From the NCBI RefSeq assembly GCF_016862575.1, contig NZ_BONF01000031.1:1-64000 (forward strand): a stretch of 64,000 nt of DNA, in the 5' to 3' direction. The DNA comes from Catellatospora bangladeshensis. GTDB lineage: Bacteria; Actinomycetota; Actinomycetes; Mycobacteriales; Micromonosporaceae. Shown piece after piece: positions 1-64,000 of the stretch. The position numbers and the translations under genes are program-made. The notes beneath the pieces are model-generated. The model saw only the letters and a program-made list of their open reading frames with translations. It was not told the DNA's origin and did not search any database. Every line of letters starts with the position of its first letter. Position 1 is the stretch's first letter.

Positions 1-87
1 CCGGGCATATCCCTAACACTTCGCGCAAGATCGACGCAGGTCGGGGGCCGCGCCCGGTGCCACGCCGCCGTCGTGTCCGGCGGGGAG

Positions 88-139
88 CGGATCTAGAAGA
101 GTTGTTGTCGCCCCAGCGACAACAACTCTTCTAGATCCG
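88..139. terminator. Perfect 23-bp hairpin downstream of the beta-helix gene
   Basis: Arms at 88-110 and 117-139 are exactly complementary over 23 bp around a 6-nt loop (CCCCAG). It lies 8 bp beyond the stop codon of the leftward beta-helix gene, so termination is the simplest role. There is no T-run, and such a long perfect stem could equally be one copy of a dispersed palindrome. Bases 1-87 hold no gene that I can support. Confidence 0.6.
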
Positions 140-147
140 GAAGCACG

Positions 148-2220
148 TCACGCCGCGGCGGGCTCCGGCGCGGCGGGAGCGGCCGGATCCGTGGCCGGGT
201 CGACAGCGGTGGCGGTACGCGGGGCGGCGAGCACCGCGCCGAGCGCCCACGGGATCCAGACGATCTCCATCAGCACCCGCAGCAGGGCGGGGGAGACCGG
301 CAGGTACGGGATCATCAGCAGCCCGTGGTCCACCGCGCCGAGCAGCGCGAACACCGCCACGAGCAGCGTCATCACGCCCAGCTTGCGGGCCGGTGTGGCG
401 CGCAGGGCCAGGCCAAGCAGCGCGAAGCCCGCGCCGTAGAGCGCCAGGCCGATCGGGTGCAGCACACTGCCCATCTCGATCGTGCCGAACACGCCGACGA
501 CCAGGCCGCCGACGGCCAGCAGCAGGCCCACCAGCCCCCGCTTCGAAGCGCGCAGGCGGCGGTAGTACAGCCCGATGGCGAGCAGGCCGAGCACCACCGC
601 GCCGCCGAAGGCCCACTTGACCTCGATGCGCTCCAGGCCGTGCGCGGCGTACGCGCCGTACCAGTCGCAGTCCGACGGCAGGTGCTGCCGCCCGCCGTCG
701 TACCCGGCGCAGGCGTACATCTTCAGCGTCCCGGCGGGCTCGCCGAGGTAGCGGTGGGTGCCCGGGGCGGGCAGCTCGTCGTCGCCGCAGGCGGGCACGG
801 TACGGATGTTCGTGCCGGACATGTCCGTCCAGCAGCTGCCGACGCCCTGCCCGTCCCACCAGAAGTTGATGCCGTTCGGCTTCGCCTCGCCCTTCTCGCT
901 GACCCCCATCACGTTGTCGATGTACCGGTTGTGGTGCGAGGTGTCGAACTGCTGCGCGAACTCGGTGTCGTTACGCACGAAGCCCGGCACGAAGCTGGTC
1001 ACGAACCCGGAGTACCGGTTGCCGTAGATGTGGTTGTCCCGCCAGATGTTGTAGTTGCCGCCGGGGTTGACCACGCCCGCGCCGACCGGCAGCCCGACCG
1101 CCGGGCACACCACGCCCTGCTCGTACCCGCGCTGCTCGAACGGCTTCTTGCAGGTCCCGTCGACGATGTGCTTGTAGTAGTCGACGTTGTTGTTCGCGAT
1201 GATGTTGCGCTCGAACTTCGAGTGGTTCTGCGGCATGCCGGGGTGGTCGGGGAACGCGCTGTCCGTCGCGATACCCGCCGTGTTCTCGGTGAACACGCTG
1301 TCGTGCACCCACACCGAGTCGCCGGCCGTGCCGGAGTAGCCCAGCGTGTTGTGGTGGCCGTAGCAGCGCTGGATCTCGACGGCGTAGCGCGGCACGTCGT
1401 GCCCGCGGTCCTTGTTGATGTTCGACGCGGCGCCGGGGTAGAAGGCGGAGTCGCCGTTGCCGTAGCCCTCGCAGTCGGTGTAGAGGCCGTGGTCGACCGC
1501 GAAGGTGAGGAAGGCGTACTCGTCGTTCCAGCGGCCGATGGTCCGGTCGAGCACGAAGCCGTCGGTCTCCATCACGTAGAAGGCGTTGAACTGCGCCCGC
1601 TGCGCGGACATGTTGCGGAAGTACACACCGTCGGCGTTGTCCGCCCGGATCGCGTTGAGCTTCTTGTACTGCGCGTCCACGAGCACGTCCATCGGGCTCG
1701 CGCCGGTGCCCTCCAGCTGCAGGTTCTTCTTGCCCAGGATGGCGATCAGGTTGGCCAGGTGCGGGCAGGCGAGCTGCTGGTCCCAGGTGAGCACGGGGTA
1801 GCCGTAGATCTTGCCGCGCACCGCGCCGTTCTCCATGGCCGCGCACTCGGGGCTGGCCGGGGCGATGCTCGGCTCCTCCAGGTACACCCCCGGCAGGATC
1901 TTGATGATGGTGCCCGGGAGGTGCGCGGCGTCCACCGCCTGCTGGATGTGGCGGTAGCCGCCCTGCTGGCACTGCTGCCACAGCTGCTCGTTGGCCGCCT
2001 TGAGGTCCGCCGGGAAGCCCGCGACGCGGGTGGCGAAGTCGGCCGGGTCGCTCTTGCAGACCAGCAGCGTGGGGCCGGTGGTCCGGTAGACCGGGACGCT
2101 GCCGGTGCCCTCCAGCTCGCGGGTGGGTCGTTCCTCGTGGGCCGAGGCGGTGGCGGCGGGGCCGAGTATGGCGATCGCCGCCACGGCCACGATGCCGAGC
2201 AAGCGGGTGTATGCCTTCAT
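148..2220 (-). CDS. Secreted parallel beta-helix protein with C-terminal membrane domain
   Basis: 690 residues. The start is the ATG at 2220, because it opens a clean signal peptide (residues 1-27, ending in ASA before HEE). An ATG at 2325 would place 35 non-signal residues in front. Residues about 30-560 read as right-handed beta-helix material: short repeating turns, many Asn/Asp/Gly, and phrases such as GVYFRNMSAQ and NNNVDYYKH. No catalytic family motif is recognisable. The last ~130 residues contain four to five hydrophobic segments separated by short basic loops and end in an Ala/Pro-rich tail. This gives an exported beta-helix domain tethered to a multi-pass membrane domain. The gene is divergent from the sugar operon at 2480 and shares a promoter motif with it. 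Carbohydrate binding or cleavage is an inference from fold and neighbours. Confidence 0.85.
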   Translation of the reverse strand: MKAYTRLLGIVAVAAIAILGPAATASAHEERPTRELEGTGSVPVYRTTGPTLLVCKSDPADFATRVAGFPADLKAANEQLWQQCQQGGYRHIQQAVDAAHLPGTIIKILPGVYLEEPSIAPASPECAAMENGAVRGKIYGYPVLTWDQQLACPHLANLIAILGKKNLQLEGTGASPMDVLVDAQYKKLNAIRADNADGVYFRNMSAQRAQFNAFYVMETDGFVLDRTIGRWNDEYAFLTFAVDHGLYTDCEGYGNGDSAFYPGAASNINKDRGHDVPRYAVEIQRCYGHHNTLGYSGTAGDSVWVHDSVFTENTAGIATDSAFPDHPGMPQNHSKFERNIIANNNVDYYKHIVDGTCKKPFEQRGYEQGVVCPAVGLPVGAGVVNPGGNYNIWRDNHIYGNRYSGFVTSFVPGFVRNDTEFAQQFDTSHHNRYIDNVMGVSEKGEAKPNGINFWWDGQGVGSCWTDMSGTNIRTVPACGDDELPAPGTHRYLGEPAGTLKMYACAGYDGGRQHLPSDCDWYGAYAAHGLERIEVKWAFGGAVVLGLLAIGLYYRRLRASKRGLVGLLLAVGGLVVGVFGTIEMGSVLHPIGLALYGAGFALLGLALRATPARKLGVMTLLVAVFALLGAVDHGLLMIPYLPVSPALLRVLMEIVWIPWALGAVLAAPRTATAVDPATDPAAPAAPEPAAA

Positions 2221-2230
2221 GGCGGCGCAG

Positions 2231-2247
2231 CCTAGAGAATCTTTCAC
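2231..2247 (-). promoter_or_regulatory. Shared promoter motif, leftward copy
   Basis: Read leftward this is GTGAAAGATTCTCTAGG. The -10-like TAGGCT (2234-2229) ends 8 nt before the ATG at 2220, so the beta-helix mRNA may have almost no leader. The rightward copy at 2422-2438 matches at 15 of 17 positions. Confidence 0.5.
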
Positions 2248-2280
2248 ATTCTTGCCAGACCCCGCGCCGCCACCCCGCAA

Positions 2281-2358
2281 GGTCATCCGATTTGCCTGGC
2301 ACCTGGGCGAATCATGGTCGCGCATTCGCGCACGTGCCTGGCAAGTCGGGCGATCATC
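2281..2358. repeat. Dispersed imperfect palindrome, GACTTGCCTGGCA family, copy 1
   Basis: Inverted arms built around TTGCCTGGCA and TGCCTGGCAAGTCGG flank CGCGCATTCGCGCA. The same element, with compensating differences, recurs at 23706-23786. It lies between the two divergent promoters at the left of the window. Confidence 0.65.
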
Positions 2359-2421
2359 GCGGGTGGGCGGGCGATCATCGCGGACCGTGTCAGCTGTCCG
2401 GGTGGGGTGTCTGGTGGAAAC

Positions 2422-2438
2422 GTGAAAAGTTCTCTAGG
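2422..2438 (+). promoter_or_regulatory. Shared promoter motif, rightward copy
   Basis: GTGAAAAGTTCTCTAGG, followed by T, gives a TAGGGT -10 hexamer at 2435-2440 upstream of the MFS operon. The leader of about 33 nt carries a GAGGGG ribosome site before the ATG at 2480. Its near-identity to the divergent copy suggests the same sigma factor or operator controls both directions. Confidence 0.5.
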
Positions 2439-2479
2439 GTCCACGCGACGGGACTCACATCGCGCTGAGGGGCACCCCC

Positions 2480-3769
2480 ATGACCGAACCGGCCACGCTC
2501 GCCGCGAGCGACACCGCCACGCCCGCGCCCGCGCCGTTCGCCGAGCCGGTCCGGCCCGTGACGGGGCGCTGGATCAGCCTGTTCGCGGTGGCCTGGCTGG
2601 GCGTGTGGATGGCGCAGCTGACCCCGGTGCAGCTGCTGCTGCCGATCCAGGTTGAGGCGCAGCTGAAGGCCACCGACTGGGTGGACAACGTGGTGGCGTT
2701 CGGCGTGGTGTCGGGCATCGCGGGCGTCTTCGCGCTGATCGCGTACCCGCTGACCGGCGCGCTGTCCGACCGCACCGCGTCCCGGCTGGGCCGCCGCCGC
2801 CCGTGGATCATCGGCGGGGCGCTGCTGTTCGCGGCGTCGCTGGTGGTGCTCGGGGCGCAGGAGGACATCGTCGGCATCGGCGTGTGGTGGACGCTCACGC
2901 TGATCGGGTTCTGCGTGCTCACCGCCGCGCTCACGGCGACCATCTCGGACCAGGTGCCGGTGGGCCAGCGCGGTTACGTCTCCGGCTGGATCTCCGCGCC
3001 GCAGGCCATCGGCACCATCCTCGGCATCGTGCTGGTCACCGCGCTGGCGCTGAGCCAGTTCATCGGGTATGCCCTGATGGCCGCGCTGCTGATCGTGCTG
3101 GTGCTGCCGTTCGTGTTCGGCGTACGCGACGAGGTGCTGCCGCGGGCCGACCGGCCGCCGTTCAGCCTGCGGGCGCTCGCGTCCGGGTTCTGGATCAGCC
3201 CGCGCCGCTTCCCCGACTTCGGCTGGACGCTGCTCAGCCGGATCCTGGTCAACGTCGGCAACGCGCTGGGGACCACGCTGCTGCTGTACTTCCTGATGTA
3301 CCAGGTGAAGGTGGAGAACGCCGAGGACACCCTGCTCGTCCTCACCCTGATCTACATGCTGTTCGTGGTGCTGGCGTCGCTGTTCCTGGGCCGGCTGTCC
3401 GACCGGATCGGCCGCCGCAAGGTGTTCGTGCTGGTGTCGTCGGCGCTGCAGGGCACCGCCGCGCTGCTGCTGGCGTTCTGGCCGACGCTGCCGGTGGCCA
3501 CGGTCGGCGCGGGCCTGCTGGGCCTGGGCTACGGCTGCTTCCTGTCGGTCGACCAGGCGCTGGCCACCCAGGTGCTGCCGGACCCGGCCTCGCGCGGCAA
3601 GGACCTGGGCATCATGAACATCGCCACGGCCGTACCGCAGGCGCTGGCGCCGCTGCTGGGGGCGTACATCGTGGCGGATATGGGCGGCTTCGGCGCGCTC
3701 TACGTGGCGGCGGGCATCACCTCGGTGGTCGGTGCGCTCGTTGTGCTGCCGGTGAAGGGGGTGCGCTGA
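2480..3769 (+). CDS. MFS transporter, probable sugar or sugar-derivative carrier
   Basis: 429 residues with the twelve hydrophobic segments expected of a major facilitator. The signature loop after TM2 is at residues 93-107 (GALSDRTASRLGRRR), and the second-half copy LGRLSDRIGRRK is near residues 305-316. The N-terminal ~28 residues are Ala/Pro-rich and probably cytoplasmic. It is the first gene of a tight four-gene operon and its stop overlaps the next ATG (TGATG at 3767-3771). Substrate is not visible in the sequence. The oxidase and GH1 glucosidase downstream suggest a glycoside, sugar or sugar acid. Confidence 0.9.
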   Translation: MTEPATLAASDTATPAPAPFAEPVRPVTGRWISLFAVAWLGVWMAQLTPVQLLLPIQVEAQLKATDWVDNVVAFGVVSGIAGVFALIAYPLTGALSDRTASRLGRRRPWIIGGALLFAASLVVLGAQEDIVGIGVWWTLTLIGFCVLTAALTATISDQVPVGQRGYVSGWISAPQAIGTILGIVLVTALALSQFIGYALMAALLIVLVLPFVFGVRDEVLPRADRPPFSLRALASGFWISPRRFPDFGWTLLSRILVNVGNALGTTLLLYFLMYQVKVENAEDTLLVLTLIYMLFVVLASLFLGRLSDRIGRRKVFVLVSSALQGTAALLLAFWPTLPVATVGAGLLGLGYGCFLSVDQALATQVLPDPASRGKDLGIMNIATAVPQALAPLLGAYIVADMGGFGALYVAAGITSVVGALVVLPVKGVR

Positions 3770-5004
3770 TGGATCTGAAGCTGCACGAGGCGACGACGGC
3801 CCGGCCCTGGGCCGACCCGGCGAAGTACTGGCCGGCCATGGACGCGGCCACGGCCGCGCTGGACCCGGTGTTCGGCGTGCTCAACCTGGCCGCGCTGTCG
3901 CACAACGCACACGACCTGGCCCGCCGCGCGAACGGCGTGCCGATCCGGGTGGCCAGCAAGTCGGTGCGGGTGCGCGCGGTGCTCGACGCGGTGCTGGCGC
4001 TGCCCGGCTACCACGGCGTGCTGGCGTACACGCTGGCCGAGGCGCTGTGGCTGGCCGAGACGATCGACGACGTGGTGGTCGGCTATCCGAGCGCCGACCG
4101 GGCCGCCATCGCGCGGCTGGCCGCCTCGCCCGAGCTGGCCGCCCGGGTCACCCTCATGATCGATTCGGTGGACCACCTGGACCTGGTGGACTCCGTCGTC
4201 GCGCCGGACGCGCGCGAGCCGGTCCGGGTCGCCATCGAGCTGGACTCGTCGTACCGCTCGCGGCTGCTGGGCCACATCGGCGTGTGGCGCTCCCCGGTGC
4301 ACCGGGCCGAGCAGGCCCGCGCGCTGGCCGAGGCGGTCGTCGCCCGGCGCGGCTTCCGGCTGGTCGGCATGATGGGGTACGAGGCGCAGATCGCGGGACT
4401 GGGCAACGCCCCGCAGGGCAGCCCGGTGCGCGGCGCGCTGGTGCGCGCGATCCAGCGATCGTCCATGGCCGAGCTGCGCGAGCGTCGCGCGGCGGCCGTC
4501 GCGGCGGTGTCTGAGCTGGCGCCGCTGGAGTTCGTCAACGGCGGCGGCACCGGCAGCCTGGAGGCGACCGGCACGGACGGCTCGGTCACCGAGATCGCGG
4601 CCGGTTCGGGGCTGTTCGGCCCGCACCTGTTCGACAACTACGCCCACTTCACCCCGGCGCCCGCGGCCGCGTTCGCGCTGCCCGTGGTACGCCGTCCCGC
4701 CCCGGACCGGGTGACCCTGCTCGGCGGCGGCTGGATCGCCTCCGGCCCGCCCGGCGCGGACCGGCTGCCCCGCATCGTGTGGCCGCAGGGGCTGCGCATG
4801 GTGCCCCGGGAGATGGCCGGCGAGGTGCAGACGCCGGTGGTCGGCAGGGCGGCGGCGGGGCTGCGCCTGGGCGACCGGGTGTGGCTGCGGCACACCAAGG
4901 CGGGCGAGCTGTCCGAGCACCTGGACGAGCTGCATGTGATCGATCAAGACGCGGTGGCGGGCGCGGTGGCCACGTACCGTGGTGAAGGAAAGGCTTTCCT
5001 GTGA
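3769..5004 (+). CDS. PLP-dependent amino acid deaminase/aldolase (alanine racemase-like fold type III)
   Basis: 411 residues. The ATG at 3769 overlaps the MFS stop and gives a protein of normal family length. The N-terminal alanine-racemase-type barrel has the expected PLP lysine at K64 in IRVASKSVR, and the C-terminal part ends in the DSD1-like beta domain (HTKAGELSEHLDELHV). Family members are D-threonine aldolase or D-amino-acid deaminase-like enzymes, and exact substrate cannot be read from sequence. It is second in the operon, translationally coupled on both sides, so it probably acts on a compound imported or released by the neighbouring products. Confidence 0.85.
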   Translation: MDLKLHEATTARPWADPAKYWPAMDAATAALDPVFGVLNLAALSHNAHDLARRANGVPIRVASKSVRVRAVLDAVLALPGYHGVLAYTLAEALWLAETIDDVVVGYPSADRAAIARLAASPELAARVTLMIDSVDHLDLVDSVVAPDAREPVRVAIELDSSYRSRLLGHIGVWRSPVHRAEQARALAEAVVARRGFRLVGMMGYEAQIAGLGNAPQGSPVRGALVRAIQRSSMAELRERRAAAVAAVSELAPLEFVNGGGTGSLEATGTDGSVTEIAAGSGLFGPHLFDNYAHFTPAPAAAFALPVVRRPAPDRVTLLGGGWIASGPPGADRLPRIVWPQGLRMVPREMAGEVQTPVVGRAAAGLRLGDRVWLRHTKAGELSEHLDELHVIDQDAVAGAVATYRGEGKAFL

Positions 5005-6308
5005 GCAGTGCTGTGTGGCGGAACTGGAGCCGCATCGAGAGCGTGACCCCGGCGCGGGTCGCGTATCCGTCCAGTCCGGACGAGGTGGTGCAGGCGATCG
5101 CCGCCGCGCGCGCCGACGGGCTGCGGGTCAAGCCGATCGGGGCCGGGCACAGCTTCACCGGCATCGCCGTCGCCCCCGGCGTGCAGCTCGACCTGCGCAA
5201 CCTGCAGGGCGTGCTGGCCGTGGACACCGAGCGGCAGCAGGTCAAGCTGGCCGCCGGCACCCACCTCTACCGCCTGCCCGAGCTGCTCAAGCCGTACGGG
5301 CTGGCGCTGCAGAACATGGGCGACATCGACGCGCAGACCATCGCGGGCGCGACCTCGACCGGCACGCACGGCACCGGGCACGCGTTCGGCGGCCTGGCCA
5401 CGCAGATCGTCGCGGTGACCCTGGCCACCGCCGACGGCGCGCTGCTGGAGATCTCGGAGACCGGCAACCCGGAGCTGCTCGGCGCGGCCCGGCTGGGCCT
5501 GGGCGCGCTGGGCGTGCTGGTCGACATCACGGTGCAGTGCGTGCCCGCGTTCAAGCTGCAAGCGGTGGAGAAGCCGGAGCCGCTGGCCGAGGTGCTGGCG
5601 CAGTGGGAGCAGCGGGCGCTGGGAGCCGACCACTTCGAGTTCTACTGGTTCCCGCATACGAAGACCGCGCTGACCAAGACAAACACCCGGCTGCCGATGG
5701 ACGCGCCCAGTAAGCCGCTGGGTGGCTTCCAGCGCTGGCTCGACGACGACCTGATGTCGAACACGGCCTTCAACTGGGTCTGCAACCTCGGCAAGGCCGC
5801 GCCCGCGCTGACCCCGCCGATCAACCGGCTGGCCCAGCGGCTCACCAACAACCGCGAGTTCACCGACGTCTCCACCTCCGTCTTCACCACCAAGCGCGAG
5901 GTCCGCTTCCGGGAGATGGAGTACGCCCTGCCGCGCGAGGAGGTGCCCGACGTGCTCCGCGCCATCGACCGCATGATCGAGCAGAACGGCTGGCGCATCT
6001 CGTTCCCGGTCGAAGTGCGGGTCGCCGCGCCGGACGACATCTGGCTGTCCACCGCGCACGGCCGGGAGAGCGGGTACATCGCGATCCACCGGTTCTTCAA
6101 GGAGGACCCGCACACCTACTTCCGCCTGGCCGAGCAGATCTTCCGGGCGCACGGCGGCCGGCCGCACTGGGGCAAGATGCACTACCAGGACGCGAGCACG
6201 CTGGCCGGGTCGTACCCGCGCTTCGGCGACTTCCTCGCGGTGCGCGACAAGCTCGACCCCGAGCGCGTGTTCGGCAACGACTACCTGGACCGGGTGCTGG
6301 GCAAGTGA
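5001..6308 (+). CDS. FAD-linked lactone/alditol oxidase (D-arabinono-1,4-lactone oxidase family)
   Basis: 435 residues, GTG start overlapping the previous stop by 4 nt. The N-terminal PCMH FAD domain has GAGHSFT at residues 47-53, where the His of GHS carries covalent FAD in characterised relatives, and a Gly/Thr-rich stretch ATSTGTHGTGHAFGG. The C-terminal ALO domain ends with the family signature HWGK at residues 389-392. Family enzymes oxidise aldonolactones or alditols with O2, forming hydrogen peroxide. It is the third gene of the operon and fits with sugar-acid metabolism. No signal peptide is present, so it is cytoplasmic. Confidence 0.9.
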   Translation: MSSAVWRNWSRIESVTPARVAYPSSPDEVVQAIAAARADGLRVKPIGAGHSFTGIAVAPGVQLDLRNLQGVLAVDTERQQVKLAAGTHLYRLPELLKPYGLALQNMGDIDAQTIAGATSTGTHGTGHAFGGLATQIVAVTLATADGALLEISETGNPELLGAARLGLGALGVLVDITVQCVPAFKLQAVEKPEPLAEVLAQWEQRALGADHFEFYWFPHTKTALTKTNTRLPMDAPSKPLGGFQRWLDDDLMSNTAFNWVCNLGKAAPALTPPINRLAQRLTNNREFTDVSTSVFTTKREVRFREMEYALPREEVPDVLRAIDRMIEQNGWRISFPVEVRVAAPDDIWLSTAHGRESGYIAIHRFFKEDPHTYFRLAEQIFRAHGGRPHWGKMHYQDASTLAGSYPRFGDFLAVRDKLDPERVFGNDYLDRVLGK

Positions 6309-7678
6309 TCCCGAAGGACTTCCAGGTCGGGGTCGCCACGGCGGCGTACCAGATCGAGGGCGCCGTCACCGAGGGCGGCCGCGGGGTGTCGGTATGGGAC
6401 ACCTTCTGCGCGACCCCCGGCAACGTCCTGAACGGTGACACCGGGGCGGTCGCCTGCGACCACTACCACCGCTACGAGCAGGACCTTGATCTGGTACGCG
6501 AACTCGGCGCCGACGCGTACCGCTTCTCCATCGCGTGGCCGCGCATCCAGCCGGACGGCACGGGACCGGCGAACCCGGACGGTCTGGCCTTCTACGACCG
6601 GCTCGTCGACGCCATGCTGGCGCGTGGCGTCGAGCCGGTGGCCACCCTGTTCCACTGGGACACCCCGCAGGCTCTGGAGGACGCGGGCGGCTGGCTCAAC
6701 CGGGACACCGCCGAGCGCTTCGCCGACTACGCCGCGCTGGTCGGAGCGCGGCTAGGCGACCGGGTCGGCAAGTGGATCACCATCAACGAGCCGCACTCGG
6801 TGACGCTGGCCGGTTACGCCACCGGCGCGCACGCCCCGGGCCGGGCGCTGCTGTTCGACGCGCTGCCCGTCGCGCACCACCAGCTGCTCGGCCACGGCCT
6901 GGCGGTGCGGGCGCTGCGCGCGGCCGGGGTCGCCGGGCAGCTCGGCATCACCAACGTGCACACGCCCGTCGTGCCGGCCTCGGACAAGCCGGAGGACCAG
7001 CTCGCGGCGGCCCTGTACGACCTCATCGCCAACCGGATCTTCGAGGACCCGGTGCTGCTGGGCCGCTACCCGCAGGCGCCGGAGCCGTTCGCGGACATGT
7101 TCGGCGTGCTCAGCGAGCTGCCCGCCGAGGACCTCCGGGTGATCTCGGCACCGCTGGACTTCTACGGCGTCAACTACTACTACCCGAGCCGGGTGGCATT
7201 GGCCGATCCGGAGACGGCCAGCGACCACACGCCCGAGGGCGACTTCGCTCGGGTCGGCGAGCTGCCGTTCGCCTTCGCCGAGATCGAGGGCGCGGCCCGG
7301 ACCGGGTTCGGCTGGCCGGTGTGCCCGGACGGGCTCGGCGACACCCTCGACGAGCTGTCCGAACGCTACGGTGACCGGCTGCCCCCGCTGTACGTCACCG
7401 AGGGCGGTGCGAGTTTCCCGGACGCGGTCGTCGCCGACGGCACGGTGCCGGACCCGGAGCGCGTGGCGTACCTGCGCGAGCACCTCGCGGTGGCGCTGTC
7501 GCGCCGCGCGGCAGGGCTGGACCTGCGCGGTTACTACGTCTGGAGCCTGCTCGACAACTTCGAGTGGGCCGCGGGCTACAGCCAGCGCTTCGGGCTGGTG
7601 CACGTGGACTACGCGACGCAACGGCGTACGCCCAAGGCGTCGTTCCACTGGCTGGCGGAGCTGCTCCGGCAGCGCTAG
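6305..7678 (+). CDS. GH1 beta-glucosidase
   Basis: 457 residues, typical for bacterial GH1, with a GTG start overlapping the oxidase stop (GTGA). The N-terminal signature FQVGVATAAYQIEGA is present. The acid/base glutamate is E162 in TINEPH and the nucleophile is E366 in YVTEGG. Most GH1 enzymes have TENG at the second site, and here Asn is replaced by Gly. The enzyme is intracellular because no signal peptide is seen. As the last gene of the operon it would hydrolyse an imported beta-glycoside. Its stop codon overlaps the stop of the convergent gene at 7675. Confidence 0.92.
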   Translation: MIPKDFQVGVATAAYQIEGAVTEGGRGVSVWDTFCATPGNVLNGDTGAVACDHYHRYEQDLDLVRELGADAYRFSIAWPRIQPDGTGPANPDGLAFYDRLVDAMLARGVEPVATLFHWDTPQALEDAGGWLNRDTAERFADYAALVGARLGDRVGKWITINEPHSVTLAGYATGAHAPGRALLFDALPVAHHQLLGHGLAVRALRAAGVAGQLGITNVHTPVVPASDKPEDQLAAALYDLIANRIFEDPVLLGRYPQAPEPFADMFGVLSELPAEDLRVISAPLDFYGVNYYYPSRVALADPETASDHTPEGDFARVGELPFAFAEIEGAARTGFGWPVCPDGLGDTLDELSERYGDRLPPLYVTEGGASFPDAVVADGTVPDPERVAYLREHLAVALSRRAAGLDLRGYYVWSLLDNFEWAAGYSQRFGLVHVDYATQRRTPKASFHWLAELLRQR

Positions 7679-8100
7679 TCCTCGGGCTTCTCCTGCTTGC
7701 GCAGCTCCTCCTCGCGGCGGCGCAGGTCCATCTCCCACTTGCTGAGCAGCTCGCGGTCGGCGGCCTGGGTCTCCTTGGCCTCCTTGGCGATCCGGCGCAG
7801 GAACTCCGGGTCGTCGTCGGGCGCGAGCGGCCGGCCGGGGCGCTGTGCCTCGGGGAAGCCGCTGCCCTGCCGCCATACGTTGCGGCGGGGCGCGGCGTCG
7901 GCCCGGCTGACGATGAACCAGGCGATGCCGCCGATCGGGGAGAAGAACAGGATGATGAGCACCCAGGCCCATCGGGGCAGCGTCCGCAGCCGGTCCTCCT
8001 CCGCGGACAGGCAGCTGACCAGCGCCGCGACGGTGATGAGGAGGCTGGCGAAGAAGAAGATCAATCCGAGTCGGCCCACGGCGTAGAGAGTAGACCTCAC
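7675..8100 (-). CDS. PLDc_N-domain membrane protein
   Basis: 141 residues from a GTG at 8100 that overlaps the stop of the upstream DUF202 gene by 4 nt. Two membrane segments are visible: residues about 7-27 (RLGLIFFFASLLITVAAL) and about 41-60, with the PLDc_N signature WVLIILFFSPIGGIAWFIV. The C-terminal ~80 residues are charged and helical (KEAKETQAADRELLSKWEM), probably a cytoplasmic coiled coil. The function of this small domain is unknown outside phospholipase D-type synthases, and no catalytic HKD motif is present. Confidence 0.8.
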   Translation of the reverse strand: MRSTLYAVGRLGLIFFFASLLITVAALVSCLSAEEDRLRTLPRWAWVLIILFFSPIGGIAWFIVSRADAAPRRNVWRQGSGFPEAQRPGRPLAPDDDPEFLRRIAKEAKETQAADRELLSKWEMDLRRREEELRKQEKPED

Positions 8101-8405
8101 GCCAGGATCAGTAATACCCCCAACAGCGCGACGGCGATGCACGAGACGGCCACCGCGGCCAGCAACCGGGCGACCCCGGCCGGGCGCGGCCTGGCCATCT
8201 CCTTGATCCGCCGGTGCGCCAGCGTCAGCATCGCCAGCCAGCACAGCAGGCCCAGCGCGAGCCCGACCGCACCCGCCGGGTCGAGGCCGCGCTCGAACGC
8301 CAGCCGGAACAGCAGCAGCGCGCAGGCGGTCGCGGCGAGCACGGTGCGCCGCCAGGCCAGCCGTGTCCGCTCCGGCTGCGCTCCCGGGTCCGCCGCGCCT
8401 CTCAC
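8097..8405 (-). CDS. DUF202 membrane protein (short form)
   Basis: 102 residues with a GTG start at 8405. The N-terminus PERTRLAWRRTVLAATACALL matches the DUF202 opening (RT.LAW.RT), followed by three hydrophobic segments. It lies 28 bp downstream of a second, longer DUF202 gene and overlaps the PLDc_N gene. DUF202 proteins often occur as such pairs. Their function is not established. Confidence 0.8.
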   Translation of the reverse strand: MRGAADPGAQPERTRLAWRRTVLAATACALLLFRLAFERGLDPAGAVGLALGLLCWLAMLTLAHRRIKEMARPRPAGVARLLAAVAVSCIAVALLGVLLILA

Positions 8406-8433
8406 CGCCCGCCGTCCGCCGGATGGGCGCCGT

Positions 8434-8826
8434 TCACCGGGCGCGCCACCAGTCGATGAGCACCTCGGCGAGCAGGGCGAGGGAGCCGAGGGCGACCACG
8501 ACGGCGAGCACGGCGGGGAAGCGGGAGGGCGGCAGCGGGCGGCCGGTGCGCATCGCGATCTCGCAACGGATCCAGTGGTCGATGGCGCGCAGCGCGCAGC
8601 CGGCGCCGAGCAGGATCAGCGCGATACCCAGGACCTTGGTCAGGTGCGGCACGGCCATGGGCGGCAGGAACTGGGCCACCACCAGGCCGCCGCCGATCAT
8701 GGCCAGGCCGGTGCGGATCCACGCCAGGAAGGTGCGCTCGTTGGCCAGCGAGAAGCGGTAGTCGGGCGTGGTGCCCACCTCGCGCACCTCACGCGGATCA
8801 AACCAGTTGCGGACTCTACCCAGCAC
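8434..8826 (-). CDS. YidH-type DUF202 membrane protein
   Basis: 130 residues from the GTG at 8826. The family core FSLANERTFLAWIRTGLAMIGGG lies at about residues 24-46 and is followed by two further membrane segments. Longer reading frames upstream run into the divergent GNAT gene, so this start is preferred. Start codons of the two divergent genes are only 18 bp apart, which leaves no room for a Shine-Dalgarno leader and implies a leaderless transcript. It heads a three-gene operon with the short DUF202 and PLDc_N genes. Confidence 0.85.
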   Translation of the reverse strand: MLGRVRNWFDPREVREVGTTPDYRFSLANERTFLAWIRTGLAMIGGGLVVAQFLPPMAVPHLTKVLGIALILLGAGCALRAIDHWIRCEIAMRTGRPLPPSRFPAVLAVVVALGSLALLAEVLIDWWRAR

Positions 8827-8831
8827 CTTCC

Positions 8832-8837
8832 TAGTAT
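8832..8837 (+). promoter_or_regulatory. -10 hexamer TAGTAT for leaderless GNAT gene
   Basis: TAGTAT ends 7 nt before the ATG at 8845. Read leftward, the overlapping GATACT lies 6 nt before the GTG at 8826, so the two divergent promoters appear to share the same bases. Confidence 0.5.
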
Positions 8838-8844
8838 CAGGGCG

Positions 8845-9651
8845 ATGACTTCTGAACTTGATCGGGACGCCCTGCTCAGGGCGTACGACACACAGCTGCG
8901 TTCCGAGACCCCCGACCCGCTCCCGGAGGGCGTGACCGTCGAGCACGACGGTCCCGTGATCCGCATCAGCGGCCTCGACCACGGCGGCTTCGTCACCTAC
9001 CGCGACGTCTCCCACCTGCCCGGCGACGAGCTGGACGCGCTCATCGCCCGCCAGCGCGACTTCTACGCCGCCCGGGGCGAGCAGGTCGAGTGGAAGCTGC
9101 GCGGCCACGACAAGCCCGCGGACCTGCCCGAGCGCCTGGTGGCGGCCGGGTTCGTGCCGGAGGAGCTGGAGGCGGTGGTGATCGGCCTGGCCGAGCCGCT
9201 GGCGAAGCCGCCCGTGCTGCCCGAGGGCGTGACGCTGCGCGAGGTCACCGAGCGCGCCGACCTGGCCCGGATCGTCGCGATGGAGGAGGCGGTCTGGCAG
9301 GCCGACCGCAGCCATCTGCTGTCCGGCCTGTCGCGGGAGATCGCGGCCGACCCGCAGGGGCTCACCGTCGTGGTGGCCGAGGCGGGCGACCTCGTGGTCA
9401 GCGCCGGCTGGGTGCGCTACGAGAAGGGCACCGAGTTCGCGGGCCTGTGGGGCGGCTCGACGCTGGAGGAGTGGCGCGGCAAGGGCATCTACAAGGCCCT
9501 GGTGGCGCACCGGGCCATCCGCGCCGTCGAGCGCGGCTATCGCTACCTGCAGGTGGACGCGTCGCCGGACAGCCGCCCGATCCTGGAGCGCCTGGGCCTG
9601 GTCACGGTAACCACGACGACGCCCTACATCTGGTCGCCGCCCACCGCCTGA
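8845..9651 (+). CDS. GNAT-family N-acetyltransferase
   Basis: 268 residues. The C-terminal half (about 130-265) has the acetyl-CoA fold, with motif A recognisable as GGSTLEEWRGKGIYKALVAHR near residue 200. The N-terminal half resembles a degenerate second GNAT unit. Substrate unknown. The ATG at 8845 is chosen because a -10 hexamer sits immediately upstream and the divergent gene begins 18 bp away. Confidence 0.8.
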   Translation: MTSELDRDALLRAYDTQLRSETPDPLPEGVTVEHDGPVIRISGLDHGGFVTYRDVSHLPGDELDALIARQRDFYAARGEQVEWKLRGHDKPADLPERLVAAGFVPEELEAVVIGLAEPLAKPPVLPEGVTLREVTERADLARIVAMEEAVWQADRSHLLSGLSREIAADPQGLTVVVAEAGDLVVSAGWVRYEKGTEFAGLWGGSTLEEWRGKGIYKALVAHRAIRAVERGYRYLQVDASPDSRPILERLGLVTVTTTTPYIWSPPTA

Positions 9652-9657
9652 GCACGC

Positions 9658-9831
9658 TCAGCGGGACAGATCCCAGAGGTCGCGGATGGAGTCGCGTACG
9701 CACTCGTCGCGCAGGCGTCCGCAGGTGCACAGGTGTTCGTCGGGTTCGGGCTGCCGGTGGTGCTGCGCCTCCGGCGGCTCGCCGGTGTCCGTGGCGGTGG
9801 TATCCGGCAGGGGTGCGGTTTTTGTGGTCAT
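9658..9831 (-). CDS. Small Cys-containing protein, 57 residues, unknown
   Basis: A short frame with a strong ribosome site (AGGAGG, 9 nt before the ATG at 9831). The product begins MTTKTAPLPD, has a Pro/His/Glu-rich N-terminal half, and carries CTCGRLRDEC followed by a charged helix ending LWDLSR. Three cysteines (CxC...C) with a His before them could bind a metal. The stop lies 6 bp from the convergent GNAT gene. No family recognised. A longer overlapping frame on the same strand is arginine-rich and looks like a shadow. Confidence 0.6.
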   Translation of the reverse strand: MTTKTAPLPDTTATDTGEPPEAQHHRQPEPDEHLCTCGRLRDECVRDSIRDLWDLSR

Positions 9832-9898
9832 GTCGTGACACCTCCTGCTAAGCGTGACTCTACGGGATGGGCATCATGACGGGGTGACCTCTGTCACT

Positions 9899-9937
9899 AT
9901 TGCCGCCCGTCCTGGCGGGTAGATGGATGGCGGCAAT
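9899..9937. promoter_or_regulatory. Inverted repeat ATTGCCGCC / GGCGGCAAT
   Basis: Nine-base arms at 9899-9907 and 9929-9937 are exactly complementary, with a smaller CCCG/CGGG stem inside. It lies upstream of etfB and just before the TTACT/AGTAA operator-like site. It may be a hairpin or a regulator site. Confidence 0.4.
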
Positions 9938-9940
9938 AAA

Positions 9941-9954
9941 TTACTCGTCAGTAA
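9941..9954. promoter_or_regulatory. TetR-like operator TTACTCGTCAGTAA before etfB
   Basis: Two 5-bp inverted arms (TTACT and AGTAA) flank a 4-nt spacer. Similar semi-palindromes are known to me as TetR-family operators before fatty-acid oxidation genes in actinobacteria, which would suit electron-transfer flavoprotein. The regulator is not in this window, so the assignment is inference. Confidence 0.35.
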
Positions 9955-10080
9955 CCCACGGCATACCGGCAAAAGTGGCAACGTCCACAGCCGGTCGAGC
10001 TTGACCCGCGACGCGTCAGGCGACAGCCTTGCGGCGAGGGCATGAACGTCCGTTCAACTCAGGAGGGTCGTCAGAGCGCG

Positions 10081-10860
10081 ATGAAGATCGTCGTACTTGT
10101 CAAGCAGGTGCCGGACTCCGGCGCCGAGCGCAACCTGCGCGCGGACGACAACACCGTCGACCGCGCCTCGGCCAACAACGTCATCAACGAGATGGACGAG
10201 TACGCCATCGAGGAGGCGCTGCGGCTGCAGGAGGCGCACGGCGGCGAGGTGACCATCCTGACGATGGGCCCGGAGCGGGCGACCGAGTCGATCCGCAAGG
10301 CGCTGTCCATGGGCCCCGACGGGGCCGTGCACGTCCTCGACGACGCCCTGGCCGGCACCGACGCGCTCGGCACCAGCAAGGTGCTCGCCGCCGCGATCAG
10401 CGGCCTCGCGCCCGACCTGGTGATCGCCGGCGCGGAGTCGACCGACGCCCGCGGCCAGGTGCTGGCGCACATGCTCGCCGAGCGGCTGGGCTACGCGGCG
10501 CTGACCGGCGCCCGCAAGCTCACCGTGGACGGCTCGCAGCTGACCGTCGAGCGCCAGACCGAGGAGGGGTACGAGGTCGTCACGGCCGCCACCCCCGCGA
10601 TCGTCAGCGTGTGGGACACCATCAACGAGCCGCGCTACCCGTCCTTCAAGGGCATCATGGCGGCCAAGAAGAAGCCGGTGACCACGCAGTCGCTGGCCGA
10701 CCTGAAGGTGCCCGCGGACGAGGTGGGCTGGGCTGGCGCCGCCACCACCGTGCTGTCGCACAGCAAGCGCCCCCCGCGCAGCGCCGGCCAGAAGGTCGCC
10801 GACTCCGGTGAGGGCGGCGTGGCGCTGGTCGAGTTCCTGTCGTCCGAGAAGTTCGTCTGA
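10081..10860 (+). CDS. etfB: Electron transfer flavoprotein beta subunit
   Basis: 259 residues, standard for the family. The start MKIVVLVKQVPDSG at 10081 matches the conserved N-terminus of ETF-beta, and an AGGAGGG lies 13 nt upstream. The signature region (VIAGAESTDARGQVLAHMLAERLG) is intact near residues 117-140. With EtfA it takes electrons from acyl-CoA and related dehydrogenases and hands them to ETF-quinone oxidoreductase. etfA follows after 14 bp. Confidence 0.95.
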   Translation: MKIVVLVKQVPDSGAERNLRADDNTVDRASANNVINEMDEYAIEEALRLQEAHGGEVTILTMGPERATESIRKALSMGPDGAVHVLDDALAGTDALGTSKVLAAAISGLAPDLVIAGAESTDARGQVLAHMLAERLGYAALTGARKLTVDGSQLTVERQTEEGYEVVTAATPAIVSVWDTINEPRYPSFKGIMAAKKKPVTTQSLADLKVPADEVGWAGAATTVLSHSKRPPRSAGQKVADSGEGGVALVEFLSSEKFV

Positions 10861-10874
10861 GAGGCGTGCCGACA

Positions 10875-11831
10875 ATGGCTGAGGTTCTGGTAGTCGTCGA
10901 GTCCTCCGGCGGCACGGTCAAGAAGGTCACGCTGGAGATGCTGACCCTGGCGCGCTCGCTCGGCGAGCCCGCCGCGGTGGTGCTGGGCGCCCCCGGCACG
11001 GCCGCCGCCATCGCCGACAAGCTCGGCGAGTACGGCGCCACGAAGGTGTACGCCGCGGAGAGCGACGACATCGCCAACCACCTGGTCGCCCCGAAGGCCA
11101 CCGCGCTCGCGCAGCTCGTCAAGAGCGTGTCGCCGGCCGCCGTGCTGATCGGCTCGACCCAGGAGGGCAAGGAGATCGCCGGCCGCCTCGCGGTCAAGCT
11201 GGACAACGGCGTGCTCTACGACGCGGTCGAGCTGGCCGCCGACGGCACCGCCACCCAGGTCGTGTTCGCGGGCTCGACCATCGTCAAGTCCAAGGTCACC
11301 AAGGGCCTGCCCCTGGTCACCGTGCGGCCGAACTCGCTCACGCCCAGCCCCGCCGCGGCCACGCCGTCGGTGGAGCAGGTCGAGGTCGCCCTGTCCGACG
11401 CCGACAAGCTCGCCGTGGTCACCCAGCGGGTGGCCGAGGCCAAGGGCGCCCGCCCCGAGCTGACCGAGGCCTCGATCGTCGTGTCCGGCGGCCGCGGCGT
11501 CGGCTCGGCGGAGAACTTCAAGGTCGTCGAGGAGCTGGCCGACCTGCTCGGCGCGGCCGTCGGCGCCTCCCGCGCGGCCACCGACTCCGGCTTCTACCCC
11601 CACGCGTTCCAGGTGGGCCAGACCGGCAAGACGGTGTCGCCGCAGCTCTACGTCGCGCTCGGCATCTCCGGTGCGATCCAGCACCGGGCCGGCATGCAGA
11701 CCTCGAAGACCATCGTCGCGGTGAACAAGGACACCGAGGCGCCGATCTTCGAGCTGGCCGACTTCGGCGTGGTGGGCGACCTGTTCCAGGTCGTGCCGCA
11801 GGCCGCCGAGGAGATCCGCAAGCGCCGCTAG
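10875..11831 (+). CDS. etfA: Electron transfer flavoprotein alpha subunit
   Basis: 318 residues. The start chosen is ATG 10875 ([13 protein letters not shown]), with GAGAGG upstream; a GTG at 10866 would add three residues. The C-terminal FAD-binding domain is clear, with [40 protein letters not shown] and [22 protein letters not shown] in the normal order. It forms the heterodimer with EtfB. A strong hairpin follows at 11845. Confidence 0.95.
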
Positions 11832-11844
11832 GTGTACGCGTCGA

Positions 11845-11880
11845 GGAGGGCCCGCAGGTCACGTGCCTGCCGGGCCCTCC
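11845..11880 (+). terminator. Hairpin terminator after etfBA
   Basis: GGAGGGCCCG plus CAGG pairs with CCTG plus CCGGGCCCTCC, with one bulge and a 7-nt loop. It begins 14 bp after the etfA stop. No T-run, as usual in high-GC actinomycetes. Confidence 0.65.
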
Positions 11881-11958
11881 TCCGCATTCACGCACGTCCG
11901 CGAACGGCGTACACCTGGGCTACGGGTAAGCACCCTTACGGCTAGGCTTGGCGGCGAG

Positions 11959-13122
11959 ATGGCCTACCTTGATCACGCGGCGACCACGCCCATGCTGCCT
12001 GAGGCGCTGGACGCCTACGTCGCCACCGCACGTGAGGTCGGCAACGCGTCGTCGTTGCACGGCCCGGGCCGCTGCGCCCGCCGCCGGGTGGAGGAGTCGC
12101 GCGAGCGCATCGCCGCCGTGCTCGGCGCCCGCCCGTCCGAGGTCGTCTTCACCGGCGGCGGCACCGAGAGCGACAACCTCGCGCTGAAGGGGATCTACTG
12201 GTCCCGGCGCACCGAGCTGCGGCGCCGGGTGCTGGCCGGCGCGGTCGAGCACCACGCCGTCACCGACGCGGTGCAGTGGCTGGCCGACCACGAGGGCGCC
12301 GAGATCACCTGGCTGCCCGTGGACGGCACCGGACGGGTCCTGCCGGAGGCGTTCGCCGAGGCGCTGGACGACGACGTCGCCGTGGCCTCGGTGATGTGGG
12401 CGAACAACGAGGTCGGCACCGTGCAGCCGGTGGCGGAGCTGGCAGCGCTGGCCGCCGCGCGGGGCGTGCCGCTGCACACCGACGCCATCCAGGCCGTCGG
12501 CCAGGTCCCGGTCGACTACGCCGCCAGCGGCGCCGCCGCGCTCACCGTCACCGGCCACAAGCTCGGCGGTCCGGTCGGCATCGGCGCGCTGCTGCTGGGC
12601 CGGGACGTGCCCTGCACCCCGCTGCTGCACGGCGGCGGCCAGGAGCGCGACGTCCGCTCCGGCACCCTGGACGTGCCCGCCATCACCGCCTTCGCCGTCG
12701 CCGTCGAGCACGCCGGCAAGCACCAGGAGCAGCACGCCCAGCGCCTGGCCGCGCTGCGCGACGAGCTGATCGCCCGGGTCCGCGCCGCCGTCCCCGACGC
12801 CGTCCTGAACGGCGCCGACCCCGCCGAACCAGGCGCCCGCCTGCCCGGCAACGCCCACTTCGGCTTCCCCGGCTGCGAGGGCGACGCCCTCCTCCTGCTG
12901 CTCGACGCCCAGGACATCGCCGTCTCCACCGGCTCGGCCTGCTCCGCCGGCGTCGCTCAGCCCTCCCACGTCCTCCTCGCCATGGGCGCCGACCCCGCAG
13001 CGGCCCGCTCCTCCCTCCGCTTCACCCTCGGCCACACCAGCACCCCGGCCGACCTCGACGCCCTCCTCACCGCCCTCCCCGCCGCCGTAGACCGCGCCCG
13101 CCGCGCCGGCCTCTCCCGCTAA
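11959..13122 (+). CDS. Cysteine desulfurase (NifS/IscS class)
   Basis: 387 residues from ATG 11959 ([12 protein letters not shown]), the conserved N-terminus of the family. PLP lysine is K201 in TVTGHKLGG and the catalytic cysteine is C328 in [10 protein letters not shown]. The enzyme removes sulfur from cysteine as a protein persulfide. The next gene is mnmA, whose product needs such persulfide sulfur to thiolate tRNA, so the pair very probably works together; a role in Fe-S assembly is also possible. The last ~100 codons are unusually rich in CTC/GCC/CCC. A large palindromic repeat follows the stop. Confidence 0.92.
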
Positions 13123-13156
13123 CCCCGTCCTCCCCCCGCCCCCGCGTGGCCCGTGC

Positions 13157-13293
13157 GTTGATCATGAACTTATGGACGTGTTCGCCGGTGTGTCACGACC
13201 TTGGCGCCGTGATCGACTGGGAGTCGAACTGAACTGATCACGGTGGTGGGGTGGCGACACGCCGTCCAGCACGTCCATAAGTTCATGATCAAC
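13157..13293. repeat. Dispersed palindrome, GTTGATCATGAACTT family, double copy
   Basis: Two ~60-nt units in inverted orientation, each starting GTTGATCATGAACTTATGG at the outside and containing GTGTC...CCGTGATC inside. Single units recur at 40998-41060 and 53393-53453. It fills most of the gap between the desulfurase and mnmA. Confidence 0.75.
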
Positions 13294-13332
13294 GTGGGTG
13301 GGCGGGGCGCGGGGGTGGGGTGGGGCGGCGGG

Positions 13333-13338
13333 TAGGAT
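13333..13338 (+). promoter_or_regulatory. -10 hexamer TAGGAT before mnmA
   Basis: TAGGAT ends 6 nt before the GTG at 13345, the spacing expected if transcription begins at the start codon. This supports GTG 13345 over the TTG at 13339. Confidence 0.5.
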
Positions 13339-13344
13339 TTGGCG

Positions 13345-14424
13345 GTGCGGGTTCTAGCGGCTATGTCGGGTGGGGTGGATTCGGCGGTGGCGGCTGCCCG
13401 GGCGGTGGCGGCGGGGTATGACGTCACCGGGGTGCACCTGGCCCTGTCGCGGAATGCGGCCACGCATCGGACGGGGGCGCGGGGGTGCTGCACCAAGGAG
13501 GATGCGCACGACGCGCGGCGGGCGGCTGATGTGCTCGGGATCCCGTTCTACGTGTGGGACATGGCTGAGCGGTTTCACGAGGACGTGATCGAGGACTTCG
13601 TGGCGGAGTACGCCGCGGGGCGTACCCCCAATCCCTGCCTGCGGTGCAACGAGAAGATCAAGTTTGCCGCGGTGCTGGACCGGGCGCTGGCCCTGGGGTT
13701 CGACGCGGTGGTCACGGGGCATCACGCGCGGCTGGGCGCGGACGGGCTGCTGCGGCGCAGCGTGGACCTGGCCAAGGACCAGTCCTACGTGCTGGCGGTG
13801 CTCAACCGGGAGCAGCTCGGGCACTCGATGTTCCCGCTCGGCGACTCGACCAAGGAGCAGGTGCGCGCCGAGGCGCACGCCCGCGGCCTGGCCGTCGCCG
13901 ACAAGCCCGACTCGCATGACATCTGCTTCATCGCCGACGGCGACACCCAGGGCTTCCTGCGCAAGCACCTGGGCAGCGAGCCGGGCGACATCGTCGACGC
14001 CGCCAGCGGCGAGGTGCTCGGGCGCCATGACGGGGCGTACGCGTACACCGTCGGCCAGCGCAAGGGGCTCGCGCTCGGGCGCCCGGCCCCGGACGGCCGT
14101 CCCCGGTACGTGCTGTCGATCACGCCGGTCAGCAACACCGTCACCGTCGGCCCGGCCGAGGCGCTGGAGGTGTCGCAGGTGGAGGGTGCGCGCACGGTGT
14201 GGACCGCGGGCGACCCGCCCACCGGGCCGATCGAATGCGAGGTGCAGCTGCGCGCGCACGGCCGCCCGGCACCCGCCGTCGTCGAGCTGGACGGCACCGC
14301 CATGAACGTCCGGCTGCGCCGCCCCGAACGCGGCATCGCCGCCGGTCAGGCCGTCGTCGCCTACCGGCCCGACCCGGCGGGCGACGTCGTCCTCGGCAGC
14401 GCCACCATCACCACCGCGTCGTGA
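13345..14424 (+). CDS. mnmA: tRNA-specific 2-thiouridylase
   Basis: 359 residues. The N-terminal PP-loop SGGVDS is at residues 8-13. The catalytic cysteine pair is C98 in NPCLRCN and C194 in HDICFIAD, both in place. The C-terminal beta-barrel follows. The enzyme activates U34 of Lys, Glu and Gln tRNAs with ATP and inserts sulfur. The preceding cysteine desulfurase is the likely sulfur donor. Start is the leaderless-type GTG 13345. Confidence 0.95.
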
Positions 14425-14445
14425 CCGGCCGCGGGCCGTGCCACA

Positions 14446-14499
14446 GTTTCGGGGAAACTGCACTTTCGCGGCCGCGCTTTCACGCAGTTTCCCCGAAAC
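14446..14499. repeat. Inverted repeat of the TTTCGGGGAAA family
   Basis: Sixteen-base arms GTTTCGGGGAAACTGC (14446-14461) and its exact complement (14484-14499) flank ACTTTCGCGGCCGCGCTTTCAC. It stands 22 bp after mnmA and could terminate it. Related sequence forms a tandem array at 34042. Confidence 0.65.
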
Positions 14500-14556
14500 A
14501 GCCATCGGCCGCGGGTACGACCGCGTCCAGACCGCGCGCACATCGGGAGAGCTGAC

Positions 14557-15576
14557 ATGACCGAACCCGAGGCACCGCTGTGGCCCGCCGGATCGGCGAC
14601 CGGCATCGGGTCGCTGCCCGGCACCGACATCGCCGAGGCGGTCAAGTTCACCCTCGGTGAGCTGCCCGACCTGCCGTACCTGCCCGAGCTGCCCGCGCGC
14701 GGCCCCGGCGCCGACATGATCGGCCGCAGCGCGGGGCTGCTCGTCGAGTTCCCGGTGGAGCTGTACACCGGGCGCTGGCGCGTCGCGGGGGGCACTGGCC
14801 GGGAGCTGCGCCGGGCGTACGACCTGCGCGAGCGCGACCTGGACCAGCTCACCGAGCAGGCCGACGGGTACACCGGCACGCTGAAGGTGCAGGCGGCCGG
14901 GCCGTGGACGCTGGCCGCCTCGATCGAGCTGGCGCTGGGCGAGGCGGTGGTGTCCGACCACGGCGCCGCCCGCGATCTCGCCGACTCGCTCGCCGAGGGG
15001 CTCAAGGCGCACGTCGCCGAGGTGCGCCGCCGGGTGCCGGGCGCGACGGTGCTGCTCCAGCTCGACGAGCCGTCGCTGCCCGCGGTGCTCGCCGGACGGG
15101 TGCGCACCGCGAGCACACTGCACACGTACCGCTCCGTCGCGGCCTCGACGGTCCGCGACTCGCTGGCCTCGGTGATCAGCGCGGCCGGGGCGCCGGTCGT
15201 CGTGCACTGCTGCGCGCCGGACGCGCCGCTGGGCCTGCTGCGCGAGGCAGGGGCCGCCGCATTCGCGCTGGACCTGGAGCTGATCGGGAACGGGGCGGAG
15301 AAGCTCGACGCGATCGGCGAGGCGATCGACGCCGGGCTGGGGCTGTTCGCGGGCGTCGCGCGCACCACGCCACCGGCGAGCGGGAAGCGGCCGGACAGCG
15401 CGGCGCTCGCCGACCGCGTACGGCGGTTGTGGCGCGACCTCGGGTTCGCCGACGAGCTGCTGCCGCAACGGGTGGTCGTCACGCCCGCATGCGGGCTGGC
15501 GGGGGCGCCGCCCGCGTACGCCCAGGCGGTCCTGAAGGCCTGCCGCGAAGCGGCCCGCCGCCTCACCGGCGAGTAG
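14557..15576 (+). CDS. MetE C-terminal-domain-like protein (methionine synthase family)
   Basis: 339 residues, corresponding to the catalytic C-terminal barrel of cobalamin-independent methionine synthase without the N-terminal half. Putative zinc ligands are present: H217/C218 in VVHCC and C312 in TPACGLAG, with D170-E171 in QLDEPSL. Such stand-alone proteins are widespread in actinobacteria beside mnmA and ligA and are annotated as methionine synthase, but whether they make methionine is not established. The start ATG 14557 follows a GGGAGAGCTGAC ribosome site. Confidence 0.8.
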   Translation: MTEPEAPLWPAGSATGIGSLPGTDIAEAVKFTLGELPDLPYLPELPARGPGADMIGRSAGLLVEFPVELYTGRWRVAGGTGRELRRAYDLRERDLDQLTEQADGYTGTLKVQAAGPWTLAASIELALGEAVVSDHGAARDLADSLAEGLKAHVAEVRRRVPGATVLLQLDEPSLPAVLAGRVRTASTLHTYRSVAASTVRDSLASVISAAGAPVVVHCCAPDAPLGLLREAGAAAFALDLELIGNGAEKLDAIGEAIDAGLGLFAGVARTTPPASGKRPDSAALADRVRRLWRDLGFADELLPQRVVVTPACGLAGAPPAYAQAVLKACREAARRLTGE

Positions 15577-15736
15577 GCCGTCACCGCGATCGCTCGGGGA
15601 CCCGCGGACGCCGCGCCTCGGGACGGCTTCGCGGTCGAGTGCCGGCCGAGCCGGCGCACCGCCTCGCCGACCGGCCCGGCGCCGCGGTCTGGACGGCCTC
15701 GGCCACGGAACCTTCCTGCGGACAGCCCGGCACTGA

Positions 15737-16432
15737 TCAGAGGTGGGGCGGGGGCGTGGCCGAGGGCCGGAAGCCCGCCGTCGGCAGCCGGAGGACGCGG
15801 AACGGGTGGTCGAGCAGGGCGAGGTCGCCGGTCGCCGTGAGCGCGCCGGAGGCGGTGGCGTCTGCCGGGCTCGTGGTGCCGCGGGTCAGAGCGTCGAAGG
15901 CGGCCGGTCCGCAGGTGAGCGTGAGGTCGGCGGGCACGGGCGCGGGGCCGGAGCGGGTGTGCGCCCGTCCGTCGGCGACGGTCACGTGGAAGACCTCGTC
16001 ACCGACGTGGAACTGCCACGTCTCCCGCAGCCCGGCGGCCGCTCCGGGTGAGGCGTGTTCGGTGAGGTAGAGCGCCATGAGGTCGGCGCGGGCGGAGTCG
16101 GGGTCGACCTCGTCGTCCAGCGGCAGCTCGGCGCCCCAGGCGGCGAGGCCGGCCAGCAGCGGGCGCAGGCGCTCGCCGTACTCGGTCAGCTCGTAGGCGC
16201 GCAGCTCGGTGGCGCCGGGCACGGCCCGCCGGGTGACCACCCCGCTGCGTTCAAGGAGCTGGAGGCGCTCGGCGAGGCGGTTGGTGCCGGTCGCGGGGAG
16301 CAGGGCGAGCAGTTCCTTGAAGCGCTTCGGGCCCAGCAGCAGCTCGCGCACGATGAGAAGGGTCCACCGCTCGCCGAGGACGTCGAGCGAGCGGGCGATC
16401 GGGCACAGCTGGCCGTACATCCGCTTGGGCAT
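15737..16432 (-). CDS. HxlR-family transcriptional regulator
   Basis: 231 residues. The N-terminal winged helix (about 8-100) has the HxlR pattern CPIARSLDVLGERWTLLIVRELL with the single conserved cysteine C10, and GTNRLAERLQLLERSGVV for the recognition region. The C-terminal ~110 residues resemble an SCP2-like ligand pocket, as in many longer HxlR proteins. It is divergent from the SDR gene at 16540, and operator-like repeats lie in the 107-bp gap, so it probably controls that gene and itself. Confidence 0.88.
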   Translation of the reverse strand: MPKRMYGQLCPIARSLDVLGERWTLLIVRELLLGPKRFKELLALLPATGTNRLAERLQLLERSGVVTRRAVPGATELRAYELTEYGERLRPLLAGLAAWGAELPLDDEVDPDSARADLMALYLTEHASPGAAAGLRETWQFHVGDEVFHVTVADGRAHTRSGPAPVPADLTLTCGPAAFDALTRGTTSPADATASGALTATGDLALLDHPFRVLRLPTAGFRPSATPPPHL

Positions 16433-16461
16433 GGTTCGAGCATATCTGTCGTCTGGTCTGA

Positions 16462-16508
16462 GCTATATGATTCGTATCTCAAGCCATACGCTATATGTTT
16501 CGTATAGC
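16462..16508. promoter_or_regulatory. Operator-like repeats between hxlR-type gene and SDR
   Basis: GCTATATGATTCGTAT at 16462-16477 is repeated 28 nt later as GCTATATGTTTCGTATAGC (16490-16508). The second copy has palindromic GCTATA/TATAGC arms. The AT-rich boxes are conspicuous against the local high GC and overlap the probable promoters of both genes. They are likely sites for the HxlR regulator. Confidence 0.55.
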
Positions 16509-16539
16509 GTTGCTGGTGACAGAGACACCAGGAGGCGAG

Positions 16540-17241
16540 ATGAAGATCGAAGGTTCCGTGGCGCTGGTGACCGGCGCGAACCGCGGGCTGGGCAAGGCGT
16601 ACACCGAGGAGCTGCTGGCACGGGGCGCGGCGAAGGTGTACGCCGCCGCGCGCGACACGGCCTCCATCACCGACCCGCGGGTGATCCCGCTCCAGCTGGA
16701 CATCACCGACCCCGCCTCGGTCGCGGCGGCCGCCGCGCAGGCGGGCGACGTGCAGCTGCTGGTCAACAACGCGGGCATCGCGACGGGCGCCGGGGTCCTC
16801 GACGGCGAGGACGCGCTGCGCCGCGAGATGGAGACCAACTACCTCGGGCCGGTACGCGTGTCGGCCGCGTTCGCGCCGATCCTGGGTGCGAACGGCGGCG
16901 GCGCGATCGTGAACATGCTCTCCGCGCTGTCCTGGCTGAGCCTGCCGAACACGGCCGGTTACTCCGCCGCGAAGGCGGCCGCGTGGGCGGCGACGAACGC
17001 GCTGCGCCTGGCGCTGAAGGAGCAGGGCACGCTGGTCACCGCCGTGCACGTGGGCTACGTGGACACCGACATGGCCGCGCACGTGGACGGCCCGAAGGTG
17101 CCCCCGCGCGACGTGGTGACGCAGGTGCTCGACGCGGTCGAGGCGGCGCAGCCCGAGGTGCTCGCCGACGAGACCAGCCGCCGGGTCAAGGCGGGCCTGT
17201 CCGGCGACCTGCGCAACCTGTACCCGGCGCTGTCCGCCTGA
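16540..17241 (+). CDS. Short-chain dehydrogenase/reductase
   Basis: 233 residues. The start is ATG 16540 with AGGAGG 4-5 nt upstream; an ATG at 16495 lies in the operator region. Rossmann motif TGANRGLG at residues 11-18, NNAG near residue 75, and the active-site YSAAKAA near residue 145. NAD(P)-dependent oxidoreductase of unknown substrate. Its expression is probably set by the divergent HxlR regulator, which often senses reactive aldehydes or quinones. Confidence 0.88.
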   Translation: MKIEGSVALVTGANRGLGKAYTEELLARGAAKVYAAARDTASITDPRVIPLQLDITDPASVAAAAAQAGDVQLLVNNAGIATGAGVLDGEDALRREMETNYLGPVRVSAAFAPILGANGGGAIVNMLSALSWLSLPNTAGYSAAKAAAWAATNALRLALKEQGTLVTAVHVGYVDTDMAAHVDGPKVPPRDVVTQVLDAVEAAQPEVLADETSRRVKAGLSGDLRNLYPALSA

Positions 17242-17250
17242 CCCGCCGTG

Positions 17251-17292
17251 CCGCGCCCGCCCGCCGTGGGGATGGGGAGCGGGCGGGCGCGG
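17251..17292 (+). terminator. Perfect 14-bp GC hairpin after the SDR gene
   Basis: CCGCGCCCGCCCGC (17251-17264) and its exact complement (17279-17292) enclose a 14-nt loop. It begins 9 bp after the stop and ends 33 bp before the next start. Confidence 0.6.
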
Positions 17293-17325
17293 CCGGTGTT
17301 GCGGCGGGATGGAAGACTGCCGCAG

Positions 17326-20443
<3,118 letters not shown>

Positions 20444-20467
20444 ACAGATGATCTAGGGTCGTCAGCG

Positions 20468-21418
20468 ATGACGACTTTTGCGAACGATCTCGACATCCGC
20501 CCGCTGCGCTCCGGCGAGGAGGACCTGTTCCTGGACTACCCCCACCCCCCGACGCCGGGGGTGGGGCTGGAGTCCCGCCGGTCGTGGACGGAGACGCTCG
20601 CGGACGGTTACTACCGTCCCGAGTGGAGCTGGGTGGCCCGGCGCGGTGGGCGGACCGTCGCCCGCTGCGCGTTCTGGGGTATGCCGGGCGAGGACCACCC
20701 GTTCAGCCTGGACTGGTTCGAGCTGGGGCAGGAGCCGGACCGGCTGGAGATCGGGGCGGCGCTGCTGACGGCGGCGCTGCGCGAGCTGCGTACGGCCGAG
20801 GGCGCCCGCCCCGAATACCACGTCTTCCTGCCCCCGGGCTGGCGCGAGCTGGACGGCGTACGCGAGGCCACCGAGGACCGGCTGGCCGCGGCGGCCGCCG
20901 CCGGATACGTGCCGTTCATCGAGCGCTTCAACTACACCTGGGCACTGGCCGACGGGGTGCCGGAGCGCTCCACGAGGCTGGTGTTCCGCGAGGTGGACGA
21001 CGCCGAGGCGACGGCGATCTGCCGGGCCGCGGCGCAGGGCTCGCTGGACGGGTACACCGGCCGGGACGTGGCCCGGCACGGCCTCGACGAGGCGGCGCGC
21101 CTCATGATCGAGGAGCTGGCCGGCATGCCGTCCCCGCGAGAGTGGTGGCGCGCGGCGTACACGCCGGAGGGCGCGCAGGTCGGCCTCATCGTGCCGGCCC
21201 GCAACCCGGCGCGGGCCGTGGTCGGCTACATCGCGGTGGTGCCGGCGCAGCGCGGTCACGGCTACGTGGACGACCTGCTGGCCGAGACGACGGCGATGCT
21301 GGTGGCGGAGGGCGCCGAGGAGATCGGCGCGGACACCGATCTGGGCAACCGGCCGATGGCGGCGGCGTTCGCGCGCGCCGGTTACCGCAACACCGCGATC
21401 CGCGTGGTGCTCCAGTGA
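20468..21418 (+). CDS. GNAT-family acetyltransferase
   Basis: 316 residues with two GNAT-like halves. The C-terminal unit has VVPAQRGHGYVDDLLAETTAML (motif A) and DTDLGNRPMAAAFARAGY near the end. A TAGGGT hexamer at 20454-20459 ends 8 nt before the ATG, so the mRNA may be leaderless. It follows ligA by 24 bp but appears to have its own promoter. Substrate unknown. Confidence 0.8.
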   Translation: MTTFANDLDIRPLRSGEEDLFLDYPHPPTPGVGLESRRSWTETLADGYYRPEWSWVARRGGRTVARCAFWGMPGEDHPFSLDWFELGQEPDRLEIGAALLTAALRELRTAEGARPEYHVFLPPGWRELDGVREATEDRLAAAAAAGYVPFIERFNYTWALADGVPERSTRLVFREVDDAEATAICRAAAQGSLDGYTGRDVARHGLDEAARLMIEELAGMPSPREWWRAAYTPEGAQVGLIVPARNPARAVVGYIAVVPAQRGHGYVDDLLAETTAMLVAEGAEEIGADTDLGNRPMAAAFARAGYRNTAIRVVLQ

Positions 21419-21609
21419 GGACGCACAGAGTTATATACGCGTAGTTGCATGGGTCTTACGATGCGTGACCGTAGAAAAGGTCAAACAATCACATCTTCGT
21501 CACACGCCAACGCGGAGAGTGGTCTCGGGCGTTTTCGGGCTTAGAGTGAAGTGACCAGCCGCGATATGGGCGGCGCGGTCGCGCGTCCAACGGCCTCGGG
21601 AAGGTGTCC

Positions 21610-23652
21610 ATGGCGGCCACACCCCATGCACTGCAGGCACATCGCAATCGGGTGCCCGCGGAGCGGCGGCGGCCGTTCGGCGCGTTCGTCATCGCCGTCA
21701 CGCTGCTGGCGGCGGCGTTCACTGTGCGTGACCTCGCCAACCTGCCTGACGTGCTGGCCCACGCCAGCCTCGGCTTCTGGCTGCTCACCGTGCTCGCCGT
21801 CGCCGGGGACGCGCTGCCCGTCACGCTGCCCGGCCGGTGGAACACCGCGGCCATCTACCCGTCGATCTGCTTCACCTTCGCCATCATGATCGACGCGGGC
21901 CTGGCCGCCGCGGTGGTGGTGCAGGGCCTCGCGGTGGCGGTGTCCTCGCTGCGGCTGCGGCACGCGCTGTGGCGGGCCGTGTTCAACCTCGGCCAGTACG
22001 CGCTGGCGTTCGGCATCGCGTACGGCACGCTGCACCTGATCAGCGGCGACGCCGCGCCGGGCCTGCTCGCGCTGGTCGCCTCGGCCACCGCGTGGTTCGC
22101 GGTGAAGTACCTGACCACCGCGGCGGCGATCTGGCTGCGCGACGGCGGCTCGCTGCTGCCCATCATCATGGGCCCGCTGGCCAACGAGGCGCTGAGCACC
22201 GGCGCCCTGCTCATGCTCGGCCCGGTCATCGCCGCGCAGACCGAGGTGGCCCCGCAGCTGATCCTGGTGCTGGTGCTGCCGCTGCTCGCGGTGCGCCGGC
22301 TGTCCATCATCACCGCCGAGCAGCGCCACCTCGCCAACATCGACACCCTCACCGGCCTGGCCAACCGCAAGGCGCTCATCGGCGAGGTGTCCGCCGCGGT
22401 CGCCGGGCACGCCCAGCGCGCCGTGCAGGGCGACGCGCGCTGCCGGTTCGGCCTGCTGCTGCTGGATCTCGACCGGTTCAAGCACGTCAACGACTCGCTC
22501 GGGCACGAGGTCGGCGACCGGCTGCTCATCGCGGTCGGCGACCGGCTGGACCGGGTGGTGCGCGAGGGCGACCTGGTCGCCCGGCTCGGCGGCGACGAGT
22601 TCGCCGTGGTGGCCAAGCGGCTCGACGGTGCCGACGAGGCGCGTGAGCTGGCCGAGCGGATCGAGCAGGTGCTGATCAACCCCGTGGTGCTGGACGGGAT
22701 GCCGCTCGACGTCAGCGGCTCCATCGGCGTCGCGCTGTACCCCGACCACGGCACCGACTTCGCCACCCTGCTCCGCCACGCCGACGTGGCCATGTACACG
22801 GCCAAACACAACGGGGACGGGATCGCCGTCTACCACCCCGACGCCGACCACAACTCGCCGCAGCGGCTCAGTCTGCTCGCCGACCTGCGCGCCATGCTCG
22901 GCCGCCCGGACAAGGGCGGGCTGCGGCTCTTCTACCAGCCCCAGGTCGAGATCGCCACGGGCGGCGTGGTCGGCGTGGAGGCGCTGCTGCGCTGGCAGCA
23001 CCCGACCCGCGGGCCGGTCAGCCCCGACGAGCTGATCCGGGTCGCCGAGCCCAGCTCGGTGATGCGCCTGCTCACCGCCTGGGTGATCGAGGAGGCGATG
23101 GTCCAGCTCGCCAAGTGGGACGCCGCCGGGCTCCAGGTCCGCATGGCGGTCAACGTCAGCGTGCGGGACCTGCACACCGGCGCCATCGTCGAGCAGATCG
23201 AGGATCTGCTGGGCCGCTACGGCCTGGAGCCGTGCCGCCTCCAGCTGGAGATCACCGAGAGCGCGCTGATGGCCGACCCGCACCGGGTGCTCGCCACGCT
23301 GACCCGGCTGCAGCTGCTCGGGGTCGGCATCGCGCTGGACGACTTCGGCACCGGCTACTCGTCCCTGCAGCACCTGCGGCGGCTGCCGCTGTCCGAGGTG
23401 AAGATCGACCGCTCGTTCGTGCTGTCCATGGCCGACGACCCGGACGACCTGGTGATCGTACGGTCGATCATCGAGCTGGCCGGGGCGCTCGGGCTGCGCG
23501 TGGTCGCCGAGGGCGTCGAGGACGAGCGCGCCTGGCGCCTGCTCCAGTCCGCCGGCTGCGAGATCGCCCAGGGCTGGTTCTACGCCCGCCCCCTTCCCCC
23601 CGACGAACTCGCCGACTGGCTCTCCCGCACCACCCTCCCCGCCCTCTCCTGA
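21610..23652 (+). CDS. Membrane GGDEF-EAL cyclic di-GMP protein
   Basis: 680 residues; ATG 21610 is preferred because GGGAAGG lies 5-6 nt upstream, over a GTG at 21604. Residues about 20-225 hold several membrane segments, probably a sensory MASE-like domain. The GGDEF motif is intact at 327-331 (ARLGGDEFAVV), preceded by DLDRFKHVNDSLGH. The EAL motif is intact at 457-459 (GVEALLRWQHP), with DDFGTGYSSL and KIDRSFV further on. Both diguanylate cyclase and phosphodiesterase activity are possible. It is one of two such proteins in the window. Confidence 0.9.
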   Translation: MAATPHALQAHRNRVPAERRRPFGAFVIAVTLLAAAFTVRDLANLPDVLAHASLGFWLLTVLAVAGDALPVTLPGRWNTAAIYPSICFTFAIMIDAGLAAAVVVQGLAVAVSSLRLRHALWRAVFNLGQYALAFGIAYGTLHLISGDAAPGLLALVASATAWFAVKYLTTAAAIWLRDGGSLLPIIMGPLANEALSTGALLMLGPVIAAQTEVAPQLILVLVLPLLAVRRLSIITAEQRHLANIDTLTGLANRKALIGEVSAAVAGHAQRAVQGDARCRFGLLLLDLDRFKHVNDSLGHEVGDRLLIAVGDRLDRVVREGDLVARLGGDEFAVVAKRLDGADEARELAERIEQVLINPVVLDGMPLDVSGSIGVALYPDHGTDFATLLRHADVAMYTAKHNGDGIAVYHPDADHNSPQRLSLLADLRAMLGRPDKGGLRLFYQPQVEIATGGVVGVEALLRWQHPTRGPVSPDELIRVAEPSSVMRLLTAWVIEEAMVQLAKWDAAGLQVRMAVNVSVRDLHTGAIVEQIEDLLGRYGLEPCRLQLEITESALMADPHRVLATLTRLQLLGVGIALDDFGTGYSSLQHLRRLPLSEVKIDRSFVLSMADDPDDLVIVRSIIELAGALGLRVVAEGVEDERAWRLLQSAGCEIAQGWFYARPLPPDELADWLSRTTLPALS

Positions 23653-23705
23653 CCTCCCGCCCCCGCATCCCCGCCCGCCCGCCCGGCGCGGCGCGGCGCG
23701 GCGCT

Positions 23706-23786
23706 CAAGATCCGCCGACTTGCCTGGCAGGTGGGCGTATCTTGGGCGCGCATTCGCCCATGTGCCTGGCAAGTCGGGTGATCTTG
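23706..23786. repeat. Dispersed imperfect palindrome, GACTTGCCTGGCA family, copy 2
   Basis: Arms read GATC..CCGACTTGCC.GGCA..TGGGCG.AT on both strands around a GCGCGC centre. It matches 2281-2358. It lies 53 bp after the GGDEF-EAL stop. Confidence 0.65.
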
Positions 23787-23913
23787 GGGGCGGCGCGCGG
23801 CGCGCAGGGGCGCTGCGGAAGGCGGCAGGGGTGACAAATAGACTCGCTACGGGCGCGGAGTGGGTGCCATCCTCCGTGCTGTCCGAGTTCGCCGCTACGT
23901 CTAGGGGGCAGTC

Positions 23914-24213
23914 ATGGCCGCCATCTCCCGCGAGGAGGTCGCGCACCTCGCGCGCCTGTCGCGGCTCGCCGTCACGGATCAGGAGCTGGACCGCTTCGCC
24001 GGCCAGCTGGACGTGATCCTGCAGTCGGTGGCGCGGGTCGGTGAGGTCGCCGCGGACGACATCCCGCCGACGTCGCACTCGGTGCCGCTGGTCAACGTGC
24101 TGCGCGAGGACGTCATCGTGCCCGGCCTGACCACCGCCGAGGCGCTGTCGGGCGCGCCGGACGCCGCCGAGGACCGGTTCCGTGTCCCCCAGATCCTTGC
24201 GGATGAGGAGTGA
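23914..24213 (+). CDS. gatC: Asp-tRNA(Asn)/Glu-tRNA(Gln) amidotransferase subunit C
   Basis: 99 residues, family length. It begins [20 protein letters not shown], the conserved helical N-terminus, and ends [14 protein letters not shown]. GatC is the small subunit that holds GatA and GatB together in the transamidation complex. gatA starts 5 bp after its stop. Confidence 0.95.
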
Positions 24214-24218
24214 CCCCG

Positions 24219-25694
24219 ATGAGTGATCTGATCAAGCTGTCCGCAGCCGCCCTGGGGGAGAAGATCGCCTCCGGCGAGGTCTCCGCGGAGGAGGTCACCC
24301 GGGCGCACCTGGACCGCATCGCCGAGGTCGACGGCCGGGTACACGCGTTCCTGCACGTGGACACCGAGGGCGCGGTCGAGGCGGCGCGCGCCGTCGACGC
24401 GAAGCGCGCGGCGGGGGAGAAGCTCGGCCCGCTGGCCGGTGTCCCGATCGCGATCAAGGACGTCATCGCGACCAAGGGCGTGCCGAGCACGGCCGCGTCG
24501 AAGATCCTGGAGGGCTGGCGGCCGCCGTACGACGCGACCGTGATGACCCGGATCCGCGAGGCGGGCATGGTCATGCTCGGCAAGACCAACATGGACGAGT
24601 TCGCCATGGGCTCGTCGACGGAGTACTCGGCCTACGGCCCGACGTACAACCCGTGGGACCTGACCCGCATCCCGGGCGGCTCGGGCGGCGGCTCGGCCGC
24701 GTCGCTGGCCGCGTACGAGGCCCCGCTGGCCATCGGCACCGACACCGGCGGCTCGATCCGCCAGCCGGGCGCCGTCACCGGCACCGTCGGCGCGAAGCCG
24801 ACCTACGGCGGCACCTCCCGCTACGGCCTGATCGCCTTCTCGTCCTCGCTGGACACGCCCGGCCCGTGCGCGCGCACCGTGCTCGACGCGGCGCTGCTGC
24901 ACGAGGTCATCGCCGGGCACGACCCGCGCGACTCGACGTCGATCCCGATGCCGGTGCCGGACGTGGTGGCCGCGGCCCGCCAGGGCGCGAGCGGCGACCT
25001 GACCGGCGTACGCGTCGGCCTGGTCAAGGAGTTCAGCGGCGAAGGCGCCGAGCCCGGGGTCATGGCGGTGTTCCGCGACACCGTGGAGGCGCTGACCAAG
25101 CTGGGCGCCGAGGTCGTCGAGGTGTCCTGCCCGCACTTCCAGTACGCGCTGCCCGCGTACTACCTGATCGCGCCGAGCGAGTGCTCGTCGAACCTGGCCC
25201 GTTTCGACGGTGTCCGGTTCGGCCTGCGCACCGGCGACGACGGCCGCAACTCGCTCGAAGAGGTCATGTCGCTGACCCGCGAGGCGGGCTTCGGCGACGA
25301 GGTGAAGCGGCGCATCATCATCGGCACGTACGCGCTGTCGTCGGGCTACTACGACGCCTACTACGGCCAGGCGCAGAAGGTGCGCACGCTCATCACGCGC
25401 GACTTCACCCAGGCGTTCGAGCAGGTAGACGTGCTGGTCTCGCCGACCACCCCGTTCACCGCGTTCGAGCTGGGCGCGCGCACGGCCGACCCGTACCAGA
25501 TGTACCTGGCCGACCTGTACACCATCCCGACGAACCTGTACGGCGGCCCCGGCATCTCGGTGCCGGCCGGCCTGTCCGACGGGCTGCCGGTGGGCCTGCA
25601 GGTGATGGCGCCGACCATGGCCGACGACCGGATGTACCGGATCGCCGCCGCGGTCGAGTCGACGGTGGGCACGTTCACCCCGCCCGCACTCTGA
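24219..25694 (+). CDS. gatA: Asp-tRNA(Asn)/Glu-tRNA(Gln) amidotransferase subunit A
   Basis: 491 residues. ATG 24219 with GAGGAG 8 nt upstream is preferred to a GTG at 24210 overlapping gatC. Amidase signature intact: K80 in IAIKDV, S155 in [10 protein letters not shown] and nucleophile S179 in [10 protein letters not shown] form the Ser-Ser-Lys triad. It releases ammonia from glutamine, which GatB uses to convert mischarged Glu-tRNA(Gln) or Asp-tRNA(Asn). Confidence 0.97.
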
Positions 25695-25703
25695 GCAGCT
25701 GAA

Positions 25704-25744
25704 ACGGCGAACGGCGTCCCCGGAGCGGGGGCGCCGTTCGCCGT
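25704..25744. terminator. Bidirectional hairpin between gatA and aquaporin gene
   Basis: ACGGCGAACGGCG.CCCC pairs with GGGG.CGCCGTTCGCCGT around a short loop with one G-U type mismatch. Located 10 bp after gatA and 22 bp before the convergent stop. Confidence 0.7.
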
Positions 25745-25766
25745 CGCTGAGGAGGCGGGAGGGGTG

Positions 25767-26435
25767 CTAGGAGGCGGCTCCCTTCAGCCGCGGGTAGAGC
25801 AGGCCGGCCAGCACGGCGCCGAGCGCGCCGGAGACGGCGTACACCCACATGTCGGACCAGTCGGCCGGGCCGCCGGCCAGGGTGAGCGCCAGCTCGGGGC
25901 CGAAGGTGCGGGCGAAGTTGAGCGAGGCGCTGGTGACCGCGGCGATGGCGAGCGTGCCGCCCGCGTACGCCAGGCCCAGGCTGATGCCGGAGCGCTCGCC
26001 GTCACCGGCCGCGAACATGACGCAGGCCAGCACGAACACGGCCAGTGCCTCGGCGACGATCGCGGCGACCAGGCCCATGCCGGAGCTCGCCGACTCGGCG
26101 AGCCGGTTGGCGCCGAGGCCGCCCTGCACGCCGTTCTCGCCGTAGCAGAGCCACATCAGCAGGCCGCCGGCGAAGCCGCCGACCAGCTGCGCGACGATGA
26201 TCACGGCCGCGCCCGCCCAGTCCATGCTGCCGCGGACGGCGGCGGCGAGGGTGAGCCAGGGGTTGAAGTGCCCGCCGAAGATCCACGCGGCGGCGGCCGC
26301 GGCGATCATCAGGCCGACCGCGCCCGCGAGCAGCGGGCCGCCGCCGACGAGCAGGGCACCCACACCGAAGAAGACCAGAACCGCTGTGCCGAGGACCTCG
26401 GCGGTGAGGCGGGACAGCGTTGCGGAACCCATCAT
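25767..26435 (-). CDS. Aquaporin/MIP-family channel with altered NPA motifs
   Basis: 222 residues with six hydrophobic segments and the two re-entrant half-helices of the MIP family. The first NPA box reads GGHFNPWLTLA (residues 55-65) and the second SLNFARTFGPEL (171-182). Thus Ala is Trp in the first and Pro is Phe in the second. The ATG at 26432 lies at a better distance from GGGAGG than the ATG at 26435, so the protein may be one residue shorter. It faces gatA and separates gatA from gatB, with no functional link to them. Permeant solute is unclear because the pore signature is atypical. Confidence 0.85.
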   Translation of the reverse strand: MMGSATLSRLTAEVLGTAVLVFFGVGALLVGGGPLLAGAVGLMIAAAAAAWIFGGHFNPWLTLAAAVRGSMDWAGAAVIIVAQLVGGFAGGLLMWLCYGENGVQGGLGANRLAESASSGMGLVAAIVAEALAVFVLACVMFAAGDGERSGISLGLAYAGGTLAIAAVTSASLNFARTFGPELALTLAGGPADWSDMWVYAVSGALGAVLAGLLYPRLKGAAS

Positions 26436-26751
26436 GCACCTCCCTGTGCATCGATGAGGGGAAGAACGTCGCGCGTAAACCGGCAGGTCGGACAGGGGTG
26501 ACCGGTCGGGCGAGCGGCGTTCTCAGGGTGCATTCAGGATCGGCCGGAAATGATCGCCGCACAACGACGAATGAATGAATGGGGCATCGTTCGATCAGCT
26601 CATGTTGTGACGTACGCCACTCGTTTGGTCATGATCGATGGTGGTGAGGGCGCGATAACCCGGTGTGGGCGCGCCCGGACGGGCTACTAGGCTGGTGGTT
26701 GTTTTGTCCGGCGGCGTCGCGGCGCCCACCCAAGCAGCCTGGAGCGAGGAG
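26436..26751. other. Intergenic region between aquaporin gene and gatB
   Basis: This 316-bp divergent gap has no supported gene. It contains the aquaporin ribosome site (GGGAGG), an AT-richer block near 26550-26640 (ATGAATGAATG, CATGTTGTGACG), and CTACTAGGCT at about 26685-26694, which could hold a -10 for gatB. No strong palindrome was seen. Confidence 0.5.
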
Positions 26752-28245
26752 ATGAGCACTCACGTGCTGCCCACCTTCGACGAGGTGACCTCCCGATACG
26801 AGCCGGTCATCGGCCTGGAGACGCACGTCGAGCTGGGCACCCAGACGAAGATGTTCTGCGGCTGCCCCACCGTCTTCGGCGCCGACCCGAACACCCAGGT
26901 CTGCCCGGTCTGCCTGGGCCTGCCCGGCAGCCTGCCGGTGGCCAACCGGGCCGCGATCGAGGCGACGATCCGCATCGGACTCGCGCTCAACTGCAGCATC
27001 GCCACCTGGTGCCGCTTCGCCCGGAAGAACTACTTCTACCCGGACATGCCGAAGAACTTCCAGATCAGCCAGTACGACGAGCCGCTGTGCACCGACGGCT
27101 ACCTCGACGTCGAGGTCGACGGCGAGCTGGTGCGCATCGGCATCGAGCGGGTGCACCTGGAGGAGGACACCGGCAAGTCGCTGCACGTGGGCGGCGCCAC
27201 CGGCCGCATCCACGGCGCGACCGAGTCGCTGGTCGACTACAACCGGGCCGGCATCCCGCTCGTCGAGATCGTCACCAAGCCGGTGCCGGGCCTCGGCGCG
27301 CGCGCCCCCGAGGTCGCCAAGGCGTACGTCGCCGAGCTGCGCGACGTCATCCGCGCCCTGGGCGTCTCGGACGTGCGCATGGAGCAGGGCTCGATGCGCT
27401 GCGACGTCAACACCTCGCTGAACAAGCCGGGCGAGGAGTGGGGCACCCGCACCGAGACCAAGAACGTGAACTCGCTGCGCAGCGTGGAGCGCTCGGTGCG
27501 CTCGGAGATGCTGCGCCAGGCCGCCGTGCTCGACGCGGGCGGCACCATCACGCAGGAGACGCGGCACTTCCACGAGGACACCGGCGACACCACGTCCGGC
27601 CGTTCCAAGGAGACCGCGACCGACTACCGCTACTTCCCCGAGCCCGACCTGGTGCCGCTGGCGCCGGAGCCGGCCTGGGTGGAGCAGCTCAAGGCCGCCC
27701 TGCCGGAGCTGCCCCGGGCGCACCGGGCCCGGCTGAAGGCCGAGTGGAGCCTGTCCGACCTGGACATGCAGTCCATCCTCAACGCGGGCGCGGTCGAGCT
27801 GATCGAGCGCACCGTCGCCGCGGGCGCCTCGCCCGAGGCGGCGCGCAAGTGGTGGCTGGGCGAGCTGTCCCGCAAGGCCAACGCCGACGGCGTCGAGCTG
27901 GAGTCGGTCGGCGCCACCCCGGCGCAGGTCGCGCAGCTGCAGAGCCTGGTCGAGTCGGGCAAGCTCACCGACAAGCTGGCCCGCCAGGTGCTGGAGGGCG
28001 TGCTGGCCGGCGAGGGCGACCCGGAGCAGATCATGGCCGCCCGCGGCCTGGAGGTCGTCTCCGACACCGGCGCGCTGACCGCGGCCATCGACGAGGCCAT
28101 CGCCGCCAACCCCGCGGTCGCCGACAAGATCCGCGCCGGCAACCACGCCGCCGCCGGCGTCATCATCGGCGCGGTCATGAAGACCACCAAGGGCCAGGCC
28201 GACGCCAAGACCGTCCGCGAACTGGTCCTCGCCCGCCTCAGCTGA
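26752..28245 (+). CDS. gatB: Asp-tRNA(Asn)/Glu-tRNA(Gln) amidotransferase subunit B
   Basis: 497 residues from ATG 26752 with a GAGGAG ribosome site; the reading frame extends upstream but without family similarity. Conserved motifs: [13 protein letters not shown] near residues 15-28, [19 protein letters not shown], and [19 protein letters not shown]. The C-terminal YqeY-like tail domain ends [12 protein letters not shown]. GatB binds the tRNA acceptor end, activates the misacylated residue and accepts ammonia from GatA. Confidence 0.97.
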
Positions 28246-28250
28246 ACCGC

Positions 28251-28335
28251 AAGGAAGGGCACCTTCGTCGGCTCGCGGAGCGAGACGAGCAGCAGCTCGG
28301 CACGCTATGCGTATAGGAAGGTGCCCTTCTTAACG
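28251..28335. repeat. TTAAGAAGG-type inverted repeat, copy 1
   Basis: AAGGAAGGGCACCTTC (28251-28266) and GGAAGGTGCCCTTCTTAACG (28317-28336) form the arms, separated by ~50 nt that include CGCTATGCGTATA. It lies just after gatB. The TAA of the convergent metallophosphoesterase gene is inside the right arm. Probably a bidirectional terminator. Confidence 0.75.
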
Positions 28336-29850
28336 TGTGCGGGTAGGGATGGGGCGGGGCGATGCCCCTGGCTGGGCGGCGGGGCTGGTCGAGGGGTCCT
28401 CGACCACGTGCCGGGACAGGGCCACCTCGGCCAGGCCGGTGCCGCCGACGGTGATGTCGTCGTACGCCATCAGCATGCGGTTGTCGTCGAAGTAGAGCAC
28501 CGACATGGTCAGCGGGGTCGGCTTGTCGCCCTCCAGGCCGCGCAGCCCCGCGCCGCCCGTCGAACCCTGCACCATCAGCATGGTCTCGTCGTCGCCGAGC
28601 TTGCGCACCTCGCGGTGGTGCAGGTGCCCCGCGAGCACGACGGGGGCGTATCCGGCCAGCGGCCCGGCCGAGGTCGGATCGTGCACCAGGGCCAGGTCCA
28701 CCATGTCGCCCGGCTGCCTGCCGATGGTGTCGGCGAGCCGGTCACCGATGCCGATCACCCGCTCCAGGGTCGCCTTCGACTGGCCCTCGCCCGCCGGCTC
28801 CTGGCCCTTGTCGGGTGTGAACCGCGGGTCGCCGATCCCGGCGATGGTCAGCCCGGCGACGTTGACCACCTTGTTGTCCAGCACGATCGCGTTGGGCTGC
28901 GCGGCGACGGCGGCCTCGGTGACCGGAGAGTCGTGGTTGCCGCGGATGTACACGTACGGCACCTTCAGCAGCGCGATCGAGGCGACGAACGCCTTCTCCG
29001 GCTCGCTGCCCCAGTCGGTGATGTCGCCGGTGTCGACGACCACGTCGATGTGGAAGTTCTCCACCACGGTCCGGATCACGCCCCACGCCGCCGGGTTCAG
29101 GTGCAGGTCGGAGACGTGCAGCACGCGCAGGTTGTCGTCCTCGGGGGAGTAGACGGGCAGGTTCTGCACGGTGGCGTACAGGTTGCCGACGTTGCTCACC
29201 AGCTTCTGCAGCTGCGCCGCGTACTCGTCGTAGCGGTCGGCGATGCGCTGCGCGTTGCCCATCACCGACGGCGCGTTGGCCAGCAGCCCCTCGTAGCGCG
29301 GCTCGCGCAGCGCGCCCGGGTTGAACGTGCCGAACGCCGCCCCGAACGCGCTCATCATCACCGCCAGCGCCAGCCCGCCGGACCAGGCGACCCGGGTCAT
29401 GCGCCGGTACACCAGCGCGGCCAGCAGCATCGCGGCCAGCACGGCGACGGCGGTGGTGCGCAGCACGAGCCGGGTCACCCCGGCGCGCACGTCGTCGACG
29501 GCGGTGCGGCTGGCCGCCGTGATGCCCGCAGGGTCGGTGATCAGGGCCTCGGTGCGGGCCCGGTCCAGCGCGTCCAGGCGCACCATCAGCCGGGCCGGGC
29601 CGTCGTGGCTGTCCAGCTGCAGCGAGCCCAGCGGCGGCAGCACCACCTCGGTGTCGCCGTACAGCGACGGGGTGACCGCCATGGTGGCCCGGAACGGCCC
29701 GACGTCCACGCCGGTGGCGCCGCACAGGTACAGGCCCAGGGCCAGGCCGGCGACGGACACGGCGAACACGCCCGTCGCGGCGCCGATACGCCGCCACGGA
29801 ATGCGCCCGGACCACGCCGGTGGCCGGACCCACCGCGCCAACCGAGTCAT
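28330..29850 (-). CDS. Membrane-anchored metallophosphoesterase
   Basis: 506 residues. N-terminal membrane segments at about 21-43, 130-148 and 155-175 precede a calcineurin-type phosphoesterase domain. Metal-binding motifs in order: DLHLN (D248, H250), GDITDW (D276), GNHDS (N305-H306), an AHDP-like segment and GHLHH near residue 395. The C-terminal tail is Pro/Ser-rich. The topology suggests that the catalytic domain faces outward, but this is inference. Substrate unknown. It lies 19 bp downstream of the PQQ-dehydrogenase-like gene, likely the same transcript. Confidence 0.88.
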   Translation of the reverse strand: MTRLARWVRPPAWSGRIPWRRIGAATGVFAVSVAGLALGLYLCGATGVDVGPFRATMAVTPSLYGDTEVVLPPLGSLQLDSHDGPARLMVRLDALDRARTEALITDPAGITAASRTAVDDVRAGVTRLVLRTTAVAVLAAMLLAALVYRRMTRVAWSGGLALAVMMSAFGAAFGTFNPGALREPRYEGLLANAPSVMGNAQRIADRYDEYAAQLQKLVSNVGNLYATVQNLPVYSPEDDNLRVLHVSDLHLNPAAWGVIRTVVENFHIDVVVDTGDITDWGSEPEKAFVASIALLKVPYVYIRGNHDSPVTEAAVAAQPNAIVLDNKVVNVAGLTIAGIGDPRFTPDKGQEPAGEGQSKATLERVIGIGDRLADTIGRQPGDMVDLALVHDPTSAGPLAGYAPVVLAGHLHHREVRKLGDDETMLMVQGSTGGAGLRGLEGDKPTPLTMSVLYFDDNRMLMAYDDITVGGTGLAEVALSRHVVEDPSTSPAAQPGASPRPIPTRTR

Positions 29851-29869
29851 CGCCCCATCATGCCCGCCG

Positions 29870-30991
29870 TCACGCGGGAGCGAGGGTTATGGCAAGAATC
29901 CGATCATCGGAGTCGGCCGGGTCCCCGCGCCCGTCGTGGTTGCTGGTCAGCACCCACACCGTGCCGTCGGGTGCGGTGTGCGCGTCGCGCAGGCGGCCGT
30001 ACTCGCCGGTCAGCGCCGCCACCGGCTTGCCGTGCAGCACGCCGTCCGGGCCCGCGGGCAGCAGCCACAGCCGCTCGCCGCGCAGGCAGGCCGCGACCAG
30101 CACGTCACCGGCCATCGCCGCGCCGGAGCAGGACGCCTCGTCGGTGGGCCAGGCCGCGACCGGGTCGACGTACGCGCCCTCGCCCGCCGCGCCCTCGACC
30201 TCGGGCCAGCCGTAGTTCTTGCCCGGCTCGATGCGGTTGACCTCGTCCCAGGTGTTCTGGCCGAACTCGGTGGCCCACAGGTGACCGCCGGAGTCCCAGG
30301 CGATGCCCTGCACGTTGCGGTGGCCGTAGGACCAGACCAGCGTGCCGAACGGGTTGCCCGGCGCGGGTTTGCCGTCCGGCGTCATGCGCAGGATCTTCCC
30401 GCCGAGGCTCTTCAGGTCCTGCGAGTTGCCGCGGGTGGCCGCGTCGCCGGTGGTGGCGTAGAGGTAGCCGTCGGGCCCGAAGGCGAGCCGTCCGCCGTTG
30501 TGGATACCGGAGATCGGGATGCCGGTGACGATCGGCTCCGGCCGGCCGCCCGGCTTCCAGCGCGCGACCCGGTTGTCGTCCTGCGCGGTGTAGTACAGGA
30601 AGACGGTCTGGTCCTGCGCGTAGTTCGGCGACACCGCGATGCCGAGCAGGCCGCCCTCGCCGTTGGAGTCGGCCTCGCGGATCACGCCGACCTCGGTCAC
30701 GCTCGGCTTCGGCCCGGCGGACACCTTCACCACGCGGCGGCTGTCGCGTTCGGTGACCAGCGCCGAGCCGTCGGGCAGGAACGCCACGCCCCACGGCGCG
30801 CGCAGCCCGGTGACCAGTGTCTTCACATCGGCGACCCGGGGGGTGAGCGCGGGAGAGCCGGACGGCTGCGCCGACGGAGGCGGTGGCGGCTGCGTGGCCA
30901 CCCTCTCGGGACCCTCGGCCGAGCAGGCCGCGGTGAAGGCGAGCGCGGTGACCGCGGCGGCCAGTCCGGTGCGAACCCGGTGCGAGGACAT
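29870..30991 (-). CDS. PQQ-dependent sugar dehydrogenase-like lipoprotein
   Basis: 373 residues from ATG 30991; TAGGCT lies 7 nt upstream. A lipoprotein signal is followed by FTAAC as a probable lipidation site (cysteine near residue 23), then a Pro/Ser linker. The six-bladed propeller shows the family order LRAPWGVAFLPDGSALVTER, GGLLGIAVSPNY, SGIHNGGRLAFGPDGYLY, SYGHRNVQGIAWD and EFGQNTWDEVNRI. The His and Arg expected at the active site are present. Relatives oxidise aldose sugars at C1 with PQQ at the cell surface. No PQQ synthesis genes are visible here. Confidence 0.88.
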   Translation of the reverse strand: MSSHRVRTGLAAAVTALAFTAACSAEGPERVATQPPPPPSAQPSGSPALTPRVADVKTLVTGLRAPWGVAFLPDGSALVTERDSRRVVKVSAGPKPSVTEVGVIREADSNGEGGLLGIAVSPNYAQDQTVFLYYTAQDDNRVARWKPGGRPEPIVTGIPISGIHNGGRLAFGPDGYLYATTGDAATRGNSQDLKSLGGKILRMTPDGKPAPGNPFGTLVWSYGHRNVQGIAWDSGGHLWATEFGQNTWDEVNRIEPGKNYGWPEVEGAAGEGAYVDPVAAWPTDEASCSGAAMAGDVLVAACLRGERLWLLPAGPDGVLHGKPVAALTGEYGRLRDAHTAPDGTVWVLTSNHDGRGDPADSDDRILAITLAPA

Positions 30992-30998
30992 GCGATCC

Positions 30999-31004
30999 AG
31001 CCTA
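30999..31004 (-). promoter_or_regulatory. -10 hexamer TAGGCT before the sugar dehydrogenase gene
   Basis: Read leftward, TAGGCT is 7 nt from ATG 30991, the leaderless spacing. Confidence 0.45.
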
Positions 31005-31094
31005 ACGCCGTGGGATGTGCTCAACTACTGCCTCGATTCTCTCAACCTGGGCCCCGTAAACCGCGTCGGGAAGGGCGACGGAAGGAGGAGCCGT

Positions 31095-31601
31095 ATGGCG
31101 GAGGACGGGTTCCGCGAGTTCGTGCAGTTGCGCTACGGCGAGCTGCTGCGCACCGCTTACCTGCTCACCGGCTCGACCCACGCCGCCGAGGATCTCGTGC
31201 AGTCGGCGCTGCTGAAGGCGTACCGGCGCTGGGACCTGGTGGACGATCCGATGGCGTACCTGCGCCGGGCGCTGGTCAACCAGCGCACCAGCGTGTGGCG
31301 GCGGATCGGCTCCCGCGAGCTGCTCACCGGCGTGCTGCCGGAACGGGGGAGAGCAGACGGGAGCGCCGCGTACGCGGAGCGGGACGAGCTGCTCACCGCA
31401 CTGGCGAAGCTGCCGGTGCGCATGCGGGCGGTGCTGGTGCTGCGGTACTGGGAAGACATGTCCGAAGCGGACACCGCCGCGGTGATGGGCTGCTCGGTGG
31501 GTTCGGTGAAGTCACAGGCCAGCCGCGGGCTGGCCAGATTGCGGGAGGTGCTGCGCCCGGAGCCCCGGTGCGCGGGCGACGTCGCGGAGGTGATCGCATG
31601 A
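31095..31601 (+). CDS. SigE-family ECF RNA polymerase sigma factor
   Basis: 168 residues from ATG 31095 with GGAGGAG just upstream. Region 2 (FVQLRYGELLRTAYLLTGSTHAAEDLVQSALLK) and region 4 (LPVRMRAVLVLRYWEDMSEADTAAVMGCSVGSVKSQASRGL) are complete. The first matches the actinobacterial SigE-like group, which commonly regulates envelope or stress genes. The stop overlaps the ATG of the next gene (ATGA at 31598), whose product is probably its membrane partner. Confidence 0.92.
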   Translation: MAEDGFREFVQLRYGELLRTAYLLTGSTHAAEDLVQSALLKAYRRWDLVDDPMAYLRRALVNQRTSVWRRIGSRELLTGVLPERGRADGSAAYAERDELLTALAKLPVRMRAVLVLRYWEDMSEADTAAVMGCSVGSVKSQASRGLARLREVLRPEPRCAGDVAEVIA

Positions 31602-32974
31602 GCGAGCGGGATCTGATCGAAGGGCTGGCCAGGCTGGCCGGACCGGTGGTGCCGGGCGAGGACCCGTACGGCCGCCTGATGCGGCGGCACCGCAGGTCGC
31701 GGCGGGCGGCGGTGGCGGGTTGGAGCACCGGCGCGGTGGTCGCGGTCGTCGCGGCGCTGCTCGGCCCGATCGGCATCCAGGCAGCGGCGCCGCCGGTGCT
31801 CGGCGGCCCGTCCGGCTCGGCCCCGGTGGAGGATCACGGCGAGCCGCTCACGCCCTGGCTGCGGCGGCTGATCGACTCGCCGGTGCGGGGCGGCCTCGCC
31901 GCGGACAGCGCGTTCGTGAACGAGCTCACCGGGCTGCTCCAGCAGCACGACGTGGGCGCGGTGCGGGGCGGCCAGGTGAAGATCCTGTTCGCGGGCGATG
32001 TCGAGGAGACGCGGCTGGTGCTCGCGGTGCGCACGGACGGCGGGCGCCAGCAGGGCATCGTGGCCACGGCCCCCCGGGGAGCGAGCCCGCAGTTGCTGAA
32101 CAGCGGCGACGACCAGAGGTACGAGCCGGACGAGCCGACCGTGCACCGGTTCGCATTGCGGCCGCTGGCCGCGTACCGGGTGGGCAGGACCACGCTCGCG
32201 CTCGCCCCCGCCGGATGTGTCATCGCCGTCGCCGACGTCAGGGCCGATCCGCTGACCTGGGCGGACGCGCCTGACGGCGACTTCGCGCTGATCGGGAAGC
32301 CGTGGGCGTGGCAGCGGGTCACCTGCGACGGAACCGTCCACTTCCGCGGCCAGGCGGTCGCGCCCGGCACGGGGTACCGGGTGCGCGACGTCTCAGCCGC
32401 GGAGATCGAGGCGGGCGTCGCCGGGGCGCGCGGCGAGTTCGACGCGGGCGTCGCGGCGCAGCACCTGCGCACGTCGATGGAGTTCGACACCGTAGGGCCG
32501 CCACGGCTGCTGTTCATGGGCCGCCCGCCGGGCACGGAGCTGCTGACCTACAGCGTCGTCGGCTCACCGCTGGACGGTGGCTGGTGGCGGCTGTCCAGCT
32601 GGACCGTGCCCGACAGCGGCGGGATGTCCATGGTCACCTCCGCCGACGTGACCGATCCCGACCTGGTCGTGGGCGTCATGCTGGACTTCCCCAACGACCC
32701 GTCCGTGGCGCAGGCTCCGCGCCCCGACGCGCAGCAGCGGTTCTCGATGCTGCTCCTGGCCCCGCGCAGCGCGACCACGGTGCAGGTCCGGGACAGGGCC
32801 GGCAAGCTGCTCGACACGGTGACGCTCGTCGGCGGCGTCGGCACCACGCTGCAGCGCAACGACGGCACCTACACCCTGCGGGCGCTGAACGCCGCCGGGG
32901 CGGTCGTCGGCGAAGGCACATACCCCCTGCCGTCCGAGCACCTTCCGCTCCCCGACATCGACGACTGGTCCTGA
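31598..32974 (+). CDS. Membrane protein paired with the sigma factor, possible anti-sigma
   Basis: 458 residues. The first ~45 residues are cytoplasmic and basic (YGRLMRRHRRSRR), then one membrane helix (about 46-70, GAVVAVVAALLGPIGIQAA), then a ~390-residue extracytoplasmic part rich in beta strands with no family I recognise. No zinc-binding HXXXCXXC motif is seen in the short N-terminus, so it is not a classical ZAS anti-sigma. Translational coupling to the sigma gene and single-pass topology support a regulatory or sensor role. A terminator-type repeat follows at 32980. Confidence 0.75.
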   Translation: MSERDLIEGLARLAGPVVPGEDPYGRLMRRHRRSRRAAVAGWSTGAVVAVVAALLGPIGIQAAAPPVLGGPSGSAPVEDHGEPLTPWLRRLIDSPVRGGLAADSAFVNELTGLLQQHDVGAVRGGQVKILFAGDVEETRLVLAVRTDGGRQQGIVATAPRGASPQLLNSGDDQRYEPDEPTVHRFALRPLAAYRVGRTTLALAPAGCVIAVADVRADPLTWADAPDGDFALIGKPWAWQRVTCDGTVHFRGQAVAPGTGYRVRDVSAAEIEAGVAGARGEFDAGVAAQHLRTSMEFDTVGPPRLLFMGRPPGTELLTYSVVGSPLDGGWWRLSSWTVPDSGGMSMVTSADVTDPDLVVGVMLDFPNDPSVAQAPRPDAQQRFSMLLLAPRSATTVQVRDRAGKLLDTVTLVGGVGTTLQRNDGTYTLRALNAAGAVVGEGTYPLPSEHLPLPDIDDWS

Positions 32975-32979
32975 CCCCC

Positions 32980-33032
32980 AAGGAAGGGCACCTTCTTATC
33001 GCTATATGTATAGGAAGGTGCCCTTCTTAACG
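32980..33032. repeat. TTAAGAAGG-type inverted repeat, copy 2
   Basis: AAGGAAGGGCACCTTCTTA and TAGGAAGGTGCCCTTCTTAA arms enclose TCGCTATATG. Six bp after the stop of the sigma-partner gene; acts most simply as a terminator. Confidence 0.8.
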
Positions 33033-33077
33033 GTTGGGCGATGGCGGCGGGGTGCTGCGGCGAAGATCGGCGGCGGC

Positions 33078-33083
33078 TAGCGT
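33078..33083 (+). promoter_or_regulatory. -10 hexamer TAGCGT before the hydroxyacid dehydrogenase gene
   Basis: Six nt before GTG 33090. Confidence 0.45.
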
Positions 33084-33089
33084 GGGGGC

Positions 33090-34013
33090 GTGCGGATGTG
33101 GATCGCCCATGAGGCCGGACGTGACCTGCTGGACCCGCTGCCCGCGGGCGTCGAGCTGGCGGTGCTGCCCCGGCCCGACGCCCCGCTGCCCGGGGATCCG
33201 GCGGAGGTCGAGTTCTGGGTGCCGCCGTTCCTGAGCAGCGGCGACGTCGTCGGGCTCGCCGAACGGATGACCTCGCTGAAGGTGATCCAGCTGATCACCG
33301 CGGGCGCGGACGCCTGGGTGGGCCGCCTGCCGTCGCACGTGACGCTGTGCGACGCGCGCGGCGTGCACGACTCGCACACCGCCGAGTGGGTGGTCGGCGC
33401 GATCCTCGCGTCGCTGCGCCGCTTCGACCACTTCGCCCGCGCGCAGGCCGCGCACCGGTGGGCGTACGCCGAGGTCACGCCGACCGACGAGCTGGGCGGC
33501 AAGCGGGTGCTGATCGTCGGCGCGGGCTCCATCGGCGCGGCCGTCGCGGCGCGGCTGGCCCCGTTCGAGGTCGACCTGGCGTACGTCGCCCGCACCGCGC
33601 GCGACGGCGTGCACGGCGTCGACGAACTGCCCCGGCTGCTGCCGCAGGCCGACGTCGTGGTGCTGCTGGTGCCGCTGACGCCGCAGACCCGCGGCCTGGT
33701 CGACGCGGGCTTCCTGGCCGCCATGGCCGACGGGGCGCTGCTGGTCAACGCCGCGCGCGGCCCGGTCGCCGACACCGCCGCGCTGAACAAGGAGCTGACC
33801 TCCGGCCGGATCAGCGCCGCGCTCGACGTGACGGACCCCGAGCCGCTGCCCGCCGGGCACCCGCTGTGGGACCTGCCCAACGTCCTGATCACGCCGCACG
33901 TGGCCGGCTCGGTCCGCGGCCTGCTGCCGCGCGCGTACCGCCTCGTCCGCCGCCAGCTCGACCGCTACCTCACCGGCGAACCCCTCGACAACCAGGTCCA
34001 CGACGGCTACTGA
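33090..34013 (+). CDS. D-isomer-specific 2-hydroxyacid dehydrogenase
   Basis: 307 residues. NAD-binding motif VGAGSIG follows GGKRVLI near residue 145. Active-site Arg is in NAARGPVADT near 225, the glutamate region is DVTDPEPLP, and the catalytic His is in ITPHVAGS near 270. The protein is slightly shorter than typical, with a compact substrate domain. It reduces a 2-keto acid or oxidises a D-2-hydroxy acid. Specific substrate unknown. GTG 33090 is chosen from the leaderless promoter spacing. Confidence 0.88.
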   Translation: MRMWIAHEAGRDLLDPLPAGVELAVLPRPDAPLPGDPAEVEFWVPPFLSSGDVVGLAERMTSLKVIQLITAGADAWVGRLPSHVTLCDARGVHDSHTAEWVVGAILASLRRFDHFARAQAAHRWAYAEVTPTDELGGKRVLIVGAGSIGAAVAARLAPFEVDLAYVARTARDGVHGVDELPRLLPQADVVVLLVPLTPQTRGLVDAGFLAAMADGALLVNAARGPVADTAALNKELTSGRISAALDVTDPEPLPAGHPLWDLPNVLITPHVAGSVRGLLPRAYRLVRRQLDRYLTGEPLDNQVHDGY

Positions 34014-34041
34014 CCCGCCGTGTGCGGGCCGTCTCCGGGCC

Positions 34042-34145
34042 GCAGTTCCGGGGAAAGTGCGCCTCCAGGGCCCGGCTCGGCTGCAGTTTCGGGGAAAGTG
34101 CAGGTTCAAGGCGCGGCTCGGCTGCAGTTTCGGGGAGAGTGCGGC
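34042..34145 (+). repeat. 41-bp tandem repeat related to the TTTCGGGGAAA family
   Basis: GCAGTTCCGGGGAAAGTGC at 34042, GCAGTTTCGGGGAAAGTGC at 34083 and GCAGTTTCGGGGAGAGTGC at 34124 are spaced exactly 41 bp, with a GC-rich CGGCTCGGCT linker. The third unit decays. Located between the dehydrogenase and PH-domain genes, and similar to 14446-14499. Confidence 0.75.
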
Positions 34146-34200
34146 TTTGCGGGCGCCGCTGCGGTGCCCGGGAAGGTGCGGACCGCGATGGGCCCGCGGG

Positions 34201-34557
34201 TCAGGCCGTGGTGAGGGACTGGCCCGCGGCGGAGACGAGCTTCGGCAGATCAGCGGGGCGTACGGCCGTCAGCGGCAGCGCGCTGCCGTCGGTGAGCACC
34301 GCGACCACGCGCTTGTCGCCGTCCGCGCGCAGCTCGCTGACCTCCGGCCAGAGCACGATGCGGCTGCCCAGCAGAGCGCGCACGCGCAGCCCGTTGGGGT
34401 TGACGTCGGTGCCGGCCCGCCACGCCCAGATCGCGACGGCGACCGGCACGACCAGGACCAGCGGCCAGAACCCGCCCTGCGCGGCGAGCGGGATGCCGCC
34501 GAGCGCGGCGATCAGGGCGGCGACGCTGGCGGCGGCGGGGTGTCGGAAGCGGGTCAC
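34201..34557 (-). CDS. PH-domain-like small membrane protein
   Basis: 118 residues from GTG 34557. Two hydrophobic segments (about 8-25 and 30-45) precede a short beta-rich domain with NPNGLRVRALLGSRIVLWPEVSELR, the pattern of the bacterial PH domain of the CFP-6 type. Function unknown. Convergent with nothing close; it is divergent from the BNR gene at 34671. Confidence 0.75.
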   Translation of the reverse strand: MTRFRHPAAASVAALIAALGGIPLAAQGGFWPLVLVVPVAVAIWAWRAGTDVNPNGLRVRALLGSRIVLWPEVSELRADGDKRVVAVLTDGSALPLTAVRPADLPKLVSAAGQSLTTA

Positions 34558-34670
34558 CCGGCGATTGTTCCACGTAGTCTGTTGTGTCGGACGTCACGGG
34601 CATACTGGCCGGCGACGTACGGTGGCCTTCGTTCACCGAAGTGACTCCTGAGACAGAAGCGAGGTCGACG

Positions 34671-35756
34671 ATGACCGTTCTGCTGCTCATAGGCACCGCC
34701 AAGGGACTGTTCCTGGCCCGCCGCGACCGGGTCGGGGACTCGTGGGACATGTCCGTGCCCCAGTTCCCGATGACCGCGGTGTACTCCGTCGGCATCGACA
34801 CCCGCCGCGCCACCCCGCGCCTGCTGGCCGCCGTGGACAGCTCGCACTTCGGGCCGAGCGTGGCCACCAGCGACGACCTGGGCGCGTGCTGGCGCGAGCC
34901 CGATCACGCCCCGGTCGCGTTCCCGCAGGACACCGACACCGCGCTCGGCCGGGTGTGGGCGCTGCAGCCCGGCGCGGCCGCCGAGCCCGACGTGGTCTGG
35001 GCCGGCACCCAGCCGTCGGCCCTGTTCCGCTCCACCAACGGCGGCACGTCGTACGAGCTGGTCCGCAGCCTGTGGGACCACCCGCAGCGCACCGAGTGGG
35101 GCGAGGGCTTCGGCGGCCAGGCGATCCACACGATCCTGCCGCACCCGACCGACCCGCAGCGGGTGCTGGTGGCGATGTCCACCGGCGGCGTCTACCGGAC
35201 CACCGACGGCGGCGAAAGCTGGCACCCGTCCAACACCGGCATCCGGGTCAGTTTCATGCCCGACCCGTTCCCCGAGTTCGGCCAGTGCGTGCACAAGGTG
35301 GCCCGCGACGGCGAGGACCCGGAGCGCCTCTACCTGCAGAACCACCACGGCGTCTACCGGTCCGACGACGACGGGCAGACCTGGTCGTCGATCGCGGACA
35401 CCCTGCCCAGCGACTTCGGCTTCCCGATCGTGGCGCACCCGCGCCGCGGCGGCACCGCGTGGAACTTCCCGCTGAGCGCCGACGCGCTGCGCTTCCCCGT
35501 CGACGCGAAGTGCCGCGTCTTCCGCACCACCGACGCGGGCAAGACCTGGACCCCGCAGGCGTACGGCCTGCCCACCGCGCCGTTCTACCCGTCCGTGCTG
35601 CGTGACGCGATGACCGTCGACAACGGCGACCCGGTCGGGGTCTACTTCGGCACCCGCACCGGCGAGGTGTTCGCCAGCGCCGACGAGGGCGACAGCTGGG
35701 CGCTGGTCGCGGCGCACCTGCCCGACGTGCTGTGCGTGCGGGCGGTCCGGCTCTGA
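34671..35756 (+). CDS. BNR/sialidase-like repeat protein
   Basis: 361 residues, ATG 34671 after GAGG. Several Asp-box repeats are visible: SDDLGACW, STNGGTSYE, TTDGGESWHPSN, SDDDGQTWSS, TTDAGKTWTPQ, SADEGDSWA. This marks a beta-propeller. There is no signal peptide and no sialidase catalytic set, so it is probably a cytoplasmic propeller of unknown role. Its stop overlaps the ATG of the MoaD-hotdog gene (TGATG), and such propeller and MoaD-like genes are neighbours in other actinobacteria as far as I recall, so the products probably act together. Confidence 0.85.
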   Translation: MTVLLLIGTAKGLFLARRDRVGDSWDMSVPQFPMTAVYSVGIDTRRATPRLLAAVDSSHFGPSVATSDDLGACWREPDHAPVAFPQDTDTALGRVWALQPGAAAEPDVVWAGTQPSALFRSTNGGTSYELVRSLWDHPQRTEWGEGFGGQAIHTILPHPTDPQRVLVAMSTGGVYRTTDGGESWHPSNTGIRVSFMPDPFPEFGQCVHKVARDGEDPERLYLQNHHGVYRSDDDGQTWSSIADTLPSDFGFPIVAHPRRGGTAWNFPLSADALRFPVDAKCRVFRTTDAGKTWTPQAYGLPTAPFYPSVLRDAMTVDNGDPVGVYFGTRTGEVFASADEGDSWALVAAHLPDVLCVRAVRL

Positions 35757-36442
35757 TGGTGACCGTGCTGGTGCCGGGCGCGCTGCGGACCGAGGTCGGC
35801 GGCGAGTCACGGCTGGAGGTGCAGGCGGGCGGTACGCTGCGCGCGGTGCTCGACGAGGTGGACCAGCGCTGGCCCCGCCTCGGCCGGCGCATCCGCGACG
35901 AGCGCGGCGAACTGCGCCGGTACGTCAACGTGTACGTCGACGGAGAGGACTGCCGGGTGCTGTCAGGTCAGGAGACGCCGGTCGTGGGCGGCGCGGAGGT
36001 GCAGGTGCTGCCGAGCGTCGCGGGCGGCAGCGTGGCCGAGGAGGCGCCCGTGCTCGACGGCGACCGCATCCTCGCCGACAACTTCGCGCCCTGGGTACGC
36101 GAGCTGGGGCTGACCGTCGAGGAGACCGGCGCCGACTGGGCGACCCTGCGCCTGCCCTGGTCGGACCGGCTCGCCCGGGAGGGCGGCGCGCTGAGCGGGC
36201 AGGCCCTGATGGCGGCGGCCGACACCGCCACGGTGATCGCGATCAGCGCGGCCCGCGGCGGCTTCGTGCCGATGACCACGGTGCAGTTGTCGACCACGTT
36301 CCAGCGCCCCGTGCTGGGCAGCGACGTGCTGGTCACGGCCCGGCTCACCAAGCTGGGGCGCTCGATGGCCTTCGCCGACATCACCATGACCGCCAAGGGC
36401 CAGCTCGTGGCCCAGGCCACCACGGTGTACGCCCTGCTCTGA
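35756..36442 (+). CDS. MoaD/ThiS-like domain fused to a hotdog thioesterase domain
   Basis: 228 residues from ATG 35756, which overlaps the propeller stop. Residues 1-91 form a beta-grasp sulfur-carrier domain (MVTVLVPGALR to VQVLPSVAGG). It has a Gly-Gly at 90-91 exactly where free MoaD proteins end. Instead of a stop, the chain continues through SVAEEAPVLDGDRI into a complete PaaI/4HBT-type hotdog domain (about 100-228) with GGALSGQALMAAADTA and TTVQLSTTFQRPV. No frameshift is needed. The fusion could be processed after Gly-Gly or use the first domain only as a scaffold. A sequencing error joining two genes is possible but less likely, since both domains are intact in one frame. Confidence 0.85.
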   Translation: MVTVLVPGALRTEVGGESRLEVQAGGTLRAVLDEVDQRWPRLGRRIRDERGELRRYVNVYVDGEDCRVLSGQETPVVGGAEVQVLPSVAGGSVAEEAPVLDGDRILADNFAPWVRELGLTVEETGADWATLRLPWSDRLAREGGALSGQALMAAADTATVIAISAARGGFVPMTTVQLSTTFQRPVLGSDVLVTARLTKLGRSMAFADITMTAKGQLVAQATTVYALL

Positions 36443-36452
36443 CAGTGAGGAT

Positions 36453-36581
36453 GTAGGAGCGGTCACCCGGTTGTCTGACTCTTGCTCTGACTGACGACTG
36501 CTGTCCTCTGCCGGATTCGTCGACTGTCCGGGTGACCGCTCCTGCACGCCACCAGCTGGGCATTCGTGACCTTATAGGAGC
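36453..36581 (+). ncRNA. Structured 5' non-coding end of the IS, candidate bridge RNA region
   Basis: TGTAGGAGCGGTCACCCGG (36452-36470) is complementary, with one mismatch, to 36528-36546. Further on, CTTATAGGAGCC (36571-36582) resembles the right end CCATAGGAGC. IS110-group elements of the IS621 type make a guide (bridge) RNA from this position. One segment complementary to the left end and one identical to the right end would suit a donor-binding loop. The same stem could instead be a terminator of the upstream gene. Confidence 0.35.
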
Positions 36582-37746
36582 CTGTGCGAGAGGCCCCGTC
36601 ACTGTCCTGTCCGCCCGTCCGGCGGGTGCGTGCCGACCCTGTTCGGTGCGAGCGAAAGGGACGACGAGTCCAGCATGGCAGCCAAGAAGCGCCCGGTCAC
36701 GGGCGGGATAGACACCCACGGCAAGACCCACCACGCCGCTGTCGTCGACCAGACCGGCCGCGTATTGGGAGATCAGCAGTTCCCCGCCACCCCGGCTGGC
36801 TACCGGGCACTACTGGCCTGGCTCCGCTCGTTCGGGCGGGTAGCCAAGGTCGGTGTCGAGGGCACCGGCACCTACGGCGCCGGGCTGGCGCGCTACCTGA
36901 CTGGCGAACGCGTCGACCTGGTCGAGGTCGACCGACCCGACCGCAGGACACGCCGCAGCAAGGGCAAGTCAGACCCGATAGACGCCATCGCCGCAGCACG
37001 AGCTGCGCTGTCCGGACAGGCCGCCGGCACGCCCAAGACCCGCACCGGGCCGGTCGAGGCGATCCGCGCGCTGCGAGTGGCCCGCCGCGGCGCGGTCAAG
37101 GCTCGCACCGCGGCGCTCAACCAGCTCCACGGCCTGATCACCTCCGCGCCTGAGACGGTGCGTACCGGCCTGGCCGGGCTGCCCAGATCCGCGATGGTCA
37201 CCGCCTGTGTCGACCTGACCGTCGATGAGACAGTCATGACTGATCCGGTTCACGCGACGCGCGCCGCGCTGCACGCGATCGCGACCCGGATACAGGCACT
37301 CGACGCCGAAATCGCCCTCGCCGACCGGCGGCTGCGCCCAGCGGTGGCCAAGACCGCTCCACGCCTGAGCGCGTTGTTCGGCGTCGGCCCCGAGGTCGCC
37401 GGGCAGCTGTTGGCCACCGCCGGGGACAACCCCGACCGGCTGCGCTCCGAAGCCGCGCTGGCCCACCTGTGCGGCGCAGCCCCGATCCCGGCCAGCTCAG
37501 GGCGCACCGACCGTCACCGTCTCAACCGCGGCGGTGACCGAGCCGCCAACAACGCCCTCTACACGATCGCGCTCACTCGCATGCGCTACGACCCACGCAC
37601 CCGCAACTACGTGCAACGACGCACCAAACAAGGCCTGGCCAAGATAGAGATCATGCGCTGCTTGAAGCGCTACATCGTCCGCGAGGTCCACGCCGCACTC
37701 ATGGCGGATTTCGCCGCCCTGAACACCGCTTGACTTCCATAGGAGC
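36454..37746 (+). mobile_element. IS110-type insertion sequence, approximate limits
   Basis: One DEDD transposase gene with ~220 bp of upstream and ~13 bp of downstream non-coding sequence. TAGGAGC occurs at 36454-36460 and 37740-37746. Joining the flanks at one copy recreates GGATG-TAGGAG-CATCC, a small palindrome, so TAGGAGC may be the exchange core. A third TAGGAGC at 36575 gives a shorter alternative (36574-37746). Ends are inferred, not proved. Confidence 0.6.
36675..37733 (+). CDS. IS110-family transposase
   Basis: 352 residues from ATG 36675; a GTG at 36630 would add 15 residues without the family start. The N-terminal RuvC-like DEDD domain shows D13 in GGIDTHGK, E62 in KVGVEGTGTYG, and D100/D103 in KSDPIDA. 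The C-terminal Tnp domain has GVGPEVAGQLLA (235-246), a Cys/Ala-rich LCGAAPIPASSGRT with the candidate catalytic serine S273 or S274, and the basic RHRLNRGGDRAANNALY. The gene looks intact. Codon usage is somewhat less GC-biased than neighbours, as expected for a mobile gene. Confidence 0.93.
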   Translation: MAAKKRPVTGGIDTHGKTHHAAVVDQTGRVLGDQQFPATPAGYRALLAWLRSFGRVAKVGVEGTGTYGAGLARYLTGERVDLVEVDRPDRRTRRSKGKSDPIDAIAAARAALSGQAAGTPKTRTGPVEAIRALRVARRGAVKARTAALNQLHGLITSAPETVRTGLAGLPRSAMVTACVDLTVDETVMTDPVHATRAALHAIATRIQALDAEIALADRRLRPAVAKTAPRLSALFGVGPEVAGQLLATAGDNPDRLRSEAALAHLCGAAPIPASSGRTDRHRLNRGGDRAANNALYTIALTRMRYDPRTRNYVQRRTKQGLAKIEIMRCLKRYIVREVHAALMADFAALNTA

Positions 37747-37806
37747 ATCCGGCCCCGCCCGCGGGCGACGAGCCCAGCCATCCAAAAACGAAGTCGAGCC
37801 GAGCCG

Positions 37807-38346
37807 TCAGGTGAGGTCGGACCAGAAGGGGATGGGGGTGGCGGTGGGTGCGGCGCCGGGGCCGGGGAGGCCGAACTCGCGGCGCAGGTAGGCGGCGAGG
37901 TCGGTGCCGTACACGATGACGTCGGTCTGCATGACGGAGAGCACGGGCAGACCGGGTTCGGGCAGCGCGGGCGCGTAGCGGTGGCTGTACACCGGGACCA
38001 GGCGGGGCGCCGCGTCCAGGTGCCGGCGGGCCACGGCGAGCGCGAACGCGGTGCGCGAGGGCCGCTCGCCCCAGGACGGGTGCCAGTAGCCGTTCTCCTG
38101 CACGTCGAACAGCACCCCGTCGATCGGGGCGGCGAGCCGGTCGCGCAGGTCGCCGGGGTCGGTGCGCCAGTCGGGCCAGCGAGGGCCGGTCGGCAGGCCG
38201 GTGGCGAGCAGGGTGCGGTGGTCCGGGTTGAACGTGAAGCCGAAGCGCCGCTCCAGGTCCGCGAACTCCCGCGCGTCCAGCGGATCCACCACCGCCACCG
38301 GCAGCGCCCCGAGCAGGTCACGGGCGGTCGCCGCGGTCAGCACCAT
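37807..38346 (-). CDS. SMI1/KNR4 (SUKH)-like protein
   Basis: 179 residues. LERRFGFTFNPDHRTLLATGLPTG near residues 31-55 and FPxW-type PRWPDWR match SUKH-domain beginnings, with a conserved YWHPSWGERP segment in the middle. Family members include immunity proteins and housekeeping proteins. No toxin gene is adjacent, so an immunity role is not supported. The 3' end lies 60 bp from the right end of the IS element. Confidence 0.65.
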   Translation of the reverse strand: MVLTAATARDLLGALPVAVVDPLDAREFADLERRFGFTFNPDHRTLLATGLPTGPRWPDWRTDPGDLRDRLAAPIDGVLFDVQENGYWHPSWGERPSRTAFALAVARRHLDAAPRLVPVYSHRYAPALPEPGLPVLSVMQTDVIVYGTDLAAYLRREFGLPGPGAAPTATPIPFWSDLT

Positions 38347-38361
38347 GGCCCGATCTTAAGC

Positions 38362-38442
38362 CGCGCCTGCTCACCGGGCCGCGCTTCCCGCGCCTGCTCA
38401 CCGGGCCGCGCTTTCCGCGCCTGCTCACCGGGCCGCGCTTCC
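38362..38442. repeat. Three tandem copies of a 27-bp GC-rich unit
   Basis: Unit CGCGCCTGCTCACCGGGCC plus GCGCTTCC repeats at 38362, 38389 and 38416, and a truncated fourth begins at 38443. Copies differ at one base. It sits just upstream of the SUKH-like gene start. Confidence 0.85.
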
Positions 38443-38459
38443 CGCGCCCGCGCTTGGCG

Positions 38460-38524
38460 AAGATCGCTAGTTCGTGTCAGAACCTCTGGTCAGGCTGCAC
38501 TTTCTGACACGAAACAGCGATCTT
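38460..38524. repeat. 24-bp inverted repeat with GTGTCAGAA arms
   Basis: AAGATCGCTAGTTCGTGTCA at the left pairs with TGACACGAAACAGCGATCTT at the right, two mismatches in 24 bp, around a ~17-nt loop. Placed 54 bp beyond the LacI stop; terminator or dispersed palindrome. Confidence 0.6.
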
Positions 38525-38577
38525 GTGGGTCGCGCGGAGCGACGGCGGCCCGGACCGGCAGCACCAGGCGGGTGGGG

Positions 38578-39597
38578 TCAGGCAGCGGCCGGGGGAGCGG
38601 TGCTGCCGCGGGGGATGAGCTGGGGGGTGGTGTCCTGGAAGCTGCGGGTCTCGGCGCCGTCGAGGATCTTGAGGAGCTGCTCGGCGGCGTGGCCGCCGTA
38701 CGCGGCGATGTCGCGGCTGACGGCCGACAGCTGCGGGTGCAGCAGCTGGCAGAGCGGCGAGTCGTCCCAGGCCACGATGGACAGCTGCTGCGGCACGGCG
38801 ATGCCCATCTCGTGCGCGACGCCGAGCCCGGCCACGGCCATGGTGTCGTTGTCGTACACGATCGCGGTGGGCGACGGCCGCCGGGACAGCAGCGCCCGCG
38901 TCGCGCGAGCGCCCTCCTCGCCGGTGTAGTCGGTGTAGACGGTGGTCACGTCGGTCAGGCCGACCCGGTCGGCGGCGTCGGCGACGGCCTGCCCGCGCAC
39001 GGAGGTGTGCCACAGGTCGGCCAGCCCGGCGACGCGGGCGACGCGGCGATGCCCGAGCGCGGCCAGATACTCGACCACTGCCGTGGTGACGGCGACCTCG
39101 TCGCTCCATACGCCGGGCAGGGTGCCCAGCCCGTGCGGGCCGCCGATGACCACGCACGGCATGTTCAGCTCCTCCAGCAGCGCCACCCGGGGGTCGTCGC
39201 GGCGCAGGTCGACGACGATGACGCCGTCCACCCGCCGCTGTGCCCACCAGCGCCGGTACGTCGCCATCTCGCGCTCGCGGTCCTCGGTGACCTGGAGCAG
39301 CAGGCTGACGTCGCGGGCCGACAGGGTGGCCTCGATACCCGAGATGAGCTGCATGAAGAACGACTCGATGCCCAGGGTGCGGGCGGGCCGGTCGACGATC
39401 ATGCCGAGCACGCCGGTGCGGCCGTCGGACAGGGCGCGGGCCGCGCTGCTCGGGTGCCAGCCGAACTGCTCGGCCACGGCGAGGATGCGCCGGCGGGTCT
39501 CCTCCGACACGCCCGGACGGCCGTTGAGCGCGTAGGAGACGGCGCCCTTGGACACCCCGGCGGCGCGGGCGATGTCGGCGATGGTTACCCGCTTCAT
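38578..39597 (-). CDS. LacI-family transcriptional regulator
   Basis: 339 residues from ATG 39597, which has GGAG 7 nt upstream and gives the normal opening MKRVTIADIARAAGVSKGAVSYALNG. The helix-turn-helix covers residues 4-25 and the hinge is near HPSSAARALSDGRTG. A periplasmic-binding-like sugar-sensing domain follows, ending in a PLIPRGSTAPP-type tail. It is downstream of glyA in the same direction but 82 bp away. The target genes are not evident; a sugar operon elsewhere is likely. Confidence 0.92.
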   Translation of the reverse strand: MKRVTIADIARAAGVSKGAVSYALNGRPGVSEETRRRILAVAEQFGWHPSSAARALSDGRTGVLGMIVDRPARTLGIESFFMQLISGIEATLSARDVSLLLQVTEDREREMATYRRWWAQRRVDGVIVVDLRRDDPRVALLEELNMPCVVIGGPHGLGTLPGVWSDEVAVTTAVVEYLAALGHRRVARVAGLADLWHTSVRGQAVADAADRVGLTDVTTVYTDYTGEEGARATRALLSRRPSPTAIVYDNDTMAVAGLGVAHEMGIAVPQQLSIVAWDDSPLCQLLHPQLSAVSRDIAAYGGHAAEQLLKILDGAETRSFQDTTPQLIPRGSTAPPAAA

Positions 39598-39679
39598 ATG
39601 AGCTCCAGCTGCCATTTCGAACGAGCGGGCTCCGCCCGTGCTGAACAGTTCAGCACGAACGGAGCTCCGATCACAGGTC

Positions 39680-40945
<1,266 letters not shown>

Positions 40946-40952
40946 GCGCAAC

Positions 40953-40958
40953 ATCCTA
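40953..40958 (-). promoter_or_regulatory. -10 hexamer TAGGAT before glyA
   Basis: Read leftward, 7 nt before ATG 40945. Confidence 0.5.
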
Positions 40959-40997
40959 TGCCCGCATTGATCACCCCCCACCGCCCCCCTCAGCTGG

Positions 40998-41060
40998 GTT
41001 GATCATGAACTTATGGACGTGATGGGCGGCGTGTCGCCACCCCGGGGCCGTGATCACCGC
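40998..41060. repeat. GTTGATCATGAACTT family, single unit
   Basis: GTTGATCATGAACTTATGG, then GTGTCGCCACCCC and CCGTGATCACCG. It matches one arm of 13157-13293 and the inverse of 53393-53453. Lies between glyA and the redoxin gene promoter. Confidence 0.75.
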
Positions 41061-41089
41061 GGGGGCGGCGGGCGGGTGAGAATGGGTGC

Positions 41090-41659
41090 ATGGCTGTCAA
41101 TTCGTTCATGGTGGAGCTGGGGACGCCGGCGCCGGGGTTCGCGCTGGCCGACGTGGTCAGCGGGGAGACCGTCGCGCTGGAGGACTTCGCGGGAGCGCCC
41201 GCGCTGCTGGTGGCGTTCCTGTCCAACCACTGCCCGTACGTGCGGCACATCGAGTCGGTGTTCGGCGAGGTCGCCGCCCGGTATGCGGCACAGGGGCTGG
41301 CCGTGGTGGGCATCAGCGCCAACGAGACCGGCAACTACCCCGACGACGCCCCCGAGCATCTCGCCGGGCAGGTGAAGCGAGCCGGGTTCGGCTTCCCGTA
41401 CCTGCACGACGCCGACCAGCGGGTCGCGCTCGCGTACCGCGCGGCCTGCACCCCGGACCTGTTCCTCTACGACGCGCAGCGCCGCCTGGCGTACCGCGGG
41501 CAGTTCGACGACGCACGCCCGCGCAACGACGTCCCCGTCACCGGCGCGACGCTGTCCGCCGCGATCGACCTGGTCCTGGCCGGTCAACCGGTGCCGGAGC
41601 CGCAGTATCCCAGCGTCGGCTGCTCGATCAAATGGCTCCCGGGCAACGACCCCTCCTGA
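41090..41659 (+). CDS. Thioredoxin-fold redoxin/TlpA-like protein
   Basis: 189 residues. AhpC/TSA-type fold with PAPGFALADVVSGETVALEDF at the start. The active-site region FLSNHCPYVRHIE has one cysteine (C48) in place of CXXC. A further cysteine pair partner may be C122 (AACTPDLFLYD) or C179. This group is common in bacteria as a thioredoxin family protein of unknown substrate. GAGAAT lies 6 nt before ATG 41090, the leaderless spacing. Confidence 0.85.
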   Translation: MAVNSFMVELGTPAPGFALADVVSGETVALEDFAGAPALLVAFLSNHCPYVRHIESVFGEVAARYAAQGLAVVGISANETGNYPDDAPEHLAGQVKRAGFGFPYLHDADQRVALAYRAACTPDLFLYDAQRRLAYRGQFDDARPRNDVPVTGATLSAAIDLVLAGQPVPEPQYPSVGCSIKWLPGNDPS

Positions 41660-41667
41660 CGCGGACA

Positions 41668-41708
41668 CGCCGGTCGGCCGTGAACTGGAGGTTCACGGCC
41701 GACCGGCG
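41668..41708. terminator. Bidirectional hairpin between redoxin gene and ilvD
   Basis: CGCCGGTCGGCCGTGAAC is exactly complementary to GTTCACGGCCGACCGGCG around a 5-nt loop. It lies 9 bp after the redoxin stop and 49 bp beyond the ilvD stop, so it can serve both. Confidence 0.75.
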
Positions 41709-41756
41709 TGAGGGAGCCATCCCGCGGGGGCGGTGCCTACGCGGGGGCTGGGAGAT

Positions 41757-43601
41757 CTACGGGACGCGGCGGTACGCGCCGTCGCTCGCGCTGGTGGCCA
41801 TCGAGGCGTACGCCCGCAGCGCGGCGCTCACCGGGCGCTGCCGGTCCACCGGCGTGTACGGTTTTTCCCGCTTGTCCTGAAGGATACGCCTCTCCGCAAG
41901 CACCGGCTCGGGCACGTCCAGCACCAGCGAGCGCGCCGGGATGTCGATGGCGATGGTGTCGCCGTTCTGGACCAGCGCGATCAGGCCGCCGCCGGCCGCC
42001 TCGGGCGAGATGTGCCCGATGGACAGGCCGCTGGTGCCGCCGGAGAACCGCCCGTCGGTGATCAGTGCGCAGGCCTTGCCCAGCCCCCGGCCCTTGAGGA
42101 ACGAGGTCGGGTAGAGCATCTCCTGCATGCCGGGACCGCCGCGCGGGCCCTCGTAGCGGATGACGACCACGTCACCGGCGACGATCTCGCCGCCCAGGAT
42201 CGCGGTGACCGCGTCGTCCTGCGACTCGAACACCTTGGCCGGGCCGGTGAAGCGCAGGTTCTCCTCGGCGACACCGGCCGTCTTGACCACCGCGCCGTCC
42301 GGGGCGAGGTTGCCGAACAGGATGGCCAGGCCGCCGTCGGCGGAGTACGCGTGCGCGACGTCGCGGATGCAGCCGTTGGCCCCGTCGGTGTCCAGGGTGG
42401 ACCACACGTTCTCGGTGCTGAACGGCTCGGTGGTGCGCACCCCGCCGGGCGCGGCGTGGAACAGCCGCTCCGCCTCGGGCAGCGTGGCACCGCTGCGGAT
42501 GTCCCAGTCGGACAGCCAGCTCGCCAGGTCCGGCGAGTGCACCGAGTGCACCCCGGTGTGCAGCATGCCGCCGCGGTTCAGCTCACCCAGCAGGGCCGGG
42601 ATGCCGCCGGCCCGGTGCACGTCCTCCATGTGGTACTGCTGGCTGTTCGGGGCGACCTTGGCCAGGCACGGCACGCGCCGGGAGACGGCGTCGATGTCGG
42701 CCACCCCGAAGTCCAGCTCCGCCTCGCGGGCCGCGGCCAGCAGGTGCAGCACCGTGTTGGTGGAGCCGCCCATGGCCACGTCGAGCGCGACCGCGTTCTC
42801 GAACGCCTCGCGGGTGGCGATGGCGCGCGGCAGCACCGACGCGTCGTCGCCGTCGTAGTGGCGCTTGCACAGGTCCACGATCAGCTCGCCGGCCCGCTCG
42901 AACAGCGCCTTGCGGGCGGCGTGGGTGGCCAGCGTGGAGCCGTTGCCGGGCAGCGCCAGGCCGATCGCCTCGGTGAGGCAGTTCATCGAGTTCGCGGTGA
43001 ACATGCCGGAGCAGGAGCCGCAGGTCGGGCACGCCGAGCGCTCGATCTGGCCGAGCTGCTCGTCGCTGACCGCGTCGTTGGAGGCGGCGATCATCGCGTC
43101 GATCAGGTCCAGCTTGGTGTGCACCACGCCCTCGACGGCGACGGTCTTGCCGGCCTCCATCGGGCCGCCGGAGACGAACACCGTCGGAATGTTCAGGCGC
43201 AGCGCTGCCAGCAGCATGCCGGGCGTGATCTTGTCGCAATTGGAGATGCACACCAGCGCGTCGGCGCAGTGCGCGTTCACCATGTACTCGACCGCGTCGG
43301 CGATCAGCTCGCGGCTGGGCAGCGAGTAGAGCATGCCGCCGTGGCCCATGGCGATGCCGTCGTCCACGGCGATGGTGTTGAACTCGCGGCCCACGCCGCC
43401 CGCCCGCGCGACCGAGTCGGCGACCAGGCCGCCGAGGTCCTTGAGGTGTACGTGCCCCGGGACGAACTGGGTGAAGCTGTTCGCGATGGCGACGATGGGC
43501 TTGCCGAAGTCGTCGTCGGTCATTCCGGTGGCGCGCCACAGCGCGCGGGCTCCGGCCATGGTGCGACCGTGAGTGGAGGTGCGGGAACGCAGCTCGGGCA
43601 T
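41757..43601 (-). CDS. ilvD: Dihydroxy-acid dehydratase
   Basis: 614 residues, like the E. coli enzyme. Iron-sulfur ligands: C122 in [10 protein letters not shown] and the CPTCGSC stretch at 191-197. [10 protein letters not shown] and the C-terminal [21 protein letters not shown] are intact. It makes the 2-keto acids for valine and isoleucine. It is on the opposite strand from ilvBNC, separated by the GGDEF-EAL gene, so it is transcribed on its own. The long tail [21 protein letters not shown] is usual for the family. Confidence 0.96.
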
Positions 43602-43726
43602 GTCGTAAGTGTGTCACTCGTCCGGGAGCGCGCCCAGCTCAGCAGCGCTGTGTCCACAAGCCGGGACGCGGTGCGGGTGGGAATGTCGCACAAGGTGTCT
43701 CGCTTTGTGCTCTGCGCTGCGGCAGA

Positions 43727-46102
43727 GTGGTTGACGTGGACCTCCCCCCGGGGCTCGCGACAGCCGTACTGGCGAGCGTGTTGACCGCTGTGCCCGCGGT
43801 CTGGGCACTGGCGAAGAATCGGTTGGTCGACCAGCACGGCCTGGTCGTCCGGGCGAACCGGCTCTGCGCCGGTGCGCTGATGGTGTACGCCCTCGCCGCC
43901 CCGGTCGCGTGGCTGCACACGGCCGGCTGGCCGGAGGGCTGGGACGAGCGGATCGGCAGCCGCATCGTGCTCGGCGGGCTGCTCGGCCTGCCCGCCTCCA
44001 TCGCGGCGCTGCTGCTGGTGGCGGCCCTGCTGGAGATAACCGACCAGGTGGTCGGCGACGGGGCGCGGCTGCGCCTGATGCTCGAATCGCTGATGGTGGC
44101 CTCCGGGCTGTTCATCGTGGCGTGGACGTTCCTGCTCGCGCCGGACAAGCCCGGCCATCACGCGCTGCCCGGCGCCTGCGTGCCGGTGCTGGTCGCGGCG
44201 GTGCTGTGCTGCGTGGTGCTGGGGTTGAGCACGGTGCTGGTGGTGCGCGCCCAGCCGTGGCGCGGCCCGCTGCTGCGGCACTGCGCGGGCGCGGCGCTGC
44301 TGGCGCTGGGCATGACCGGGGTCGCGGGCGGCGCCTGTTACGGCACCGGCGCCGTGGTGCTGGTGAGCGCGCTGGCGATCCCTGCCGGTGCGGGCCTGTG
44401 GTTCATCGGGCCGCCCCCGCCGCCGCGGATCAGCGACGCCGAGTCGGTGTCGCCCAGCTCGGGCCTGGCCACCGGCCTGGCGCCGGTGCTGGCCATCTCG
44501 CTGGTGGCGGTGGACGGCTACTCCCGCAACACCGGCATCGAGCTGGTGACCGCCCTGGTCGGCATCCTCAACGGCTTCTTCATGGTCGGTCGGCAGTACC
44601 TGGCCATCGTCGACGTGCGGCGGGCCAACAACCGGCTGGCCGAGAGCGAGTCGCACTTCCGCGAGCTGGCCCACACCGACCCGCTGACCGGCCTGGCCAA
44701 CCGGCGCGGCCTGCTGCGCACCATGTACCTCGACGCCGCGGGCGGGCCGCCGTGCGTGCTGCTCACCCTGGACCTGGACGGCTTCAAGAACGTCAACGAC
44801 ATGCGCGGCCACGACGTCGGCGACGCGGTGCTGATCGAGGTCGGCCAGCGGCTGCGGCTCAACCTGCGCCCCGGCGACCTGGCCGCGCGCCTGGGCGGCG
44901 ACGAGTTCGCGGTGCTCATGTGGAGCCGCCCGGCCGAGGCCGCGAAGGTCGCCCAGCGGCTGCTGGCCGTGCTGTCCCGGCCGTACCAGCACGGCGCGGC
45001 GGACATCTTCCTGTCCGCCAGCATCGGCCTGGCCGGCTGCGGCGCGGCCGACGACATCCCGACCCTGCTGCGCAACGCCGACCTCGCGTTGCGCGCGGCC
45101 AAGCAGCGCGGCAAGAACCGCGTCGAGCTGTACGACGAGGTGTACGACCGGCAGCTGCGCCGCCGCACCGCGATCGAGCACGAGCTGCGCGGCGCGATCG
45201 AGCGCCAGGAGCTGACGCTGGCGTACCAGCCGGTGGTGGCCCTTCCCTCGACCCGCCCGGTGGGCGCCGAGGCGCTGATCCGCTGGAAGCACCCTGAGCT
45301 GGGTCAGGTGGGCCCGCTGGAGTTCATCCCGATCGCCGAGGAGACCGGCCAGATCGAGGTCATCGGCGCCTGGGTGCTGGACCAGGCGTGCCGCCAGCTG
45401 TCGCGCTGGGTGCAGGAGGGCTACGACGTCTGGGTGTCGGTGAACATCTCGCCGCGCGAGCTGCACTCCACCAAGTACGTCACCGGCGTCAAGGACGTGC
45501 TGCGCAGGCACCGGGTGCCGCCGTCGCGGCTGGTGCTGGAGGTGACCGAGCACGCCGTCGCCACCGACCTGGACGAGTTCCGGCGCACCCTGGACTCGCT
45601 GCGCGCGCTCGGCGTACGCATCGCGCTGGACGACTTCGGCGCGGGCTACTCGTCGCTGCGGCAGCTGCGCAACATGCCGGTGGACATCCTGAAGATCGAC
45701 CGTGACCTGGTCATCGACGGGCCGACCGACCACCTGCCGGGCGCGCCGATGGTGGACGTGGTGGTCCGCCTCGGCCAGCGGCTGGGCCTGCAGGTCATCG
45801 CCGAGGGCATGAGCGAGCCGCAGCACCGCCGGCTGGTCGAGGCCACGGGCTGCCCGTACGGCCAGGGCCAGCTCTTCGGCATGGGCGTGCCGGCCGAGCA
45901 CCTGGAGGCGCGGCTGGCCGCGTCGGCCTCGGGCGCGCCCAAGGCGCTGCCCCCGGCACCGCCCCGCCCACCGGCGAACGGCACGCCGGTGCCGCCCGCC
46001 CCGGGCGCCGCGCTCGCCCCGCACGGCAAGCTCGGGCAGCCGCTGAACGGCCTGAACGCGGGACGCCACGACACGGTCGTCCCAACATCCGGGAGCAGTT
46101 GA
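43727..46102 (+). CDS. Membrane GGDEF-EAL cyclic di-GMP protein
   Basis: 791 residues from GTG 43727 (GTG 43736 is an alternative). Residues about 10-300 contain around nine hydrophobic segments of a sensor domain. GGDEF intact at 390-394 (ARLGGDEFAVL), with DLDGFKNVNDMRGHD before it. EAL intact at 515-517 (GAEALIRWKHP), with NISPRELHS, DDFGAGYSSL and KIDRDLV. The C-terminal ~60 residues are Ala/Pro-rich and disordered. Probably bifunctional in c-di-GMP turnover. It sits between ilvD and ilvB with no metabolic link. Confidence 0.9.
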   Translation: MVDVDLPPGLATAVLASVLTAVPAVWALAKNRLVDQHGLVVRANRLCAGALMVYALAAPVAWLHTAGWPEGWDERIGSRIVLGGLLGLPASIAALLLVAALLEITDQVVGDGARLRLMLESLMVASGLFIVAWTFLLAPDKPGHHALPGACVPVLVAAVLCCVVLGLSTVLVVRAQPWRGPLLRHCAGAALLALGMTGVAGGACYGTGAVVLVSALAIPAGAGLWFIGPPPPPRISDAESVSPSSGLATGLAPVLAISLVAVDGYSRNTGIELVTALVGILNGFFMVGRQYLAIVDVRRANNRLAESESHFRELAHTDPLTGLANRRGLLRTMYLDAAGGPPCVLLTLDLDGFKNVNDMRGHDVGDAVLIEVGQRLRLNLRPGDLAARLGGDEFAVLMWSRPAEAAKVAQRLLAVLSRPYQHGAADIFLSASIGLAGCGAADDIPTLLRNADLALRAAKQRGKNRVELYDEVYDRQLRRRTAIEHELRGAIERQELTLAYQPVVALPSTRPVGAEALIRWKHPELGQVGPLEFIPIAEETGQIEVIGAWVLDQACRQLSRWVQEGYDVWVSVNISPRELHSTKYVTGVKDVLRRHRVPPSRLVLEVTEHAVATDLDEFRRTLDSLRALGVRIALDDFGAGYSSLRQLRNMPVDILKIDRDLVIDGPTDHLPGAPMVDVVVRLGQRLGLQVIAEGMSEPQHRRLVEATGCPYGQGQLFGMGVPAEHLEARLAASASGAPKALPPAPPRPPANGTPVPPAPGAALAPHGKLGQPLNGLNAGRHDTVVPTSGSS

Positions 46103-46133
46103 CTCATCGGCTGAGATGCGCCAAGCTAGGCCC

Positions 46134-46233
46134 ATGTCGACCTCTCGGTCTGCCCGAGTACTTACCTGAGCGCACTCTCTCACCTGACGAGAGTGCGCTA
46201 GCCCCCGTGCGTTAACTGCACGAGGGCTTTTTT
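46134..46233 (+). promoter_or_regulatory. ilvB leader with attenuator-like hairpins
   Basis: A possible leader peptide ATG at 46134 runs 11 codons (MSTSRSARVLT) to TGA 46167-46169. The stop touches an 11-bp perfect hairpin, AGCGCACTCTC with its complement (46169-46199). Next comes a GCCCCCGTGC/GCACGAGGGC hairpin (46201-46227, one mismatch) followed by six Ts, a clear intrinsic terminator. The arrangement is that of transcription attenuation before ilvBNC. The Val-Leu-Thr end of the peptide fits branched-chain control but is weak. Confidence 0.65.
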
Positions 46234-46282
46234 GTTGGACGGCAGCCGATGCGAACCTTCCAGATGCCAAAGGTGATCTGAC

Positions 46283-48103
46283 ATGACCAGACCCAGCCCG
46301 GAGACACTGGCCCAGCGGGCCGCGGCGCAACGGTCCGCGCCCCCCGCCGCCACCAGCGCACAGTCCGCCCCGGTCGCGGTGACCGGCGCGCAGAGCCTCG
46401 TCAAGTCGCTGGAGGCGCTCGGGGTCGAGGTGGTCTTCGGCATCCCCGGCGGCGCGATCCTGCCCGCGTACGACCCGCTGTTCGACTCGAAGCTGCGCCA
46501 CATCCTGGTGCGCCACGAGCAGGGCGGCGGCCACGCGGCGACCGGCTACGCCCAGGCCACCGGCAAGGTCGGGGTCTGCATGGCGACGTCCGGGCCGGGC
46601 GCCACCAACCTGGTCACCCCGATCGCCGACGCGTACATGGACTCGGTGCCGCTGGTGGCGATCACGGGCCAGGTGGCCCGGCCGGCCATCGGCACGGACG
46701 CCTTCCAGGAGGCCGACATCCAGGGCATCACCCTGCCGATCACCAAGCACAACTTCCTGGTGCAGGCCGCCGAGGACCTGCCCCGGGTGCTGGCCGAGGC
46801 GTTCCACCTGGCCGCCACCGGCCGCCCCGGCCCGGTCCTGGTCGACATCCCGAAGGACGTGCTGCAGGCGCAGACCACGTTCAGCTGGCCGCCCGCGCTG
46901 GACCTGCCGGGCTACCGGCCCACGCTGCACCCGCACGGCAAGCAGATCCGCGAGGCGTCCCGCCTGATCATGGCGGCGAAGCGGCCGGTGTTCTACGTCG
47001 GCGGCGGTGTGCTCAAGGCGCAGGCCACCGAGGTGCTGCGGGAGCTGGCCGAGCTGACCGGCATCCCGGTGGTCACCACGTTGATGGCCCGTGGCGCGTT
47101 CCCCGACTCGCACGCCCAGCACGTCGGCATGCCCGGCATGCACGGCACGGTGTCGGCGGTGTACGCGCTGCAGCGCAGCGACCTGCTGATCACGCTGGGC
47201 GCGCGGTTCGACGATCGGGTCACCGGCAAGCTGGACAGCTTCGCCCCGGACGCCCAGGTGATCCACGCGGACATCGACCCGGCCGAGATCGGCAAGAACC
47301 GCCACGCGGACGTGCCGATCGTGGGTGACGTCAAGCACGTGATCGAGGAGCTGATCACCGCGCTGAAGGGCGAGACCCACCCGGCGCGGGACGAGTGGTG
47401 GGCGCAGCTCAACGATCTGCGCACCCGTTACCCGCTGGGCTGGGAGGAGCCGGAGGACGGCACCCTCGCGCCGCAGTACGTGATCAAGCGGCTGGGCGAG
47501 ATCGCCGGGCCGGACGCCGTCTACGTCGCGGGCGTCGGCCAGCACCAGATGTGGGCCAGCCAGTTCATCTCGTACGAGAAGCCGGCCACCTGGCTCAACT
47601 CCGGCGGCCTGGGCACCATGGGCTACGCGGTTCCGGCCGCGATGGGCGCCAAGGTGGCCCGCCCGGACGCGGTGGTCTGGGCGATCGACGGCGACGGCTG
47701 CTTCCAGATGACCAATCAGGAGCTGGCCACCTGCGCGCTGGAGGGCATCCCGATCAAGGTGGCCGTCATCAACAACGGCAACCTCGGCATGGTGCGGCAG
47801 TGGCAGACGCTGTTCTACAACGAGCGCTACTCCAACACCGACCTGGGCACCCACAAGCACCGCATCCCCGACTTCGTGAAGCTCGCCGAGGCGCTCGGCT
47901 GCATCGGCATGCGCTGCGAGTCGGCCGAGGACGTCGACAAGACCATCGAGGCCGCGATGGCGATCAACGACGCGCCCGTGGTCATCGACTTCGTGGTGGG
48001 CAAGGACGCGATGGTGTGGCCGATGGTGGCCGCCGGCACCAGCAACGACGAGATCATGTTCGCCCGGGGCGTGCGCCCCACCTTCGACGAGGACGACCTC
48101 TGA
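46283..48103 (+). CDS. ilvB: Acetolactate synthase large subunit
   Basis: 606 residues. N-terminal Ala/Ser/Pro extension (1-32), then the TPP-binding family core. The activating glutamate is in [34 protein letters not shown], the FAD-linked middle domain, and the TPP/Mg motif [15 protein letters not shown] are intact. Catalyses the first common step to Val, Leu and Ile. Its stop overlaps the ATG of ilvN (TGATG at 48101), so the subunits are translationally coupled. Preceded by the attenuator-like leader. Confidence 0.97.
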
Positions 48104-48621
48104 TGAGCAAGCACACTCTTTCGGTGCTGGTGGAGAACAAGCCGGGCGTGCTGGCCCGGGTCGCGGGGCTGTTCTCCCGGCGCGGGTTCAACATCGACTC
48201 GCTGGCCGTGGGGGAGACCGAGCACCCCGAGGTGTCCCGCATCACGGTCGTCGTCAACGCCGACGAGCAGCCGCTGGAGCAGGTCACCAAGCAGCTCAAC
48301 AAGCTGGTGAACGTGCTCAAGATCGTGGAGCTGGAGCCGGCCACCGCCGTGCAGCGCGAGCTGCTGCTGGTCAAGGTCCGGGCGGACCGCCCGGTGCGCT
48401 CGCAGGTGCTGGAGACGGTCGAGCTGTTCCGGGCCAAGGTCGTGGACGTGGCCCCCGACGCGCTGACCATCGAGGCGACGGGCACCGCCGAGAAGCTCGA
48501 CGCGCTGCTGCGCGACCTGGAGCCGTACGGCATCAAGGAGATGGTGCAGTCCGGCCTGGTCGCCATCGGCCGCGGCTCCCGCAGCATCACCGCCAACCCG
48601 GCCCTGCGCCTCGCCGCCTGA
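48103..48621 (+). CDS. ilvN: Acetolactate synthase regulatory subunit
   Basis: 172 residues. ACT domain at the N-terminus (HTLSVLVENKPGVLARVAGLFSRRGFNIDSL, with VGETEHPEVSRITVVV), then the small-subunit C-terminal domain. It activates IlvB and carries valine feedback inhibition. Directly coupled to ilvB. ilvC follows after 126 bp. Confidence 0.97.
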   Translation: MSKHTLSVLVENKPGVLARVAGLFSRRGFNIDSLAVGETEHPEVSRITVVVNADEQPLEQVTKQLNKLVNVLKIVELEPATAVQRELLLVKVRADRPVRSQVLETVELFRAKVVDVAPDALTIEATGTAEKLDALLRDLEPYGIKEMVQSGLVAIGRGSRSITANPALRLAA

Positions 48622-48735
48622 CCACCCGTTGCCCCGGGACGGGGTAAGACGATCACTTAGTGGGACGCGGTACGGCCGCGGACCGGAGCGCGGCAGCCGA
48701 GGGCGAAGATGCCGGGGCGCCGCGAGCGACCTTGA

Positions 48736-49758
<1,023 letters not shown>

Positions 49759-50082
49759 TCTTTCCCCTCCCATACTGTCCAGCCGCCGAACCATGCGGCC
49801 TGGGCCTACCGGGCCGTGCCAGGAGACCCCTGGTCACGGCCCGGTTTCTCTGTTTTCGCGGCTTTCGCCGGGCCGGCCCCGCCGGCACCGTCAGCGGGCC
49901 CGGTTGACCGGTTAACGAGTCGGGCGGAAACGGACTGAGCAGCACGAACGTGAGTACCGTCACGGCGCCGGTTCGGCGTGCGAAGCACGGCCGAACCCGT
50001 AGCATCGCGTGGGTAGGGGCCCGAAGCGCAGTGCGGCGGTCCGGGCTTGTGAGGTCATCCAACTCTCTCCGTGAGGCAAGCT
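49759..50082. other. Intergenic region between ilvC and serA
   Basis: 324 bp without a supported gene. It holds the ilvC terminator (49808-49845). Next is a GC-rich stretch with GGTTGACCGGTTAACGAG near 49902-49919. The serA promoter region ends in GTGAGGCAAGCT before GTG 50083. A frame of over 100 codons in the opposite direction here is arginine-rich and unsupported. Confidence 0.5.
49808..49845 (+). terminator. Hairpin terminator after ilvC
   Basis: ACCGGGCCGTGCCAGG pairs with CCTGGTCACGGCCCGGT around AGACC; the next bases are TTCTCTGTTTT. It starts 49 bp after the stop and closes the ilvBNC operon. Confidence 0.7.
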
Positions 50083-51684
50083 GTGACTCCCGTCGTTCTC
50101 ATCGCCGAAGAACTCGCTCCCGCCGCGCTCGACGTGCTCGCGCACGACTTCGACGTGCGCCACGTGGACGGCACGGACCGGGCGGCGCTGCTTGCCGCGC
50201 TGGCCGACGCCGACGCCGTGATCGTGCGCAGCGCCACCCAGATCGACGCGGAGGCCATCGCCGCCGCGCCGCGCCTGAAGGTCGTCGCCCGCGCGGGCGT
50301 CGGGCTCGACAACGTCGAGGTGCCCGCCGCCACCGCCCGTGGCGTCATGGTCGTGAACGCGCCGACCTCCAACATCGTCTCGGCCGCCGAGCAGGCCATC
50401 GCGCTGCTGCTCGCGGTCGCCCGCAACACCGCCTCGGCCTCCTCGGCGCTGAAGAACGGCGAGTGGAAGCGCTCGAAGTACACCGGCGTCGAGCTGCAGG
50501 GCAAGACCGTCGGCGTGGTCGGCCTCGGCCGCATCGGGGTGCTGTTCGCGCAGCGCATCGCCGCCTTCGGCACCCGCCTCATCGCGTACGACCCGTACGT
50601 GCAGCCGGCCCGCGCCGCGCAGCTCGGGGTCCGCCTGGTGGGCCTGGAGGAGCTGCTGCGCGAGAGCGACTTCATCTCGATCCACCTGCCGAAGACCCCG
50701 GAGACCGTAGGCCTCATCGGCGCCAAGGAGCTGCAGCTGGTCAAGCCCGAGGTGCGGATCGTCAACGCCGCCCGCGGCGGCCTGATCGACGAGGAGGCGC
50801 TCGCCGACGCGCTGGCCGAGGGCCGGGTCGCCGGCGCCGGCATCGACGTGTACCTCAAGGAGCCGTGCACCACCTCGCCGCTGTTCCAGTTCGACAACGT
50901 GGTGGCCACCCCGCACCTGGGCGCCTCGACCCATGAGGCCCAGGACAAGGCCGGTCTCGCGGTCGCCAAGAGCGTCAAGCTGGCGCTGCAGGGCGAGTTC
51001 GTGCCGGACGCGGTGAACGTGCAGGCCGGCGGCGTGGTCGCCGAGGAGGTCCGGCCGCTGCTGCCGCTGGCGGAGAAGCTGGGCAAGGTCTTCACCGCCG
51101 TCGCCGGTGGCGTGGCCGCCGGGGTCACCGTCGAGGTGCGCGGCGAGATCGTCAACCAGCACGACGTGTCGGTGCTGAAGCTGGCCGCCAGCAAGGGCCT
51201 GTTCAGCCCGATCGTCGAGGAGCAGGTCACCTACGTCAACGCGCCGCTGATCGCGGCCGACCGCGGCGTGGAGATCGACCTGACCACCAACCCCGAGGTC
51301 AACGAGCACAAGAACCTGGTGACGGTACGCGGTGCGCTGCCCGACGGCCGCACCGTCTCGGTCGCCGGTGCGGTGGTCACCCACGGCCTGCGCGAGCAGC
51401 TCAAGCTCACCGAGCTGGACGGCTTCGACCTGGAGCTGGACGCCGAGGGCAACCTGCTGTTCTTCCGCTACCAGGACCGGCCCGGCGTGGTCGGCGCGGT
51501 CGGCACCGTGCTCGGCGCGGTCGGCGTGAACATCGCGGCGATGCAGGTGGCCCGCCGTGAGGCCGGTGGCGAGGCGCTGATGACGCTGACCGTCGACTCG
51601 CCGGTCCCGGCGGACCTGCTGCAGCGCGCCGCCGAGAACATCGGCGCGGGCTCGGTCAGCGCCGTTGATCTCACCGATGAGTGA
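50083..51684 (+). CDS. serA: D-3-phosphoglycerate dehydrogenase
   Basis: 533 residues. GTG 50083 is preferred because GAGG lies 6 nt upstream; GTG 50071 would add four residues. Catalytic and NAD domains contain VGLGRIGVLFAQR, NAARGGLIDEEAL and HLGASTHEAQ. The long actinobacterial form has an intervening allosteric domain (about 320-450) and a C-terminal ACT domain (FRYQDRPGVVGAVGTVLGAVGVNIA). First step of serine synthesis from 3-phosphoglycerate, feedback-inhibited by serine. Confidence 0.97.
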   Translation: MTPVVLIAEELAPAALDVLAHDFDVRHVDGTDRAALLAALADADAVIVRSATQIDAEAIAAAPRLKVVARAGVGLDNVEVPAATARGVMVVNAPTSNIVSAAEQAIALLLAVARNTASASSALKNGEWKRSKYTGVELQGKTVGVVGLGRIGVLFAQRIAAFGTRLIAYDPYVQPARAAQLGVRLVGLEELLRESDFISIHLPKTPETVGLIGAKELQLVKPEVRIVNAARGGLIDEEALADALAEGRVAGAGIDVYLKEPCTTSPLFQFDNVVATPHLGASTHEAQDKAGLAVAKSVKLALQGEFVPDAVNVQAGGVVAEEVRPLLPLAEKLGKVFTAVAGGVAAGVTVEVRGEIVNQHDVSVLKLAASKGLFSPIVEEQVTYVNAPLIAADRGVEIDLTTNPEVNEHKNLVTVRGALPDGRTVSVAGAVVTHGLREQLKLTELDGFDLELDAEGNLLFFRYQDRPGVVGAVGTVLGAVGVNIAAMQVARREAGGEALMTLTVDSPVPADLLQRAAENIGAGSVSAVDLTDE

Positions 51685-51819
51685 GCGGGCGCTTGCGTAG
51701 CGTGGTGTCTGCTGGGTAACCTGCTGGGGTGTCCACTGCGGACACGCCCGTTACGCGGGGACGGACGGGTCTTCGGGTGACTCCGCCCGTCACGCGTGCC
51801 GAGCAGTCAAGCTGGCAAT

Positions 51820-51860
51820 GCCGGCCCGGTGAGCTGTTTGCCGCAGCTCACCGGGCCGGC
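51820..51860. terminator. Perfect 17-bp hairpin between serA and the hydrolase gene
   Basis: GCCGGCCCGGTGAGCTG (51820-51836) and its exact complement (51844-51860) enclose TTTGCCG. It lies 13 bp past the hydrolase stop and 135 bp past serA, so it most likely terminates the leftward hydrolase gene and may stop rightward reads as well. Confidence 0.7.
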
Positions 51861-51873
51861 TGCTGTCTACGGG

Positions 51874-52731
51874 TCACCGTTTCGCGGCCGGGGTCCCGGC
51901 GTCGAGGAATGCGCCGACCGGGCCGACGACCAGCGGATCGCCGAGGATGCGGCGGTGCCCCAGCCCGCTGGTGATCTCCAGCCGCGATCCCGGGTATGCC
52001 GCGTGCAGGCGCTGCGCGTGGTCGACCGACACCACGTCGTCGTCGGTGTCGTGGACGATCAGCAGCGGCACCTTGAGCGCATCCGGCTCGAAGGTGCTGG
52101 AGAACCGTTCCCACAGGTCGGGTACGCCGATGTCGCGGACCGACCGGACCCGCAGGTAGGCGGCGATCGAGGGCCGCAGCCGCAGTTGCCGGGCGAACTC
52201 GGTGATCAGGTGGTCGAACTCGGCCGGGCCGCTCACGGCGACGAGCCGGTCGGCGCGCACGCCCGTCCGCAGCGCATGGAAGGCGCACGGCACCCCGAAC
52301 GAGTGCGCGACGATCGCGGCGAACGTGCCGTGCCGCTCCTGCAGCTGCCGGATGATCCGCTCGTACTGCAGCAGGTTCGTCGACCTGCCGCCGGAGTCGC
52401 CGTGGCCGGGCGCGTCGAAGGCGACCGGGCTGTAGCCGCGGTCGAGCAGGTCGGTGACCAGCCCGGCGAAACGGGAGCCGCGCGAGCTCCAGCCGTGCAC
52501 GAGCAGCACCGGCCGCGCGCCGTCGCCCCAGGTGTAGACGGCGACCGGGACGCCGTCGAGGTCCACCTGCGAGCGCCCGGCGGCCGCGTGGACGGCCTGC
52601 TCGCGGGGGTGCACGGGCGCCCGGCCGGTGGGCCGGAAGAAGAGCGTGTAGGCCAGGCGTCGGCCCAGGGGCGGGGCGAGCGCGGCGGTCGCGTTGACGA
52701 GGCGTCCGGTGAGGAGGATCGCTGCCTTCAT
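51874..52731 (-). CDS. Alpha/beta hydrolase
   Basis: 285 residues. VLLVHGWSSRGSRFAGL gives the oxyanion segment near residues 75-91. The nucleophile serine lies in VAHSFGVP near 143, the acid is in VHDTDDDVV near 225, and the catalytic His is in TSGLGHRRIL near 253. A hydrophobic N-terminus may associate with the membrane. Substrate unknown. TAGCCT lies 6 nt before ATG 52731. Confidence 0.88.
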   Translation of the reverse strand: MKAAILLTGRLVNATAALAPPLGRRLAYTLFFRPTGRAPVHPREQAVHAAAGRSQVDLDGVPVAVYTWGDGARPVLLVHGWSSRGSRFAGLVTDLLDRGYSPVAFDAPGHGDSGGRSTNLLQYERIIRQLQERHGTFAAIVAHSFGVPCAFHALRTGVRADRLVAVSGPAEFDHLITEFARQLRLRPSIAAYLRVRSVRDIGVPDLWERFSSTFEPDALKVPLLIVHDTDDDVVSVDHAQRLHAAYPGSRLEITSGLGHRRILGDPLVVGPVGAFLDAGTPAAKR

Positions 52732-52737
52732 GTCCGG

Positions 52738-52743
52738 AGGCTA
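52738..52743 (-). promoter_or_regulatory. -10 hexamer TAGCCT before the hydrolase gene
   Basis: Read leftward, 6 nt before ATG 52731. Confidence 0.45.
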
Positions 52744-52830
52744 GCAATGAATAAGAACGACCGGTCGGTTAGTTATGTCACAGCGGTGCTGATCCGGCCT
52801 CTGGGGGCCGGTTCATGGCAGCATTCCGGC

Positions 52831-53379
52831 ATGAGTGAGTCGCCCCAGACGGAGATAGTCATCGCGCCGGTCGGCTTCGAGCACCTGCGCCAGGTCCTGG
52901 ACCTCGGTTACCGGGTCTTCGACACCACGGTGAAGCCGTACACCTCCTGGTCCCTGACGGCCGTCGCGGAGCACCTGGACAGCGGGGACAGCGCCTGCTG
53001 GGTCGCGCTGGACGGGACGGCGGTGGTCGGCTTCGTGCTGGGCTCGCAGACGTTCGAGCTGCGCGACGACTGGGGTTACCTGGAGTGGATCGCGGTGGAT
53101 CCGGCGTACCAGGGCCGGGGCATCGCGGGCCGGCTGGTCAACGCCTGCTGCGAGGCGCTGTTCGCCGGTGGCGCGACCCGCGTGGTGACCGACGTCGAGC
53201 AGACCAACAACGCGTCGGCCACGCTGATGTCGCGCAACGGCTTCGCCCCGGCGGTGACGGTCACCCTGTTCGTCCGCAGCAGCCAGCCCGACGCCGACCC
53301 CGGCCGCGCCGTACGCGGCGTCTCCAAGCGCCCTCTCATCCGCAGCGGCCGCCTCCTCGGCGACCACCGCAACCCGTGA
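52831..53379 (+). CDS. GNAT-family acetyltransferase
   Basis: 182 residues. Acetyl-CoA motif YLEWIAVDPAYQGRGIAGRLVNACCEAL near residues 87-114 and DVEQTNNASATLMSRNGFAPA after it are typical of ribosomal-protein or small-molecule acetylases. Basic C-terminal tail (VRGVSKRPLIRSGRLLG). Divergent from the alpha/beta hydrolase gene. Substrate unknown. Confidence 0.85.
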   Translation: MSESPQTEIVIAPVGFEHLRQVLDLGYRVFDTTVKPYTSWSLTAVAEHLDSGDSACWVALDGTAVVGFVLGSQTFELRDDWGYLEWIAVDPAYQGRGIAGRLVNACCEALFAGGATRVVTDVEQTNNASATLMSRNGFAPAVTVTLFVRSSQPDADPGRAVRGVSKRPLIRSGRLLGDHRNP

Positions 53380-53392
53380 CGCGATTTCGTGC

Positions 53393-53453
53393 GTTGATCA
53401 CGGTGGCAGGGTGGCGACACGCCGCCGAACACGTCCACAAGTTCATGATCAAC
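53393..53453. repeat. GTTGATCATGAACTT family, single inverted unit
   Basis: GTTGATCACGG...GTGGCGACACGCCG...GTCCACAAGTTCATGATCAAC, the reverse orientation of the unit at 40998. Located between the GNAT gene and the leuB promoter. Confidence 0.75.
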
Positions 53454-53571
53454 GGGTGGTGGCGGCGCCGGGCGGGAGTCCACGATGTGGAACGGGTGTA
53501 CCGTTGTGTGGGAGGCGGGCTTAACGTTCGGTAGAACAGTGGACATGGTTGTTGCTGAGGAGCGGGCTGGT

Positions 53572-54594
53572 ATGCGCATCGCGGTCGTGGCGGGGGACGG
53601 GATCGGCACCGAGGTGGTGGCCGAGGGCCTCAAGGTGCTCGACGCGGTGCTGCCGGGCGTGGAGACCACGGCCTACGACCTAGGCGCGGCGCGCTACCAC
53701 CGCACGGGTGAGGTGTTCCCGGACTCGGTGCGCGACGAGCTGGCCCAGCACGACGCGATCCTGCTCGGCGCGGTCGGCGACCCCAGCGTGCCGCCGGGCG
53801 TGCTGGAGCGCGGGCTGCTGCTGAAGCTGCGCTTCGACTTCGACCAGTACGTCAACCTGCGCCCCTCCCGGCTGTGGCCGGGCACGTCCGGCCCGCTGGG
53901 CGGCGTGAAGCCGGGCGAGATCGACTTCGTGGTGGTGCGCGAGGGCACCGAGGGCCTGTACACGGGCGCCGGCGGCGGCCTGCACCGCGGCACCCCGGCG
54001 GAGATCGCCACCGAGGAGAGCCTGAACACCCGGCACGGCGTGGAGCGGGTCATCCGCGACGCGTTCGCTCGCGCCGGCAAGCGCGCCCGCCGCAAGGTCA
54101 CCATGGTGCACAAGACCAACGTGCTGACCCACGCGGGCGGCCTGTGGGCGCGGACCTTCGCCGAGGTGGCCAAGGAGTTCCCCGACATCGCCACCGAGTA
54201 CCAGCACGTCGACGCGGCGGCCATGTTCATGGTGACCAACCCGCAGCGTTACGACGTGATCGTCACGGACAACCTGTTCGGCGACATCCTGACCGACATC
54301 GCGGCCGCCGTCACGGGCGGCATCGGCCTGGCCGCGAGCGGCTGCATCAACCCGACCCGGGCGTTCCCGTCGATGTTCGAGCCGGTGCACGGCTCCGCGC
54401 CGGACATCGCGGGCCAGGGTAAGGCCGACCCGGTGGCGGCGATCCTGTCGGTGGCGCTGTGCCTGGAGCACCTGGGCCACCCCGACGAGGCCCGCAAGAT
54501 CGAGGAGGCCGTCGCCACCGAGCTCTCCGGGCGCACCGGCGAGCCCATTCGCACCGCCGAGGTCGGCGACCGGGTATCCGTACTCGTAGCATGA
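53572..54594 (+). CDS. leuB: 3-isopropylmalate dehydrogenase
   Basis: 340 residues from ATG 53572 ([16 protein letters not shown]), the conserved N-terminus, with GAGGAG 9 nt upstream; an in-frame ATG at 53545 is possible. [20 protein letters not shown] with the catalytic lysine, [16 protein letters not shown] and [18 protein letters not shown] are intact. It oxidises and decarboxylates 3-isopropylmalate in leucine synthesis. TTGTGT and TAGAAC near 53504-53536 could form its promoter. Confidence 0.95.
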
Positions 54595-54729
54595 CCCCGC
54601 ACGAACCCCGGTCCGTGCGGTGACCGGGGTGGATGCGCACAAACCGCCCTGGTCATCGGCCGGGCTGGGGATGAACGACCGTTAGAGGTAAGTTTTCCCC
54701 AGATCCCCGACTGATGGAGGGCAGCGCGC

Positions 54730-55824
54730 ATGAGTGGCGGTGGCACGATCGACTTCGAGATCCGTCCGAGTTCGCAGCCGGTATCGGCCACGGAGCGCGA
54801 GGCGCTGCTGGCCAACCCCGGCTTCGGGCGGGTCTTCACCGATCACATGGTGACCATCCGGTACGCCGAGGGCAAAGGCTGGTACGACGCGCGCGTCGAG
54901 GCACGGGCGCCGATCCCGATGGACCCGGCGACCGCGGTACTGCACTACGCCCAGGAGATCTTCGAGGGCCTCAAGGCGTACCACCGCGCCGACGGCTCCG
55001 TCGGCCTGTTCCGGCCCGATGCCAACGCCCGCCGCTTCGCGCAGTCGGCGCAGCGCATGGCCATGGCGCCGCTGCCCGAGGACCTGTTCGTCGACTCCGT
55101 CCGGGAGCTGGTGAACATCGACCGCGCCTGGATCCCGACCAGCACCGAGGGCAGCCTCTACCTGCGCCCGTTCCAGTACGCCAGCGAGGTCTTCCTCGGC
55201 GTGCGCCCGGCCCGGGAGTACCTGTTCTGCGTGATCGCGTCGCCGGTCGGGCCGTACTTCGCGGGCGGGCTCAAGCCGGTCAGCATCTGGGTCTCCGACG
55301 ACTACACCCGCGCGGCGCCCGGCGGCACCGGCGCGGCCAAGTGCGGCGGCAACTACGCCGCCTCGCTGCTGTCCCAGGCCCAGGCCGCCGACAACGGCTG
55401 CGACCAGGTCGTCTACCTCGACGCCGTCGAGCGTAAGTGGGTGGACGAGCTGGGCGGCATGAACGTCTTCTTCGTACGCGCGGACGGCTCGATGTTCACG
55501 CCCGAGCTGAACGGCTCGATCCTGCCCGGCATCACCCGCGACTCGGTCATCACGCTCGCCCGCGAGCAGGGCCGCCACGTCGAGGAGCGCCCGGTCAGCA
55601 TCGACGAGTGGCGTGACGGCGCGCGCAGCGGCGAGATCGTGGAGACCTTCGCCTGCGGCACCGCCGCCGTGCTCACCCCCATCGGCACGGTGCGCGGCGT
55701 CGACGGCGAGTTCAAGCTCGGCGACGGCGGCACCGGCCCCGTCACCGCCGCCCTCCGGGAAACCCTCGTCGGCATCCAGTTCGGCCGTGTCCCCGACCCC
55801 CACAACTGGACCACCACCCTCTAA
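54730..55824 (+). CDS. ilvE: Branched-chain amino acid aminotransferase
   Basis: 364 residues, ATG 54730 after GGAGGG. PLP lysine K204 in GGTGAAKCGGNYAASL. The YAQEIFEGLKAYHRADG segment and ELGGMNVFFV, then PGITRDSVITLAREQG follow the class IV fold. It makes the last, reversible step to Leu, Ile and Val. It lies 135 bp after leuB and probably has its own promoter. A TTAAGAAGG-type repeat follows the stop. Confidence 0.96.
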   Translation: MSGGGTIDFEIRPSSQPVSATEREALLANPGFGRVFTDHMVTIRYAEGKGWYDARVEARAPIPMDPATAVLHYAQEIFEGLKAYHRADGSVGLFRPDANARRFAQSAQRMAMAPLPEDLFVDSVRELVNIDRAWIPTSTEGSLYLRPFQYASEVFLGVRPAREYLFCVIASPVGPYFAGGLKPVSIWVSDDYTRAAPGGTGAAKCGGNYAASLLSQAQAADNGCDQVVYLDAVERKWVDELGGMNVFFVRADGSMFTPELNGSILPGITRDSVITLAREQGRHVEERPVSIDEWRDGARSGEIVETFACGTAAVLTPIGTVRGVDGEFKLGDGGTGPVTAALRETLVGIQFGRVPDPHNWTTTL

Positions 55825-55828
55825 AGCA

Positions 55829-55881
55829 AAGGAAGGGCACCTTCTTAACGCTATGCGTTATAGAAGGTGCCCTTCTTAACG
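55829..55881. repeat. TTAAGAAGG-type inverted repeat, copy 3
   Basis: AAGGAAGGGCACCTTCTTAACG and its complement TAGAAGGTGCCCTTC...TTAACG flank CTATGCGTTA. It starts about 5 bp after the ilvE stop; a terminator is the simplest role. Confidence 0.8.
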
Positions 55882-55938
55882 TCCGCCTATCTCACCTGCG
55901 GCTTGTGCCGCATAGCAGATCACCCGCCCTGACGGGGG

Positions 55939-55965
55939 TTATCCACAAGCGCTTGCCTGTCCACA
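55939..55965. promoter_or_regulatory. Two DnaA-box-like 9-mers around CAAGCGCTTG
   Basis: TTATCCACA (55939-55947) is an exact DnaA box. CTGTCCACA (55957-55965) differs at one position from TTGTCCACA. Between them lies the 10-bp palindrome CAAGCGCTTG, overlapping the first box by two bases. They precede the AbiEi-like gene. Two boxes are too few for an origin. Confidence 0.4.
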
Positions 55966-56019
55966 GGAACACGTTGCGATCGATTGTCTCGCGACGAGCC
56001 GGCGGTGACGCTGCCGCAC

Positions 56020-57003
56020 ATGACTTCCGACGCAGCCGCCGTGCTGGACGAGACGGCATACACACAGCGCAGGCTGGTCACCCGCGCGCAGGTGCTTCAG
56101 GCCGGGTACAGCGACATGCTCATCTACCGCCGCATCCGCGAGGGACGCTGGCAGCGCGTGCTGACCGGGGTGTACTGCCTCGACGGCGGAACGCTGACCG
56201 ACGAGCAGCGGCGGGTGGCGGCGGCGCTCTACGCCGGGCCGGACGCCCAGATCACCGGTCCTTCGGCGCTGGCCTGGTACGGCTTCCGTACCCTGCCGGC
56301 CTCGGATGAGATCCACCTGTCCGTGCCGCACGAGACGCGCTGCCGGTCCAACGGGTTCGCCGTGGTGAAGCGGGCGACGGCGATGGATCGCCAGGCCCGC
56401 CATACCGAGCTCTACCGTGTGGTCAGTCCCGCTCGGGCGGTCGTCGACACGTGCCGGGAGCTGCGTGAGCTGCGTAGGGTCCGGGCTGTCGTGGCCGAGG
56501 CGGTGCAGCGGTTCCGGGTGACGCCGCACGTGCTCGACGAGGAGGTCCGCCGGGCGGCGCGAAGCCGGACCGCAGTGGTGCGCAGGGCGCTGGACGAGAT
56601 CGCGGGCGGTGCCCGTTCCGCTCCCGAGGCGCAGACGCGAGCGGTGCTGGAGGCCAGTTCGCTGCTCGCCGGCCGGATGCTGTGGAATCCGCAGCTGGCG
56701 CTGCCGGACGGGACTCGGCTGCCCACACCCGACGGCTATCTGCCGGACGTGGCGCTGGCGATCGAGGTCGATTCGCGGGAGTTCCACCTGAGCCCCGAGG
56801 ACTGGGCGCGGTCACTGGAGCGGCACAACATCCTGGGGCGGCACGGCGTGCAGGTCCTGCACTTCACTCCCTCGTTCGTGGAGTGTCAGCCGGACGAGGT
56901 ACGCCGGATCGTCGAGCAGGCTGCGAGGCTCAGGGAGGGGGTGGCGGCCGATGTCCGGGTGACATCGGACGGTGCTTCGCCGCTCTCCAGGGAAAGGCGT
57001 TAA
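56020..57003 (+). CDS. AbiEi-type N-terminal domain protein with DUF559-like nuclease domain
   Basis: 327 residues from ATG 56020 (upstream TTG 55984 and GTG 56005 are possible). The N-terminal ~80 residues are a winged-helix like the AbiEi antitoxin domain (RRLVTRAQVLQAGYSDMLIYRRIREGRWQRVLTGVY). The C-terminal part has PDGYLPDVALAIEVDSREFHL, where the Asp and Glu-Val-Asp pattern resembles a DUF559/Vsr-type PD-(D/E)XK nuclease. No AbiEii toxin gene is adjacent. The stop TAA is in the left arm of a TTAAGAAGG-type repeat. Function unknown. Confidence 0.75.
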   Translation: MTSDAAAVLDETAYTQRRLVTRAQVLQAGYSDMLIYRRIREGRWQRVLTGVYCLDGGTLTDEQRRVAAALYAGPDAQITGPSALAWYGFRTLPASDEIHLSVPHETRCRSNGFAVVKRATAMDRQARHTELYRVVSPARAVVDTCRELRELRRVRAVVAEAVQRFRVTPHVLDEEVRRAARSRTAVVRRALDEIAGGARSAPEAQTRAVLEASSLLAGRMLWNPQLALPDGTRLPTPDGYLPDVALAIEVDSREFHLSPEDWARSLERHNILGRHGVQVLHFTPSFVECQPDEVRRIVEQAARLREGVAADVRVTSDGASPLSRERR

Positions 57004-57052
57004 GAAGGTGCCCTTCCTCTACGCATAGCGTTAAGAAGGTGCCCTTCCTTTA
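56998..57052. repeat. TTAAGAAGG-type repeat, copy 4 (direct arms)
   Basis: GCGTTAAGAAGGTGCCCTTCC occurs twice in the same direction (56998 and 57029), separated by TCTACGCATA. Each arm is itself a small palindrome AAGG.GCCCTT. The two neighbouring genes both end inside or next to it: TAA at 57001-57003 rightward and TAA at 57052-57050 leftward. Confidence 0.8.
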
Positions 57053-57220
57053 GCGGGTGGGGCGGTGGGTGCTGGTGGGGCGGGAGCCTGAGGGGCGGGA
57101 GCCGTGCGGGCGCGCGCCCGAGGGACGGGTGCCTGCCCAGCGAGCTGCGGCTGTCGATCGTATGACCCCGAATTGGGACTCGACGTGCGACAAGTGCCGT
57201 TCTAGGTTGTCAGGTGCCAT
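57050..57220 (-). CDS. Small protein of 56 residues, unknown
   Basis: ATG 57220 is preceded by GAGGAGG at ideal distance. The product starts MAPDNLERHLSHVESQFGV, a plausible helix, and ends in a repetitive RPSGSRP tail. Codons in the first half are much less GC3-rich than neighbours (CTA, TTG, ATA, GCA), which may indicate recent arrival or weak constraint. It lies 99 bp downstream of the Prim-Pol gene on the same strand. No family recognised. Confidence 0.45.
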   Translation of the reverse strand: MAPDNLERHLSHVESQFGVIRSTAAARWAGTRPSGARPHGSRPSGSRPTSTHRPTR

Positions 57221-57319
57221 GTCGGACCTCCTCGATACCTCTTTCAACGACCGCGCTGCCGGGCGGTCGCTGCCCGGCGCGTGCCGCCGGGTGGGGACGA
57301 GGGGTGATGGAGCCGCTGC

Positions 57320-58042
57320 TCAGACGGCTCGGCGCAGGGTCGGGGTGGGCTTGAGGCCGACCGGCCGGGTCAGCATCGGCGGGGCGAGGCGGCGGCGGGC
57401 GTTGACGGGCAGGTCCAGGAACGCGGCGTCGAGCGCGACCAGTGCCCGGACGAGTGCGAGCTGGAGTTCCTCCGGATCCGGCAGCCGCCAGTCGACCTGC
57501 TGCGGGGAGACCTGCCAGCGCACCGGGCCCTCGGGCAGCACGGTGGGCGGCGCCGGGATCCACGAGCCGAGCGAGTGCCGTACGACGTCGACCCGGTGGT
57601 CCAGCTCGGAGGCGAACGTGCCGCCGGCGCGCATCAGGAACGTCCAGCGGCCGGCGGCGGTGACCGCGACGGGCCCGCGTACGCGTCCCGCGGAGGTGGC
57701 CCGGCCCGGCCCGGTCGGCGGGCCGCAGACGGCCTGCCTGCCGAGCAGCGCGGGCACCTCGATCGCGTCGAAGACGTGGCCGGCGGGCAGCAGCACCGCG
57801 TGCGGGCGCTCGCTCCACCAGTCGTCGAGCTGCGCGGTGGCGGTGCTCGACCGCAGCTCCCAGTCGTCGAGCAGCGGGTGGCAGCTGGTGGCGAGGCAGT
57901 CGGGGCGGTCGCAGGCCATCCGGCGGCCGTTGAAGAACCCGCCCGGGGTGACCGCCCAGCCGTGGTCGGCGTACCGCTGCGCGGCGAGCCGCAGCCGGCG
58001 TCGCAACAGGACTCTGCCGAACGGCGCCTGTGGCCACCGCAT
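57320..58042 (-). CDS. Stand-alone Prim-Pol (bifunctional primase/polymerase) domain protein
   Basis: 240 residues from ATG 58042 with a purine-rich GAAGAGGGGG upstream. Opening LRLAAQRYADHGWAVTPGGFF and the cysteine cluster CDRPDCLATSC (near residues 43-54) fit actinobacterial primase/polymerase-domain proteins. VFDAIEVP is at the place of the acidic metal-binding motif. No helicase domain is attached, and it is only a third the length of plasmid or phage primases. Divergent from the XRE-TPR regulator by 230 bp. Role in the chromosome unknown. Confidence 0.75.
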   Translation of the reverse strand: MRWPQAPFGRVLLRRRLRLAAQRYADHGWAVTPGGFFNGRRMACDRPDCLATSCHPLLDDWELRSSTATAQLDDWWSERPHAVLLPAGHVFDAIEVPALLGRQAVCGPPTGPGRATSAGRVRGPVAVTAAGRWTFLMRAGGTFASELDHRVDVVRHSLGSWIPAPPTVLPEGPVRWQVSPQQVDWRLPDPEELQLALVRALVALDAAFLDLPVNARRRLAPPMLTRPVGLKPTPTLRRAV

Positions 58043-58272
58043 GAGCCCGACCCCCTCTTCCGGGTTACCCCCACCGACGTCATTAGATCGACATCTGCTG
58101 TTGCCGTCACCAATGCCGAAGGTTGTCGTTACATCGACAACAGTCCAGTAGCAAACGCCTGAATGCATTGTCCAACTGCAACTTGCATCTGAAGATACGA
58201 GTGTCGGACCGGATATGGGCGCACAGACTGTGCGACTCGGTCAGACCGACCCGATGAGGGGAGGGCTGGGAG

Positions 58273-59499
58273 ATGGACGAGCTGCCGATCGGCCGCCGGG
58301 TGTCGTACTGGCGCAACCGACGCAAGATGTCGCAGCAGGTCTTCGCCGACCGCCTGGGCAAATCGAAGAGCTGGGTGGACAAGGTCGAGCGCGGCGTGCG
58401 CCGGCTGGACAAGTTCTCCGTCGTGTACGAGATCGCCGACGTGCTCCAGCTCGACGTCCAGCTCCTGCTGGGCAAGGACCCGGAGCGCAGGCCCGACAGC
58501 GTGAACTGCATCGACCAGATCGAGGTCGCCGAGATCCGCTCCGCGCTGGAGCGCTACGACCAGATCAGCGCGTTCTTCTACGCCGCGCCCGAGCCGCCGC
58601 CGATCGCCGAGATGCGCAAGGCGGCCCTGCACGCCTGGCAGACCTGGGAGCACGGCCGGTACGGCGTGCTGGCCCGCGCGCTGCCCCGGCTGCTGCGCGA
58701 CGCCCAGGCCGCCGACACCGCGTACGCCCACACCGACGACTCGCGCGAGGCCGCGCACCTGCTCGGGCAGGTCTACCAGCTGGCCTCCTCGGTGCTGCGC
58801 AAGCTCGGCGAGCTGGACCTGAGCTGGCTGGCCGCGGACCGCTCCATCGCCGTCTCGCAGCGGGCCGGTGACCAGCTGCTGGCCGGGGTGGCCACCACCC
58901 GGGTCGCGAACGCGCTGCGGGCGCTGGGCCGGCACCGGGCGGCGCTCGAGGTCAACGTCAACATCGCCAACCGGCTGTGCCCGACCGGCCCGGACACCAC
59001 CGAGGACCGGCTGTCGGTGTACGGCTTCCTGCTGCTGCAGGGCGCGATGGCGGCCTCCTGTATCGGTGACAGCGCCACCATGCGGGACCTGCTGACCGGC
59101 GCCCAGGACGCGGCGGCCGGGCTGGGCGGCGACAAGAACCACTACTGGACCAGCTTCGGCCCGACGAACGTGCAGGTGCACCGGGCCGCGGCCGCGGTCG
59201 AGCTGGGCGAGGGCGGGCAGGCGATCGTCATCCACGAGAGCCTCGACCCGGCCGCGTTCAACGCGATGCTGCCGGAGCGCCGGGCCCATCACTACCTCGA
59301 CATGGCGCGCGGCTTCGCCCAGGTGGGCGACGTGGAACGGGCCGGCGAGATGCTGCTGGAGGGCGACCTGCTGGCGCCCGCCGAGATCCGCTGCCGCCCG
59401 ATCGCGCACGAGGTGCTCAGCGACGTCCTGCGCCGCACCCGCGGCACACCGTCGGCGTCGCTGGCGGAGCTGGCCGAGCAGATGGGCGTGGGCGTGTGA
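58273..59499 (+). CDS. XRE-family helix-turn-helix regulator with TPR-like domain
   Basis: 408 residues. HTH_3 at residues about 5-65 (RRVSYWRNRRKMSQQVFADRLGKSKSWVDKVERG). The rest is alpha-helical with TPR-like repeats (AADTAYAHTDDSREAAHLLGQV, LGELDLSWLAADRSIAVSQRAGD, RAGEMLLEGDLL). This is the architecture of many actinomycete-specific regulators. The stop overlaps the GTG of the flavoprotein gene (GTGA at 59496), so the two are translationally coupled. Confidence 0.88.
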   Translation: MDELPIGRRVSYWRNRRKMSQQVFADRLGKSKSWVDKVERGVRRLDKFSVVYEIADVLQLDVQLLLGKDPERRPDSVNCIDQIEVAEIRSALERYDQISAFFYAAPEPPPIAEMRKAALHAWQTWEHGRYGVLARALPRLLRDAQAADTAYAHTDDSREAAHLLGQVYQLASSVLRKLGELDLSWLAADRSIAVSQRAGDQLLAGVATTRVANALRALGRHRAALEVNVNIANRLCPTGPDTTEDRLSVYGFLLLQGAMAASCIGDSATMRDLLTGAQDAAAGLGGDKNHYWTSFGPTNVQVHRAAAAVELGEGGQAIVIHESLDPAAFNAMLPERRAHHYLDMARGFAQVGDVERAGEMLLEGDLLAPAEIRCRPIAHEVLSDVLRRTRGTPSASLAELAEQMGVGV

Positions 59500-60044
59500 C
59501 CGGCAGGCCGGTGCTGTACGCCCTGGCCTGCGGCTCGCCGGTGGCCCGTGACGTCGGGACGCTGGTGGCCCTCGCCCAGGAGCGCGGGTTCGACGTGTGC
59601 GTCGTGGTCACGCCGGACGGCCGTAAGTTCGTCGACGTGCCGTCGCTGGCGGCGCAGACCGGGCACCCGGTGCGCAGCACCTACAAGAACCCGGGCGACC
59701 CGGACGTGCTGCCCTCGCCGGACGTGCTGGTCGTGGCTCCGGCCACGGTGAACACCGTCAACAAGTGGGGTGCGGGCATCGCCGACACGCTCGCGCTGGG
59801 CCTGCTCGTGGAGAGCCAGGGCAAGGGCCTGCCGATCGTCGCGGTCCCGTACACCAACGACGCGATGGCGCGGCATCCCGCGTTCCAGGACAACATCACG
59901 CGCCTGCGCGGCTGGGGCATCGAGGTGCTGTACGGCGACGACGTGCTGAAACTGCACGCGCCGGGGGAGGGCGACGCCTACCGCCACGAGTTCCCGTGGG
60001 AACTGGCGGTGCAGGCCGCCGCACGGCTCTGCCCGCCTGACTAG
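59496..60044 (+). CDS. Flavoprotein of the HFCD family
   Basis: 182 residues, GTG start overlapping the regulator stop. VLYALACGSPVARDVGTLVALAQERGFDVCVVVTPDG and SPDVLVVAPATVNTVNKWGAGIADTLAL match FMN-binding phosphopantothenoylcysteine decarboxylase-like flavoproteins, including the PA(T/S)xN(T/S) signature. The catalytic His of decarboxylases is not evident at the usual place. With the XRE-TPR gene it forms a common but uncharacterised pair in actinomycetes, from memory. Confidence 0.82.
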   Translation: MTGRPVLYALACGSPVARDVGTLVALAQERGFDVCVVVTPDGRKFVDVPSLAAQTGHPVRSTYKNPGDPDVLPSPDVLVVAPATVNTVNKWGAGIADTLALGLLVESQGKGLPIVAVPYTNDAMARHPAFQDNITRLRGWGIEVLYGDDVLKLHAPGEGDAYRHEFPWELAVQAAARLCPPD

Positions 60045-60047
60045 TCT
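60042..60047 (+). promoter_or_regulatory. -10 hexamer TAGTCT before the Nif3-like gene
   Basis: Overlaps the flavoprotein stop and ends 6 nt before GTG 60054. Confidence 0.5.
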
Positions 60048-60053
60048 GATCGG

Positions 60054-60872
60054 GTGACCTGGACTGTCGCGTCGTTCACGCAGCTGCTGGAGGCCGAGTT
60101 CCCGCCCCGCTGGGCGGAGCCGTGGGACCGGGTGGGGCTGGTCACCGGCCGCCCCGAGCAGCCGGTGACCCGGGTGCTCGCGGTGGTGGACGTGCTGCCG
60201 CAGACCGTCGCGGAGGCGCTGGACACCGGCGCCGACCTGATCATCGCGCACCATCCGCTGCTGCTCAGCGGGGTGTCGTCGGTGGCCGCGACCACCTACC
60301 AGGGGCGCATCGTGCACGACCTGATCGGCAACGGGGTCGCGCTGTACGTCGCGCATACCAACGCCGACGTGGCCCGCCCCGGCGTGAGCGACGCCCTCGC
60401 CGACCTGCTCGGCCTGGTGGAGACCCGCCCGCTGCGGCCCACGGACGAGGGCCGCGGCTTCGGCCGCGTCGGGCGGCTGCCCGCGCCGCTCACCCTCGGC
60501 GAGTTCGCGCACCTCGCGGCGACCGCGCTGCCGGTGGGCAGCTGGGGCGTACGCGTCGCCGGCGACCCCGCCCGGACGGTGTCCACGGTCGCGGTGTGCG
60601 GCGGGTCCGGCGACGAGTTCATCCCCGACGCGGTGGCCGCCGGGGCCGACGTCTACCTGACCGGCGACCTCAAGCACCACCGCACCATCGACCTGGTCGC
60701 CTCCGGCGGGCCCGCGCTGGTCGACGCGGGTCACTACGCCACCGAGCGGCCGTGGCTGACACCGCTGGCCGCCTGGCTGCGGGCGCAGACGGGACTTGAG
60801 ATCATCGTCTCCGACACGACCACCGATCCGTTCCGGTTCCACGCCTGCGCGACACTTGACCCTGTCGCCTGA
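60054..60872 (+). CDS. Nif3-like dinuclear metal-centre protein
   Basis: 272 residues. DLIIAHHPLLLSG holds the paired His of the metal site (near 64-65), AHTNADVARPGV the middle motif, and LTGDLKHH and DAGHYATERPW the C-terminal ligands. Proteins of this family form hexameric toroids. Their function is unclear, and annotation as GTP cyclohydrolase type 2 is weak. GTG 60054 follows a leaderless-type -10. Confidence 0.9.
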   Translation: MTWTVASFTQLLEAEFPPRWAEPWDRVGLVTGRPEQPVTRVLAVVDVLPQTVAEALDTGADLIIAHHPLLLSGVSSVAATTYQGRIVHDLIGNGVALYVAHTNADVARPGVSDALADLLGLVETRPLRPTDEGRGFGRVGRLPAPLTLGEFAHLAATALPVGSWGVRVAGDPARTVSTVAVCGGSGDEFIPDAVAAGADVYLTGDLKHHRTIDLVASGGPALVDAGHYATERPWLTPLAAWLRAQTGLEIIVSDTTTDPFRFHACATLDPVA

Positions 60873-60919
60873 GTGCGCCGCCCACCACGCAGACAACCGC
60901 AGAGAGAAGGAGTGCCGAC

Positions 60920-61660
60920 GTGAAGGCCGACCCTAAGGACCAGCAGCGGTTGCTCGACCTGCAGGCCATCGACACGACGCTGCAGCAGCTGGCGCACCGC
61001 CGCAAGGTGCTGCCCGAGCTCGCCGAGCTGGACGTGCTGGGCAGGGCGATCGGCGTGCTCGAAGACGAGCGGGTGCGAGCCGAGGTCGAGGTCGACGACC
61101 TGGACCGCGACATCACCAAGCTGGAGCGCGAGGTCGACTCCGTACGCCAGCGGCGCGCCAAGGACCAGCAGCGGCTCGACGACGGGCGGCTGCCCGCGCG
61201 CGAGCTGACCGCCCTGGAGCACGAGATCACCTCGCTGACCCGGCGGCAGACCGAGCTGGAGGACGCCGAGCTGGAGCTGATGGAGAAGCGCGAGACGGCG
61301 CAGGGCAGGCTGGACGGCGTGGACGAGAAGATCTCCGTCGCACGCGAGAAGCGCATCGCCGCCGAGACCCGCCGCGACGAGGCGCTGACCGAGATCACCC
61401 GCGAGATCGAGTGGAAGCAGCAGGCCCGCCGCCCGCTCGCCGCCGACCTGCCGGGCGAGCTGGTCCAGCTGTACGAGAAGATCCGCGAGCAGTCCGGCGG
61501 CCTCGGTGCGGCGCTGGTGCAGCACGGCCGGTGCGGCGGCTGCCGCCTGGAGCTGTTCGGCGCCGACCGCAACCGGGTGAAGACGGCCCCGCCGGACGAG
61601 GTCGTGCGCTGCGAGGAGTGCCGCCGCATCATGATCCGCACTGCCGAGTCGGGCCTGTGA
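60920..61660 (+). CDS. Coiled-coil protein with C4 zinc ribbon
   Basis: 246 residues from GTG 60920 with GAAGGAG upstream. Residues about 10-185 are a long antiparallel coiled coil (EVDDLDRDITKLEREVDSVRQRRA, ELELMEKRETAQGRLDGVDEK). The zinc ribbon has C205/C208 (CGGC) and C231/C234 (CEEC). Conserved in actinobacteria between nif3-like and RNase H genes. It resembles flagellum-type FlgN/CT398 folds, but function is unknown. The stop overlaps the next GTG. Confidence 0.88.
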   Translation: MKADPKDQQRLLDLQAIDTTLQQLAHRRKVLPELAELDVLGRAIGVLEDERVRAEVEVDDLDRDITKLEREVDSVRQRRAKDQQRLDDGRLPARELTALEHEITSLTRRQTELEDAELELMEKRETAQGRLDGVDEKISVAREKRIAAETRRDEALTEITREIEWKQQARRPLAADLPGELVQLYEKIREQSGGLGAALVQHGRCGGCRLELFGADRNRVKTAPPDEVVRCEECRRIMIRTAESGL

Positions 61661-62838
61661 CGGTCGTGCGGGTCATCATCGAGGCCGACGGGGGCGCCCG
61701 CGGCAACCCCGGCCCGGCCGGGTACGGCGCGGTCGTGCGCGATCCGGAGACCGGCGAGGTGCTCGCCGAGCGCAGCGCCGCACTGGGCGTGGCCACCAAC
61801 AACGTCGCCGAGTACCGGGGGCTCATCGCCGGGCTGGAGGCCGCCGCCGAGCTGGGGGCGGCGCAGGTCGAGGCGCGCATGGACTCCAAGCTCGTGGTCG
61901 AGCAGATGTCCGGCCGCTGGCAGATCAAGCACCCGGGGCTGCGCCCGCTGGCCGCCGAGGTGGCCGCGCTGGTGCGCCGGTTCGACCGGGTGACGTACAC
62001 GTGGATCCCGCGCGAGCGTAACCGCGCCGCCGACGCCCTGGCCAACGCGGCGATGGACGCGGCCGCGGCCACGGGCGGCGCCGGGGAGACCGTCATCGTC
62101 GCCACCATCACCGAGACGTCCGGCCCCGACCCCCTGTTCGACACGGCCGAGCCCGCCGCGAAGGCGCAGACCGCGGCCACGGGCCGCCCGGCGCGCGAGG
62201 ACTGGGCGCCGCGCTCGTCCCCGGCGACGCGGCTGGTGCTGGTACGCCACGGCGAGACCGAGCTGACCGCCCAGAAGCGCTACTCCGGGCGCGGGGACGT
62301 GCCGCTGTCGGAGGTGGGGGAGCGGCAGGCCGCGCTGGCCGGGGTGCGCGTGGCCGGGCTGCGGCCCGACCGGGTGGTCAGCTCGCCGCTGAGCCGTTGC
62401 CGGGCCACCGCCGCGGCGGTCGCCGAGGCCGCCGGGGGCGTGCCGGTGAGCGTGGAGAAGGACCTGATCGAGTGCGACTTCGGCGCGTGGGAGGGGCTGA
62501 CCTTCAGCGATGTGCGCGAGCGCTACCCGGCCGAGCTGGACGCGTGGCTGGGCTCGACGTCCGTCGCGCCGCCGAAGGGCGAGTCCTTCCAGCAGGTCGC
62601 CAAGCGGGTGCGCGGCGCGATGGGGCGGCTGCAGCAGGCGTACGAGGGGCAGACCGTGGCCGTCGTGTCGCACGTGTCGCCGATCAAGCTGATCCTGCGG
62701 GACGCGCTGGCAGCCGGGGACGCGTTCCTCTACCGGCTGCTGCTCGACCCGGCGGGCATCTCGATCGTGGACGTGTGGCCGGACGGCGGGGTGTCCGTGC
62801 GCACGGTGAACGACACGTCCCACCTGCTCGACGGCTGA
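61657..62838 (+). CDS. Bifunctional RNase HI / acid phosphatase (histidine phosphatase)
   Basis: 393 residues, GTG 61657 overlapping the zinc-ribbon stop. N-terminal RNase HI-like domain: D11 in IIEADGGARGNPG, E in NNVAEYRGLIAGLEAA, D in ARMDSKLVVEQ and D in RNRAADALAN. C-terminal histidine phosphatase domain from about 190: LVLVRHGET with H198, SSPLSRCRATA, ECDFGAWEGLT and VVSHVSPIKLI. This is the architecture of mycobacterial Rv2228c, which degrades RNA in hybrids and dephosphorylates alpha-ribazole phosphate. Confidence 0.93.
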   Translation: MTVVRVIIEADGGARGNPGPAGYGAVVRDPETGEVLAERSAALGVATNNVAEYRGLIAGLEAAAELGAAQVEARMDSKLVVEQMSGRWQIKHPGLRPLAAEVAALVRRFDRVTYTWIPRERNRAADALANAAMDAAAATGGAGETVIVATITETSGPDPLFDTAEPAAKAQTAATGRPAREDWAPRSSPATRLVLVRHGETELTAQKRYSGRGDVPLSEVGERQAALAGVRVAGLRPDRVVSSPLSRCRATAAAVAEAAGGVPVSVEKDLIECDFGAWEGLTFSDVRERYPAELDAWLGSTSVAPPKGESFQQVAKRVRGAMGRLQQAYEGQTVAVVSHVSPIKLILRDALAAGDAFLYRLLLDPAGISIVDVWPDGGVSVRTVNDTSHLLDG

Positions 62839-62928
62839 GCGGCCGGCAGGGCCAGGCCACGTCGGAGCCCCGGCCCGCGCCTCCGACGGCGTTCCGGCCG
62901 GGCATCGGACGGCAGGATCCTCGTTCGA

Positions 62929-62983
62929 GCGTTAAGAAGGGCACCCTCCTCTACGTATAGCGTTAAGAGGGTGCCCTTCCTTT
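62929..62983. repeat. TTAAGAAGG-type repeat, copy 5 (direct arms)
   Basis: GCGTTAAGAAGGGCACCCTCC and GCGTTAAGAGGGTGCCCTTCC, same direction, separated by TCTACGTATA, the same layout as at 56998. It lies at the 3' end of the RNB gene, between it and the RNase H gene. Confidence 0.8.
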
Positions 62984-64000
62984 TCAGGCGAGGGTGAAGC
63001 GGACCAGGCGTTTGGTGGGGTCGGCCTGGGTGAGGCGGACCGTGACGCGATCGCCGGCGGTGAGGTCGCCGTCGCAGCGGGCGCGCACGGCGGGCTCGTC
63101 GAGGGCGACCGTGCCGCCGGGCTTGCCGTGGTTGGTGTCGAGGACCACGGCGGGGAAGGTCTCGCCGATACGGCCGGCCAGCACCGTGGCCTCGACCAGG
63201 TCCACCGCGCCCCGCTCGGCGGCGGAGGCGACCCGGTCCGTGCCAGACATGACGGCGGGCAGCTCCGGCAGCGCGGCGGCGGCCCAGGCGGGCACCTCCC
63301 GGCCCTCGTACAGGGCCAGGCAGACCTCGGTGACGTAGCGGTCGGCAAGCCGCCGCAGCGGGGCCGTGACATGTGCGTACGCGTCCGCGACGGCGCTGTG
63401 CAGCGGCTGCTGCGGCACCTCGCCCGCGAACGCCGTGTACCCGGCGCCGCGCAGCAGCTCGGCGGCCTCGTCGACGAACGCCGCCGCCTTGGGCTCGGCG
63501 GGATCGAGCGCGGCCAGCACCTGCCCAACCGTCGCGCCGTCCGGCCAGCTCACGCCCAGACCGCGGGCGGCGACGCGCAGCCGGTCGACCGCCTCGGGGT
63601 CCGGCGGGGGCATGGTGCGCAGCATGCCGATCTTCCCGGCGAGCATGATGCCCGCCGCGGCCCGGCCCGTGAGCAGCGAGATCTGCGCGTTCCACTCCTC
63701 GGCGGGCAGCGGTGCGCGCAGGCTCAGCCGCCAGCTGCCGTCGTGCGGCTCGATCTCCTGGTCGGGCATGGGCAGGTTGATCGCGCCGCGCTCCAGGCCC
63801 CGCGCGATGAGCAGCCGGCCCAGCTCGGGCAGCAGCGCGATCGCCTCGGTGAGCCGCCCGGCGTCCACATCGGCCTGCACACCCTCGTAGGCCAGCTTGG
63901 CGCGGCTGCGTACGCGGGCCCGCTCCAGGTGTACCGCGACGGTGTCACCCTCGGCGGAGACGTCGATGGTCCACACCACGGCGGCCCGGTCCACGCCGGG
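62984..64000 (-). CDS. RNB-domain ribonuclease, 5' end outside window
   Basis: The last ~338 residues are present and the frame continues past base 64000, so the N-terminus and any RNB start are missing. Visible RNB-type segments: LPMPDQEIEP, WNAQISLLTGRAAAGIMLAGKIGMLRTMPPPDPE, and HVTAPLRRLADRYV, the arginine-rich closing motif of RNase II/R catalytic domains. The C-terminus is a short S1-like beta domain (ADPTKRLVRFTLA). It is a 3'-5' exoribonuclease or a degenerate relative; the metal-binding aspartates lie in the missing part. Confidence 0.85.
   Translation of the reverse strand, partial: PGVDRAAVVWTIDVSAEGDTVAVHLERARVRSRAKLAYEGVQADVDAGRLTEAIALLPELGRLLIARGLERGAINLPMPDQEIEPHDGSWRLSLRAPLPAEEWNAQISLLTGRAAAGIMLAGKIGMLRTMPPPDPEAVDRLRVAARGLGVSWPDGATVGQVLAALDPAEPKAAAFVDEAAELLRGAGYTAFAGEVPQQPLHSAVADAYAHVTAPLRRLADRYVTEVCLALYEGREVPAWAAAALPELPAVMSGTDRVASAAERGAVDLVEATVLAGRIGETFPAVVLDTNHGKPGGTVALDEPAVRARCDGDLTAGDRVTVRLTQADPTKRLVRFTLA

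Follow-up and report, generated by a model that had tools for sequence, protein, structure and literature searches.

The window analysed here, a stretch of 64,000 nt from Catellatospora bangladeshensis, carries an insertion sequence directly behind the stop codon of an uninterrupted gene, and the question it raises is where this element begins and ends, and whether the non-coding DNA to the left of its transposase gene specifies an RNA that reads both the landing site and the element's own ends. We consider it very probable that this is an IS110-group element moving by bridge-RNA-guided serine-DEDD recombination, on evidence visible at the level of sequence: the ends, the guides and their co-variation with the flanks, the co-variation of the target-loop stem, the promoter spacing, and the enrichment of insertions at stop codons. 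In the earlier note the element was already assigned to the IS110 group, and its left non-coding end was suspected of encoding a bridge RNA of the IS621 type; that idea, still a prediction, is strengthened by what follows. Coordinates are collected in Table 1.

Relatives were gathered in one scan of a genome collection (80 loci kept of 105 relatives) and are found in six of 11 genomes of the genus and 50 of 300 genomes of the family, the element's own genome included in both counts; 40 further stretches were added. The sequence common to copies at different sites runs from AGTGAGGATG (36444) to ATAGGAGCATC (37749), with a left-end consensus of AGTGAKGATG, and these relatives, together with the empty sites, set an insertion sequence of 1306 bp on the + strand; the core C stands at both 36443 and 37749, so bounds of 36443–37748 are equivalent. 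The ends had previously been placed at 36453 and 37746, which is off by 9 nt on the left and by 3 nt on the right, and homologous copies with ends elsewhere, named in the earlier note as grounds for rejection, are for the ends exactly what was found. The proposed terminal core, TAGGAGC, does occur at 36454 and 37740, and there is a 19-nt complementarity to the left part of the element, so that one might set the ends at TAGGAGC on both sides and take the arm at 36528–36546 for a long right donor guide that recognises the left end; against this, copies elsewhere carry AGTGAGGATG before that sequence and ATC after it, and the empty sites, which fit one shared C, already refute such ends. Given the true ends, excision would not recreate GGATG-TAGGAG-CATCC.

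The orthologous locus is without the insertion in all 10 congeners, where the host gene ends in CTCTGA (nine) or CTGTGA (one), followed by C in nine of the 10. The proposed single-C core rests mainly on another site, that of L149, where the insertion lies within a conserved gene and the spacing that one shared C would give is retained in 22 of 22 empty homologues. At L143 (one empty homologue) and L141 (two), a 1-nt gap nearby is needed for the single-C fit, and the empty homologues of L113, L140, L146, and L148 are too diverged to the right of the stop codon to decide the core. The reading frame across the insertion fits a single C in seven of 10 testable cases and a different shift in three. 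Two-base core units (AC/AT) were also considered and rejected, being off by one and giving frame continuity in none of the 10.

The element has 231 nt 5′ and 16 nt 3′ of its coding sequence, the long left end and short right end, free of long subterminal inverted repeats, that are typical of the IS110 group. The arrangement that defines the IS1111 group, a bridge RNA in the right end together with subterminal inverted repeats of 7–17 bp, is not seen, the right end being 16 nt long and the guides lying in the left end. The window element was found once in its own draft genome (115 contigs), with no other copy seen, and its activity is putative.

Two side observations concern the host locus itself. 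In the window, the reading frame at 35732–36442 fuses a ThiS domain (a ubiquitin-like sulphur carrier) to a 4HBT thioesterase domain. In the congeners L092, L094, L095, and L096, a long intergenic hairpin (e.g., CATAGACGCTGGCCTATTACATCGA and its complement) stands at the orthologous locus where the window has the element, and looks like a dispersed palindromic repeat.

Table 1. Features of the element and its insertion site, in window coordinates.
Feature	Positions	Strand	Basis
Host gene, ThiS domain + 4HBT thioesterase, 236 aa, uninterrupted	35732..36442	+	stop codon is the insertion point
Left target half after insertion, CTGCTCTGAC	36434..36443	+	TGA 36440–36442 is the stop codon of gene 35732–36442
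Whole IS110-group element	36444..37749	+	sequence common to copies at different sites; empty sites
−10-like box GAGGAT	36447..36452	+	17 nt after TTGACT across the RE–LE junction
5′ arm, target-binding-loop stem	36454..36470	+	inverted repeat, fold, arm co-variation in 36 sequences
Predicted bridge RNA, ~180 nt, two hairpin domains	36457..36637	+	fold; promoter position (putative start and end)
Left target guide (LTG) TTGCTCTGAC	36482..36491	+	9/10 identical to left flank 36434–36443
Right target guide (RTG) GCCGG	36510..36514	+	complementary to 37749–37753 (positions 9 to 13)
Target-loop handshake bases AT	36515..36516	+	complementary to donor positions 7–8 (37747–37748)
3′ arm, target-binding-loop stem	36528..36544	+	inverted repeat, fold, arm co-variation in 36 sequences
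Left donor guide (LDG) ATAGGAGC	36574..36581	+	identical to right end 37739–37746
Right donor guide (RDG) TCACTG	36599..36604	+	complementary to core C and left end (36443–36448)
Donor-loop handshake bases TC	36605..36606	+	complementary to target positions 7–8 (36441–36442)
DEDD/Ser recombinase (transposase), 352 aa	36675..37733	+	Pfam, alignment, profile match to structures
−35-like box TTGACT, overlapping the transposase stop codon	37730..37735	+	TTGAC hexamer position in junctions
Right target half CCGGC	37749..37753	+	window sequence; empty sites

The transposase is intact, as the earlier note had it, with a DEDD RuvC-like domain and a Tnp domain containing the catalytic serine, as in the IS110 group (Pfam DEDD_Tnp_IS110, E 2.5e-24; Transposase_20, E 1.5e-18). 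In an alignment of 12 transposases, that of the window included, D13, E62, D100, D103, and S274/S275 are invariant. A search of the PDB with the single sequence (phmmer) gave no match, while the profile of the 12 sequences matches IS621 (8wt6, E 2.2e-19) and ISCro4 (9t56, E 2.2e-18).

The claim that the 5′ non-coding DNA is structured holds, in that it folds better than most shuffled sequences: 36457–36637 is predicted to form two domains (z −3.44, none of 200 shuffles as good), and the longer segment 36454–36675 gives z −2.58 with two of 200 shuffles as good. Rfam returned no matches in the window at gathering thresholds. The left end contains an inverted repeat of 19 nt, 95% complementary, between 36452–36470 and 36528–36546. 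Because automatic consensus folding left the outer target-loop stem unpaired, the stem arms were compared one sequence at a time in 36 sequences (for L052 the script trimmed the arm too far). The sequence of this stem differs widely among them, yet partner arms fit each other, with 19.9 for a sequence's own arms vs 11.9 ± 0.6 for swapped arms and a maximum of 14.2 in 5000 shuffles. The stem of the donor-binding loop (DBL) is better conserved and its co-variation is weak (18.8 vs 17.0 ± 0.3, maximum 18.1). The predicted fold and the arm co-variation thus describe a left-end RNA with a target loop followed by a donor loop, the order of the IS110 group, the DBL stem co-varying weakly. In this predicted RNA, the 19-nt inverted repeat is the stem that closes the target-binding loop and not a donor guide: the complementarity of 36528–36546 to the left end, which had been taken for such a guide, exists, but the segment forms the 3′ side of the target-loop stem.

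A strong stem upstream of a transposase gene could, in principle, be a terminator or a translation-control hairpin and nothing more, with no guide RNA involved, and the earlier note had kept a simple terminator in view. We regard this as extremely improbable. The right arm is followed by TGCACGCC, with no T run; invariant or near-invariant blocks flank each guide; and the loop between the arms matches the flanks of the insertion far above shuffled expectation in 88 insertions, which is the very co-variation of guide and flank that speaks against a stem acting by itself.

The statistics behind that co-variation come from 103 of 153 oriented loci that could be parsed, the other 50 being truncated contigs, nested insertions, or divergent subfamilies; removal of weak parses (L069, L080, L086, and L136), of loci with flanks under 12 nt (L007, L024, and L137), and of eight duplicates left 88 insertions. 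The 10-nt left target guide (LTG) sits between the blocks TGACYC and YGRC, and the right target guide (RTG) stands directly before YYGTCG. As the parser required AC at the end of the LTG, a left-end template, and GAT/ATC at the RTG and right end, the guide statistics omit these forced positions, and the selection favours regular members of the family. At positions 2–7, the LTG agrees with its own left flank in 84, 78, 80, 85, 85, and 86 of the 88 insertions, with shuffled means of 47, 32, 23, 71, 46, and 75. Summed over the eight unforced positions there are 547/704 matches vs 329 ± 10 when the guides are reassigned at random between loci (maximum 369 in 2000 shuffles), and 261/336 vs 150 ± 7 when each distinct LTG is counted once. 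For the RTG, positions 10–15 give 242/462 complementary bases vs 140 ± 10 (maximum 172) in the 77 insertions with a right flank, and 108/198 vs 60 ± 6 with one insertion per distinct RTG. Both target guides thus co-vary with the target flanks, as is expected of the IS110 group.

Individual copies bear this out and also set its limits. The three copies in genome G089, close relatives with a protein 91% identical, have a single LTG base changed relative to the window (TTGCGCTGAC), and all three flanks carry the matching change. The window copy itself has one mismatch in the LTG, and its RTG pairs over just 5 nt; in L004, the closest named relative, the LTG fits the left flank and the RTG misses the right flank beyond ATC.

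The donor guides match the element's own ends, again as in the IS110 group. That the segment 36571–36582 copies the right end had been seen correctly, and we identify ATAGGAGC within it as the left donor guide (LDG); it is nearly constant among relatives, as is the right end. The right donor guide (RDG) is the hexamer TCACTG at 36599–36604, not the long arm proposed for it, and is followed by two more bases that pair with the target. The left end and the RDG change together (AGTG/CACT, TGTG/CACA, AGAG/CTCT, and TGCG/CGCA), with column pairs of UA 25, AU 7, and CG 2 in one case and AU 30 and UA 4 in another. Here the placement of the ends at TAGGAGC loses what support the hairpin gave it, since in relatives the stem sequence varies freely with its partner arm, mostly bears no relation to TAGGAGC, and it is another segment that co-varies with the true left end; we give that placement practically no credence and retain 36444–37749.

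With the core numbered 8–9 as in IS621, the target has G7 A8 C9 where the donor has A7 T8 C9, so that C at position 9 is the sole shared core base, with A in the target and T in the donor at position 8. The first parser demanded AC, and a reparse was therefore made without this requirement, in which flank positions 8–9 are AC in 84 of 85 cases and GC in the last, L056, whose LTG has GC as well. LTG endings of GG in L052, L053, L055, and L082 in this reparse are misreadings, while GC in the LTG of L034 opposite AC in its flank is a true mismatch. Donor position 8, likewise unforced, is T in 103 of 104. A CT dinucleotide common to target and donor, as in the IS110 group, is thus not present, the two sharing C at position 9 only. 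In IS621-type systems CT is reported as preferred and not strictly required (PMC11208160, PMC11208158), and the non-CT core therefore marks a variant and not an exclusion from the group.

The guides continue past the core in a way that reflects this asymmetry. In 75 of 87 insertions, the RDG core position is followed by a base that pairs with target position 7 (G–C, C–G, or A–T); nine have G opposite G, in the GGCAGAC group of Micromonospora, and three more are without a Watson–Crick pair. In the target loop, 98 of 104 rows have an RTG that runs on into the complement of donor T8 and A7, and co-changes are found, RTG GAA with donor TTC (L023) and RTG GAC with donor GTC (L074, L075, and L078). 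Six rows remain: L175 and L176 depart from the pattern, L080 follows it in part, and L050, L051, and L057 were misread by the script, in which GA of the RTG and C9 of the donor were preset; in these three GAC/ATC rows the main parse gives GAT. Hence the RTG and RDG pair at position 8 with the arriving strand and not with the resident one. In IS621, by comparison, every guide pairing takes in the CT core (PMC11208160) and the handshake bases reach positions 6–7 (PMC11208158). We infer that the arrangement at position 8 favours insertion over reversal.

A candidate promoter lies across the two ends. In 78 of the 81 elements with both ends, the right end has a TTGAC hexamer whose last base stands 14–15 nt ahead of the core C (of the other three, two are without TTGAC and one has it only further downstream), and in the joined circle sequence the hexamer would be followed after 17 nt by GAGGAT (38), GATGAT (25), GAAGAT (3), or a box related to these. 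Since the inserted element keeps the two halves some 1.3 kb from each other, this spacing makes sense for a circle, as in IS621, for which a promoter formed at the circle junction is described (PMC11208160, PMC11208158). Sequence and spacing together point to a promoter assembled at the junction, a feature of the IS110 group.

The landing sites have a pattern of their own. Target positions 6–8 are TGA, followed by the core C, in 60 of the 88 insertions, and by codon-position GC this TGA is the in-frame stop of an upstream coding region in 35 of the 60, vs 79 of 1076 background CTGAC sites, the background being flanking and empty-site DNA from the same relative searches. In a second classification, which required the right flank as well, 31 of 54 TGA insertions stand directly behind a stop codon, vs 86 of 1017 CTGAC sites and 134 of 1068 sites matching a 7-nt guide core (p 7e-14). 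The position could nonetheless be purely a survivor effect, recombinase and guides being indifferent to genes and harmless insertions persisting; gene hits do occur, as six of 78 classified insertions are intragenic (five of 54 in the TGA set), and the GGCAGAC, GGCGGAC, and CGAC subgroups use targets without TGA. The excess, however, persists when intragenic sites are removed from both sides (31 of 49 vs 134 of 642, p 1e-9). We put the pure survivor effect a little short of an even chance, and from these counts the enrichment may reflect survivor selection as well as guidance. A search of titles and abstract beginnings, with subscription literature mostly outside it, found no paper on stop-codon targeting by bridge RNAs.

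Some targets are repeated sequences. In the GGCAGAC subgroup, L008, L010, and L041 resemble one another over about 115 bp of left flank and have ATCGGGAT on the right, the target being a repeated host sequence. The immediate junction GGTCGRCGGCAGAC / ATCGGGATG is common to L123–L126, L155, and L157, and in the subgroup of L134, L138, L164, and L165, with LTG GACGGCGGAC or AACGACGGAC, insertion occurs repeatedly before ATCATCGCGGTAGC, another repeated target.

In some relatives the donor guide has itself become a target. A different IS110 element, encoding a recombinase of about 360 aa on the opposite strand, is inserted exactly inside the LDG ATAGGAGC. It is present with its full recombinase in all six loci kept from Streptomyces sp. 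I6 (L016, L017, L021, L036, L045, and L064) and in L039 (S. sp. 8L); both junctions are also seen in L018 (S. purpureus) and L033 (UBA8490), the copy there being shortened or partial, and one junction in each of L025, L044, and L046. In L240 the host is about 55% identical in its first part and the nested gene holds one stop; in L241 both LDG halves are present and a host recombinase was not detected. The loop of the nested element reads GCTCCT plus CTCATAG (I6), CTGATAG (L039, L046, and L241), or TTGATAG (L240), and fits the reverse complement of the host LDG over CTATGA (I6), CTATCAG (L241), CTATCA (L240), or just CTAT (L039). In L245 its target motif lies outside any such host element, so that the site seems to be set by a sequence match, not by the host element. 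From these matches the nested IS110 looks like a bridge-RNA element preying on another's guide. The search at E 1e-110 across the class found it in one of 394 genomes, and also in six plasmid records; in titles and abstract beginnings, subscription literature being mostly outside the search, no paper was found on an IS110 inserting in another's donor guide. L242 and L243 had been considered as cases in the donor guide of another IS and were rejected, no homologue of the window element's family flanking the nested element there. Separately, about 130 nt upstream of the transposase match in L013, the LDG reads TTATAGCTTGG, with four bases missing at the position that the nested element occupies in relatives; this may be a scar.

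For transcription, circle formation, and the energetics of strand exchange, we infer the following course. The element would excise as a circle with the predicted junction sequence ATAGGAGCATCAGTGAGG; joining of the right end to the left would put the −35 box 17 nt upstream of the −10 box, and the junction promoter would drive a bridge RNA of about 180 nt from the left end. The second domain of this RNA would bind the circle junction, the LDG copying ATAGGAGC and the RDG pairing with CAGTGA, and the top strands would be exchanged 3′ of the single shared C. As positions 7–8 differ (GA in the target, AT in the donor) and the RTG and RDG run into bases that pair with the incoming strand, this pairing should favour strand exchange, making the inserted state the best matched. 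The element would often come to rest just behind a gene's TGA stop and leave the gene intact, as in the window. It is possible, although we hold the idea only tentatively, that in this actinobacterial IS110 clade two features evolved jointly: target guides that read TGA-C and so spare the gene, and an asymmetric core (A8 in the target, T8 in the donor, one shared C) with RTG and RDG written to the post-exchange state, by which the RNA drives insertion and disfavours its reversal.

Bridge RNAs were worked out on IS621, with its symmetric CT core (PMC11208160, PMC11208158), and whether and how the same complex performs both excision and insertion is called unclear in a passage of PMC11208158. 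The present clade offers a natural case in which the core tells substrate from product and it is the product that the guides match, so that directionality becomes testable by changing one base pair. Guides reading TGA-C suggest ready-made landing sites at gene ends that spare the upstream gene, and the corrected anatomy allows guides to be read off about a hundred relatives from sequence.

Among known systems, the transposase of ISCro4 (PDB 9t56) belongs to the same protein family by profile match. In the seekRNA elements of IS1111 and IS110, an RNA from the non-coding region directs target choice for the same kind of recombinase (PMC11187229); the IS1111 seekRNA region is described there as usually downstream of the transposase, while that of the window element is upstream, the IS110-type position. 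Predicted bridge RNAs are also given for ISAar29 and five further ISfinder elements, three from each of the IS110 and IS1111 groups (PMC11208160, Extended Data Fig. 10 legend). The closest parallel is with IS621 as described in PMC11208160 and PMC11208158: a DEDD/Ser recombinase, a bridge RNA in the long left end, a target loop before the donor loop, and four guides, the domain order and paired guide layout being those given in PMC11208158. To this the sequences probably add handshake bases after RTG and RDG, a circle-junction promoter, and top-strand exchange 3′ of the core. The window copy differs in that no 5′ stem-loop is evident; and while IS621 carries CT in target, donor, and guides, the window element shares only C9 between target and donor, its RTG and RDG match the incoming base, and the targets of its clade are often the stop codons of genes.
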